DNA from: Macrotrachela quadricornifera
Lineage: Eukaryota > Rotifera > Eurotatoria > Philodinida > Philodinidae
Assembly: GCA_022393335.1 (NCBI GenBank)
Contig: JAJEKB010021353.1
Coordinates: 329,730 to 393,729 of the forward strand
Direction of reading: 5' to 3'
Length of the DNA: 64,000 nucleotides
Shown here: piece after piece, positions 1 to 64,000 of the stretch
Position numbering within the stretch: position 1 is the stretch's first letter
How the letters are laid out: each line of letters starts with the position of its first letter
The notes under the pieces: generated by a model
What the model saw: only the letters and a program-made list of their open reading frames with translations
Told to the model about the DNA's origin: nothing
Database searches by the model: none
Made by a program: the position numbers and the translations under genes

Positions 1-215
1 AGCTACCAGTGGATAGAGCTCGTCAAGTTCTACTTGGAACACTGGTTAGAATACTTGGAACACTTTCCTGAACGAATATGGAACGGTTTTACTCGAATAT
101 GGTGCTAACTTCACCTACGTTAAAATAAGATCAACTTTTTCTTTAAATTAATAATAATAATAATAATATATCCTTTTTTTAATTTTTCTTTCAGTCGTAC
201 AATCAAACAATAACA
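1..215. other. Leader region without a gene
   Basis: I see no coding region here. Near position 14 the sequence TAGAGCTCGTCAAGTTC resembles the left end of the small hAT-like element at 17725-17896 (TAGAGCTCGTCAGGTTC), so this may be a decayed end of the same family. The rest is A+T-rich and leads into the first exon at 216. Confidence 0.4.
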
Positions 216-1738
216 ATGAACTCAACTGAAAATATTACTTCAAAGACAACTGAAGTTTATCCTACAATTTTTGAAGTTTTCAGTAGCGACGAAACAAAAA
301 ATATACATATGGATTATACACATCCTTTTCAAGCATTTTCTATTTATTCAAACTCAATTACTCATCAAAATTCAATTAATCAATCGATCAAAGAATTTAA
401 TAGTGAACAAATCATACCAGATAATCAAGCATCAAATGAAGTTTCTGTTCAATTATCAAATACTTCTTATCAAGGTATTAATATAACATAGATATATAAT
501 TTTTCTTGATTAAAACCAATAATAATGAATATCTAAGAATAACTAACTATCATTTAGATACACAAATGGATATCTCAAATGATTTGACACAATCATTAGT
601 CGTTGAATCTATGGATACAAACGATTCGACAACAACTGGAATTACAATTATAAATCATCAGAATCAATTTCGAGCTAATTTAAATCATTTAGGTAAATAC
701 ATACATTCTTTGTAACAACATAAGATAATTAGAGATCTATATACAATATTATTTTATTATTCGTTTAGATGCTTTTAAGATTGCAACACAACAGAATTTC
801 AATTTGACTATTCCAACAGAGAATGAAAAATTAGATACGAAAATTCGTTTCAATAGGAAATCTTTTGCTATTGCATGTCATACGAATATGACAAGTAAGA
901 TAAATTTTCATGTTAATGAATAAATTTTTAAAAAAGTTGTATATTTTTTTCTTTTTAATAGAACAAAATATAATAGAATTTATTCAAAATGAATTTAATG
1001 AAATTCTACAATATATCTGTATAGCATCATTTTCAAATGAATCATCAGCTCCCATAGTCTACATTCAAATTATTCTCAAAAGAGAAGTCAATAAGAAAAC
1101 GTATTTTCTCAAAAAAGTAGCAGGTATAATGAATAAGTTTGAATCGTACAAATATGTAAATAATAAAAATGTTTCAATTATTTATTTATTTTAGGAATGC
1201 AATGTAATTACAAAGTGACATCTGATGATCGTAGTTGGAATAAAATTTTAAAAAAAGGTTCTATAATAATTCTTCGAATTCAAAAAAAAAATAATTCTAA
1301 ACGAAATCTTAATATTCTATTCTCGTGGGTAATTATATTAAAGTTGGACAATTTCAATCAGTAAGATCGCGTGCTGGCACAAAGTGGTCCAAAAAACTTC
1401 AACATAAATGTAGCAAAAGAGAAATAGAATCGGATATACAAAGTACAGCTATTCAAACTACTACAACAAATAAACAAATATCTGGTACAATAGCCAAAGA
1501 TATTTTAAACAACGTGAACACATATCTTGAAGATGCTATCAATCGTGCTCAAAATGATATTTCAGATGATTCTTTACATATACGGAATAAGTAAGAATTA
1601 TTCCTAAATTAAAATATTACTATAAATATTCAAAAATAAAATTATCTTCTTTTATAATTCTTTTTATCTTGTATTTTTAGATTGTTGGCACGTTTAAATC
1701 ATCTTCTTCCAATGGCACAAATTTATATTAATGAATAA
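216..1738 (+). CDS. Rep-like (CRESS/geminivirus-type) endonuclease-fold protein, intron-containing paralog
   Basis: This is a multi-exon gene that I joined by hand from exons near 216-473, 558-692, 770-893, 961-1122, 1195-1257, about 1344-1590 and 1681-1738, with short GT-AG introns. Its middle part aligns with the intronless protein at 2727-3539: both have a RKS/TKS-(M/F)AI start, an IYIQI/ICIQI strand followed by NKKT-(R/Y)FL, and a W-N then VGQF/FGQF ending. That layout resembles the catalytic domain of geminivirus and circovirus Rep, in which motif II is normally HxH/HxQ and motif III YxxK. Here the motif II histidines are absent and the motif III tyrosine is not evident. The N-terminus is Ser/Thr/Asn-rich and the C-terminus is basic. 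I infer a domesticated or decaying Rep-derived protein. The junction near 1257-1344 is uncertain and may hide a frameshift. Function is unknown. Confidence 0.55.
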
Positions 1739-1974
1739 ATACATTGTTTCAATCGAACATATATAAAACAAGCTGTATAGAACTCTGTTATTTTACTTAG
1801 TTATTATCTATATCATTTTCTTCTACTTATATAAAAATTTTCCTTATTCAAGCACTATTCTAGAGATTTTTTGTATCTATAGATATTAATAATAATTAAA
1901 CTAAGGATTCTACTCTTTTTCAGATAAAAATCTTTTCAATTAACAATTAAAAAAAGATTATTATTTTATCTATT

Positions 1975-2157
1975 ATGGCCTGTGCAATTATTTGTGCAAT
2001 ATGCGGTCATATTGTTGTTACCAATACCGACGAACTTGCTTATGTTCAATATGTATGTGGACATTTTTTACATGAAAATTGTTTTTATGACAATCATAAT
2101 AGAAGTAGAATCTGTCCTTGCTGCAATACAATATCATGGGTATTGTACTTCGGATAA
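1975..2157 (+). CDS. Small RING-H2 finger protein
   Basis: This 60-residue reading frame starts MACAIICAICG. It shows CxxC near residues 7-10, then a CGHFLHxxC block near residues 29-36, then CPCC near residues 48-51, which is the spacing of a minimal RING-H2 zinc finger. RING fingers usually act as E3 ubiquitin ligases by binding E2 enzymes. Nothing else is present in the protein, so it is either a very small ligase, one exon of a longer gene (a GT occurs at the ATGGGTATTG near 2138), or a fragment. It lies between two Rep-like paralogs. The start codon follows an A+T-rich stretch. The family call is moderately secure; that it is a complete gene is less so. Confidence 0.55.
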   Translation: MACAIICAICGHIVVTNTDELAYVQYVCGHFLHENCFYDNHNRSRICPCCNTISWVLYFG

Positions 2158-2726
2158 ACTTCTTATTGGTATATATATCTTTATAAAAGAATGAAAACAA
2201 AAAAATCTTTGTACACTTATTTATATAATATTCGTAGCAAAAAGATAAATAATCACTCACTGAATGATGCTTTTTTTTTGTAAATATTAAATATATTCCA
2301 GTGTTAATATATTTTTCTTTGTTATATTAATAAAGATTTTATTCATTCACTAATTCTTTTTTTTTTCATTTAAGATTACTTTATTAATGGATAACGTCGT
2401 ATTGTTTACTTACCATCCAATACATATCTTATCACAAGCCTACATTCAAAACAACAATAGTGGAACACATTAAAATCCTACCAAGATTAGAATTAAATAT
2501 TATTTATTCGCATTTTTTTCATATCAAAATAAGGATAAAACTTTCTAGAACATTTTTAGCAAAAAAATTGCAGAGAAAAACCTAGCAACTATACATTAAG
2601 TTTTCTTTATTAACGAGAAGCAAAAAATTACTTTTTATATTATAAACTACTTCACATTATATAAATCTTCAAACATCTTTTTTCTACTTCAGATATATCT
2701 ATTCAAATAATATACTACAAGTCGCA
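2158..2726. other. A+T-rich intergenic stretch
   Basis: I see no conserved reading frame or structured repeat in this stretch. It contains polyA/polyT runs, including possible AATAAA-type polyadenylation signals near 2330 for the RING-finger gene, and probably carries the promoter of the gene at 2727. Confidence 0.4.
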
Positions 2727-3539
2727 ATGAACGATCTTTTTAAATTTAGCAATAATATTGAAAACAATAATTTTTCTTTATTACCATCTTCATTATCATC
2801 AATTAAATTAGAAACAATGAAACCTGATGATCCAGCATTAATTACAGTAATTAAAAATGATCCAATTCAATCTAGTTCAATAGCTATGGCCACATCATCT
2901 TCTGATCCATCAGTTAATCAGACAGATAATATTACTGATTATGATAGCAATTTTACGAAATTTGGAGATCTTGATCGGCCAACTATTGCAAAATTATGTG
3001 AATTTGATATTGAGAAACCAACAGCATGTGCTCGTCGACAACCAATTCGTTTAAATACAAAATCAATGGCAATTATATCATGGACAAATGTTTCCACAAA
3101 TATTATAATGAATCATATCGAAGAACAATTTAAAATTAAAAAAATTCAATATGTTTGTATTGGTGAAGACATAAATGAAGTAAATCATCAAAACCAAATA
3201 TGTATACAAATTCTTTTCAAAACTAAAATTAATAAAAAAACACGTTTTCTTGATCAAATTACACGTTCATGTTGTAATTATATTGTGACAAATAATATTT
3301 TAGCATGGAATGACTACATTAAAAAAGATCTAAATTATATTGAATTTGGTCAATTTTTATCCAAAATACATGGATATAGACAGTATCCATCACAAGCAGG
3401 AGGACAAAAAGAACCTATCACAAGAAAACAAAAACCAACAGCAAAAATAACTACCAATAAAAAGCGCAATACAAAAGCAACTACAACAAAAACAACAAAG
3501 TCAAATCGATCAAAGACTAATTCTTACAATAAAAACTAA
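2727..3539 (+). CDS. Rep-like (CRESS/geminivirus-type) endonuclease-fold protein, intronless paralog
   Basis: This is a single-exon protein of 270 residues. Residues 1-95 are Ser/Asn-rich and unlike anything I recognise. Residues 105-225 follow the order of the geminivirus Rep catalytic domain: an AIISWTN strand (motif I position), IQYVCIGED, then QICIQILFK (motif II position), NKKTRFLDQ, and finally DYIKKDLNYIEFGQF, which matches the YxxKxGxxxExG motif III block. The putative catalytic Tyr and Lys are kept, but the metal-binding His pair of motif II reads C-I-Q, so nicking activity is doubtful. Residues 235-270 form a Lys/Thr-rich basic tail that could bind nucleic acid or be a nuclear signal. 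No superfamily 3 helicase follows. I infer an endogenised, diverged Rep domain; a structure-based search would settle it. Confidence 0.55.
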   Translation: MNDLFKFSNNIENNNFSLLPSSLSSIKLETMKPDDPALITVIKNDPIQSSSIAMATSSSDPSVNQTDNITDYDSNFTKFGDLDRPTIAKLCEFDIEKPTACARRQPIRLNTKSMAIISWTNVSTNIIMNHIEEQFKIKKIQYVCIGEDINEVNHQNQICIQILFKTKINKKTRFLDQITRSCCNYIVTNNILAWNDYIKKDLNYIEFGQFLSKIHGYRQYPSQAGGQKEPITRKQKPTAKITTNKKRNTKATTTKTTKSNRSKTNSYNKN

Positions 3540-3931
3540 CAATTAGAAATAAACTATTAAATAAATTGAAAAAAATTCAACATTATTCTTAAAACAAAAA
3601 TTAATTTAATCGCTATTATTGGTTCCATTATCGACTTTCCTATTTAGTTGTAAACAAATCATAAACTGAACGTTAGTTTTTGATTTCACCTTTCTTCCAT
3701 CGTACAATAATTGTTTGTAAACTAGTAATCAAATGCAGCTCGCTATCTACTTAATGACATAATGAATTAAAGTTTACATTTCGACTTACAATTCATCTTT
3801 ATATTCCTATTATATCGTTAAAATTATTTAATAAGAAGATAAACTTTCCTTTTTCTTTAAATCTACTAAAAAAATCAAAACACAAATCTTCTTTCATTAA
3901 CTAAAGATCGACTTCCCATGTAGGTTACCAA

Positions 3932-4142
3932 ATTCCGGAATGTGGTAGTTTTCATTATTTATACTCACCTATAGATAATAGACTATCTGCTGCTTTAGAA
4001 AAACTTAAAATGCTTGGAATTTGTCAAAAATTTTCAAGATTTTAAGATTCTTTAATACAGATTAATATACCACCTGAAGATTGATCTCTTAAAAATGAGA
4101 TTGAATTCCGGAATGTGGTAGTTTTCATTATTTATACTCACC
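3932..4142 (+). repeat. 38-bp direct repeat, two copies 173 bp apart
   Basis: The stretch beginning ATTCCGGAATGTGGTAGTTT occurs at 3932-3969 and again at 4105-4142, apparently identical over 38 bp and ending TATACTCACC in both. The second copy runs directly into the TGAGGG-type array. I see no gene in 3540-4370. Confidence 0.8.
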
Positions 4143-4170
4143 CTCACCCTCACACCCTCACCCTCAAGAT
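4137..4170 (-). repeat. Short TGAGGG hexamer array
   Basis: The plus strand reads ACTCACCCTCACCCTCACAC and continues in the same style, that is (CCCTCA)n with one interruption, or (TGAGGG)n on the minus strand. Similar short arrays occur at 35733, 44590-44690, 54521 and 57846. It resembles a telomere-like G-rich hexamer and differs by one base from the TGTGGG repeat I associate with bdelloid telomeres. Confidence 0.75.
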
Positions 4171-4369
4171 ATTTTAACAAACACATTTATTTAATTAGTT
4201 ATTATTAGTTGACTTATATCGATTGCTGGAAAGCAAGAGTTGGGATCAGCAAATTGATTTATATCTCAGATACATAGATTAATTTGTTTTCATTGAATGT
4301 CGATATTTCGAGCTGAGATTTTATCCACAGACAGATCTATTGATAGATAGAATGCTCTGAAAAACTCAA

Positions 4370-5332
4370 GAGGGAACTACCCCAAGTGATTCACCGCTTT
4401 TGAGTTTGGACTCTATGGATAATGTAGATCCCAATGAGGTATACAAAACCTCTAAAGCGTGAAGGCCCATGGATGTTTGTTCCAGAATTATAGGCATTTT
4501 ACTGGAGTTTTAGGTTGTGGTATGGTATAAACCCATGAATTGAATGATGGTCTTTCAACCTAAGATAGGTCTAATTGTGAGTAGAATATCCTGAAAGTTG
4601 CAGCTCAAAGGAACGTTTCCTTCGCGAGAAATTCAAGTCTAAAAAAACAGTGAGTTTTAGCATCTTTCGTGAGATTAGGCATGCACCAAACCGAAACAGT
4701 TTGTGTTTTGAGTTTGGTTTGAGTTCGGGTATATGAGTTTGGGTTTGGATCTGGGTTTGGGTTCATATTTAATTATAGCTGATGTATGCAGCTTCTGATA
4801 TATAATTATTGCTCAAACTCAAACTCAAACTCAAACTCAAATTCATACCCAAACCCAAACTCAAACCCAAACTCTACTCAATACGTAAAGCATCAAATTG
4901 AGAATGATCTAGGTGTGGTGCATGTTTATTTGCGAAGTCAGACTCAAACCCAAACCCAAACTCATTGGACCAAACCCAAACTCCCAAACAGTTTGTCTTT
5001 GAATTTGAGTTTGGTGCATATCCCACGGTGGGATGTGCGGGACTTTTGAAACTTGAATATCTCGAGAAGAAAACATTCTTTTGAGCTGAAACTTTCAGGA
5101 TATTCTACTCACAAATAGACCTCTCTTTGGGCAAATTCTTAGGTTGCAAGACCATCATTCAATTCATGGGTTTATACCATGCCACAACCTAAAATTTCAG
5201 TAAAATGCCTATAATTCGAGAGCAAACATCCATGGGCCCTCACGCTTTTGAGGTTTTGTATACCTCACTGGAATCTACATTATTCATTGAGTCCAAACTC
5301 AAAAGCGGTGGATCACTTGGGATAGTTCCCTC
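4370..5332. mobile_element. Foldback element with about 280-bp inverted arms
   Basis: The left arm starting GAGGGAACTACCCCAAGTGA is the diverged reverse complement of the right arm ending in TCACTTGGGATAGTTCCCTC. The arms stay alignable to about 4650 on the left and 5040 on the right. Between them lies a core of AAACTC/AAACCC hexamers. No coding capacity is seen. I found no clear target duplication at the ends, so the true boundaries may lie slightly further out. It is probably a non-autonomous DNA transposon. Confidence 0.7.
4686..5030. repeat. AAACTC / AAACCC hexamer core of the foldback element
   Basis: The left half reads GAGTTTGGGTTTG-type words and the right half reads runs of CAAACTC and CAAACCC, so the hexamers occur in both orientations. 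The outer words ATGCACCAAA (about 4681) and TTTGGTGCAT (about 5020) mirror each other. The open frame here is only a by-product of the repeat. Confidence 0.75.
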
Positions 5333-6320
5333 GTCAGCTTAGAAGGATATGTTCTTCGTAAGATACTAAAGTGTCAAAAATCACTCACATCTTACGAAGG
5401 ATACTAAAACTGCTCGTGAGGAGTGAGACTTGGAAATCTCGAAAAGAAAGTATTCTTTTAAGTTGACTTTTTACAGGTGTTCTAGTAGGTTTTAATTGAA
5501 CTGTTTGTTAGTAGAAGACCTATGGTGACGAATTCTCTTGGGTTTCTTCATCTCCGATTGAGATCTATCTACTATCAAAAGACGAAACCGAAAAGGACTT
5601 GATCAACTAAGGTGGTTCCCTCGTTGATAATATTCTACTGTTCACGGGAAAGTAATAGTTGCTTAACGTAGTTATGTTAATGTAAATAATTTGTTGATTT
5701 TTCCCAGAAATATGTTGATTACCTACATTTATTTAATTTTCTTTCGCTTAGAATTGCTGACTTTACTTTATTTGTATAGAAAAATCACACACTTTCTTTG
5801 TTTAATGTTCTACTTTTTTGTTTGTAGAGTTAAAATTTTGAAAGTCATGAAAATGTCTGTATTCATTTCTTCAATTGTTTTTCCCGGCAACTCTTTGTTT
5901 CATTCAATGTTAACAAAAGATGTATCTAAAAAAACGCAGGCGTATAGTTGGTATTGAACCTTTGCAACTTTTCATAATCTAATTTATTCATCCGGAAGTC
6001 TAATTCTTACGAGTATTTTTTTAAATTTCTGTAAGAATTAAACATGCACTGTAACACTGAATAATCAGTTTCCAGCAAAATATTTCTAAAAATCGCTAAA
6101 AGGCATTCTATTTTCAACTAAATGTAATTAGGTAGATTAACTCAAAAAAATTGATCGTAGTATTGATGAATTTGTTAGAACAAAAAAACTTATTTTGATA
6201 AACATTCCTATTGAAATTATAGTAGGTGGGAAAAGAGACCGGTCGTTACGGAAAACTAAATTCTTTTAATTTTTTGTTTGAATTAAAATTATGCATGAAA
6301 AAAAAAACAAGTTAAAAATT
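5333..6320. other. Non-coding region between foldback element and polycystin promoter
   Basis: A 5360-5400 hairpin pairs CTTCGTAAGAT with ATCTTACGAAG. The part near 5430-5470 is a weak copy of the foldback arm. A second GGTTCCCTCGTTGATAATA near 5615 hints at another decayed element end. I find no supportable gene. Confidence 0.45.
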
Positions 6321-6325
6321 GAGAA

Positions 6326-6335
6326 TATATAAATA
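6326..6335 (+). promoter_or_regulatory. Candidate TATA box of the polycystin-like gene
   Basis: TATATAAATA occurs about 150 bp before the ATG at 6488, a plausible spacing for a TATA box plus a short leader. It lies in A+T-rich DNA, so chance is possible. Confidence 0.35.
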
Positions 6336-6487
6336 AGAGAAATATATATGAGAAAGTCACCCATTTCATTACAGTTTCTAATTGTCTCTTCTTGATGCAA
6401 GCAAGCTTGTAAACGATTCTATTGTATTCTTCGCGTTTTTAATTATTGGAAACAATTGAAAATCTAAAAAGATTTCAATTGTTCACA

Positions 6488-9400
6488 ATGCTATCAGTTA
6501 ATAATTTGGCTATATGGTTAATTGTAGTCATCATTGGACAAATCTCAGGTGAGTTATCGAGAATTATTTTCATATTTCTACAGAAATGAAACCTGTTCCT
6601 ACTCACGATGTTTCTTAACATGATTGATACATTCATAAAATTTGATATCAAATAAAATGTTTTACAGTCTTTCAATGGACACGATTTACAATAGATTGGG
6701 ATCAGTGTTCCGAATGAGTCGGACTGGGCCTATCGCTCTAAAAAAAAAGTTACTTTACGGAACCTTCAAAAAAAAGTTCTGTAGAAAACAAAAAGCTTGT
6801 AAATATGTTCAAATTTCCAAAAATCGAATAAAAAAAATCACGAAACCTTTAAGGGAGCTTTCCCTGGGCATACGTGAAGATCCTTTTTTCTTCGGAACCT
6901 TTCTAAGTTCTGTAGACCAAAAATAGGTTTTGTAGGGAAATACAGAGCCTTTAAAGTTTCGTACTAAACCTCAAGGTTTTGCAATGGGTTTTTTATAAAA
7001 CCATTATATTTTATGCGAAACTTTAAAGGTTATGTATTTCCCTACGAAACCTATTTTTTGGTCTACGAAACTTAAAAAGGTTTCGTGAATTTTTTTATTC
7101 TATTTTTGAGAGTTTGAACATATTTGCAAGTTTTTTGTTTTTTACAGAACCTTTTTTGAAGGTTCCGTAAACCAACTTTTTTTTAGAGTGTAGAAAAAAT
7201 AGCCCATGGGCTAATTAGCTTTTTTATAGCCCAGCCTACCCATCTGTTTCAAATGGTGATCCGGTCCACTCATGGGCCACTTATCTAGTTAAATATTTTC
7301 TTTGCTGTGTTGTACAAATTTACTTAAATCCCTTTCTTCATTAGAAGCCTTCTTTCGTGAAAAATTTTGCAAGACTTATTACAAGACTTCCCTTAATTAA
7401 TTATTAAATCCGAAAAATAAATCCTTTAATTAATATTTTTCCGATAAAATACACCTCATTTTCGGAGTTTTTCGCTGAAACTCTTATGAGACTGAAGTCA
7501 TCATCATTTCTACACTTTCAAAAGTTCAAAAATCTCTTCTCAAAGGCTTAAAATTTTAAAAAAATCGATTTATTGTTTCTGATTAAAACTTATCAAAAAA
7601 AGTGATACATAATAAAAGACCCTTTTGGAAACTTTTTATACGGAAGTGTAATAGAAGACTAGGGGTTTTTTAAACTTGGGAGGAGGGGGCGGTGTTTCTT
7701 ATGATTTATTGTGACGATTTCTGATGGAAGAGGTGAAAGCACTGATAGAACTACGATTTTATTTATTTTTTCCTCTCAAGAATTACATTGTCCTTATATA
7801 AAACAGTCGGTTAAACACTCGTCCATTAAATAAAACGAAAAAAAAAGAGTATGCCAAATTACAGCGAAATGTACTAAGCATGAAGATAAAGAGACTGATC
7901 CATCAATTAAGAAGAACCGAAAGGACAGTGAGAGGTGCGTACAGCACATGCCCCTGAGAGCGTTTCTTGATCCAAATATATCAGCCTATATAAAACAGTT
8001 GTCAAAATCTATAAAAATATGTTACACTTTTTTCTTTATTCTGCTTTATCTCAATACTCAATATTTATTGCAGAAATATTTCAATAAATGAAGAAATTAA
8101 TCGAAACCTTTGAAAATTTTGTATTTTTAATCAGGCTTTGGCCCAGCCCATTCCATAGGATTTTATTTTCAAAAATCTTAGCCCATGGATGGGCTGGGTT
8201 GGGCTGGGCTTGGCCCAGTCCATCCGGAGCTCTGGTCGAGATGTTAGTGCGAAGTTTCTTTTTCTAGAAGTCTGAAACTCCACATAGATGCTCGCTTTTA
8301 ATACTGTGTAAATATTCATTTCTAGTAACTCGCAATCCGTACAGCATTTCTCTCTATTGATCATTAGAAAAAGTTCAAAAATTGGGTTGTTGGAACATGC
8401 ACAGTTGTATACGTGCTTGTTGGGAATTGATTTTTGGGTCATAGTAATCTAATATATCTCACCCGACGTACCAATCATAGTGTTCAGTATATTGGTATCA
8501 AGGGGCAAACAGCAAACTTTGAGACTTCCCACGAAAAAATTTTTCGTAAAATATCGCGTAAAAACGCGTTTCTGGAGGTCGCGGTTTTTGCCGGTTTTAC
8601 TGGGTCACAGGAGTCAGACCATCAATCCACACCTTTATAACCGGGGAAAACCGCGACTTCCAAAACCGCGTTTTTACACGGTAATCGAGATGTGAATTGA
8701 TGGTCTGACTCCCGTCATCCATTAAAACCGATGAAAACCGCGATTCTTAGAATCCGTTTTCTTTCGGTTTACAAAAACTGCACTTATGATCTCATTCCAC
8801 TTTGCATTCCGTGGTGTCCTCATGAAAAATCACAGTTATATGATTGATTACCTTTACTTGTACGGCAATCATATTTCATTAATTCATCATAAGGACACCC
8901 AGGAATTGAGGAGAAGTATAATCTCCACCAGGTTGAATGGACCATTAATAAAAAAACTAATACTCACTATTTGACTTCGAGTTCGTATGAATAAAGCCAT
9001 AATACAATCATTTTTAATTTATCATTTATTTCGGTTTCCATATTGATAATCAACTAAAATAAAGAAAAAAAATCTTTCGTTAAAATGAATACTTACTTCG
9101 ATATTCATATCGATTATGAACTAAAATAAAGAAGAAAAAAATCTATCAATCGAATAAATACGTACTGATGATATTGATATTGATCATCTACTAAAATAAA
9201 GAAAAAAAATTCTTTCATTCAAATAAGTACTTACTTCGATTTCTATATCGATGATGACCTAAAAAAAATAAAAATTCTTTTATTTAAATAAGTGTTTATT
9301 AATAATATTGATGTTGATCATGAATTAATATAAAGAAAAAAGTTCTTATATTTAAATTAGTCATTAAAAGTTTTCCCGCAATGTGGGTTTTTGCATCAGT

Positions 9401-12400
9401 CATTTCTATGAGTTATTATAAGAGAATATATACAGTCGTCAATGCATCAACTGTAATGTACACTTCTGTGAGCAAAAATAGGTCGAGATGAATATCTACG
9501 TTAGTGTATTCAAGTAAAATGAAATATTATATATCATAGTTCGAAAAGCTACATGTTCAGCCGAATAGTGGTTGTCCATAGCTTCCTATTCAGCTGAAAA
9601 CTACCGCAGTTTAAAGCTTCGTCATCGCGGTATTCAAAAGCGATCATAAGTGCTGCATTTATTACCGCGGTTATCATTGATTATATCGCGGTATTAAAAA
9701 CTGCTTAATAAAGCTATCTTTTTTTACTGGGGTTATTGCTTAGAATACCGCAGTATATAGAACTGTTTAATACCGCTTTCTTTTTTACCGCGATTGTTGT
9801 CGATTAAACCGCGGTATCAAAAACCGTTTAATAACGCGAATCTTAATACCGCGATGAGAACTGACAATATCGCGGTTTCTTATACCGTGTTGCACAAGAC
9901 TGCGGTTAACCGCGGTGTTTAATAAATTATCGCGATGAACCGCGGTTTTTAGTATTTTACCGCGGTGAACCACGTTATTCTTCAAATTTTTTTTCGTAGG
10001 TTGGAGGATTTCATCGTGACTTGAACATGACTTCACTTAACTTCACCTAACTTCACTATGGAGGACTTCATTTTTTCGAAGTCTTTCACTAGGACTTCAA
10101 AAGACTTCAGTGACTTCAAAAAACTACCAGTGGACTTCAACAGACTTCTGATTGACTTCAAAAACTTTCAGTAGATTTCAAGGAGGAAACAGCTGAGACT
10201 TCGCGATGAAGTCTCATAAAGTTATGTAAGTCTCGAGAAGTCTCATGAAGTCTCATGAAGTCCTATAAATTTTAATAACACAAGCAGTTTTAAATAAAAT
10301 CAGTAGATATTCATCGGACTTGAAGATACTATACTGTTGCATTAGAATAAACTTTTATTCTTTTACTAATTTGCTGGAAAAACTCAGAATAAACTAAAGT
10401 TTTGGTCGTTCAGTTGGTAGTTGAAACGTATTTCAATGAGGTATTTTATTTTTCTTTATTTATATACATGAAAAACTTGTTTTATACGAGATTATTTCGA
10501 TATTCATTAGATGTATTTCTTTTTTTTGATAAACAAGAGCAATTGTTCTGATTCTATATCAATAGAAAATGATCGCAAATTCTTTATAAGTAATTTAGGA
10601 GACGTTCAATGTTACATTTAGTAGAGAAAGTAGGGAGGGATTATTCAAAGCATAGTCATCTTACTTGAAACTGTTTCAACTACATACCACCAAGAAGACA
10701 AGCAAAATGTTATTACTATATGCCAAATAACTTTTTATTTATCTTAAAAGTCACTCAATTTTGTAATTTGTATAAGGTTTCCCGAAATCTCACGAAGTCT
10801 ATCGAAGTCCACTGAAATCAAAAAAATATCATTGAAGTCGCATGAAGTGTCATGAAGCCTTATGACGTCTTATCAAGTCTGTGGAAGTTATCCAAAGTCA
10901 TTAAAGTGATCTGAAGTCAGTGAAGTCTTTTGAAGTCTCTTGAAGTCAATGAAGTCTTGAAAAGTTTTTCTGAAATCTTCTGAAGCCTTTTGAAATTTCA
11001 TGAAGTCAGTAGGAAGTCTTCTATTGTGAAGTCAGCTAAAGTCAATTGAAGTCATATTTAAGTCTTGAAGTCTGCTGTTTCCCCCTTGCTTCTAATAGAC
11101 TTCAGTGACTTTAGGTGATTTCGCTGACTTCGAAGACTTCGGCAGACTTCAGATGAACTCGATAGACTTCGTGAGACTTCACGAGACTTCATCGCAAAGA
11201 CTCAGTTGTTTCTCCCTTGATTGGTATGATGAAGAAAAAAAGACTCATAAAACGTTGCATTCATAGCCACCCTCAAGATCAATGAATAATCAGGTCTGTC
11301 CTGGTTTTCAAAGGTTTTTAATGATTCGGAAAGCTCGAGAGAGAGAGAGAGAGAGAGAACTTCTCATAGCAACAAATACCGTATCCTTTTAGAATATGAT
11401 GTGTGATTTAGGATAGTCTTTTTACATGATGTGCAAGAAGTTTTAGTATGAGAAGAAATAATAACAGATGTTTTTTTTAAATGAATTAAACGGAAAATAG
11501 CATGTGATCAGGCAAGAAAGAATCATGCAAAGTCGGGATGATAAGGGACCAAATAAATGAACGATATATTCATGAAGAAAAGAAAGTTGAATAAAATTAA
11601 CCAAGAGAACAGAATCGGAACGAATATTAAAAAACTAAACTTGAATTGATTTAGATTGAGACTGATGAAGATGAGTACTTGTTATTGATGAGCACAAAGC
11701 ACAAACATATATATAAACACACAAGCGAACTAAACCATGTTTAAGAAGAAACCGAGTCGCGCTACTACGCGTAGTATCGGCATCAATCATGGCATTTATC
11801 ATGAAGTCATGTTTAGTTGTACAGATAAAAATCAGTGATGATCTGATAACATTGAGAGTAGAACTGGTAGCTTGACCTGACTATAGTTAGTGGTCATTTT
11901 TCACTTGCATAATATTAAGACGGTAGATAGTTCTATAAATTCACATTTGGTCTTTTTCTTCTTCTTGAAAAAAAGTCTTGAAGATGATATGAAAAATACG
12001 TCTAAGAATTATCCTTTTCATCTCAATTTGTCTTCGTGTGGAAAAATTCGAATAAAAGAGATTTATGCTACTCTTCTTCTTAAAATGGTTTTGTATTGAG
12101 TCTTCAAGGCTTGGAATTTTTTGCGCAAAATTTATATTTTTTATACAGAATGTAAAAAAAAGATTTCGTAAGAGATGTTTTCGCTAGTGAATACTACGCA
12201 GAATCTTCTCAATTTCTTTGAAATGTTAGAAAGATTCAAATAATTACAGAAATGATTATTTTTTTTTGAAAATATCGAATTATATAATCTTATTTCTCGA
12301 ATTAAAATATATCAATCTCACAAAGTGATTATAGAGATCGATAAAAGTTACAAAAATTGTGTATTTTTTGAAATAATTATTTGAAAAGAAAAATATCAAA

Positions 12401-15400
12401 ATAAATTTCTTTCTTTATAGAACTTTTTTTAAATGATCATATCTCTTTGATATAATTAATACATAATGGATTAAAAATTTCAAAGAATTAAATATTTCAT
12501 TTTCTCATTGATTAGCTCTTTCTTACAATCAACCGAAACTTTGTCCAAATTCAACATGGAATTCATCTGCAACGACATTTGCAAATGTTAGTCTAGTTGG
12601 TACATTTCCCAACGACATTTTTATCACCACAAACAACACTGTTTATGTTCCCAGTCGATCAAACAATCAAACTCTGATTTGGTTTGAACAAAATGTCAAT
12701 ATGATAAGAAGAATTTCTGGGAATTTATCAAATCCATACAGTCTTTTTGTAACATCAACAGATGATATTTATGTTGATAATGGATATTCTAATCGTCAAA
12801 TCAATAAATTTTTCTCCAACACAAATCGAAGTGTTTCTGTAATGTATGTCTGTCAACAATGTCTTGATCTTTTTGTTGACATTACGAATAATTTATATTG
12901 CTCTCTGGGTAATTTCCATCAAGTTGTAGTGATGTCATTAAACAATGATTCAAATACATTATCAATTGTTGCTGGAACAAGATCTCAGGGATCATCATCG
13001 AACATGCTTAATGAACCTAATGGAATCTTTGTTGATATTAATTTTGATCTTTATGTCGCAGATTCTAGAAATGATCGAATTCAATTATTTCGTCAAGGAC
13101 AATCTAATGCTTCAACAATAGCATTAAATGGTACATCAGGAACGATTTCATTAAATTATCCAACAGATGTTATTCTTGATGGTGAGAATTATTTATTTAT
13201 TGTTGACTCCGACAATCATCGAATTATTGGAAGTGATTCGAATGGTTTTCGATGTCTAATTGGTTGTTCTAGAGTACCAGGTTCAGCATCGAATCAATTA
13301 AGATATCCACAGAGTATGGCTTTTGATTCGTATGGAAATCTGTTTGTTGTTGATCAAGATAATCATCGAATTCAAAAATTTCCTTTATTAACAAATGTGT
13401 TTGGTATGTATCTCGAAGAATGTGAAATCTTTTTTTCTCTCTATTCCATTCTAGTTGATATTTGAATATGTTTTGAAAACTGAAATTGATTTATTTTAGA
13501 TCAAACAACATCAACAACACCAAATTTGACTACAAGTATATCTTTTCTTTTCGTCTAAATATCTAATTTGGTTTTATTTTATTTCTAAATAGCAACTCCT
13601 CGAAATCTAAATGCATTGCTCACATCTTTCGATTCATCAATTCATATGGATACGAATGAAAGTCAAAGTAGATAATTGTTCAAATTGAAACTGATCTTTT
13701 TTATTTCTCATCGCAGCTATTTCATACAATCAACCAAAATTTAATGAATCTGTAACTTGGAGTGCTAATGGTATTACATTGGCAAGTGGTTTCTCTTCTT
13801 CTGGGATTTTTGTGAATAGAAATAATACTATTTATGTCTCTGATTATACCTACAATCAAATTCGAATCTGGTCTGAAGGATATCCCAATGTGACAATCAT
13901 TTCTAATGGTATTTCATCTCCATCTTCATTATTTGTTCGATCAACTGGTGATGTTTATATTAATTATGGAACTAATCAAATTCATCAATGGAAGAAAAAT
14001 TTCACGAAGAATGTTCCTATCATGTATATTGGTGAAAGCTGTTTTGATTTATTTGTTGATTTAAATGATACTATTTATTGTTCAATTGAAACTTTTCATC
14101 AAGTTCTTACCAAATCATTAAATAGTTTGACAAATGTTTTAAACATTGTTGCTGGTACTGGTTGTTCTGGTTCGCAATCAAATATGCTTTCTTCTCCTCG
14201 TGGAATCTTTGTTAATATGAATTTTGATCTTTATGTCGCAGATTGTGGAAATGATCGAATTCAATTATTTCGTCAAGGACAATCTAATGCTTTAACTGTA
14301 GCAGGAAATGGTGCATCAGGAACTATTGGATTAAATTATCCAACAGATGTTATTCTTGATGGTGACAATTATTTATTTATTCTTGAATTCGGCAATCATC
14401 GAATTATTGGAAGTGATTCGAATGGTTTTCGATGTATTATTGGTTGTTCGGGAGGAGGAAATTTAGTATCGAATCAATTAAATAATCCATGGAGTATGGC
14501 TTTTGATTCCTATGGAAATCTGTTTGTTGTTGATCGAGGAAATAGTCGAATTCAAAAATTTATTTTGATCAAAAATAATCTTAGTAAATCTAAAATCTTC
14601 TTTTGAATTTGATTTCATCAATGAAATTTCTTTTCAATTTTAGTTCGATCATATAATCAACCAAAGTTGTGTTCGAATGCATCATGGAAATCAAATGGAA
14701 CAACATTTGCAGATTCTTCTCTCGTTGGTTCATTACCTTCTAGTATATTTCTTAACACAAATAATACAATCTATGTCGCTAATCATCAACATAGCAAAAT
14801 TCTAATTTGGATGGAAGGAAATGTTAATGTAACAAAAACAATTCAGGATGGTTTATCTCAACCTCGTAGTATGTTCGTTACAACAAACGGTGATATTTAT
14901 GCTAGTTCATCCAGCTATCGAGTGAATAAATGGACATTAAATGAGAATATTACCACTCTTTCGCTAAATACTAGTACAGAATGTTATGGTCTTTTTATCG
15001 ATATTAGCAATAGTCTTTATTGTTCTCTCTTCCTTTCTCATCAAGTTATCAAAATCTGGTTAAATGATAGTATGTCAACATCAACAACGATTGCAGGAAC
15101 AAGATCTCAGGGATCATCATCGAACATGCTTAATGAACCTAATGGAATCTTTGTTGATATTAGTTTTGATCTTTATGTCGCAGATTCTAGAAATAATCGA
15201 ATTCAATTATTTCGTCAAGGACAATCTAATGCTTCAACAATAGCATTAAATGGTACATTAGGAACGATTTCATTAAATTATCCAACAGATGTTATTCTTG
15301 ATGGTGAGAATTATTTATTTATTGTTGACTCCGACAATCATCGAATTATTGGAAGTGATTCGAATGGTTTTCGATGTCTAATTGGTTGTTCTAGAGTACC

Positions 15401-18400
15401 AGGTTCAGCATCGAATCAATTAAGATTTCCACAGAGTATGGCTTTTGATTCGTATGGAAATCTGTTTGTTGTTGATCAAGATAATCATCGAATTCAAAAA
15501 TTTAATCTTGAATATAATATCTGTGGTTTGTTTTGTTTGATGAATAAGAAATGAAATTATAAATATTCTTGTTTATAGATCAATCAACAATTGTACCTCT
15601 TACAACACAGATTCAACGAGGTGAAATCATTTTTATTTGATTTTCGAAGAAATAAGAAAGACTTTTTTAGAATTAATAACTTCGACAAAACAAAAAGAAG
15701 AAAAACAAACATCATCATCAATGATAACAAGTACATTAGTAATGACAACATCAAAAGAAATGATTCGAAATCCAGGTTATTATTTGATGAAAATGGAAAT
15801 ATTTCTATTGAAATAAACGATCTCTTCTATAGGATGTACAACACCACGTTTAATATTAATACCTGGAATATCTTCATTATCATCTCCACTTCAATATCGA
15901 CGAAATCAAGATTTTACAATTGATTCAAATATTGAATTCAATTGTAATCTTTCATTATCAATAATAACAAAATGGACAATTTATAATTGTACATCAATAT
16001 GTTCATATCAAATTCAAGTAGATTCATCTGTTATTTCATTAAATTCTGGTGAACTTTATATTCCATCTCGAACATTATTATATGGATTATATCAATTGAA
16101 ATTAACTCTTTCAATTCCTAATTATCCAAACTTCACATCAACATCATCATCTGTTTATGTTCGAATCACACCATCAGGAATTACCGCAAATCTTGTTCCA
16201 TTAGGAACATCAATGATTACAAGTGGAAATTCCAAAGATCTTCAACTTGATCCTAGATCCTATTCTGTTGATCCTGATGGATTTATTTTCAATGCTAGTG
16301 TAAGTCTGTCAGATGAATTCGTTTACTGAACCGAATGAATTTTTCTAAAAGTTTAAAGAAAGTGAAGATAGAATTGCTCGAACTGAATAGTGTTTCATAA
16401 AAAGACAGTGAAGTGTAGAGAAATCTTTCAAATAATGAAAACATAATTTCGATTTTTTGCAACTGAATCGATCATAACCGAGATAATCTTTAACCAAATG
16501 AAAGACAATATCGATTGAGTCCAGTTACGATCAATGAAAAACTCAAACTTTTATCTTTTTCTGAACATAATCTATGTGATTTGTGAAGAGTAGAGATACA
16601 TTGGATTCGAATTTCTCAGCTTCAGTCATTCCCGGTACCTGGATTATCCGGGACAGTGATTAGTTTATGATTGAAAACAATCGAACTTAGGAATGACCGA
16701 ACTCGACAATTCTGGTTTATTCCTGGGTTTTGTATATGCCTAGTGAATAGAGACTACAGATCTTTTTCGAGAAAGCAAATGAGTTTTTCAAGGATTTAAA
16801 CAGTGTTAATGCACTCGAAAAACAAGTTACTTTACGGAACCTTCAAAAAAAGGTTCTGTAGAAAACAAAAAGCTTGCTAATATGTTCAAATTTCCAAAAA
16901 TCGAATAAAAAAAATCACGAAACCTTTAAAGGATCTTCCCCTGGGCACACGAGAAGATCCTATTTAAGTTTCATAGACCAAAAAATAGGTTTTGTAGGGA
17001 AATACAGAGCCTTTAAAGTTTTGCATAAAATATAATGGTTTTATACAAAACCCATTGCATAACCTTGATGTTTAGTACGAAGCTTTAAAGGTTCTGAATT
17101 TCTCTACAAAACCTATTTTTTTGTCTACGAAACTTAAAAAGGTTCCGAAGAAAAAAGGATCTTGCCGTGGGTCCAGCAAGGGGGAAAGTGCAGATCTGGC
17201 ACCTCAGCACTTTTTCAGCACCCTCTCACTAATTTTTCAAAAATTTACCAGCATCTTTCCAGTACCTTTCGGACACTTTTCTACCACTTTTCCAGTATCG
17301 ATCCTGAAAAAGGTGCTGAAAAAGTACTGTAATACAGAGTATAGCTTCTGAGACGCCGAAAAAGTGCAAGATGCTCCGATCTGCAGTATTTTCTCTAAGA
17401 TTTTGCATACTTAATAATTTGGCAGCTCTAAAAGTGCTTTATTAGCACTTCAAAACTTCGGCACCTCAGCACCTTTTTCAGCACCTTTGATGAAAATTTG
17501 GTGCGGTGGTGCAGCACTTCCCCCTTGGGGTCCAGGGGAAGATCCTTTAAAGGTTTCGTGATTTTTTTTCCATTCGGTTTTTGGAAGTTTGAACATATTT
17601 GCAAGCTTTTTGTTTTCTACAGAACTTTTTTTTAAGAGTGTGAAGGCAATAGTCGGTCACTGATAGAATTTTTACTCTTGAATTTGAAAATAATCATTAT
17701 ATCGAACATTTAACAAATGATCAATAGAGCTCGTCAGGTTCGGATTCGAGATTATATTTAAAGAAGTATTTGATTGATATAGATGTATTTTTCTAATTTT
17801 CCATTCTCGTTCATTTGTTTTAAAGTTATCTTCAATCTACATAGAAAATAGTTTAAGCGAATTCGGGTCGAAAGTATTCGGACCCAACGAGCTCTAATGA
17901 TCAGTATGAGATGAATAGATTAGAATTGATTTCTGTATAAAAAGATATATTTTTAGAACTGGAAATATGAATATTATTGTCGAATCTATCCTTTATATTC
18001 ATTTCCAAGTATAATGGGATCATTAATCCCGTTGGATGATACTCGAATCGATCCATTAAATCCGTCATGTGTATCGAATAAAAGTGGATTGAAATTCAAT
18101 GGTGTTCGACAATCATCAAAATCTTCCTTAATTATTCTCGGAAATTCACTTCAATCGAATCAAACATATCAATTAATGGTTTATATGGAAGATCGTTGGA
18201 ATAGTTCAAATCAAGCAACTGGTTATGTTCTTGTTCGAGTTGAAGATACTCGTCCACAAATTATTATTATTGGGTAAATCAATCATTTTCTTCTCTCTTT
18301 AATCTAATTTCAAGAATTTGCTTTTTTAGTTGTGTGATTTGGACAATGTGTGTTCCAAATTTAGAATTTCAATTAGTTAATCCCACAACTCAAGTGGCAT

Positions 18401-21400
18401 TATTTTCATATTGTACTGGAAATTGTACATTAATTAAAAATATTCAATGGAATATTTATCAAGGAATTCAAAATTCATCATTGAATTATACAAAATGGAC
18501 TTTATTCAATCAAATGAATAGATATGAAAATATTTGGTTTTTTGGAAGAAATACATCGAATTTGACGTCATTAAATCGATTATTTTTATCAAATCCCTTG
18601 GTAACACTTTGGAGATTTGAAGTTGTTTATCAATTTCCTTCTGCAACAAGTTCAAGTTCATTAAATTTTGTGATCAATCAACCTCCAACAAATGGTTCAT
18701 GTCGAATAAATCCATTAAATGGAACAACAAGTACATTATTTGATATCTTATGTCCAGATTGGTCTGATGATGATGGAATAAAAGATTATTCGCTTTATTC
18801 AATTGATGATCGATCAAATCGAATGATGATTACTTTTTCATCAATTTCATCATTTCAAGTTCGATTACCAATTCCAACAAATCAACAATCTGAAATGAAT
18901 TTAATTATTCAAATCCGAGATACATTAGATTGTATTAGAGAAGTGAATCTATCATCTGTTTATCTTCTATCAGATACAACAGTTATATCGGATTTGATTA
19001 ATACTTTTCAAACATCATCATTAAATCAATTAACAACAAATCCAACAATTCAATTACTTTCAACAGGAAATCAAAATTTAGTTGGACAAATTATAAGTTC
19101 ACTTTCAAAACAATTGACTGAATTTAATTCGGAAAATCTTAATGAAGCTGCTTCAAGTAAATTCTCTTTTTCTCATTGATCTCTATTTTCAATCGTTTGA
19201 TTTAGATGGAATTCCACTTGCAAGTATTTCAATCTCTTCATTAACTGATCAAAAATCCCAAACAATGAATCAATCGAAATTATTCAATGAAACAGCTTTA
19301 GAAGAATATCAGAAAGAATTAAATTCCCAGGCTAATCTTCAAGAATATTTAATCACGCATTTAATAAAACTTCCAATAACAACATCAAATTCAATTAAAT
19401 TACAATCATCAACATTAGTTCAATTAACCAAATCAACAAATCAATTAACACGATCAGCTTTAGTAAGATCAGAATAAAGAGAAAATTAAATCTTCAAATT
19501 AATTTTAATTAACTAGACAATGGCATTGGATAAATCTTATCAATTATCTCTTGCTTTATCATCCATGTCAGCACGAATTTCATTTGAAGATCTTCAAATT
19601 TCATCAACTCAAATTGTTCAATCTGTAACAAATATTAAAACAGTAGGAACACAAATCATTCTCTCACACATAAACTCCACATTTCAACCACACTTTTTCA
19701 TCCATGTTTGAAGTTATGTTCGGGAAAAATCAATACTCTTATAATAAGTAGAGGTGTAAGCCGCCGCCGCGCCGCTGATGCTGTGTATGTCCAGCCACGC
19801 CGCAGCCGAAGGCCTAATAAAAATTAAATTTTTCGAGCCTCTCTCTTTGTGTCGTACGATAAATCATAGATTTTTACAAGGGGGAAACAGCTGATTCTAA
19901 GATTCCAGGATTCCAAGGATTCCATGGGATTCCATGGGATTCCAAGGATTCCATGGGATTCCATGGGATTCCAAGGATTCCATGGGATTCCAAGGATTCC
20001 ATGAGATTCTAAATATTCCACGGGATTCCAAGAGATTCCATAGTATCGCTCTTGACTTGAAGCAGTGGTAAAATATGCCAAAATATTTGTGTAAACAAGG
20101 AAAATGATGCAAAAAGACGAGCAACAAAATAATACCTACAATAATTCTTGAATAATTAGGACTTTAGCGATTAGCCGTATACATATTTATCCTATTTTTT
20201 ATTTAAAAAAAACAAGTTTGTTATTTTTGCACAACACGATTTAAACGGTCCGATGATAGTTTATGTTTTTCATTTGTTAAATACCAACAGGCCGTATTTT
20301 TATGAAGATATTTCTTTTTTCCATCAATATTTACCAAAAAATATGAATCTTTCAAGTCAGGATTTATAGTATCACAAAGTCCTTTGGTGGTCTTTAAACG
20401 GTTGTTGGTCGTATGTTCCAATAAATTAATATCATGATCGTCTTCATCTTCACTATCATAATCGTATAAAACCATTTCGTTTTGTTCACCTTCTTCAATA
20501 GTACTTTGCTCTAAATCAGAATTAGATTCTAAATCAGATGAATCTGATTCTGGTTCAGAACCAGGTTTCAAATCATAATCAGATGGAACATTATTTTCTT
20601 CAGTTGTCATTGATACTAAGAAATCTACCGTTTTTGCTGACTTTTTGAAATGCTTGTAAATATATTCACTAACTTGTTTCATGTTAATAATTTTTGATTT
20701 TTTCAAAATTTTTTCAACACCTAAAGGAACCAAAAGATGAAAAGCATCTTCGAATGCACGATTAACTTGATCTTCTATTTGTTGTTTAGTCATTTTTTCT
20801 GGTGGAGTCGTTGATTGTTGTTGATTCCATTGTGCTTTATGATGATTTGGAAATTTAAATTTAGCATTTATGAATGATGAATTTGATTCAGCTTTGATTG
20901 AATGTAATATAGAAATTTTTTCTTGTCGATGCATATACTGTTGAACAGAAAAATTAGCAGATGTAGAAAATGGTCCAGATATTGCTCGTGCTAACCTAAA
21001 AGAGTTTTCACATGTTTGTGAACTAAAACTAAAAACATTTAGTGCTTCAACTGGTACTTTATTATCATCAACTAGTAATGTTAAATAAATAAGATGATGA
21101 GCATTGATTTCAATGCATAAAAAGGTTGGTGATGAAATGAAAAAAATGTTTTTTGATTTTTTTTTGTTGAACTTGTCTTTATTTTTTTCTGAAATGTTGT
21201 TTGTTTGTGATATACGGTTATTCAATTCTTCCTTTGGTATTAAATGAAGCCATACACACCATAAACGGCATATAAATACAGCTAACCAAGCATGATAAAT
21301 TCGATTAACTGTTGTTGATGATGTATTAATAAATGCAATTATTATACAACGAATAATCGTAAGATATACAAATGTAGCATGTGAATCATTTATACATTTT

Positions 21401-24400
21401 AAATATTCTAAAGAAGAACATAACTTTTCACATGATCTATAATTTTGCTTGTCACGAGGACAAATGTCTGATTTTACCAAATTGTGCTCGAATTTCGATT
21501 TCGATTCGATAAGTTGAAATAAATAATCAATACTAACTATATTATCACCTATTAACATGTAGGATGAAGATGATAATAATCTGTTTCGGAGTTTTGTGCA
21601 TACATGAATTGGATCTTGCATGCATAAAAATAATTGTTCACCTGGTAAGTAAAACCACGACCAAGAAACTGGTATAGCAACTTTAAATAACGATGAATGT
21701 TCAATTGTTGGGCTATTCAACAAAGTTCCAAAAAACCCACATACTAATTTCATTGCCAATAAATACCTTGGATCAGTATCTGTTGAATATTCCATAATAC
21801 GAATACCTCGACGTAAACTTTCTTCAAAAATTTTAAACCAACGTCGAATAACATCAAAACAGGTAAATTTTCCATTAGTTCCATATGCAGATAGCGCAAA
21901 AGGAGAAATTTTTTTATAATTAAAACATATTGGTTGAATCATATGTAAATTTATTAGATGAGAAATATCTTCTTGCTCAAACCACATTTCTAAATCTTCA
22001 AATGAGTTGGTTTGGAAATGTTGTATTTGTGGCATCCCATGTTCATCAAGTGGAAGTGTAAAACCAACAAATGCATTTGATTGAACATCATATACAATTC
22101 TGCGTAAAGCAGAAGTGCAATCTTCTGCACAATATACATATGTTGAACCAATTGTTGTTAAATATTTTTTCATATCATCATAACGAAATTGGCCTTCAAT
22201 TGTACGGAATCCTTCTTTAGCAATTTTTGTTTGAATTGTGGTTAAATTAGGTAATACACCAGGTATATTGAGGCGCATAAATTCGTAGGAATTGCGTCCT
22301 GCTAAAATAAATAAGCAGAGCGCGAAATCGATAATACATTCGGTATATCGATATCGACTTTTAGCAAGTGATAAATTTGAAAAGAGATTTTCAAGAAAAT
22401 GATGTAAAAATGATTCATTTAATGAATTAACATCTTGAGATAAGTTCATAAAAAAATGGATTAAACCTTTAAGAAATGGATATTTTGCAATAATTTCAGA
22501 TGATAAAACGAAATCATTTTTCATGGTAGTAGTAGTTATTACTTGTTCATCGTTGACTAATATATTTTGAAGACTTTTAAATAACTTATTAACATCATGT
22601 TGAATTCCCAGCTTGATTACAAAGGTACCATCAGATCGACTAAATGTTAGTTTTTTCTTGATATCAGTTAATTCAAGATAATCTTCTTTCAAAGGCAAAA
22701 AAATATCACCAACTCCAAGAAGTGAGTGAATTGAACGAACTCCAAGAAGTTCAAAATATTTCACAATATCTTCACTACAGTAACGGCCAACATAAGCAAA
22801 AAAATCATCACCTTGAAGATCAAGTATATTTTGCGAAATTGATGGTAACGATTTAGTCATACTATCAGATTTTGTAAATAAATTAACAAGATAAGTTGAA
22901 TGTAAATTAGCTTGATGACGTGCACTAGAAAAAAGAGAAAGAAATACAGCAGAAAATGATTTCATTTGACAAAAATAGAAAAGAGGTCAAAAGAAAAGAA
23001 TATATAGTCTTCATATCCTCTTTTTTCTGTATCTACTATAACCAGATATTTCATCACAACATATTTTCTCTTTTATTTAAAAAGTCTTCTAACAATTTTT
23101 AAGAAACACTATTGAGAGTAAATACAATCTATTACTAGCAATAAAATCAAACAATTATTTAATGAATACAAAAATAAATAAATTATATAATGTACAAATA
23201 ATCCATGGAATACGGCCTAAGTTTTTCGAATCTTTCTTTTGATTGTATAATTGTCTGTTGTTCGTCGAGTTCGTTTTCGACCAGCGCTTGATGATGTTTG
23301 TTGTGAAGAATGAATAGAGGATGAATCTTGATCATGATCTTGTATTTCGTTATTGATTTGATTGTCGTTTACTTCAGCTTGAATAAATACACAATTGAGT
23401 TTTAAATGATGAAAATAGTTTGATAACTATTATAAAAAGAAATTTGAGTATAATATTTTAATGAAATCAGCTAAAATCTATAGTTCAATTTCAATCAATA
23501 GTTTAACTTAGCCTATGAAAATGCATATATTTTAACAAAATTCAATAGGTTCGAAGGTCTTTAAGAAAAATTTAAAATTAAAACATTTAGCTTTCTGCTG
23601 AAACAAATCATTAACTTAACGAGTCAAACGAAGCTGTCTATGATATAGTAAATATTATAAAAAAATAATTTTACTTCGAAATTGCCAGAACAACCAATAG
23701 AAAGCGTACATGATACACCACATGAGCATTTGATTGCAACGTTGTCAAGAGATGTATCAAATTGTAAATGATAATCTAAGCCAGAAATAAGATTGAAATC
23801 AGAAATATTGATTATTTTTTCATTTTTAATACACCGTTCTTGAATTGAATTTTCAATAAATGTACGATGTTCTATTTCATTTTCTTTTGAGATAAATGAA
23901 GTAACATTTGTATTGATGTTCGATGCAGTATCATTAAGAGATGAACAAGAAAGTGAAGTTGTTGATTGAATTCTCTTTATTTTGATGACTTTCTTTCAGT
24001 AAAGCACTAAGATGATCGAGTGTACTTTTAATACCTGGTTTTACCGTATAAATTCCATTTCTTTTTTGAAAACCACACTGTTTTTGAACTTCTTTAACGT
24101 CTTCACTATCAAGTTCGAAAATGGAATAAACATCTTGAATGGAAAGAAATGAATCGACAATAAATCAGATGCATCTTTTCCACAAAAGTTTTTAACAAAA
24201 TCGTAGAATTGTTTATCTGTATAAGTTAGAACATCATGTGGAAGTCGAGACGTGTTTGATGAGGTACGTATCATTTTTATGATGTAGAAGATGAAACTGA
24301 ATATTAGAAAAAATGAGAAAATAATTTCCAAGTGACTTTTTTTTCGTTCTTATAGACTACGCATATATATATATATATATAAAAGGAAGGAAAGAAAAGT

Positions 24401-27400
24401 TGAATGTTCGTTAAATCTAAGTATAATAATCTATATTTCCGATGCATTGAAGATAATGAATACTAACATAGAGAAAATATTTATAAAATCTCTATCAATA
24501 AAAATAAGTAAGAAAAGAAATAGTTTTAAAAAATTTAGAGGAAATAAATCGTTATCCATCTAGTGCATCGAGCACTGTAGTAGAAATTTTTGTTCTGTAT
24601 TGAAAGATTGTGAAAGACAGGTTTTAAAGTAATGCATTCGTTGCTCATACATAATTATCATATTGGTTTAAAACTCACATTTTACTACAGTATGCTTCAT
24701 TATAGAATTCTATAAATTTTTTAGCTCTATTTTGACTTCTAAATAGATAAAATAAAAGATCTAATATTGTTAATTAACGAAGATTTATTTAATAATTTTC
24801 TTCCACGTACATATTTTCTAATTGAATATTTCATTTATCATTACGTAATGTCATAGGTAACCTGACATATTTAATTATACCAATGAGTATATGCATATAG
24901 ACACGTACGTGTTTTGACGACATTTTATGCATGAGAACATTAATATTTTTATTTGATAAAATCAATTTTCCCATTCAGAACTTTACTACTATATGGTTAC
25001 AAACACTATTTTTTATGTTATTGTCATCACTATGCATCAGATGTTCATACATAAATAAAGCATTTAATAGTAATCAATTTTATTTCTGGAATTACACAAG
25101 CAATTTCCGATTTCTGTGTCCAATTTCCATTAAGTCTCTTGACTAATCTCTCTGATTGTTTTTAGAGATTCCAGGGATTCCAAGAGATTCCAGAGATTCC
25201 GAGAGATTCCAAGGATTCCATAGGATTCCAAGGATTCCATGGGATTCCAAGGATTCCATGGGATTCCAAGGATTCCATGGGATTCCAAGGATTCTAAGGA
25301 TTCCAAGGATTCCAATTACACAGAATCAGCTGTTTCCCCCTTGGATTTTTACATACTTTCCTTGTTCAAAACGAATTTTTACTGCTCTAGTCTTTTATTA
25401 GAACGTGCTATCTTATTATTCTTCACCTATTTTGTTTTAAAATTTCTCAAAATTGGAAAAAGTTTTAAAAAAAAAACGGAAAAGTCCAGCCGCCGCCGAA
25501 GACTCAAAAAAGACTTTAAATTTTGAGCAGCCGCCGCCGTTCGAGGCATCGGCTTACACCTCTAATAATAAGTGACTTGTCTGAAGAGGCTCGTTCCCAA
25601 AATAGAAGAAAAGTACCATTTTCTTAACAGAACAACTGAGTTTTGTTTTCGGAATGATGCTTCTGAACAGTGAGGACTTTTGGTTTGTTTTCCTAGAGTA
25701 ACTATTCTTTCCCGGAAGTGTGTGAGAACAAATGAATTGTTATCCTAATTAGTATTCACCAAGTAATTACTGATTATAATCCCTTGGAATGAGAAAACAG
25801 CTATGAATCAAGGGGAAAACAACTGAGACTTCGCGATGAAGTCTATCGAAGTCATCTTACGTCTTTACAATCATTTGAAGTCTTCGAAGTCTGCCAAAGT
25901 CATCTGAAATCAGCGAAGTCACCTAAAGTCTATCAGAAGTCTTTTGAAGTCCTATTAAAAGACTTCGAAAAAATGAAGTCTTCCATCGGTAAGTTAGGTG
26001 AAGTGACGTTGAAGTCACGATGAAGTCCTTGAAATGTGCTGTTTCCCCCTTGCTATGAATATTGATTTGATTTATTCGAAAAAATCAATTCGATTCTATT
26101 AGTGAAGATAATTGTCTTTAAAATCGAGGCTGTCGATGGTCCATTAGAAGAACGAACGAGTATGTTAGATGCGGATTTATCTCGTGCAACAACACTTCCT
26201 GATGATTATGATACAGATATTGAATCACAATGGTCAAATTTAAGTAAGAGATCTCTCTTCCGAATCAATAGAATAATCTTTCTCTCTTTCTCTCGATTAG
26301 ATTTATTTGGTGATCGGAATGATTTATCTTATTCGAAAATCATTCAAGGTCGAAATCGTTATTATCAAAAAGAATTATCTCAAGAAATTCAAAATAAAAT
26401 CAAAGAAATCAATTCATTATTAACATCATCATTAAATATTCATTTGAATGTCAAACAAAATCTGACAATGAATACATCGGATGTGTTTATGTCATATGAA
26501 AGTGAAACAATCAATTCAATTTCAAATAAACAAATTCAACAATTTCAAAATTCAAAAATTTCATTTCCAAAATCATTTTCTTCAAATACAAGTTTCAATT
26601 CAACAGTTTTTATTCAAGTTTGTCGTTTCTTTGTTCTTGTTAATTATCTTATTTTGATTCTTTTTGTTTAGTCAAAATTGGATCCAGTTGCATCATCATC
26701 TGGAAATTCAAAAATCATTTCCAATACGAATGTTTCTCGATCGATTTCTATTTCATTGACTGATCGAGAAGGTAATGAAGTCTCAATTGAAACGGATGAA
26801 ACAAATCGAATTGAAATAATTATTCCACGAGATCCAAATCTTGTCATTTCTCCAATGATTTATCAAAATGTCACATCAACCAATTCTCTTCTTGATCAAA
26901 AGTTATTTTCATTAAATTATTTGAATTTAACTCGTAGTCTTTCAATTTCACTTCACATTGAAATTCGTCCATTAAATCTAAATCTTGGTTATTTATTAAT
27001 TTATAAATTTAATCGAAGTCCTCAATTAAATAGTACAATGAATGATGTTGATGGATGGATTTTATTTTGTCCTTCAAATTTAACTGATGACAATGTTTAT
27101 AAATATTTTCTAAATAATCAACAAATCTCCACTCATCAATCGATCATTTATGGTTTACGAGAATTAAATTCAACTGAATTTGAAAATATTTGTCTTAAAA
27201 ATCAAACTCAAATTCTTCCAATAATTGATCGAAAATTAAATTTTACCTCTGATTATGAAATTCGATCATATACATCTGGTTGTTATTCACTTGATAAAGA
27301 TAATAATTGGTCATCAGATGATTTAATTGTTGGTCCATTAACAGATTATTCTCAAACCCAATGTTATTCACGACGATTAGGAACATTTAGTGGATCATTT

Positions 27401-30400
27401 CGTTTGTTACCTGCACCAATTAATTGGAATTATGTTTTTGCAAATGCAGATTTTATTCGAAATAAAACAATTTATTTAACAATTATTTGTGTTTCAATTC
27501 TTTATTCGATATTAATTCTTTTTGCACGTTATCAAGATAAAAAAGATTTGCAAAAATTAGGAATTACACCATTATGTGATAATCTGAAATCAGATTAATA
27601 TTTTTATCAAATTATTGTTTTTAATGGACAAAGAAAAGATTCAGGAACACAATCGAAAGTTCATTTTGTTTTATCAGGTGATGATGATACGACGAGAGTT
27701 CGAACATTTTCCGATTCTCAACGAAAGATTTTTCAACGTGGTGGAATTGATGGATTTGTGATGACTGTTCCAAAGTATTGTTTTTCAGATTGAATCTCTT
27801 TAATAAAAGATATTCTTTTAGATCATTGGGATTATTAAATTGTATTCGTATTTGGCATGATAATTCAGGTCAAGGTTCATCAGCTGGATGGTTTCTTAAA
27901 TCGATTATTATTCGAGATTTACAAACAATGGAGAAATTTTATTTTATTGCTCAAAAATGGTTTGCACTTGAAAAAGATGATGAAAAGGTTTGTTTTGTCT
28001 TATCCTTTCGACTTTCAAACTACCCAGGTCATAAGTGCTCAGTCGGTTCCGGCCAGAAGTTCAAATGAATTTTCCGGTCACTTTTTCATTGTTTCCTTCA
28101 AAATTTGAGCTGGAATGGTCAGGAAGTGACCGGAAATCTCCTTGCAACTTCCAGCCGAAATCCGGCGACAAGGAATTCGCCAAAACCGATTGGAACGTGT
28201 CCAGTCTACGGAATGATCGATTTGGGTACTATCGGAAGTTTTAAAATAAAGATCGATGGGTATAACACTCAGAAGATTTTCGCGAAAATAGCTCGAGGTC
28301 TTCATTATATAAAACAAACCATCACTTCTTCCTGTCTTTGCAAAAATTCTACCGGTCTTTTCTCAAAATTTGGATAATACCCAACAATCATTGAACAGAA
28401 CAGAAAGAATTCACCGGGGAATCCAGTCGAGAATGTCCATTGGGAAATGTCCTTGATTTTTTCGTCCTGTCTAGACATGCACCAGTAACGGTTCACCGCT
28501 TACCGGTGCATGTTTAGTCCTGACATGTGTATATCTAACTGAGAGAACGAAAAATCAATGAGATTCTTGGCTGGTACTGTTTTGAAGAAAACTAAACACT
28601 CTATTGAAATAACATACTGAATGAAATCAATTGTTTTATTCTATGTGATAAGAATTTATTCCTAACTAACACTTTTCTACGATATTGTGTCTTAAAAATT
28701 GTTTTTTGTTTTTCTTTCGTAAAGATTGAACGTGTGTTACCAGTTGCCAATGAAATGGAACAAAGAGAATTTTCATATGTTTTAACAAAGAAGACATATT
28801 CGAGTTTTTCTGATGATCATTTATGGTTTTCCATCTTTTCTCGTCCACCATCGAATAAATTTACACGTGTACAACGATGTACATGTTGTTTTGTCTTATT
28901 TGTGTTTTCAATATTTCTTAATATAATGTATTATGATTTATCAAATGAAGCGAAATCAACAAATACTACAACACCTAGTCTATCAATTGGTCCTATTTAT
29001 ATAAGTTCACAACAGATTCTTGTTGGTATCATTGTTGAATGTTTTGCAATAATTCCAAGTCTTTTATTTGTTCAATTATTTCGACGTCTTCGAATTCGTC
29101 AACGAGAACAAACACCATTACGTCAAGCTTTGTATAAAATCAAACCAAATTTAGAAATCCGTGATATGAATGAATATGAAAATGAAAATGAGAAAAAGAA
29201 ATCAAAATGTTCATTAACATTTCCATGGTGGTTTGTATTTATAATTTATGGATTTTGTTTAGTATTAGTTGGAACATTAATGTTTATTATCATTGCACGT
29301 GGAATTGAATTTGGTGATTTAAAAACACAAAAATGGTTAGCATCAATTTTAACAGGATTTGTTTCATCAATTATTCTTACACAACCATTAAAGGTACATC
29401 AACTTCTTTTCTTTCTTTCATATTAATGAGATTTGATTTGTTCTTGAAGATATTATTTTTGACAATATTTTTAACATTTTTCTTTCGAAAATCCAATGAT
29501 GATAAAGAAACAAATGAATATTTTGAAGAAAGTCAAATTGATTTGGAGAATAATGAAGAATATTTACATTCAAATCAGGTTGGTTTTCTTATCTTCTTCT
29601 TTTCTCAAATTCATATCCGATTAATCATTTACCCCGGAGTGCTCAAAATGATTTGATTTTTGTTTGAATCTTAAAAATCTGAGTTTGGAAAAGCCTAAAA
29701 GAGATTCCTGAATACAAAAAGAGCGTATAGTTGTGTTCAGCATTGAAAAGTATGCATCTATAGTGATCAGTAGTGGATCCCAAAATCTAGTGAGGGAATG
29801 GTGGGAGTTATGATAAAAGAATGATTTTCAAATGACTATAACCTGGCTTATTGCTGATTAGAAAAAGAAAATAGGTTCGAAATCGGGTCTTCGGTTCGCC
29901 AGTACCCATGTTTTCGATTGCGATGAAATTGCGTCGCATATGCGGGTAACTGCGAAATTTCTAGCGTAGTTGCTCACAATTGCGTCGCAGTAAATGCAGA
30001 ACTATGAGAGCTAGTTACTCATTGCACAGCCTGCGACGCAGTTGCGCACATATATGATGAAAATTTCGTAGTTACGCGCAATTGCGCCGCAGTCGTTAAA
30101 AAATAGGCCAAATGGGTGGTATTGATCAGATCCATTTACTTTTTTGTCGAGAAGAGTCTTAAAAAACATAAATTGTGTGATTGCTTGTATGTCCGTAGGG
30201 TCAAAAAAACATCGATTTAAGGTGATTTTTCATAAGGATAATTGAGGTCGGGGAACTCGAATCTGCTGTGAGTTTTTCAATACTTTCTTTTCTAAGACTT
30301 GAGCAAAACCGATTAAGATTGAGGAAGTTGAAAGTGAAAGTCGATTTGTTCTGATTTAATAAATAAACACTTTTGTGATCTAACTGGGAAAGAGAATTTG

Positions 30401-32431
30401 TACGAGAAAGAACTGAGTGAGTGAGTGTGAATTATTTGAATAATTCGATCGGATGTTTTGTTAGAAATCAATATTTGAATATAATCCCTCAATTCGTCCA
30501 AATCGTTTAAATGAAAATGAAACAATTTGTGCTCGTAATAAACGATTAAAAGATATTCAAGTTGGATTATTTATTCGTGAAGCATTAATTTATTTATCTT
30601 ATTTATTAATTCTTTGGTTCATCATTTATTCAAATCGAAATGAAAATTCTTTTCATCAAGTCAATCATTTACGAAGATTCTTTGTAAATGACAATTATAC
30701 ACAGGTTAGATTCATCTCTTCTTTTCTGTTTCTCAAAAAGAATAAATTAAGTTGAATAGATGTTAACAAAAAATGATTATTGGAATTGGTTAGAAAAAGA
30801 TTTTGTCTCAAAAGTTCGTGCTCAACAATGGTATAATAAAGATCCACCAAGAAATTTAGCAGGATTTATCAATGATAAATCAAATCGATTAATTGGTTGG
30901 ACAACAATGAGACAATTAAGAATTAGATCGGAACTTTGTTTTGATAATTCATCATGTGAATATGATTATAATTATTCTAATGAAGATCAAAAATCCTATG
31001 AACCAGGATGGATGAATGAAACAATAGAAAAGTTTAGTTCATCAATAATTGGATCATTTAAATATAAATCAAATAAAGAATTAGATTCATATGATTATCT
31101 TGGCGAACATGGAAGATATGCAGGTGGAGGATATGTATATGAATTTCGTGGTCGATTATCAGATATTAAAAATAATTTATCTTCACTTCATCAATTACAA
31201 TGGATTGATCAACATACAAGAGCAGTAATTATTCAACTGAATTTATATAATCCAAATATTCAATTATTTACTTCAATTTCATTATTATCTGAATTCTTGT
31301 CAACTGGAGCAATTTATCCACAATATCGTTTTGAATCCATCCATTTTTTTAGTAAATTTTGCTTTTCTTTCGATGATTTATTTCATCTTTTTTGTTTTTA
31401 GTATTTCCATCAATATCTCAATTAATCTTGATGATTATTTACATGTTATTTGTTCTTTATTTTATGTATAAACAAATCAAATTATTTTGTAAATTTAAAT
31501 TCAATTATTTTCTTCAATTTTGGTCATTAATTGAAATAGGTATTATCATCGGTTCATGGATATCAGTTACAATTTATATTTATCGTTATAAAGAATTTAA
31601 TCGAATTGGAACATTATTTCAAAAAACTAATGGTTATGTGTATATCAATTTACAATTATTAACTTCAATCAATGATATATTAACATTTGTTTATGGATTT
31701 TGTTGTTTTTTTGGTACAATTAAATTAATTCGTTTATGTCGATATAATAAACGTATTTATTTATTTATTTCTACACTTGAAAATGCTCGAAAAGATTTAC
31801 TATCATTTTCAATGTTATTTTCCATTGTATTTATTTCATTTGCATGTTTATTTTATTTATTATTTCAATCAAATCTCAAATCATGTTCATCATTTTTAAA
31901 AACATGTTTCATGTTATTTCAAATGATATTAATGCATTTTAATGCATATGAATTAATTCAAGCTTCAGCTCTATTGGGTCCATTATGTTTTAGTTTATTT
32001 ATATTCTTAGTTGTTTTTGTTTGTTTAAGTATGTTTTTATCAATTATTAATCAAAGTTTTATTCAAGCAAGAAACAATTCAAATAATCACAAAGAATATA
32101 TTTATTCAGATATTTATGATCGATTTTTACGTTCAATTGGTAAAGAAACAAATCGAGAAAGATTTTATTGAAATAAAAATTCGTTTGTTTTTGTTTAGGT
32201 TTAAGAAAATTAAGTGGAGAAGAAAGAATTGAACAATATGATACTTTGATGAGAGATAAATTCTTTGATCCCATTGAAAATTTTCCTGATCGAATTGATC
32301 AATTATTACATGCAATCAAGCGAGTATGTCCCTAATCTTTCCTTTCATTTTTGAATGATTTCATTCTTTTTTTCAAGCTTTATATTCGTCAAAAAATGGA
32401 AGATGCAAGTTTACAGAATATTTCTATTTAA
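6488..32431 (+). CDS. Polycystin-1-like receptor/channel with three NHL propeller blocks; one in-frame stop
   Basis: About 24 exons add up to roughly 3,065 residues. Exon 1 (6488-6548) encodes a signal peptide and joins in phase to 12516. Three NHL blocks follow (12516-13403, about 13717-14587, 14643-15522), each opening with a YNQPK motif. Thr/Ser-rich linkers lead to a REJ region (15833-19642), a GAIN-like region with a GPS (26129-27470), a first membrane helix (27478-27540), PLAT (27599-27987; IRIWHDNSG motif), and a polycystin channel with an extracellular TOP domain and several helices up to 32139. The cytoplasmic tail ends at 32431. The GPS keeps its Cys but reads RRLGTF where HLT is expected, so self-cleavage is doubtful. 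Codon 27596-27598 is TAA where the family has a sense codon, just before PLAT; read strictly, the channel half is lost. Introns 6549-12515, 16300-17956 and 19643-26128 carry transposons. By analogy it would be a ciliary or mechanosensory receptor-channel. Confidence 0.85.
6733..7190. mobile_element. CACTCTAAAA foldback element, copy 1
   Basis: The ends are (C)GCTCTAAAAAAAAAGTTAC on the left and the reverse complement of CACTCTAAAAAAAAGTTGG on the right, flanked by TA on both sides (6731-6732, 7191-7192), as in Tc1/mariner-type insertion. Almost the whole 458 bp folds back on itself: GGAACCTTCAAAAAAAAGTT pairs with its complement near 7150. It has no gene. It lies in the first intron of the polycystin-like gene. 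A second copy lies at 16812-17640. Confidence 0.75.
7193..8230. repeat. Decayed element with GGGCTGGGC words at both ends
   Basis: Near 7203-7280 the sequence carries AGCCCATGGGCTAATTAGC and AGCCCAGCC words. Near 8140-8225 it carries AATCTTAGCCCATGGATGGG followed by reiterated GGGCTGGGC. The two ends are roughly inverted. The last part, read on the minus strand, begins CAGAGCTCCGGATGGACTGG, a hAT-like end. The middle has no supportable gene. The boundaries are uncertain. Confidence 0.45.
8530..8765. repeat. Palindromic island of AAAACCGCG words
   Basis: The words CGCGGTTTT and AAAACCGCG recur in both orientations. GAGTCAGACCATCAATCCAC (8609-8628) is mirrored by GTGAATTGATGGTCTGACTC (8692-8711). 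This is a foldback element without a gene, in the first intron of the polycystin-like gene. Confidence 0.65.
9020..9365 (+). repeat. Imperfect minisatellite, about 65-bp unit, five copies
   Basis: The unit CTAAAATAAAGAAAAAAAAT followed by CTTTC..., then (A/G)TACTTACTTCGAT and a GATATTGAT-like segment recurs five times with gradual divergence. It has no coding potential. It is probably a tandem satellite within the intron. Confidence 0.65.
9580..9985. repeat. ACCGCGGT micro-repeat island
   Basis: More than a dozen TACCGCGGT-type words occur in both orientations, separated by short A/T-rich spacers. The word itself is a palindrome. It abuts the GAAGTC-rich element that begins near 9995 and appears to truncate it. 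No ends of the CAAGGGGGAAAC type were found for it. Confidence 0.7.
9995..11222. mobile_element. Nested GAAGTC-rich elements with CAAGGxGGAAAC ends
   Basis: Words GAAGTC and GACTTC are reiterated dozens of times. An end CAAGGAGGAAACAGCTGAGA lies at about 10169. Opposite ends lie at about 11083 (CTGTTTCCCCCTTG) and 11216 (CTCAGTTGTTTCTCCCTTG). The arrangement suggests one element inserted into another, with about 500 bp of ordinary A+T-rich DNA between GAAGTC arms at 10265-10780. The sequence from 9995 is the reverse complement of the right part of the short copy at 25809-26052. I found no clean target duplication here. Confidence 0.6.
11336..11362 (+). repeat. (GA)n microsatellite
   Basis: A run of GAGAGAGA about 25 bases long follows an AGCTCGAGA motif. 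Confidence 0.8.
11363..12515. other. Remainder of the first polycystin intron
   Basis: I see no gene, tandem repeat or paired element ends here. The open frame at 11890 has no family features. The stretch ends with ATTGATTAG, the acceptor used at 12515. Confidence 0.4.
16812..17640. mobile_element. CACTCTAAAA foldback element, copy 2, carrying a nested element
   Basis: It starts GCACTCGAAAAACAAGTTAC and ends CTTTTTTTTAAGAGTG, and shares internal words with copy 1 at 6733-7190, such as TACTTTACGGAACCTTCAAA. The right arm is interrupted at the motif GGGTCCAG by the element at 17177-17527. It lies in a polycystin intron between the two halves of the REJ region. Confidence 0.7.
17177..17527. mobile_element. 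CAAGGGGGAAA-family element, 351 bp, GCAC(T/C)TTTTC-rich
   Basis: The left end is CAAGGGGGAAAGTGCA and the right end GTGCAGCACTTCCCCCTTG. It is flanked by a perfect 8-bp duplication GGGTCCAG (17169-17176 and 17528-17535). The interior consists of CAGCACTTTTTC / GAAAAAGGTGCTG words in both orientations. There is no gene. It has inserted into the CACTCTAAAA foldback element, which dates it as the younger of the two. Confidence 0.85.
17725..17896. mobile_element. Small hAT-like MITE, 172 bp
   Basis: Inverted ends TAGAGCTCGTCAGGTTCGGA and ...TCGGACCCAACGAGCTCTA are flanked by ATGATCAA (17717-17724) and ATGATCAG (17897-17904), a 7 of 8 target duplication. No gene is present. It lies in a polycystin intron. 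Confidence 0.75.
19905..20040. repeat. Left GGATTCCATG array of the 5.47-kb element
   Basis: About twelve units of GGATTCCA(T/A)GG form a tandem run just inside the left terminal repeat. The open frames here that read ESLESHGIPWNPW and similar are artefacts of the repeat. The mirror array lies at 25155-25315. Confidence 0.85.
20221..22965 (-). CDS. Putative DDE/RNase H-like transposase of the 5.47-kb element
   Basis: This is a single-exon protein of up to 914 residues; an in-frame Met at about residue 36 (MTKSLPS) is an alternative start. The middle resembles a widespread but poorly named invertebrate transposon protein: YDVQSNAFVGFTLPL, then AYGTNGKFTCFDVIRRW, then YSTDTDPRYLLAMK, then QDPIHVCTKLRNRLL, and later QTCENSFRLARAISG. 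I infer that D of STDTDPR, D of QDPIH and E of CENSF are the acidic triad. Residues 40-120 contain a domain that also opens the neighbouring minus-strand gene. The C-terminus (about 790-850) is acidic and Ser/Glu/Asp-rich. No stop or frameshift is visible, so it could be active. Its place between perfect inverted ends supports a role in moving this element. The superfamily is unassigned. Confidence 0.7.
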   Translation of the reverse strand: MKSFSAVFLSLFSSARHQANLHSTYLVNLFTKSDSMTKSLPSISQNILDLQGDDFFAYVGRYCSEDIVKYFELLGVRSIHSLLGVGDIFLPLKEDYLELTDIKKKLTFSRSDGTFVIKLGIQHDVNKLFKSLQNILVNDEQVITTTTMKNDFVLSSEIIAKYPFLKGLIHFFMNLSQDVNSLNESFLHHFLENLFSNLSLAKSRYRYTECIIDFALCLFILAGRNSYEFMRLNIPGVLPNLTTIQTKIAKEGFRTIEGQFRYDDMKKYLTTIGSTYVYCAEDCTSALRRIVYDVQSNAFVGFTLPLDEHGMPQIQHFQTNSFEDLEMWFEQEDISHLINLHMIQPICFNYKKISPFALSAYGTNGKFTCFDVIRRWFKIFEESLRRGIRIMEYSTDTDPRYLLAMKLVCGFFGTLLNSPTIEHSSLFKVAIPVSWSWFYLPGEQLFLCMQDPIHVCTKLRNRLLSSSSYMLIGDNIVSIDYLFQLIESKSKFEHNLVKSDICPRDKQNYRSCEKLCSSLEYLKCINDSHATFVYLTIIRCIIIAFINTSSTTVNRIYHAWLAVFICRLWCVWLHLIPKEELNNRISQTNNISEKNKDKFNKKKSKNIFFISSPTFLCIEINAHHLIYLTLLVDDNKVPVEALNVFSFSSQTCENSFRLARAISGPFSTSANFSVQQYMHRQEKISILHSIKAESNSSFINAKFKFPNHHKAQWNQQQSTTPPEKMTKQQIEDQVNRAFEDAFHLLVPLGVEKILKKSKIINMKQVSEYIYKHFKKSAKTVDFLVSMTTEENNVPSDYDLKPGSEPESDSSDLESNSDLEQSTIEEGEQNEMVLYDYDSEDEDDHDINLLEHTTNNRLKTTKGLCDTINPDLKDSYFLVNIDGKKKYLHKNTACWYLTNEKHKLSSDRLNRVVQK
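23217..24274 (-). CDS. Second gene of the 5.47-kb element, nuclear-type basic protein, multi-exon
   Basis: The first exon starts MIRTSSNTS at 24274. After a probable one-base shift or intron near 24150, it reads a segment like QDVYSIFELDSEDVKEVQKQ that matches the N-terminal domain of the 914-residue protein (F-x-x-(Y/F)-V, C, DI/DV, EL, DG/NG in the same order). A middle exon (about 23690-23970) contains CSCGVSCTLSIGCSG, a Cys-rich patch that may bind zinc. The last exon (about 23217-23390) ends in a bipartite basic signal around GRKRTRR and KRKIRKT with stop TAG at 23217-23219. It may be an accessory DNA-binding protein for transposition. The exon joins are uncertain and the gene may be broken. 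Confidence 0.45.
24332..25154. other. Non-coding right part of the 5.47-kb element
   Basis: It contains a (TA)n run at 24361-24382, which may serve as promoter for the minus-strand gene starting at 24274. The rest is A+T-rich without a supportable gene. Confidence 0.4.
25155..25315. repeat. Right GGATTCCATG array of the 5.47-kb element
   Basis: Runs of GATTCCAAGGATTCCATGGG form the inner part of the right end. On the minus strand it matches the array at 19905-20040. It is followed by the terminal repeat ending at 25343. Confidence 0.85.
25809..26052. mobile_element. CAAGGGGGAAA-family element, 244 bp, GAAGTC-rich
   Basis: The ends are CAAGGGGAAAACAACTGAGA and ATGTGCTGTTTCCCCCTTG, flanked by a perfect 8-bp duplication CTATGAAT (25801-25808 and 26053-26060). 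The interior is made of GAAGTC/GACTTC words. It is a short relative of the material at 9995-11222 and lies about 80 bp before the polycystin exon at 26129. Confidence 0.85.
27988..28724 (+). repeat. Polycystin intron with a decayed element
   Basis: The stretch between the two PLAT exons holds CCGGTCAC/GACCGGAAA words near 28070-28140. At 28474-28512 the words ACATGCACC and CCGGTGCATGT face each other around TAACGGTTCACCGCTTAC. No ends with a target duplication were recognised. The open frames here are not supported. Confidence 0.45.
29579..30464 (+). repeat. Polycystin intron with TTGCGTCGCAG micro-repeat island
   Basis: Between about 29920 and 30095, TTGCGTCGCAG, GTTGCGCAC and GCGACGCAGTTGCG words occur in both orientations, in the same style as the other micro-repeat islands. 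The flanks are A+T-rich. No gene is seen. Confidence 0.55.
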
Positions 32432-32499
32432 TTCTTTACGCTTAATGTATGTGTGTGTTTGATCTGCTTTAATTGTTTTTAATTAATTGAAATAAAAAG

Positions 32500-33009
32500 A
32501 GTAACGACACTCTCACATGCTGGATCTAATGGAATTTATTCTTATGAAACAGTTTCATGCAAATTTTCTAAAACAACATTTGATTTTAATAAATTAAATT
32601 ATACTCATGTTAGTGCTGATTCACATAAAGTACCAATTCGAAATTTAATAATTAGTTTTGAACAGATTCAGGATTTACATCCAACATTTGATCAAAGTTT
32701 TAAACGAAACAAAGATGATCATGCTTCTTCTTCTCAAAATAAAAATCTCAAATACGCGATGATCGATCTTCATCATTCTTAGATAAAGCTAAAAATATCA
32801 TTGGTGATGATTCCGATAACAAACAACGTCAACCATGTCCCTATTCGAACGAATGCTTACTAAAAGATTCATCACAACATATGAAAGAATATTCATATAA
32901 TGAATCATCATCAACAACAGTAAAGAAAACTCCTTGCCGATATGAAGCAAATTGTCGTAAGAAGAATAAACCTCAACATTGTTCAGAATATTCTCATTCC
33001 CACAAATGA
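32500..33009 (+). pseudogene. PBZ zinc-finger (APLF-like) gene remnant
   Basis: The stretch begins after an acceptor-like AAAAAG with the frame RVTTLSHAGSNG and runs to a stop near 32782. A frame change near 32755 is needed to reach RSSSFLDKAKNI and then two C2H2-type PBZ fingers: CPYSNECLLKD...HMKEYSYN, whose last His is lost, and CRYEANCRKKNKPQH...YSHS, which is complete. PBZ fingers bind poly(ADP-ribose) in DNA-repair and checkpoint proteins such as APLF and CHFR. No FHA domain or 5' half is present. It lies about 70 bp after the end of the polycystin-like gene. I call it a 5'-truncated, frameshifted remnant; an unrecognised intron is a weaker alternative. Confidence 0.6.
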
Positions 33010-33596
33010 CACTTTTGGATTCTCTAATTTTTTTGTTTTGTCTATGAATATCCCATGTTGCCACTTTTTTACGACTGCGTCGCAATACATACCGAATGGA
33101 AGAGCTCACCAAGTTGAACATTTTTTATAACAAAACCTATTTGTTTAGAATATGCTAGTGATGAGTTTTGACTGATGGAACATCTGCAATGGCTCACAAT
33201 GGACAGTGTGAATTAATAAAAACTCATCATGGTCATATTCAAAACAGATCGATTCCATGACAAAAAATGTTCAACTCGATAAGTTCTTTCATTCGGTATA
33301 TCATGATAGGAATTATGACAAGAAAAAAGTTTAAGTCATTATACCGTCCTACAAGCATCTTTCTTTGGTTGAGAAATGGCTGAGATATTGAATTTTCTTT
33401 TTGGTCAGTGAATTATCAAACTCAGGGTAGGTAGTCGAGGATAGATATAAGAATTAAGGATAGAAATACGTCGTTAGATGTAGAACTAATCAGCAGCAGT
33501 AGACAAGATCTGTTCCACCTGGCGCAAAACCGACAGAAATGGAAGAAACTAACCCGTACAGTGGTTGGCCCCAATGGACGATAAGCCTATGGGACA
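33010..33596. other. Intergenic stretch
   Basis: No gene or repeat is recognised. TCACAAATG...-type A+T-rich DNA separates the convergent PBZ remnant and the minus-strand NHL gene. Confidence 0.35.
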
Positions 33597-36074
33597 TCAT
33601 GAATTTATTGTCTGTTCGATATTAAATTTTTGTACTCGATTATTCGAGTCATCGGTGATATAGAGATTGCCGTATCGATCGAATGATAAACCCGTGGGAA
33701 AACTTAATTGATTCGACTGTTCTCCACTATCGTTTCCACCAGCTATTACAATTCCCTGTGTGACTCCTTTTGGCCAACGCATTATTCAATGGTTAGAACC
33801 ATCAACGACATAGACAGTGCCCATTTGATCGACAACAACTCCCCCAGGACGATTCAATTGTGAAAGACTATTTCCTTGTCCTTGACCACCGGCTACAACA
33901 ATGCCTTGTTTTGCATCTTGTTCCCATTTCATTACACGATAATTGTTCGAATCAGACACGTACACTGAATGATCTCGATCGACAAATACGAAGAAGGGAT
34001 AATTGAGTTGATCGAGACGACTTCCATTTCCATTACTACCTGCAACCACTGTTCCTTCTGTATCACCAATTCTATATCGTCGCACTTCATGTTTTTCACC
34101 GTTAACGACATAGAGAAATCCATTCTCGTCCATTGTCAAACCGATACAATCGATGTTCGAGACGATTATTTCTCCATCAGTGCCATTTCGATGAGGCCAT
34201 CGAACTACTCTTCTATTCCTATAATCGGCGATGATGAGACTATTGCTATCTTTGTCGACGATGACATCTGTTGGGAAGTTTAACTGATAAGTTTCATTTC
34301 CTCGTCCATATCCACCGGCAACTACGTGACCACTTGTCGCACCATATTTCCATTCTATAATACGATGCTTATGCTGATCAGCGATGTAAATTGTTTGATC
34401 ATCATCGACATATAAACTATGTGGGCTTGCAAGTTGATTTAATCCATCGCCATATCCATTTCCTCCAGCTACAGTGAGACCATTATTAGACCATTTTGCA
34501 TTCGGATGAATCTCAACCGAACTTGCACGTAATGGTACTGAAATGAAACAAAAAATGGGAAGTAGAAATAAGCATATTACAGAAGAGTGATCATTCATTT
34601 TCTCAACATTGAAAATAAAGAGAGAGTGTTGATTTTCAAATAATATTGTATTCAATTTTAGAACATTTCTTCACAAAAAAAACATTATTTCCTCGACATT
34701 GATTGTTGTTATTATCAATTCTTAATGAGCATGTTTATTTAATAGTTATGGGTGAATCCATAGAGACTCATCCACTTTTTTGGAAAGATCTTTTTTCCGA
34801 TTTTTTATGTTCAAAAGGCTGATCTCGACTAGAAAACACTTTTGGTCAAAGGAGCATTTTCTTTAAATACCTATGGTGAATTTTTATATATAGGAAAAAT
34901 GACATGAAATAGGCCTTCATCGGGTCGAAAGGATACTGTGTGTAAAATTTCATTGCATTTGGTCGTACCGTGTCCAAACGTATGAAGAACAAAAAAGACA
35001 GACAGACAGACATTCATCTTTTTATTATTTTTTTGCGATTATTATCATTTATTACCAGCAGTGATAATGTTCTATCCCTAATGGAGTTTAACATCAGATG
35101 AAAAGTAACTTCATATACACCTGATTTAAAATTAGTATTTAGCAAAATTAAGATCGCGTTCATGTAAAGCTTACCCCACTTCTGAATAGCGGTTGTAGTT
35201 GTAATTGTGATTGTAGATGTAGCAATAGTTGTGGTTGTCGCTTTAATTATGATGTTTGTCTCTATTTATCAGCATAAAAAATATATATAAACAAAACAAA
35301 TAGTTTTGGTCTGGGATAGAACTCGATGAAATGTAGTTTTAAATAGAGCTCCACTATCAGTTAGATTGGAAAGAGAATTCTTCATTACAAAAATATTTTG
35401 TTACAAAAATGCTCACTAAATATTTAAAGATTGAAGTAAAGTGTTTAGAACGAACGCTGACTGCGTCGTAATACTTTGTTCGGTATAACTGTCATGAACA
35501 TCATCCATGCGATGAAAAGAGACCTTTTCTCCAATAAAAACTACATGGAAAATGTTATTTTTTCAGAAGGTCAGCGTTATTATTTCAATTAGTATGGATA
35601 ACAATTTTTATATCAATTTAATCCGCGCCAAAAATATTCTCTAGTCTTTTTCATTTCAACTTGAATTTTGGCAAAAAAAACCAAGCCTCTTTTCTCCAAA
35701 AGCGATGAAACAAGGGGATTGAAAGAAGCAACTACCCTCACCCTCACCCTCATAGAATGATATATCCAGAAAATCTCTATAGAATCTCTCGAAAACTATT
35801 TTTAGAATGTAAGAACAATACCATATATGACGCTGGTTGTAGTTTTTAAGTTTGTTGTGGTCGTTAGGATTGGCAAGTTAGTTGTATTTGTTGGGTGTAC
35901 TTCGTTTGTTGCTTTTGTGTTTCTCCTGTTGACATAAAAAGTAATCAACACAACCGTGGTGATGACAATAATCATGGCAAAAATACCAAGCACAGTGAAC
36001 AGCCTTTTGGAACGAGATGCAGATTTCGATGGCTGGCTGAAACACGACATACCGCATAAGTCAAAAATTTTCAT
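33597..36074 (-). CDS. Type II membrane protein with NHL repeats; one in-frame TGA
   Basis: Three exons join in phase. 36074-35822 holds an N-terminal tail and a membrane helix (IFAMIIVITTVVLITF) followed by Thr/Asn-rich sequence. 35261-35175 is a Thr-rich stalk. 34537-33597 is an NHL propeller with repeats of the form GGxGxGxxxxQLxxPxGVxVD...YVxDxxNxRVxxW. An alternative start inside the third exon at 34598 would give a signal peptide, but the same bases form a good polypyrimidine/CAG acceptor. The last propeller blade is cut by TGA at 33786-33788, where the family motif expects Arg (SNH-stop-IMRW against NYRVMKW). After it the frame stays open for 61 codons with a full repeat. It is either a nonsense allele or readthrough. 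NHL propellers usually bind proteins; the ligand is unknown. Confidence 0.7.
35733..35752 (-). repeat. Short TGAGGG array
   Basis: ACCCTCACCCTCACCCTCAT occurs in the first intron of the minus-strand NHL gene. It is one of several such arrays in the window. Confidence 0.75.
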
Positions 36075-37598
36075 TTATGCAATGGATAAGAAAAAAATAA
36101 AATGTCACATACCTGATAACTTCTAGTGTTCCTTTACTGAATTTAGCTGACATTAATGCAATCAAACACAATTTGTCTCTATTTAAAATGTTCGATTATC
36201 CACAGTTGAAGGTGGTTATGTAGAACTCTTAAAATCTATAAATGAATAACTGGGCAAGGTTTGAATGATGGTTATCTTTGCGATGTGCACGCTTCTTACT
36301 TGTGATGATAAGACAAAATTCAACCAAGCAAAGTCATATGTTTTATTTCGTTCGAGTAACGAAAGGACATATATTTAAAACAAAGAAGCGTTTTCAACTT
36401 TTGAAGTCAATTAATTGTGCCTACGTGTGCATCGGATTCTATGCAAAAAAACACGTCTTTATTTTGAATGGAGAATGGGAGCAAGTATAATTACAATATT
36501 ACCAGCTAATTCGATCTTGCTTATAACTTATGAAGTAGTTTTAGTCGATAAATCTGTTGATGAATATTTGTTGAAGATTAAATGAGATTGTGGCTGCTTT
36601 TAAAAGGATTGATATAATTTTGGATTGAAATAAGAAAAACTTCAATTTATAGTTGGAAGCATTTGATAGTTTTGATCAGAGACGCGCAAATACAAATACA
36701 AATCCTTTCCAGAGCACAATTTGTATTTGTATTTGCGCGTCTCTCTTTTAGTTTTGATTATTGCTTTACAATGCAAAAATGCTTGACATAAATATTGGAC
36801 TTAGGATATAAAAGACAATCTGAGTCTTAGAAACATAAATTGTTTGCTTGATTAATTGATTGTATGTCTGCAGAGCCAAAAAAAACATATTTTCCCCATT
36901 TTTCTTAGAGGAGTCAAAGGAACATCTTTTCTTCACTTTCAGCCAGGGGTCGTAGGAAATGCTATTACGGAGAACTTTTGTGGATGGTTGATCGATTCCT
37001 ATATTGGGAAAAAATGATCTTCTCATTGTTGTTCAACGTTTGTTTGTTTGAGCATTAGGATATGCGTTTTCTAAATCAATAAAAACATTTTCTAATGAAC
37101 TGTTCAGAATGCTGAAGATTAGGTTCAAAATAGTTGAGTCATAGATGTGTTCTTTTTGTCACTTGACTCGAAATCCAATAACCATTGAGGAAGCAAGGTA
37201 TCTGCGTCAATGGTACGAAAATCACCCCTTTACAGAGCAGACTAGTAAGACACCTGATCGTTATGCACTTTTTTTGTAACATGCTCAATCATTAAATATT
37301 AGTCATCAATCCACAATTTTGCAGGAAAGCATGAGCACTGGTAGGTCGTTATCCGTTCTGATGGTTTTCGAATAATAACGATAAATTATCAAGATCTAAC
37401 TGATTTTCAGAATATTAGTAGATTAGTCTACTGTTGTGCGTATTCTATTTGTTTATTATCATTAAAACTTTGAAAAATCTTAGGAAAAATAAATTGTTGC
37501 TTTATATTTTCAGATAAAAAAGAAAAGAAAGAAGTAGAGCGCTTGCATAAGATCGTTAAATGAGAAACAAAAGTGAAAGTTAGATCGTATGGCTGTTT
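36075..37598. other. Intergenic region between two NHL genes
   Basis: Apart from the small palindromic element at 36677-36750 I see no gene or repeat family. Open frames at 36278 (plus) and 36766 (minus) show no domain features. Confidence 0.4.
36677..36750. mobile_element. Tiny perfect-palindrome element, about 74 bp
   Basis: The arm 36678-36703 (AGAGACGCGCAAATACAAAT plus six bases) is perfectly mirrored at 36719-36744, leaving a 15-base loop. GTTTTGAT occurs directly at 36669-36676 and 36751-36758, a possible 8-bp target duplication with a few extra bases (CTTTTA) at the right end. A minimal hAT-type foldback is the best guess. Confidence 0.65.
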
Positions 37599-39725
37599 TT
37601 AGAGTTTTGAAAATTTAATAATACGCGCAGCGCCATAGTCAGAGATATATAAATTTAACTGTGAATCTAATGCCACACTCCATGGGGTAATGAGAGTACT
37701 ACCACTACTGCCAGTTCCAGCAATTGTAACGCCTGTCGAAGTGCCATTACAAAAAAATTGAATTCGAGTATTTCCCTGATCGACAACATATATATTATTC
37801 CATTGATCTAACGTTAAACCCACTGGAAAATTGAAATGAGTGGATGATAATTCAGTGTTTCCAGGAGAACCAGCCACAAAGGTACCATTTGAAGCACCAA
37901 CACGCCATCTCATCACTGTATGTGAAATCGCATTAACAATATATAAGTCTTGCTTTGTTTCATCATAAAATATACCATAGGGCGATGATAATTTATCTGA
38001 TGTTGAACTTAACGATAAAAAGAGGATGAAGTTTTTATAAAATGTATCATTCGAATAGGAGGAAAAATATAAAATAGCTTTTTTCCGTTCGACGTACCTG
38101 ATCCATTTCCGCCAGCAACAAGTACTCCTACTGTTGCACCTGGACTCCATTTTTTTACGCGATGATTAGTAGATTCCGCAACAAATACGGATGAATTCGA
38201 ATCTACCCATACACCAGATGGATTTCTTGTTTGGTTTAATGATGTTCCAGCAGTACCATCACCCGCTACTTTCACTCCAATGGATGCACCGTTTGCCCAA
38301 CGCATCACACGACTATTACTTCCATCGCTAATGTAAATATTTTCATTTGAATCAACATAATTAAAACGCATGTTTGCACCAACTTGATTTAATGTCGATC
38401 CAACCACACCTGTTCCAGCTACAAGTATGCCAGTACTAGTACCAGGCAAATATTTCAGTGAACGAGCATTGCCAATATCATTTATATATAAAATATCATT
38501 TGAATCCAAAAATATTCCGATTGGTCTATATAATTGATTCGAACCAGAACCTTGCACGCTAGTTCCTGCAATGGTAACACCAACGGGATTCCAAAAAACT
38601 CGATTGACACCTTATAATGAAGAAGAAAAACAATCAATTTTTAAAATTTAGTCAAACTTATTTTCCTATATACATACAAGGATTTATCAGCGATGTAAAG
38701 CCTAAAAAAGAATGATAGAACAGAAATGCTAAGATAGTGTTTTTAAACTATGCATAGCCTCGAGAGATCGTTCACTACGTTGGAATGAACTCGTCATAAC
38801 TATTCATCTCTTACTTGTCGTTGTTACTGTTGTCGTTTGTGTAACATTGGGCTTAATCAAGATTGCAAGCGGAATTGAAATTATTATGCCAAGAACCAAA
38901 CTAGCAATCACAGATGCTATTAAACAGTAACGCGGACATCTATGAGAAATATTAATGAATAAACACGTGCATGATCAATAGAAAATACTTTTTCTTTTTA
39001 TTCTTTTTGGAATTGTGATGATAATCTTTCGTTGTATCTCTTTGATCTGAGCCTGCATCTGTCATCTGTTTTCAAGGAAGAGACGAGTTTAAAGAAGAAA
39101 ATAAAAAGTTAATTATTTGTCTTACTTTCATATGCTGAAAGCTATCATTAATACTTGTCGATGATCCCATTTTAGCTTGAAACATTGTTTCATCACTGTA
39201 TTCTCGGTCACTTTCGCTTTTTGCTGAAGAATTACTTTGTAATTGCAAGTTTTTCTGAATGTTCCGATTTGACTATTATGAAAAGGCATTTTTCTCTTTA
39301 ATTTTCTGTTTTATTTTCTTTTTACTTGAGATCGTAAAGGATATGTTTTATGGCTTCTAGTCGTATTAACACGACGTGATGTAATCGCTGATCGTTTGAC
39401 TGAGTTGCTGTTGGTCAATGTTTTACGTCGAATGGCTGTATGAATGATATTCCTAAGTCGTGACTTTGATGATGATGGATAACGACGCTGAATTACTCAT
39501 TTAATTTGAACAACAAGAAACAGTTCGAAAGTACTCACTCGACTTTTACGTGATCGGTTAAATCGATGTCGAGAACGTTTTATGACAGTTCGATTGATTG
39601 ATTGAACATCATCTAAACGACGCAGGGAATACAAGTCTAACGTATGAAATAAACCAATAGCTACCTTCTCGTAATTGTGTGCGACTTCGATCTGTCATCG
39701 TTGCAACTAATCTTTCAATTTTCAT
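37599..39725 (-). CDS. Type II membrane protein with NHL repeats and a basic cytoplasmic tail
   Basis: It starts at 39725 (MKIERLVATMTDRSRTQL) and continues through short exons coding Arg/Ser/Lys-rich cytoplasmic sequence (e.g. RSRHRFNRSRKSR, SKSRLRNIIHTAIRRK), a Ser-rich exon (SDREYSDETMFQ), and a membrane helix near 38850-38940 (CLIASVIASLVLGIIISIPL) followed by TQTTTVTTTT. The NHL propeller is coded at about 38611-38099 and 37998-37599, joined in phase at GS-DKLSSPYG. I see no stop in the propeller. It is organised like the neighbouring NHL gene at 33597-36074, so the two are probably tandem paralogs. The cytoplasmic exon joins are approximate. A receptor-like or scaffold role at the cell surface is inferred; the ligand is unknown. 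Confidence 0.65.
38612..38830 (-). other. Intron between stalk and propeller of the NHL gene
   Basis: A+T-rich DNA with no further feature. Confidence 0.35.
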
Positions 39726-40040
39726 GAAAAATATTCTTATATATTATTTCTCTGATAGAAAATAATGCACGCACAGATTTGGTTTCTCAGTCTTGGTGCA
39801 TTTTTTTCAATTTTATAAGAAGAGAAATATAATTATTGCATGTTTCTTTTACAGTAACAAATAACAATACGTTGTGTACAAGAGATAGATTGTTTTTATG
39901 CAAATTATTTATGAATTCTATTGACACAGATTTTGATTAATAAAATAACGTTTCATTCAAGACTTCTTCTATTTTTATTATGAATGCACGAAGTCCTGAG
40001 ATTAGACAAATAATTTGTTTTTGCCTACTTCATTAAGTAT
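39726..40040. other. Intergenic stretch
   Basis: A+T-rich, no gene. It separates the start of the minus-strand NHL gene from the end of the leucine-rich-repeat gene. Confidence 0.35.
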
Positions 40041-42522
40041 TCAAATAATTATCCTCTTTGAGGCGATAGCCTGAAACTCTGCTAATTCAGCGCCAACAAT
40101 GTTGTTCTGTAAATCGAGAGAACGAAGTGTCTACAAATAAATGGAAAGCATTCACGAAGTGCCGTCACAATAGATCATCCCGCCTACATGATTCACTTTG
40201 AGCGCATCAGCCAAATGTTTCGCACCTTCAAAACCTACACCGTTGCCGAAAAAATTGAGTGTGTGAAGGATCTAAGGACATAGAAGTCGTTTATGTTTTG
40301 GAAGACACGAAGATCATTCATCACACTTGGTTCATTTTCAGTGCATCGGCCAAATATATTGCTCCTTCAGCACCGATATTATTCGAGGATAGTCCGAGAG
40401 TCTGCAATGTCTAGCAAAATATGGAAGATGTTCAATGAATGATACGAAAGTGGATTGCCAATTTCACCTGGTTCACTTTCAGTACCTCACCCAAACATTT
40501 CGCTCCTTCAGCACCTGCACTGGTGTATCCTAGATTGAGCGTTTGAAGGGTCTAGTGACACAGAAGATGATTCCGGAATGATATGGAAGCAGATCATCGG
40601 TCTCACTTGATTGATTTTGAGAGCATCAGCTAAATAACTTACTCCTTCAGCATCGATACTATTACAGCCCAGATTGAGAGTATGAAGTGTCTAGGAATAT
40701 GCAATACGTTCAACGGACAACATCAAACGCAGATAGTCAATCTCACTTAATTTACTTTGAGTGCATCAGCAAAATGTTTCGCAGCCTCGACACCAACACT
40801 GTTTCTCCAAAGCTTCAGAGACTGAAGTGCCTACAGACATGCAACTTGTTGATGAAACGGTATAGGATCAGATTGCTCATCTCACTTGATTAACTTTGAG
40901 CGCGTCAGCTAAATCTTTCGCGCCTTCGGTACCTACGTTGTTGTATTCTAGATTGAGGTTCTGAAGCGTCCAGATGTATGGAAGACCTTGATAGAACGAT
41001 GTGGAATGTGATAGTCTATCTCACTTGGTTCGTTTTGAGCGCGTCAGCTAAATTTTTAGCGCCTTCGGCACCTATCCTGTTGTGTTCTAGATTGAGAGTA
41101 TGAAGTGTCTACCGATATGGAAGACATTCATCGAGTGATATTAAAGCACATCGTCAATCTCACATGATTCACTTTCAGCGCTCCTGCCAAATGTTTTGTT
41201 CCTACAGTTCCCATATTATTGAATGATAGATCGAACATTTGAATCATCTAGAGTTACGAAAAACATCGATCGAATTCCACGAGAGGAGACTGTCTATCTC
41301 ACTCGATTCGTTTTGAGTGCATCGGTCAACTGCCACGCTCCTCTGTGGCATGCATTGTTGCATGATAGATTCAGGCTATGAACGGCCTTTTGATACAGAG
41401 ACGTTCATGAAACAGTATAAAATCACACTGTGTCTATCTTACTTGATTGATTTTGAGTGCCTGAGCCAGATGTTTCGCTCCGTTGTAAGCTATCTGGTTC
41501 GAGTGTAAATTGAGAGTGTGAAGTGTCTATAGAAATAAGAAAGACGTTGTTAAAATGTCATGGAGATACATCGTCAATCCTACTTGATTCAATTTCAGCG
41601 CCTCAGCCAAAAGAATCGTCCCTTGTTCACCTATATTGTTGGAGTATAGATTGAGGTTGTGCAGAGTCTAAAGACATTGAACAGAGGGGTAAAATGTTAG
41701 GAAGTAGGTCGTCTATTTTTACTTGATTGACTTTGAGCGTCTCAGATAAATGTGCCGCTCCTTCAACGCCCACATTGTTGTTGCCAAGATTCAGAGTGTC
41801 TATTGTCTACAAATATGAAAGGTACTAATGAGATGATATGAAATCATCTTGTCCATCTCACTTCATTGATTCTGAGTGCATGAGCTAAACATTTTGCTCC
41901 TTCATCACCTATTTTGTTGGAGCTTAGATCGAGAGTGTGAAGTGTCTAACAATAAGAGAAACGCTGCTGGAATGATATGGGAGCAAATCGTCGATCTCAC
42001 TCGATTCACTTTCAGTGCCTGAGCCAAATGTTTTCCTCCTTCAACACCTACACTGTTTAACGCAAGTTTTAGAGTGTTGAGTGTCTGTAGACATTACGCA
42101 TGTGAGTGAAATGATATTCAGACAAATCATCCGCCTCACTTGATTCACTTTCAGTGCCTCAGCAAGATGTGTCGCTCCTTCAACGCCAACACAATTGTGT
42201 CCTAGATCGAGATTTTGAAGCGTCTAGATGTATGAAGACCTTAATGATAGCATATAAAAGCACATCATCCATCTCACCGGATTCATTTTGAGTCCATCAG
42301 CGAAATGTTTTGCTTCCTCTGTACCAACACTGTTGGAGCAAAGAGTGACAGTATGAAGTGTCTAGAGATGTACAAAATGTCTAGATATGTGGTGGACGTT
42401 TCATGATTATAGTGAGTGGAGATCATCTATCTTACTCGATTGATTTTGAGTGCATCAGCCAAATGTTTCGCTTTTTCAGGAGGTAGTCTGTAGATGGGAA
42501 TTTCGAGAATACTAAGTATCTA
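40041..42522 (-). CDS. Ribonuclease-inhibitor/NLRC3-type leucine-rich-repeat protein, about 18 one-repeat exons
   Basis: Eighteen exons of about 84 nt follow each other at a period of about 140 nt, each coding one 28-residue LRR of the form TLHTLNLxxNxIGxEGAKxLADALKxNQ, separated by phase-0 introns of 50-60 nt. The last exon ends in stop TGA at 40041-40043. The RI-type repeat gives a horseshoe protein-binding surface, as in NLR immune receptors and RNase inhibitors. One exon (about 40885-40968) has CTGG where the others have a CTAG or CAG acceptor; skipping it would keep the frame. No NACHT domain is seen. The F-box exon upstream at 44068-44223 may be its first exon, which would make it an F-box/LRR substrate adaptor, but 42.5-44.0 kb gives no firm link. 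Confidence 0.75.
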
Positions 42523-44067
42523 AAGATAAGAAAACTTGATGAAATCATACGAGAATATGAATCGCATGAGAACCGATCACTGAGGGCTGTTGGAGACAAA
42601 TGTTCAAAATGTTGAGCTTAGCGATACTTCGGTTGGTGCCTGAAATGACGAGCTAGATGATGAAAATTCTGGAGATTAAGAATGGAGTGTTGAATATTCA
42701 TGAAACTATTCTAGTCGTATCCTATTTTCAATATCTCAGATTCGAAAATGAGGAGAGGTCATGTGAGTCACTCTTGGACGCTCCCCATATTACTAAAGCA
42801 GTCCAAAACTAAAGTGAAGCAGGTTGCAGTTTTCTAAAAATCTAGGTGCTCGTACAAGATTGACGCCATTAAAGAGATCGAATTTTATATGCGAAGAGTT
42901 CTAGTTTGAGAAAATCATGATCAATTACTGATTTTGAAACTTATTCCCTCGACTGTAGAGAGGGGACTTATGAAAAGAAATAGTTTGTGTGTGTATGTAT
43001 TTGTGACAGGTCCAAGGTCAAACAAAGATCGAAGTATGATACTTCACGGAAACAGTTTGCGACATGAAGAGAAGGAATTATAGAATTGTTCTTCGAAGAC
43101 AAAGTCAAAGGATATAGAAAGGACAGGATGGTTCGTCGAGTTTCAAAGCGATCTTGAAATTTTTTTGTTGTGAAGACGCGCTTCAGAACTTTCTCGGACG
43201 TTAAGGACAGTATAGGAAAAAAAACACCTGTCCGTCGGTCTTTGTGTCTATTTGTTTGTGAAGGTCCAAGGAATATTTGGCCAAGAAAACCTTTTATGAG
43301 CTGCGTTGACAATTAACCAGGGGGAATCAAATTCGAGAAATACAATGTCGCTATCAGTTTCTTGCTATGATAAAATCCCATCGATCGGTAGGTGACCAAC
43401 GAGACCGATTGGGAGATCATAAATTGAAAGAAAGTTTGGCTGGAACTGTATGTTATGACTAAATTAGAAAACTCAAGCTTGAGATTTGGAATGAATTAAA
43501 CTGTTGAATGGAAGATTATTTTCAGTTAAGTTGATCTTTCAAGTCTTGAATCCTTGATGGAATCGTACTTCTCTTGTAACTCCCATGTACATTCATCTCG
43601 ATTGGTTCGTTTTCAGCCAATGCGTACAGTCAATAGTAATAAATAACGATCTACGAGCATATGAAACATTTTGAATATTCTCGTAGAATAGAGAGCTCAA
43701 TGCACTATCAATCGGCAACAAATCTTTTCTCTCATTCGTCGACAGTTAAATCTATATACAGCATAAACAGTGAGTAAACCTCGAAAAATCAAAAGTCACA
43801 AGGTTTCAACTTTCCGTTTTAGTCTCCTAATATCACTAGGGCTATCGGTTCGGTGCGCTTTAGATAAATAAACTTTCCGAATGCTCTATCTCGAGGATAG
43901 CACCGAAGTAACATAATCGTTGTCGACAAAGCTTATTATAACGGTGAAAAAATACGTCGAGGGGGTGAAGCAAATCTCTTCGATGAGTGCTACTTATTGT
44001 TCCTTTATTAACAGAGACGTCACAATATTGACGAGGAGACTTCTTCGTAAAGATAATAAGTTGGTTT
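42523..44067. other. Region between LRR exons and F-box exon
   Basis: A probable extra LRR-like exon remnant lies near 42585-42650. Two similar stretches, TGTATTTGTGACAGGTCCAAGG (cut here for length) near 42998 and TTTGTTTGTGAAGGTCCAAGG near 43250, indicate a diverged local duplication. No complete gene is recognised. It could be one large intron of an F-box/LRR gene. Confidence 0.35.
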
Positions 44068-44223
44068 TACCTGATACGGATGATAAGTATCAATGATCGC
44101 GTTCAATCTCATACAAACACCGTATACCGATACCAAAATATTGTATGGCTCAAGATGACTGAGAATTCGATAAACTTGCTCAACAGGTAATGTCGACAAC
44201 GACGACGTACTTTGTTCAGACAT
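44068..44223 (-). CDS. F-box domain exon
   Basis: The frame begins MSEQSTSSLSTLPVEQVYRI and continues SHLEPYNILVSVYGVCMRLN, a good F-box (LPxE, I-L-SHL, V-C-R-LN). A donor GTAAAACC follows CCGTATCAG at about 44068. F-box proteins recruit substrates to SCF ubiquitin ligases through Skp1. It may be the first exon of the LRR gene downstream on the same strand, or a stand-alone fragment. The open frame beyond the donor adds only a short unsupported tail. Confidence 0.55.
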
Positions 44224-44589
44224 TCTTTTCAGTCACTTCTTGCGACAAGCTTTTCGTTGTGCTTTGAAAGTATGTCGTCTATCTGATTTTATTGTCGGTG
44301 AGAGAATATATGAGGGTTTTTTCTTATCTTTTCATGCTTGTGCAATGAACGATCAGATTGATAGAACGAAAAACATTCTCGTGATAAAATTTGAAGTGGG
44401 CGAAAGAACATTCTATAAGCGTAGAATTTCGTTGTGTATGAGTCATGTGCCAAGCTAAAACGGCTGCACAAATGAGGCCATCAGCCACCAAAGTTTATTC
44501 AAAGATTAAAACCTCTCAATTTCGTCATTATCGTACAACAAGAGCTTCAGCTTGACTCAAAAAGTTTATTCGTAATTAACTACCTGAGA

Positions 44590-44760
44590 TATGAGTGTGA
44601 GGGTGAGTTGTAGCATATTGCCACAACACCATTAGACATTTCACGATTACTTTGAATTGATGAGGGTGTGAGGGTGGGTGAGGATGGGTATCATTCTGAG
44701 AGTCAAGATTGAGGTGAAGCCAGGAGTAACGATTACCCATTTCCGCTCTCACTCTCACTG
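44590..44760 (+). repeat. Degenerate TGAGGG repeats
   Basis: GTGTGAGGGTGAG at about 44592 and GATGAGGGTGTGAGGGTGGG at about 44658 are followed by TGAGGATGGG, with CACTCTCACTCTCACTG at about 44745. They lie just beyond the 3' end of the ART-TPR gene. Nothing else is seen in 44224-44860. Confidence 0.6.
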
Positions 44761-44860
44761 TCTAAAATAAAGTTTTATTTTATATCTCTCGATCTTTGAG
44801 CTACATTCTTAGGAAAGAACATTCTCGGTAAGACAAAAAGTTCAGTCAAAATAGTATAAT

Positions 44861-47800
44861 TTATTCTTGCTGCACAGCAATCTCCGCTTCTTGCTGCTTC
44901 TGTTTAATAGTATCAATACGGGCTGTGTCGAGTTGCAGTCGTTCTAATAAGGTGATCGCCTTTTTGTACATAGTTGCTGCTTTGGAAAATGAATTTCTGT
45001 CGACTTCTCGACCGTTGGTGGCATTTTGCACGAAATAACCGGCTAGTTTCTCGTAGGCATTTGCCAAACGGGTGTATAATAATATGTTGTCACTTTCGAA
45101 CTGTTCGGTAGCTTGAAAAACTTCTTTGAATGTTGTATCAGAATCATGGATCAAATCGAGAACCCGGCTTGAGAAGCTACTCTCTATCTGTCTGATGCTC
45201 GAACGCCAATAAGCCTCAGCACCCGTTAGATTACCGATTTCGAGCAGAAAAGGACCAATATATGGTTTGTCGCTGCCATGCCGTTGATTATGGAGAATAG
45301 CCTTGGCAGAAATTAGCCATTTTTCATCGACTGTTTGATCAGAAGTAACTGTACGATGCTCGCGTAAGAAATCAATGGATAACTTAGCCAATAAACGACG
45401 ATCCCAGCTGTTCAACTTTGACAGACACTCGATCAAACCATCGAAAATATTTTTACCCTCCTGATCGCGATATTGATGGCGTTTGTAGAGACGTAAAATT
45501 TTGTAATAGCATACAGCTCTTAAGTTCATGTCGTCAGTGGTCATCAATAGTGTCTTGTAATACTCCAAAGCGGTTGTACCCGATTCAGGATCAGTCCCAC
45601 TTATATTGTGCATATCATCGATTTCATTTTCACGATGCAGTATTATCAACTTTAAGCGCATTTGATTTGCTTCGTTCGGCAACGACAATTGCATATAAGC
45701 ATCAATAATTCCTTGCGCTTTCAGATTACACTGGATAAAATCCACCAGTTTATTGGTCATGAGATGAAGCAAATTCTGTTTCAACTCGTCGTTCGTGCTC
45801 TCTGCCTCGGTGACATAAAATCTAAAGACTGTCACATAAGCATTGATAGCCTTCAGATGAGACGTGAGCCGGATATAAATAGCAGCACAATGGATAAAAG
45901 AATCGACCAACGCCCGTATATAGGAATCTCTTAGAGTAATGATCTTTTGGATTTCATCGACGAATGAACGAAATAACTTCGGTAGAAACGGCAATATATT
46001 CTGATGATTATATGCCTCTGGGGTTCTTTGAATTTTATCTAACTTTATCTTGAAGATATTTCGATCCGATGCATTCGCAATCCGTTGTTGAATATCTTTC
46101 TCGTATAATTTTCTTGCCATATCGTAATCGTGAAGTTTGAGATAAGCAGCGGCCAAGGCTCGATAATCTGAAGAATCATCACCTACACGAAGACACATTA
46201 AATAGTTTCAATCATGAAGCAATATTCATTTCTGACTAACCTGCAATAGTGACGTGTTTATTTTGATCAGAAATTACAGCTGTAACTGTATTGTTTGCTT
46301 CGCTATTGCTCGTGTTTACACTTGTTGGTGGCAAGTTCTGGCTCTTCATGCTTTTCTCTGCTATATCGAGTTTCTCTTGAATGATCTGTTTCAGTTGCTT
46401 GTGTTCACAGATAGATGGATGTGCTAATAATATCTGGTAGTTTTTCACTGCATCGTCTGGCCTATTGCATATGTCGCATAAGCGGCCAAGTCTATACAAA
46501 GTATCGACGGATGCTTCTTCTAAACGGACAGCTTTTTGCAAATATTTGAGCGCTTCATCATTTTCACCGAGCTTCTCATGGTAATCACTGATTTTTGTGT
46601 AGAGCATAGCTACATCTTTCTCTAGCATTTTGTCATATGGCACCAATTTCCTGTAGATATGAAGTGCTATAAAATAGCCATCTTCATCATCCCGTGCAGA
46701 ACCCAATACTTCGCCTAAATATACATGGCATTGAGCTAGCCGACGAAGAGTATCAAGAAGAGTTGAAAAGTTTTGGGCGAGCACCGTTTTATCATTAGCG
46801 TCCGACGGTGATGATGGCAGTTGTTGGCTATATAGATTGATAGCCTCAGTCATCTCTACAATTGCTTCGTCATAACCTTTTCTTCTTGCATGATATTCAG
46901 CTATATGTTGATGCATACTTGCTCGAGCCATCCAAATCTCGATTGGTTCTTCTGAATCTTCTCCATCAGTTTGCTGTGTGCGATTCTCATTCATTTCTGA
47001 ATAATTGTCCTCGACTGCCTCATATTTTTTCTTTGCATCTGATAATTTGTCCAACTCACACATAATATCACCCATGGCGTAGTAGATCTTTTTGACTTCG
47101 AAATTGTTGTTCGAAAAATTCAAATTGCACACTTCCAAGGCGCGCTCATACGACATCAATGCTTCTCGATAATGAGACTGACGGACATATCCAATGTCAG
47201 CACTCTCACCATACAAGGCCTTTGCTTGTTGAACATAGCACTCTCCTCTGAGTATAAAATCGATGGCTAAACTCGGATGATACTGTGACAAATTGCCCTG
47301 CTTGAGCGAAATCGATTGTTCGATCGCGTAGTCGAATGTTCCATATTCTGCTTGAATTAAACAATGTCGGGCCAACACATCGTAAACGATGGCTTTCATA
47401 CAGATGTATTTCGTGTCTGAGCCGTACGACTTTACCGATCTTTCGAGCTTTTTTAATTCAGTGATGATCGCTTTGCCATTATAGCAATCGATTCGAGCCA
47501 ATTTCACTTCGACTTCCAGTACAACATCGTGTAAGTTTTCGCCTGATTGAATGAACTTTAAAGCTTGATCAAAATTTTCGATAGCTACTTCGTATTGTTT
47601 TCGTCGTTGAAAAATATCAGCTAACAGAAGGTGGGCGAGTAACAATGCTTCCTCGTTTGATTGATGTTGGGCTGCGGTTGCCTTCTTCAAACATTCAACG
47701 GCGACGTTGTGATTTTGTAGTTTAACATAGAGAAGTCCGAGACACAAGTTTACACGTAGTTCTTGCGCATGTTTCTCGTCTTTTTTCATCCTACAGCATA

Positions 47801-50249
47801 AATAAAATGGGATAAAATAGCAAAAGAAATCACCTTACTTCATTAACAATGTATAGTGATTGGCAGCTTTGCGATACCATTCATGAATAAACCGATTATG
47901 CTCGGCTGTCAGTATTGATGAGTTTCCATCTGTCGTCACTAGTAATAGTTGTTCAAGTCGTGTCTTTCGCTTGAATATGTAGGCTTCTTTCCATGCTTGA
48001 ATGGCCTTGTCAAATGAATCTTGTGATGCGTGACATGCACCGACAAGCTCATATAACGCACCAAGACTTGCTTGGGTAATCGAACTGTTGAGCTCGAACA
48101 TGCTGGCTTCTTGCTTCTCGATTAATTTCTGTACGATAGGATCTTCACAGCATTTGGTAACCTCGTCGTACGACTTGCTCTGTGCATATGCAAGCATAAT
48201 ACTGATATATGTACGCATCAGTTTAGGATCACCGTCGTGTAGAACATCCTTGTACAGCTTGAGTGCTTCGTTGTACAGATCCTGTGGTTTGCGGCGGTCC
48301 GTAGTGTTTTTGTGAACGCTCAGTAAATGGCCATAGTTCGTGAGAAACTCAGCCTTCATTAAAGACAGTTCCAATGCATCATGCACAATCCTGTTCGTAT
48401 TCTGTTTATAAATCTTTTCGGCTTTTCTAAAAGACTTTTCGGCCTCATCGAAATGTTTCTGTTTGTAATGAACATAACCGATGTTGCCGTAGATCGAAGC
48501 AAGATATTGTCGATTGGATTTTGGCTCACGTAATTGCATGCGTGCAGCTTTATCAAATGTCGCCTCGGCTTCTTCCATATGGCCCAAACCAGCATAAGCC
48601 AAGCCAATATTATTATGAATATCAGCGAGTGCATTATTGTTTGAATACTCGAGACGTGCTTGTGTATTAAGTGCTTGCTTGAATGCTTTAAGTGCATCAC
48701 CATGAAGACCTTGTCGAATGTAGGTCATGCCTAAACAACTGTAGACACAGGCGAGACTTATGTCATTGACGAGTACCCCTCCATCATTTGCTTGAGTGAG
48801 GAGTGATGTGAGATATTTGCGAGCCGCGCGATATTCTCCCAATTCAACGAGATACCGAGCCAGTAAGACGGAACGGCCCGATGGCGAACAGTTATTGACT
48901 TTAACGCGAATTTCTTCGATAAAGGACTTGTCAATTTCACTGGCTGTAAGATTAATCGTATAATAGTTTTCACCTTCTATCGGTTCAGAAATTTTGTCGA
49001 CGATAAATGAAGATCCCATACTAAAGAGCACCTCTTTCTCTTCCGGATGAAATGAGATACGATCAATATAGGCAAACGCTGTACATGGCACTTGTGGTTT
49101 AACATTGATTACGAACAATACTCTTTCATTGGCCTCATATACCCTCTGCTTGCGAGCATAGCCTTTGGCAATATCAATGTCAGAAGTGGTTGAAACAAAG
49201 CCAAGTAATGATATGAACTGACTTTTTTGTCTATTTCTCATTGCCTTTAGTTGTTCTGCGTTAATATTATCTGCCCGATAGAAAGTGTGTGCGATATCGC
49301 CTTCTTCTTTTTTTCTCTTCTGATACATGAATTCAATCAATCGGCAAAGATCACTCAGATAATACCGATACGACATCAGTAATTCGAAGTTTTCAAGACG
49401 TACTATCGAATTGATTTGATAGTAGATACTTGCTTTGTCACATGAGTACCACCAAATGGCATTGAGAAAATTGGGCTGATCATCACCTGTCTTTGTCGGC
49501 ATTAGATGATCCTACAGATATTCATAGTCGAAACAAAGTGTCCGACAAGATTCTGTAATTACCTGCTCGGCTTGTGTTCTCAACCGATTCTGTCGATATG
49601 ACATTTTAAAAACTTCCGCATAGAGTTTCTTCATATCCCACTCTTGCTTTTTCGCCAGATCAATCTCTTTCTGCTTTTCATCTTTGACCAATTGGACTTG
49701 GTCTTTTGTAGCTCCCGGTACTGGTGAATGCTTCTTCTAGGAAAAAGAATGAAGTTTAGAGGGAAAATTGCACTCAAAACGTAATGGATATTAAAAATAA
49801 CTCACTTGTTTTGTCAGAGTCATTCGTTCATTTTCGATATAGCGATCGCATGTGTTAGCCATGTCTATTTTGGCTAGTTTCATGTCGAATTCAACAAATG
49901 GATCATCTGCGCCATCTTTACCGTTGTTCATACGCAGAAAGATTTCTTTGATGCGTCGCCGCCATATATATGCCATAGATGCTGCGTTCAATTCATTGAG
50001 CGATTGTTTGTTACCGTCGAACAAATTAAGTGGCAAAGAATTTTCTTCGATAATTTCGCTATCAGGATTACTGTCTTCAACTATGCTTTCCTCATCTTGC
50101 TGTTGAGGAGTGTCCCGTTCAATCGGAGGTGATGGATCCTTTGTCGGTAGTGACAGGTCTTGCTCACGTTTGACAACATTGTAAAGGCTTAAATTAGGAG
50201 ATTTACTATTCCTTGCTATTCTAGCTTTGCTTAATATTTTTGGCTCCAT
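44861..50249 (-). CDS. ADP-ribosyltransferase (R-S-ExE) plus tetratricopeptide-repeat protein
   Basis: Five exons (50249-49806, 49736-49563, 49511-47839, 47790-46241, 46182-44861) join in phase to about 1,720 residues with no stop. Residues 1-206 are a charged, partly disordered N-terminus. Residues 230-370 match the NAD:arginine ADP-ribosyltransferase fold: Arg near 285 (FYRAD), Ser-Thr-Thr near 313 (GFVSTTSD), and E-K-E near 364-366 (PEEKEVLFSMG), the R-S-ExE triad. The rest is many TPR/kinesin-light-chain-like repeats (e.g. ADIHNNIGLAYAGLGHMEEA, KYLQKAVRLEEASVDTLYRL). Eukaryotic ARTs of this class modify arginines or other residues on proteins, and the TPR part probably chooses partners. 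There is no signal peptide, so it should be intracellular. A related, broken copy lies at 58148-61527. Confidence 0.8.
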
Positions 50250-50393
50250 TGTGTCCGTATCCTTTACACTAGTCTGATGTTGATGATTTACCTCACTTCG
50301 AATTTAGGCTCAGAATCGTAACTATATGTAAAAACGAACTTGATTTCTTTTGAAACTGATGAATTGTGTGCACACTCTATTGCAAATGTGGCC

Positions 50394-52186
50394 AGTAGCG
50401 CAACCAGAATTTTTTGATCAATGGGCAAATTTTGCTTGTGTCAGAAAAAAACGGTGGGCGAGATGGGGAGGATTTTTATTGATGGGCTAAAAAAAAATAT
50501 TAATAACGTAAAAGAAGCCAAAAAAATTAAATGAGGTCCGTCTAATTAGGCATACATAGGGAGTGTCAGTTCTACATTTCTTTCTCGAAGACCTGAAACT
50601 CCATGAGGGCTCCTGTTCCTGGGAACCTGAACTCTATTATAGTTTCTAGAGATATGCACAGAACCGTATATTCCTGAACTCTTTGACAACAAGGCTCAAG
50701 AACATATTTACTTTACAATAGTAACTCAGGAACTATTGTTCGCAATTCTGAAATATAATGGCTGTCAAAATCATTCACCCACCTCTACTGCATCACTTTA
50801 TATTCTATGTTATTAAAGAAGAATAAATACTAAAGAGATCACATTACCACCACTGTATAGTCCATGATATCGAATGATATTTATAAGAGATTAGATCAAC
50901 TTTTAAAAAGACAGCTTTTACTTAAACTATTGAATATTATCTGTGTAGAATATTGTATAGCAAAATAGAGACTTTTCTTATTTATTCTATTATCTTATTT
51001 CAACTTAAATATAGTATATAGTCCTTTAAATAAGAACCAAAGCACGGAAATCTATCACTTATCACAACTATAAAATAAAAATACGGTTTTCTTTTAATCT
51101 GGGTGAATAATTTTGAAATGCGGAAAGAAACATGTTTAAGGATGTTACAAAACTTCAGTGAAAAAGTTTTGGGTTTTTTGACTGTTTTTTTCGACTTGAA
51201 TCATTTCAAGTGAAAGTGTACTAGCGCTGTTCTAAGGATGGTATGAGATAGCGGAAACATTTCTCTTTAAAATATGCTGTTACTGAGATATGTGGTATCT
51301 TTCAATCATCTGCTAAGCTCGTTCCACGCAGAGCATACCCAAAACTGATTTTCGATTTTGGGGTTGCTCTTCGTATAATGAGTCTAACATGCGATCCGAA
51401 GATGTTGCAGATCTCGGTGATGTCTCATTGTAACGAGAAATGCTTGTGCTATCTCATGCAGCTGTGAACAAAGTTGACTTGTTCAGTCTTATTAAAAATC
51501 AAAAGATTTTGGATGCACGCCTACTTATATTTTGTTAATTTTAAAATAAATATTAGACGAATGCAAAGCAAAATCTGAAATTTTTTACACATAAATTCGA
51601 TATCATGGATTATACAATGATGGAAATTTGATCTCTTTAATATTTATCTTTCTTCATAACACAGAAGGGATGAATGAATAATTTTGACAACCATCGCACT
51701 TAGAAAATTATTCTTTTTTTGAAGATAAAAGCACGTACCACATTATTAAGAATACAAACCACTACGTAGCCGAGGATTCCAGCTCTTAAAAACCCAGACA
51801 GAATGCCGGGTTCTCGCGAACGAGAACACTATGAGGGTTCCATGCTCTTGGGGATGGAAGCTCAAATAGTCGAATAAAACTGATTGGAGATGAAGAAATC
51901 CTATTAAATTTTGGTCGAACTCGAACCATTTTAATAGATTTTAGTTACCAAAACTTGATTTTAAAATGATTTTTTTGCCACTTGATATTACAAGAAGAGT
52001 GCATGTGAGATTCAGACTGGAGATAAAAAATACTATTGGTATCTCATTGAAAAATTAATAAAAAACAATTTTAAAAAAGTAAGATTTCAATGGGCAAGAA
52101 CCTCCTAATAAAAGTTTCGATGGGCAAGCCTCCAAATGAAATGGGCAATTACCCATTTGCCTCCCCCCTCCCTGGTTGCGCCACTG
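50394..52186. mobile_element. Non-autonomous element with CAGTGGCGCAACCAG-like ends
   Basis: The left end CAGTAGCGCAACCAGAATTT and the right end ...CCTCCCTGGTTGCGCCACTG are inverted; both are followed inward by GGGCAAnTTnCCC-type words. Inside, a second inverted pair (about 50752-50885 against 51595-51705, e.g. GTCAAAATCATTCA against TGAATAATTTTGAC) suggests a nested foldback element. No reading frame of note. No 8-bp duplication was found, so boundaries are uncertain. Confidence 0.55.
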
Positions 52187-52189
52187 TCC

Positions 52190-52312
52190 TTTTAAGGTTT
52201 CGTAAATTTTAACAATCGTTTATTTAGGCTTTTGGGCGCATTTGAAAGCTTTTAGACGCTTACGAAACCTTTTTGAAGGGTTCGGTAAAGTTCCTATTTT
52301 TTTTAGAGTGTT
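52190..52312 (-). mobile_element. Single arm of a CACTCTAAAA element
   Basis: TACGAAACCTTTTTGAAGGG leads to TTTTTTTTAGAGTG, matching one end of the elements at 6733 and 16812. It ends only a few bases from the stop codon of the transposase gene. Confidence 0.55.
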
Positions 52313-52314
52313 CA

Positions 52315-54111
52315 TTAGGCTTCGTTTATGTTTTTATTTGATATTCTACGATGTGATTGAACTGCTGTTTTGCAAAGTTGACTGAAGAACAGTTTTAATA
52401 CATTAGCATATGTTTGATCTTGAGAATATGCTTCAATTGAACGCCAGAAACGGCGAAATAATTTTAATGCATTATTTCGTTCGACAAAATGCATACGAGA
52501 ATCTGCTATTAATTTAATCATTTTTTCGAAACTTTGATCTGTATGTGAACGAACAAATGCTTTTTGATTGCACCAAAGACCTTCAATTGCGTTTAGTTCA
52601 CAATGATATTTAGGACAGTATAAAATCTTAACATCATATTTGCTCGCTAACATTTCAAGTTTTGTCACCTATACAATAGAGTAAATCGCATAGGATGAAA
52701 TATATTTCAAAATATGAAAGGATGTTCACTTACATTTATAAAAGCTCGATATTCAGAAAGTATTTTACGAATTTCATCCAACTTAGCCTTAACTGGTAAT
52801 TGCGCACCTAATTCTTTAGCCAGTTCAACCAAACCTTTTGATTGATCTTTGTATGCTCCTTCCTTAAAATAACAATCAATAACTTTTATTGCACCATTTT
52901 CATCGACAAATTCAATCTGTTCAACCGGACAACGAGTGCCAATAGTTTTACCAAAATCATGTAATGAGTATGCTTTAGTAGTGTGCGTTCTTGCATTGTC
53001 AACAATGATTTCTATCCAATTATGCTTGTAATCTTGTTTAAATTCCAGCATCTGAAAGAGTCTTTCAAACTGACTTAAAATTGTATCATTATCGAAGTAA
53101 GCATCTGTTCCGATATTAATACTAGCTGTTGCTGTACGACTAAGATAATTAACATCACTATCCTTACTTAGTGATTTATATTTTGTAACTGCTTTTTTCC
53201 ATTCATCTTCACTAAGTTCAAAAAAGGGTCCACTGGGATGCTGAACAAGAAAATCAGATATCATACGGCTTCGACCGCGTCCTTTCGAAAAAAATGGTAT
53301 ATTATCTTGAAAAAACCACCGTTTTGGGCTAACTTCACCACTTCTAAATGTTGATTCATCGTGAACTAATAACGACAAAAACGAAAAACAATATAATGGA
53401 AATTTTATCTAAAAAATCTTGATCGCTATACTTACACATGAGTATCCTGAGTGGATTTTGCGTTGGGAAATTCCATATTGGTGTTTCACCATCATTAATT
53501 GTGTAATAGAAGCGTTTATCGGTTAGAAAATAATTAATAAATTCATGATGATGTTTCACAACATCATCTCTTTCATGTCCTTCAAAATATGGACGTTGTG
53601 AATTAGCCTCGAACTTTGCTCCCCATCTGCGAAGATCCAGACGACAACTTCTTTCTGATCGTATCAAATCGTCGCCACTTTGTTTTTTAATTCCTGTTAG
53701 CTCGTAATATTTTGTATCAATAAATTGAGTCAAGTCAGCCGCTTTGAAATCTGCTGACTTTTGTGAACATGCTTGAACAACGAATGATCTAGTATCTGCT
53801 TCAATCTCCGGAAACGTATCATAAAAGGAGTCGGTATGCTTACCACCACGTAAATCATTTGAAAACTCTTCAAAGTCTCCTTTAATAAGCAGTGCTGCCC
53901 ATTTATGTGAAGTCTGCGCGGTCATAAAACCGATATTTTTGAAAAATCTATCAACTTCTTCCCATTTCACGTCTAAGAAGCGTAACGACATATAGAGTAA
54001 AGTGCTAAGATATTTCGCACCACATTTCGACTTGCACATCTCAGTAAAGTCACCAATGTCGGTCAAGAGAAGTTTTTCATTAAAAGATGTTTCTTGATCA
54101 TCAACCTCCAT
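52315..54111 (-). CDS. IS630/Tc1-like DDE transposase, three exons
   Basis: Exon 1 (54111 to about 53438) ends ...NPLRILM, exon 2 (about 53371-52732) begins HDESTFRSGE, and exon 3 (about 52668-52315) begins VTKLEML; donors GTAAGTATAG and GTAAGTGAAC join in phase. The N-terminal part is helix-rich with SCRLDLRRWGAKF and YFEGHERDDVV blocks typical of this transposase group. The catalytic core has HDEST (first D), VDNARTHTT (second D) and CPKYHCELNAIEGLW (final E), matching the DDE_3 pattern of the IS630-Tc1-mariner superfamily. No stop or frameshift interrupts it, so the protein may be functional. I could not identify its own terminal repeats: a CACTCTAAAA arm lies against the 3' end, but no partner is seen on the 5' side. 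A longer 5' end is possible. Confidence 0.75.
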
Positions 54112-55199
54112 GGTGTATTTATCACCTGATGAATCAATTGGATCCGGAGTGTTCGTATTTGACCAGCGACGAGTTGATGCGTTTCGTAAGTGACTTTTTG
54201 TTTCCGTGGAGGAGGCATCATAATCTAATTTTGTTTAACCGAATACGATTTGATCTCAAAAAAAGAGAAACACATTACTAAGACATTGTTATCCTAATTT
54301 TTTAGAAAACGTATTCCAGAGACTCTTTCAAAATCCTCCAGAGATCTCAAAGTAACTTCATTCGATCCCCCGTCAGTTTTTACCTAGATAAACAAATTTT
54401 CACTTGATTTGAATGAAAATTAAGCATTTTGTTTAAAAATGACCTCCCCCTAGATCTTATCATCCTAGTAAATACAATTTTTCTCAACATAGGAAAGAAA
54501 AGAAAAAAAAAGTGATGCATTAGTGAGGGTGAGGGTGTGAGTCCAGCATACTACGATCCGGATTTCGACCTTGCTAAAGGGTCATCATCAGGTAGTTTTA
54601 ACTCTGTGCAAAGTGGAGGGAACTTCCAAACATCAGGAATTGGAAAGTTTTATCGGAAGGCTATTTTTATCGTTATGAATTTGTGATTATTGCGGACATG
54701 GAAATCAAAAGGATGTATGCTTAATTATTGTTAATTTGAAAAGGGATGCTGGTTTAGCACAGATGGCTCAGATTTACTAGTTTTCAGGCAAAGGTCGTTT
54801 TATATTCTGATTTCGATTTATTTAATGCTTGGCTTTTTTCTGATTTTCAGGAACGTTGAGAAACCAGTTTTTTCGTATGGTCAAGTTTATTTTGATTTCC
54901 AAGTAGAAGTTTCTATAAGGTGAGTTCTAGTAAACTGCGAGGCGTTCCGACTGTGTCTCAACGGTTTGATGAACTAGTTAGGAGTTGCCTCTTGATTTCA
55001 AATTGCTTAAGACGACAATACAAATGAAAGTTGAAGACTGTCAACTGGAATAGTGAAATGGACTGATATTTTTGAATCTTTGGATTTATGGAGAGAGGGT
55101 TTATTTTAACAAAACAGAAAACGAAGATTAAAATATGTGAATGAAGTGTTTGTGAATGTCTCGGAGAGGTATGGTTATTTTCTTTATTGTTGGCTTGTT
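54112..55199. other. Intergenic region with a TGAGGG array
   Basis: A GTGAGGGTGAGGGTGTGAG array lies at 54523-54541. No gene is recognised elsewhere; the remainder is A+T-rich with decayed-looking sequence. Confidence 0.45.
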
Positions 55200-56735
55200 T
55201 TATTCATTAGCATTCTTTTTAGCTGTTGTAGTCGATTTGAAATGGTGAGGATCATTGTGATCTTCTTTTTGTTCGTCATCACTTTCAATTGCATTTTCGT
55301 CATTGCCACCTTCCTCATCATCTTCTTCATCATAATCATCGTCGTTCGTATCATTTTCAGTATCTGTATCGTCGTCGTCTTCATCTGATTCTTCATTAAT
55401 TTGACAAATATTAACGGTCGTGTCCTTGTTAATTAAATTACGATCATTGGCTGGTAATGTTGGATTGGGTAGATTTAAGATGACGTTGTTATTGATTTTG
55501 ATATTGATGGGTTTTTGTTTGCTGTTGATATCATTTTGAACTGTGTTAATAAGTGATCCATGAAAAATATCATTATCAATAACTGGTAACCATGGTTCGA
55601 AAGAGGATAAAGGATTCAACGAAGTTAATTTTTGATTTACTTTAGCTTGAGCAATGGTTATTTCATCAGCTGAACGAGATCGAAAACATGTGAAATTATT
55701 TGGAGGATAGTGTAATTGTTCAGCAAGAAGGACAGCAGGAGCAACATTCTCCAAGTATGTTCTAAATAATATCAAAGAAAATGTTTCATTTCATCATTCA
55801 TCTCTATAGTTGCTATACCTGAAGGGAATTGTCATCGGAGAACTTTGAATAATTGCTCGTTGAAGAAAAGGATTGCATTTCACTAGTTACATAATGAAGA
55901 GCAGTTGATTGAGCACCTGAACTTTGTCCAAATAATGTGATCTAAACAAAACATGAATAGATTTATGAGATAAAAGTTTATTATATTAAAACCTGATTTG
56001 AATCACCACCAAATACGTTGATCAAGTATTCCATAATTACCTTTAATATCATTGGAGCCATTGCCAGTGGCCAAGAAACCAAGTACACCTCAAATTTCAT
56101 TAACAGACTCTCAATAAATCATGAATAAATCTTCGAAATTTACCTAATCGGTGTTGAATTAAGGTAATGATGATATTTGTCGTATTTATTAAACGTTCCA
56201 ATTAATAGATCGATTCCGATGCAGAACTATATTGAAAATCACCACCAGGAGTAAAAATCATTACTGGAAAAAGAGTTTTCGATGATAAATTATTCGATAA
56301 TGGGGTGAAAATATTCAAATAAAGACAATCTTCTGACATCTATATATTGATTTATGACATCAAATCTCTTCTTCTGTAGATCAGAGACTTACAATAGATA
56401 GAGTGAGAAATTTCTTCGTTCTTTTTGATGGTGGACAACGAGGTTGTGGACAAGCAGGTGCTGATCCTGTAGCATTGATTATTTTTGGATTCCATTTTGT
56501 CATAGGTACAGGTGATTGCCATCTATTCAAACATAGTAATACATTGAGAAAACAATTTATATTATTAATACCTCAATGAACCTATAGGTGGTTGAGCAAA
56601 TGGTATACCATAAAACACTCGAGATATATTCGTTTGATAACCTAATATGTCTCCATATTGTGTATAAACAACAACAGATTCATTAGCAAAAATGTTTGAT
56701 ATGAGAAGACTGAGAATTAAAACGAACAACATCAT
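55200..56735 (-). pseudogene. Type-B carboxylesterase remnant with an acidic tail
   Basis: It starts at 56735 with a signal peptide (MMLFVLILSLLISNIFA). Family blocks follow across short introns: VFYGIPFAQPPIGSLRW, SEDCLYLNIFTP, IIITLIQHRLG, VLGFLATGNGSNDIKGNYGI, the nucleophile elbow GQSSGAQS, AIIQSSPMTIPF (in a shifted frame), and FEPWLPVIDND. Breaks: an in-frame TAA at 56202-56204; a deletion of roughly ten residues plus a frameshift between GNYGILDQ and FGGDSNQ near 56020; and a one-base shift near 55870. After about 330 residues the catalytic Glu/His part is missing and is replaced by an Asp/Glu-rich tail ending at 55200. The family hydrolyses carboxylic esters or acts as an adhesion domain; this copy cannot do so. 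Confidence 0.7.
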
Positions 56736-58107
56736 TTGTTTCACTAATGCGAATGTGCATCTTGGTTTCTTTTTTGTTTATAAACAATTGATAAGAAACA
56801 AATTTTTATCTCTTCAAAAGAAAGATCTAAAATATAAAGGACGGGGAACGTATTCCTTTGTTTTGATCAATAAATCGTTTTTGCCTTACTTTGAGTGTTG
56901 GCCAGATAAGCCCTCGAATGATCTATATTAGTAACCTTGTTTAACTTCGATCTTCACTATATGATTCAGAATTAATGCCATTTTTTCAGCATTAATAATA
57001 AACATCAAAATTCACAAAAATAATCACAATATGTGACTACAGAACAACAGCAATGTATAAATATCGTTTAGAATATATTATTTATTGGAGACTTTACTTA
57101 ACAAAGGTCGAAGATACTAACATCATATACTTATTTGGTTCTCTTCGTTTTGCTCGAATTAATCTATGTATCTAAATTGTTATACATTAACGACGAATAT
57201 TTATTTCGTAGACGTAAAATAGACATCTTCAAAAAAAAAAGAAAACTCTTCAAAGTCTTGCTGTTAATGGTTTCTCTTTCTCACCAGACTTTTTCTTCAC
57301 AGTTTTCATCTTATTCTTGTTTATAACTTACTTGTTTATATAAGTAAAAAGACAAAAGATATTTGTGTCAAATGCAAGCTCTCGTTGAGAAATTAATATC
57401 TGTCGACAAAAACTATTTACAACTAAATAATAAATTACTTTAAAAACTCGTTACTAAATATTTCTCTTTTCAGTCTTTACCGAGAACCTAGGAAAGCTAA
57501 TTAAATATTCGGACTAGCGCAATATCAACTCGTTGAAAGACTATATACAGAGTTCAAGACAGGCACTTAATACACTATTGAGTCTTCCCAATACTCCAAT
57601 GATCTAAGGAACAACGGGATACTAATCAACGCGAGTATACCAAAAAAAGTAATAACAAATAAAACTTTGAAACAAAGTTTGAATAAGAACTCGAACATGA
57701 TTTAGAAAGTTTCCCAAACCAAATCTGAACACAGCCATGACTATTGGCAAGTCGAGATATATTACGATTACAGAACTGCCGAATGAGTCCCTTAAGCAAG
57801 GACGATACCCATCGCAGAAACTGTTTGGAATTAATACCTAGTGAACTCACCATCACCCTCAAGAACTAAAAGTAGAAGAATTATTTATTTTTCAGTTGAT
57901 AATTCTAGTTTTTCAAATTTATTTAATTTCGAAGTGTATTAACATTATTGCGTTCTTTAACAACAAGTAATAGTCAGGTAAACATAAAAAATACATTATT
58001 CTAATCTATTAAAGCAGACACGTGAGATTAGGAAAGAAAAAGAAAAAAATGACGAAATATTCATGCATTACGAATCATATGAATAGTCATATAATCAATT
58101 GGTAAAA
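56736..58107. other. Intergenic region
   Basis: A+T-rich sequence without a recognised gene. CTCACCATCACCCTCAAG at 57845-57862 is a one- or two-unit relic of the TGAGGG repeat. Open frames at 56692, 57135 and 57626 have no family features. Confidence 0.4.
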
Positions 58108-58147
58108 TGGAGGAAGTAGAAAAAGAAATCATAATCAATCGTCATCG

Positions 58148-61100
58148 ATGTCAATAAATATCGAAGAGCTAGAAAATTTCAAACTGATTTGGCTGGATAA
58201 AATATTCACATATTCAGATAGGGATATTCATGCAAAACTTCAGTTTCGACATATTACTCCTTATTTAAAAATATTTTTCAATGCAGATGAATATTTCTAT
58301 TATATATTAAATAATGAAGTATATTATAATATTCTTATTACTACACTGGATTCATTCGATGATGATGATATTATTAAGAAAGCAAGTTCAATTATTCAAA
58401 TTACATTTCTCTATGTTATTTCGTCAATTTCTCGATTAGAAAAATAATGTCAAATTTAATATTTTTACATCACCAACAGAAATTGGAAAATCGAGCAAAG
58501 ATTTGACAAAGCAATCAACAAAATTTATGTGGTATCAATGTATATTAGACATTATTCTCAATATACCAAAGGCAGATGAAGCAAAAAAAAATTTGATTGA
58601 ATTTAGTCGTTCATTTTATTTCGATAATCAAATTGAACAAGATAAAATCAACAATTTTGAAATGAATTATAAATCAGAAGATGCAATTAAATGGTATACA
58701 GATGATTCATTTATTTTTCGTCTAATAAATAAAGTTCTTTGAGCAGAAAGTATTGAATATATGTAAAAATTACGTTATATACTATCTGATATGTACATTC
58801 AATTATATGAGATGCATTGTGATTTTCTTCAATTGTTAATAGATCTCGAATTATTTCCATATGTACTCACAGTATATCGTGGTCAATTTATATCCAATCG
58901 AGAATTAGATCAATTAAAGCGTAATGTTGGTAATTATATATCAATGAATACATTTTTATCAACGTCGACTGATCGAGAAGTTTCATTGATATTTTCGGGT
59001 GAAGGTGCTCAACGTCCACAACTCGAATCAATACTCTTTGAAATTAATATTCCCACTGATACATGTTCATTACCATTTGCTGACATTAAGATGAATAGTT
59101 CAAAGAAAGATGAAGAGGAAACTCTTTTAGCATTAGGTGCTATTTTTCGTATAGAGTCTATTAAATTAAATGATAATACTTGGATTGTAAAGCTAACACT
59201 TTGCGATCAAGATATGACTGAAATTAAATCAATTTCCGATTTTTTACCAAAATTATCAGATATATACCAAAAGAATATTATCGGATACGCTGAATGTTTA
59301 TTTCACATGGGAGAGATAAATCGAGCAATTCAAATTTGTACTAATGAAATTCGCTTGAAAGCATCATTATATGATTGGGATTCTATTATTTTATTCAATA
59401 ATCTTGCAACATATGGCATGAAGAGTGGCGATACTGACTTTCAAAGTATACTAAAATGCTATCAGATATGTATCAAACTAATTCCACGCTCAATTTTACC
59501 TGGATTAGTGTCATTTTTCATCAATGCTGTTATTTTACTTGGTGAACATGATATTTTTAGCTCAGTCATATATTACTCTTGGTGTCAATTATGGTAATCA
59601 AAATAATAATAAACAAGCCTTTGATTATTTTCAATCAGCTCTGAAAATTTTCAAAGGACATCTATCACCATTTGATGAAAACTTTGGTTGGATTTATTAT
59701 AATATCGCTGCAGTCAATTTTCAACAAGGAAAATATTGTACTGCACTAAAGTTTTGTGAGAAAAGTCTTGCGATCTATTTGCAATGTTTTCCACCTGGTC
59801 ATCCATATACTGCCAATTGTTATCATCTTTTAGGTATGATTTATATGTACATTGGTGAGAATTCTAAAGCTTGGAATGCAATGGATATTGCTCTTCAATA
59901 TCGGTTAGAAACAGAACCGATAAATCGAATATCAGTGGGTTTTTCTTATTTTAATTTTGGAAATCTATTCCGTAAAGCAGATCATAATGCTCAAGCACTT
60001 GCTTATTATTTAAAAACAGAAGAGATATGGCGTCAACATTTATCGGAAGATTATTTTCGTTACAGTCAATTATATAATAGTATCGGGCGAGTTTATGGTG
60101 ATGCAACAGGAGATTTTATTGCTGCACGAAAGTTTTTAGAAAAAGCATTAACAATTGAATTGAATTGTTTGAAGAGAAATTCTCAATTGGATAGTACTCA
60201 TCTTGGGAAAATCTATATGGAATTTGGAAGGAACTTTTATAAATGTGGTAAGTTCAATGAAGCATTGATATATTATGAAAAGACGTCACCTATATGCGAA
60301 CGTAATTTGCCAACTATTCATATAGAATTATACCATCTATTTAGCTATATTGCTGTAGCTCATCAGGACTTATATGACTATACATTAGCGCTGAAATATT
60401 ATAAGGAAGCACTTGATATTTTTCTACATCAAGAATCTGGTTCTTTAGATAAGGATTTACTTAGTAGCACTTACAATAATATTGGTAGTGTATATTTGCA
60501 AAACACTTCATATCAAGAAGCTATATGCTATATTGAAAAAGCAATAAATATCAGGTTAGAAATAATGACAAGCGAATCACCATCTCTCCTCGTTCCATAT
60601 ACAAACTTGGGTGATGCTTATTCATCTTTAAATAATTTTACTCAAGCTTCTGACTATCTACATAAAGCTTTAAAAATTGCCAAAGTAGTATTGCCTACAT
60701 ATCATGAAAGTTTGGCTTTTATTTATAATAATCTAGCAACTGTACACGTACGAAAAGGAGAAAATCTTCAAGCACTTGAATATGCTCAACTATCATTTGA
60801 AGTTAAACAAAATTGTATGCCATCGGATCATCCATCATTCGCAAATGCTTACAATACTTTAGGTTCGATTTATACAACACTACTTGATTATAATAAATCT
60901 GTGGTAAACTATGAAGCTGCTTTGACAATATTTGAGAAACATCAATCAGATAAATCCCTAATATTAGCGACAATTCATGCAAATCTCGATTTTTCCCACT
61001 ATAAATTACATCAATATGATCGAACAATGAATTATATTCAACAAAGTCTTATTATTCTAAGAAGTATTTATGATGAACATGACGATAATCATTTTCAGTT

Positions 61101-61527
61101 TGCATGTGTTTATGATACACTTGCTCTTGTTAAGTGTGCTCAAGGATTCATTGAAGAAGCTGAATGTCATTGTCAAAAAGCATTGAATTTGCGTTTACTT
61201 GAACTGAAACCTGAACATATTGATATTGGCACATTATTTGAAACTTTTGGTATTATAAAAAATGCACAAATGAAATATGATATAGCTTTAATATATTTTC
61301 GTAAATGTGAAGCAATTATGTATCACATCAATAACGAGTATCCATCATTGACTCGTCTCTATCAAACAATCGGATCTCTTTTTTATAATCAAGGACAATA
61401 TGATAAAGCTCTGGAATATTATATCAAAGCTATAGAATTAGCCTATAAAGTATATTCCACCAATCAAAAACTGTTGGATGGGTTAAACTATGGATTGGAT
61501 AGAGTGATAGATCACTTTTTATCATAG
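58148..61527 (+). pseudogene. ART-TPR protein, second copy, N-terminal half broken
   Basis: The order is an N-terminal domain (ENFKLIWLD...), an ART domain with VYRGQ, FLSTSTD and DEEETLLALG as the R-S-ExE motifs, and at least a dozen kinesin-light-chain-like TPRs. Breaks: a one-base shift near 58444, where LEK-stop must continue as NVKFNIFTSP; an in-frame TGA at 58740-58742; and an in-frame TAA at 58764-58766. From 58791 the frame is open: ART then TPR, with one 58-nt intron (59508-59565) joining ILPGL to SYITLGV. The long open TPR part means either recent decay or that a shorter protein starting at 58791 is still made and still includes the three ART motifs. It is related to the minus-strand gene at 44861-50249 but not a close duplicate. 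Confidence 0.7.
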
Positions 61528-61719
61528 TGATTAATAACACTTAATCGTATTATTTTCTACTAACTTTCCATGATAATTTTAGGATGAAAATAAGTTTACA
61601 AAGAAGAAGATTCAAACTAATTCATACGACTAGTTTCGTTTTATATAGATCAAAATTGCCGCTTGTAAATGAATGATTTGGGGATAAAACATTTTGTCAC
61701 ATAAGTAGACTAGTACTTA

Positions 61720-62032
61720 ATGCATCAATTGCTTCAGCATAATAAGTCTGTCCTACCAAGTATTTTCATTTGACAACATCTCGATGACAGTCACTATTTG
61801 GAAACAAACATCTATATATATATATATAATGAGCACGTTGAGATAGTTCGAGTGCATGAATGGAATCATTCTGTGCGAAAAGGATTTCACCTTGATTTTT
61901 CAATGTATAAGCTAAATAAATATGATCCACCGACGAGAAGATCTGATCAATTAATTTCAACGCTTGAGAGAGATACCTGAAGTTGTTCACTTCTTTAGAA
62001 CTCATATTCTGAGCGTATTCAGGAGTAGACAT
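61720..62032 (-). pseudogene. TPR (kinesin-light-chain-like) fragment
   Basis: MSTPEYAQNM opens a frame with FRYLSQALKLIDQIF and YTLKNQGEILFAQNDSIHAL, clear TPR helices, ending at a stop at 61766. Past the stop the reading resumes as QTYYAEAIDALSTS before another stop. It is a short broken piece, antisense to and overlapping the P450 fragment. Confidence 0.5.
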
Positions 62033-62600
62033 TCATATGTTCTCCAGGAACTTTGTGATGAAATTGATGCACTCGAATTGAACAATAATCAACATCATAG
62101 TGATGAAAATACGATAAAATATCCTGATTATGATATTGTTGCACAATTACCATATGTGAATTTGGTCATTTCAGAAGTGTTGAGAATGTATTCTCTTGAG
62201 AATTTTGCTGTTCAAAGATGTGCTATCACGAGGATATAACTATACAAGGAATCGATATTAAAAAAAGGTAACGCATGAAATTTGATAGTTAGAAAAAGTT
62301 TATTAAACTAATCGTCTATTCAATTCATTATGATATTGTTCTTTGATGTTCGGATGAATCGTATAGTTTTATACCTGAACGTTATCAAATAAAATGTCGT
62401 ATTTAACATTTGGAACAGGTTCACGTATTTGTGTTGGTATGCGCTTTGTATTGATGGAAATAAAGGTTCTATGAACAAGATTACTTTGAGAGTATACTAT
62501 TGTGTCTGGTGATCATTTTGAAAGTAAATTCAAGATTTTGGATCGAATAACAATTACACCAGAAGAAATTTGGATTAAATTAGTGAATAGAAATATTTAA
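61964..62600 (+). pseudogene. Cytochrome P450 C-terminal fragment
   Basis: The stretch codes YVLQELCDEIDAL, then DIVAQLPYVNLVISEVLRMY with the ExxR pair of the K-helix. A frameshift near 62220 leads to a CYHEDITIQGIDIKKG-like block and a donor. After an intron-like gap come IPERYQ and, in another frame, FGTGSRICVGMRFVLMEIK, which carries the haem-binding Cys motif FxxGxRxCxG. The end reads ITITPEEIWIKL. Only about the last 200 of roughly 500 residues are present, with two or more frameshifts. It is a dead 5'-truncated copy. Confidence 0.65.
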
Positions 62601-62698
62601 CAAAGTCCAATTATTAGATAACTAATAACTCTATCAAGGATAAGAACTGATGTGTATATATTTATTTGACTTCGTAAGAATAAAAAAGAAAAGAATTT

Positions 62699-63842
62699 TC
62701 ACGATGAAAAACTTTTTCGTTGCATAATAAAACTTGGTCTTTGATAATTTCCAATTTGATAAAATCGTTCTCCAACTTTCTTAAAATTGTATTGTTGATG
62801 AAATTCTTGAGCTTTTACATTTCCTTTCCATACACCAAGCCACAAAGATTTTCCTGAGAATTGTTTTTCTAACCATGATAAACAAACATTCATCAGAGTT
62901 TCACCAAGTTTATCATTTTGATATTGACGTAAAACATATAAACGATAAATTTCTTTATCTTTTCCTGTTTTAATATCATCTTTAGAGTACTTAAGGGCCC
63001 CCCCCCCGGGTCAAAAAAAATTTTTTTTCCAGAGCACTCAATCTTATTGAAATTTTTACTGAATATGTATCTGATCTTGGATAGTCTTCAGTAAAAAATT
63101 GAGTTCATAATATTGAGTTTTACGAGAGTTATACTGATATTAAGGGTGAAAAGTAGGGGCTCGTATTTCCAAGATTTCTCCACCATTTTAAATGCTAGAA
63201 AGCTCGGGTAGGTTTTAAAATGAAGCTAAAGCTCAGCGCTAGAGCATAGCAAAGCCGGTTTTTTGAAAAAAGCAAAAGTTTTTCTTGAAATAGGTTTTTG
63301 GTAAAACTTGATGTTAACTCTTTAGAAAACTCGATTTTTTCATAAAGAACTAAAATGAAAACAAAAATTCTGGCTTTGCTATGCTCTAGTGCTGAGTTTT
63401 AGTTTCATTTTAAAACCTCCCCGAGCTTTCTATCATTAGAAATAGTGGAGAAATCTTGGAAATACTAACAGATAAAACATAAAAAATACTCTCAAGAAAA
63501 ACGCAAAACAAATTTTGACTTTAAGCATTTTTCTGTGTTAGGCGTTTCGGAAAAATCGTTATAAAACCCTCAAAAACCATCAGAAAACCAATAAATCATA
63601 GTGCATTCGAAAGTACAGACTACGGGCTATCTGACTATGTATAAATCTGAAAATCGATATCTTTGACGAAAATTATTTTTTTTTGACCCGGGGGGGGGGG
63701 CCTTAATGGAACTACCATCGACATATGTTTCATAAAACGTTTGTTGATTAAGTTTAGCAAGTAAAATATTATCAGAATGATTCGTTTCACGAAGAATAAA
63801 TCGATTTTCTTTCGAATGAGAATTCATTCTTCCACATACCAT
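62699..63842 (-). pseudogene. GNAT-family acetyltransferase gene split by a transposon
   Basis: The 5' part (63842-63703) reads MNSHSKENRFILRETNHSDN and ...NQQTFYETYVDGSSIK, the start of a GNAT N-acetyltransferase. The 3' part (62994-62699) reads EIYRLYVLRQYQNDKLGETL and then WLEKQFSGKSLWLGVWKGNV and FKKVGERFYQIG, the acetyl-CoA-binding core and C-terminal strands. They are separated by the element at 62995-63702. If one TTAA copy is counted, the two parts are in the same frame, but some 45-60 residues usual in this family between TFYETY and EIYRLY are lacking, so an internal loss has also occurred or an exon is not recognised. Enzymes of this fold transfer acetyl groups to amines. Confidence 0.6.
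62995..63702. mobile_element. TTAA-flanked foldback element with C10-GGGTCAAAAAAAA ends, 708 bp
   Basis: The ends are GGGCCCCCCCCCCGGGTCAA with more A's at 62995 and the mirror image TTTTGACCCGGGG... ending at 63702, both flanked by TTAA (62991-62994 and 63703-63706), the target of piggyBac-type transposons. Inside are long imperfect inverted arms (e.g. AAAGCTCGGGTAGGTTTTAA against TTAAAACCTCCCCGAGCTTT). It carries no gene. The long homopolymer G/C runs in an A+T-rich genome are striking. Confidence 0.8.
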
Positions 63843-64000
63843 TTGAGTATATTCTAAACAAACAAAGTTTATCTAGTTTTATTTATTATCTTTGTGATTA
63901 ATAGTGAACGATGGAATCTCTCCTATACATAAAATGAATCTTACTTGATTGTATAAATACACGCATAGGTTTGTACATTTTATTCGCTGTGTAACAAGAC
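63843..64000. other. Window end, no gene recognised
   Basis: A+T-rich sequence, probably the upstream region of the minus-strand acetyltransferase gene. Confidence 0.35.

Follow-up and report, generated by a model that had tools for sequence, protein, structure and literature searches.

Probable P-superfamily transposon lineages of a bdelloid rotifer, with a common end and a different word array in each lineage

The window, the whole 64-kb stretch of Macrotrachela quadricornifera DNA analysed here, contains transposons that very probably represent lineages of the P superfamily, each with its own array of short repeated words behind the end. Eight word classes, each with its own transposases, were found in one genome, with the terminal sequence and the array pitch in common. 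The explanation we favor for the whole, and consider probable, is a radiation of cut-and-paste P-superfamily transposons in a bdelloid rotifer genome, in which the arrays would serve as binding platforms.

Four outer copies in the window, named A, B, C and D-outer, are flanked by perfect 8-bp duplications. The original prediction had placed such duplications at 19877-25343 (GATTTTTA), 25809-26052 (CTATGAAT) and 17177-17527 (GGGTCCAG), and all three were found exactly there; a fourth pair, at 8499-11219 (ATTGGTAT), had been overlooked. The features are as follows.

8499..11219: outer element D of the GAAGTC family, containing secondary insertions
8530..10005 (boundaries approximate): CGCGGT-rich block within D, read as a separate later insertion
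10179..11088, + strand: element D (inner), GAAGTC family, without duplication
17177..17527: element C, 351 bp, GCACTTTTTC words, with a more divergent end
19869..19876, + strand: left target-site duplication of A
19877..25343: element A, GGATTCC family, 5467 bp, with both genes, exact 15-base ends and the perfect 8-bp duplication
19877..19898, + strand: left terminal inverted repeat of A, 22 bp in common with the right end
19900..20040, + strand: left word array of A, 13 GGATTCC units with at most one mismatch
20221..22860, - strand: ORF2 of A, the transposase, uninterrupted, 879 aa from an ATG kept in relatives
23220..23423, - strand: second coding part of ORF1 of A, with SNYFHHLKLNC and a basic tail
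23670..24274, - strand: first coding part of ORF1 of A (accessory protein), frame disrupted in A and open in its second genomic copy, L013
25166..25315, + strand: right word array of A, 16 GGATTCC units in the same direction as the left array
25322..25343, - strand: right terminal inverted repeat of A
25344..25351, + strand: right target-site duplication of A
25801-25808 and 26053-26060: duplication of B
25809..26052, + strand: element B, GAAGTC family, 244 bp, non-autonomous

Element A carries CAAGGGGGAAACAGC at both ends, inverted relative to each other. The 15-mer end had nine matches in the window at up to three mismatches, compared with 0.50 expected. The claim that three copies have matching ends was sound in pointing to a transposon group with a common short end, but C has only its first 10-11 bases in common with the others. 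A nested group with these ends, placed by the original prediction at 10.0-11.2 kb, is indeed present, but it starts at 8499, and no 8-bp duplication was found at the ends of its inner member. The interiors had been said to differ completely. This is true between families, but B, D-outer and D-inner could be aligned with one another piecewise at 71-92% identity.

Within D, the CGCGGT block breaks up B-like sequence, and positions 11089-11219 and about 10008-10162 could be aligned with B. The CGCGGT word was absent from A, B, C and the remainder of D, and the block was probably inserted later and separately. We also considered D as a hybrid, with one CGCGGT end and one GAAGTC end. This idea was dropped because the right end of D aligns with B and its left end, over 29 bases, with the D-inner right end; the CGCGGT block itself looks like an insertion that came later.

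A search of the genome (450 Mb in 5695 contigs) located the exact 15-mer end at 222 places, while the reversed control sequence had none. From the 100 of these places listed, 17 exact pairs and 23 single ends were fetched. The expected genome-wide recurrence of the duplication was observed: an 8-bp duplication with at most one mismatch flanked 14 of the 17 exact pairs and was perfect at 12, the chance agreement of random 8-mers from the window at this tolerance being 9.7e-4. No duplication was seen at L015, L021 and L022. Since L010, L011 and L014 have one and the same duplication, these counts correspond to 12 of 15 distinct sites. L013 carries a duplication of its own (GTAGTAGT). A query joining the two flanks of B, meant to find an empty site, hit both flanks in the window itself and partial stretches at other places, but no match spanned the join. 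A search for related loci in the viral and genome contig collections gave no relatives.

The word arrays have a regular pitch and, in most elements, a single direction. In A, the gaps between units were 8-10 bp in the left array, with a single gap of 29 bp, and 9 or 10 bp in the right array. Degenerate GAAGTC arrays retained a lattice, with gaps mostly of 9-11, 20, 29 or 39 bp. Among 62 exact ends from the window and the fetched loci, self-similarity reached a z of at least 3 at 49 and remained below 3 at 13; within those 49, the best lag in the range 4-15 was 10 in 40 ends, 9 in eight and 11 in one. The 62 ends are not all independent, as they include repeated views of one insertion (L010, L011 and L014 are all counted); L001-L004, L006 and L007, which are short and duplicate longer loci, were excluded, as were exact ends with little sequence behind them. 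The arrays varied between copies in length and quality. The words read behind the ends were GGATTCC, TGATTCT, TGATTAG, TGATTTTT, GAAGTC, AAAGTA/GAAGTA, GGAGTCC, GGATTT, GTACTCC and GTGGATTC, with GCACTT in C. CCATTCCC was named beside GGATTCC and TGATTCT as the word of one further lineage.

The commonest word pointed in one direction on both sides in 25 of 26 paired elements, C being a tie; word counts were low in three of the 26 (L009, L015 and L039). The words had been described as repeated in both orientations, enabling the element to fold. Such balance holds for C (GCACTT, three forward and three reverse), but hardly for B (GAAGTC, ten forward and two reverse) and not for the two arrays of A (GATTCC, 28 forward and none reverse). 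Single-strand folding was better than that of shuffled sequences in B (z -3.7) and C (z -6.0), but the left array of A showed no excess (z -0.7), so folding was dropped as a common design.

The superfamily was assigned through the transposase. Structure comparison (VIA-align) gave the ORF2 fold as P-type RNase-H-like. Searched alone, ORF2 had no matches in Pfam and PDB; among 22 aligned proteins, 12 matched PF12017 (P transposases; best E 2.1e-8), the window's ORF2 being outside those 12. Residues D247, D363 and E618 were kept in all 11 elements compared, their assignment to the P triad being by position and not by residue-level superposition. The named protein relatives, which point to a bdelloid host, came from Rotaria, a bdelloid rotifer, and from Adineta and Didymodactylos, which we take to be bdelloid rotifers as well. 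By its fold, the 8-bp duplication and the domain hits in relatives, the element group belongs to the P superfamily. Pfam scans detected no THAP domain in ORF2 or in 21 relatives. Because of this, and because the ends and arrays differ, we did not place the group in the P element, THAP9 or Galileo families proper. Membership in the hAT superfamily would be compatible with 8-bp duplications, short inverted ends and sub-terminal repeats, there read by a BED finger, but the ORF2 fold comparison argues against it and we regard it as extremely unlikely. The family had been proposed as undescribed. In this respect no named family with this end appeared among the literature matches listed (text searches, with few subscription journals covered), and no transposon paper was evident by title among the matches listed for the end-sequence string, but the superfamily is a known one.

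The genome search with ORF2 returned 67 match rows. From the matches with a mapped 3' part, 20 transposase copies were chosen, leaving out the apparent duplicates C5093 and C3440 and, for example, C3656, C4413 and the second C5050 copy, and about 720 bp past the ORF2 3' end were read. The end, at up to three mismatches, lay within this distance in 13 of the 20 copies and was absent from the approximately 720 bp examined in the other seven (L052, L053, L054, L055, L062, L064 and L066). Together with A, L013 and L035, these 13 gave 16 transposase-linked arrays. All 16 peaked at a lag of 9-11, with a z of at least 3 in 13 and lower values in L050, L051 and L068. In each of the 16, the commonest 5-mer (GATTC, ATTCC, GACTT, GATTT, GGATT, TGATT, AGTCC, CATTC or GATTG) read mainly away from the end. 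These 5-mers resemble variants of each other, suggesting that one ancestral word has drifted.

The word also followed the transposase lineage. Across the 11 elements with most of ORF2 fetched, the ORF2 cores of the three same-word pairs were 98, 82 and 83% identical, compared with 34-58% in the 52 different-word pairs; the word labels were assigned by the reader, C4716 and C3320 being counted as the same word, and the identities of C1306 are below the true values because its frame is disrupted. Two of the three same-word pairs were 96-97% identical in DNA. Since the same-word pairs are near relatives, few independent pairs from this one genome support the link between lineage and word. Two further elements were complete with perfect duplications, namely C4632 (5327 bp, TGATTCT at both ends) and C4184 (5138 bp, GGAGTCC at both ends); the right ends of C4637, C2477 and C4716 were absent from the stretches fetched. 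The last 175 columns of the alignment between A and C4632 were 73% identical, showing that the arrays of neighboring lineages are still partly alignable.

The original prediction had envisaged one family with common ends, in which the filling is swapped for unrelated amplified words and a single transposase mobilises all copies. The identical end in many word classes suits this idea. However, different words accompany different transposases, the commonest word keeps one direction on both sides of nearly all paired elements, and the GAAGTC copies form one alignable family. The words belong to separate lineages, and interchangeable fillings in a single family are very unlikely. Replacement of the sub-terminal filling does occur between lineages, but that sequence is conserved among GAAGTC copies, and likewise between those short and long copies that were compared.

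L010 and L011 have both the duplication AGAAAAAC and their flanks in common, with 643 of 661 aligned bases identical, and their length differences consisted of gaps of 10, 10, 20 and 1 bp. As these gaps are mostly unit-sized and lie at one insertion, whole units have been gained and lost in place. Two short copies consist of a left array joined to a right array: L008 (567 bp) matched 97 bases at the start and 89 at the end of C4184, and L010 (302 bp) matched both ends of L018 (3248 bp). Deletion between the two direct arrays may generate such short copies, whose interior would be largely a fused array.

These length changes would also be expected if the arrays were by-products, amplified by slippage like minisatellites, homogenised in each lineage and not recognised by any protein, so that the 15-base end would be all that matters. 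The variable length and quality of the arrays are consistent with this, and plain descent would also yield an association between word and lineage. However, descent does not account for a pitch and a direction that stay constant as the word changes. The pitch of 9-11 bp and the direction persist across transposases that are only 34-58% identical, with the word replaced, and even degenerate GAAGTC arrays retain their gap lattice; nothing in neutral slippage would lead to a common pitch. We therefore consider the by-product explanation improbable.

A candidate partner of the arrays is encoded by ORF1. Its first part in A matched P0009 in three pieces at 44-66% identity, and the protein family comprises 35 members. 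The SNYFHHLKLNC motif was joined to the first part in P0060, P0064, P0070, P0082 and P0089, and an intron probably separates the two coding parts. A zinc-finger-like motif was present in ORF1 of 8 of 11 elements (A, C2233 (L013), C1306 (L035), C4632, C4716, C4466, C2477 and C2098), the automated motif search having found it in three of eight scanned elements and the remainder being read by eye from open frames; the finger of L044 has CCCE where the others have CxCG. C4184 and C3320 showed no ORF1, and the count takes in no verdict on C4637. Overall, elements with an ORF1 were identified in six of the eight word classes. ORF1 had no significant Pfam match and matched no solved structure. The ORF1 region also matched the first ~100 residues of ORF2-type proteins (P0023 and P0022), so ORF1 and ORF2 have a related N-terminal domain in common. 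We consider the prospect that ORF1 reads the array to be evenly balanced.

Taken together, the following mechanism may be proposed. ORF2, the transposase, would act on the inverted ends of about 15-22 bp common to the lineages, presumably the site of cleavage and joining. The words recur about once per helical turn (every 9-10 bp) and point the same way at both ends, although the ends themselves are inverted; they would form putative binding platforms for one of the element's own proteins. The most likely reader is the zinc-finger-like ORF1, which may recruit ORF2 via the N-terminal domain common to both. With both arrays in direct orientation, the two ends would be of opposite polarity, so that left could be told from right. 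Gain and loss of whole 10-bp units would let a new word variant spread along an array; word and reader might then drift together, leaving one word per transposase lineage with pitch and direction constant. Our tentative reading, to which we give somewhat less than even confidence, is a two-protein recognition in which ORF1 coats the helically phased array and passes the end to a P-type transposase, word and finger having repeatedly changed together while the pitch, the direction and the 15-base end stayed fixed.

The word might instead be read by the transposase's own N-terminal domain, the role that THAP plays in P and Galileo, with ORF1 otherwise employed as a repressor or in transport or target choice. 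The related N-terminal domains of the two proteins would fit this arrangement, as would the strong GGAGTCC arrays of C4184, in which ORF1 was not seen, and the available portions of the literature describe the sub-terminal sites of Galileo and P as bound by the transposase itself (PMC3688188, PMC7776569). However, the zinc-finger-like motif and basic tail are located in ORF1, and the ORF2 in the window lacks any recognised DNA-binding domain, so reading by the transposase appears rather unlikely.

Among known systems, the rotifer group seems to work most like Galileo of Drosophila. According to the parts of the sources available, Galileo has a P-superfamily transposase and a terminal segment of ~40 bp common to its subfamilies, behind which the sequence is subfamily-specific, and its three transposase binding sites include two further inside the long repetitive ends (PMC3688188, PMC3573991). 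As described there, it differs in its long inverted ends, tandem units of ~210 bp in one subfamily, distant binding sites and THAP domain, whereas the rotifer group has short ends (22 bp inverted in A), direct arrays of ~10-bp words and a second gene, with THAP not found. To our knowledge, the Drosophila P element has neither word arrays nor an ORF1. According to the portion of PMC7776569 available, its inverted end is 31 bp long, each end carries one 10-bp site for the transposase, and there is also a THAP domain. Zebrafish Pdre2 / THAP9, as far as the accessible text of PMC10983969 describes it, resembles the rotifer group in its short inverted ends (13 bp) and 8-bp duplications, but its end sequence is unrelated, its 12-bp sub-terminal repeats are inverted instead of direct word arrays, and a THAP domain is present. 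The Anopheles P-MITEs, in the excerpts of PMC1562414, kept both P-type ends and lost the element's middle, and what lies between their ends is sequence unrelated to P; in the rotifer short copies compared, much of the middle is word array. New in the rotifer group are the 10-bp pitch, the arrays running in direct orientation, a single word for each lineage and the presence of a second gene, and no report of these features was found among the literature matches listed, which covered few subscription journals. The term 'P element' did not occur in the available portion of the main text of the bdelloid transposable-element paper PMC7943196.

These elements bear on two larger questions: how the match between a transposase and its recognition sites survives change in both, and what keeps sister families in one genome from mobilising one another's copies. 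The eight word classes with their own transposases are ready pairs for binding and swap experiments, and direct arrays at both ends would offer a simple route to short copies, by deletion of the genes between them. If the two-protein reading is true, the group would form a naturally occurring series of codes, each lineage having its own word. P-like lineages with common ends and their own words thus provide a natural series on how a transposon and its recognition signal change together.

Features of the window that resemble mobile sequences include:

8530-10005, CGCGGT-rich block inside element D (the outer copy of the GAAGTC family), containing inverted repeats as well as a 134-bp tandem repeat
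52707-54234, minus strand, two overlapping ORFs, read by eye

The CGCGGT-rich block is probably another mobile element; neither its boundaries nor a duplication were found. The overlapping ORFs, on the same by-eye reading, resemble a different type of DDE transposase. Around the 351-bp element C, between 16830 and 17600, AAAGGTT/CCTTTAAAGG words recurred by eye and were partly palindromic, and this stretch is possibly another short element. At 4707-4874, TTTGGG and CTCAAA each form short tandem arrays, which lie near each other.

Outside the window, in the transposase-bearing C3320 element (locus L075), long ORFs occupied the place upstream of ORF2, the transposase gene of the group. By eye these ORFs read like a hAT transposase, and they are perhaps a nested insertion. 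A 69-bp element with CAAGGGG ends was present in two homologous contigs (L026 and L027), with flanking 8-mers that mismatched at one base.

The ~2.5-kb elements at L016 and L021, which carry the TGATTTTT word, both retained a remnant of the ORF2 C-terminus. Those at L012 and L020 measured 4.4-4.5 kb, and both contained arrays of the lineage-specific word TGATTCT and had perfect duplications. L012 had no ORF of at least 100 aa and L020 had a single one; these two elements are large non-coding passengers.
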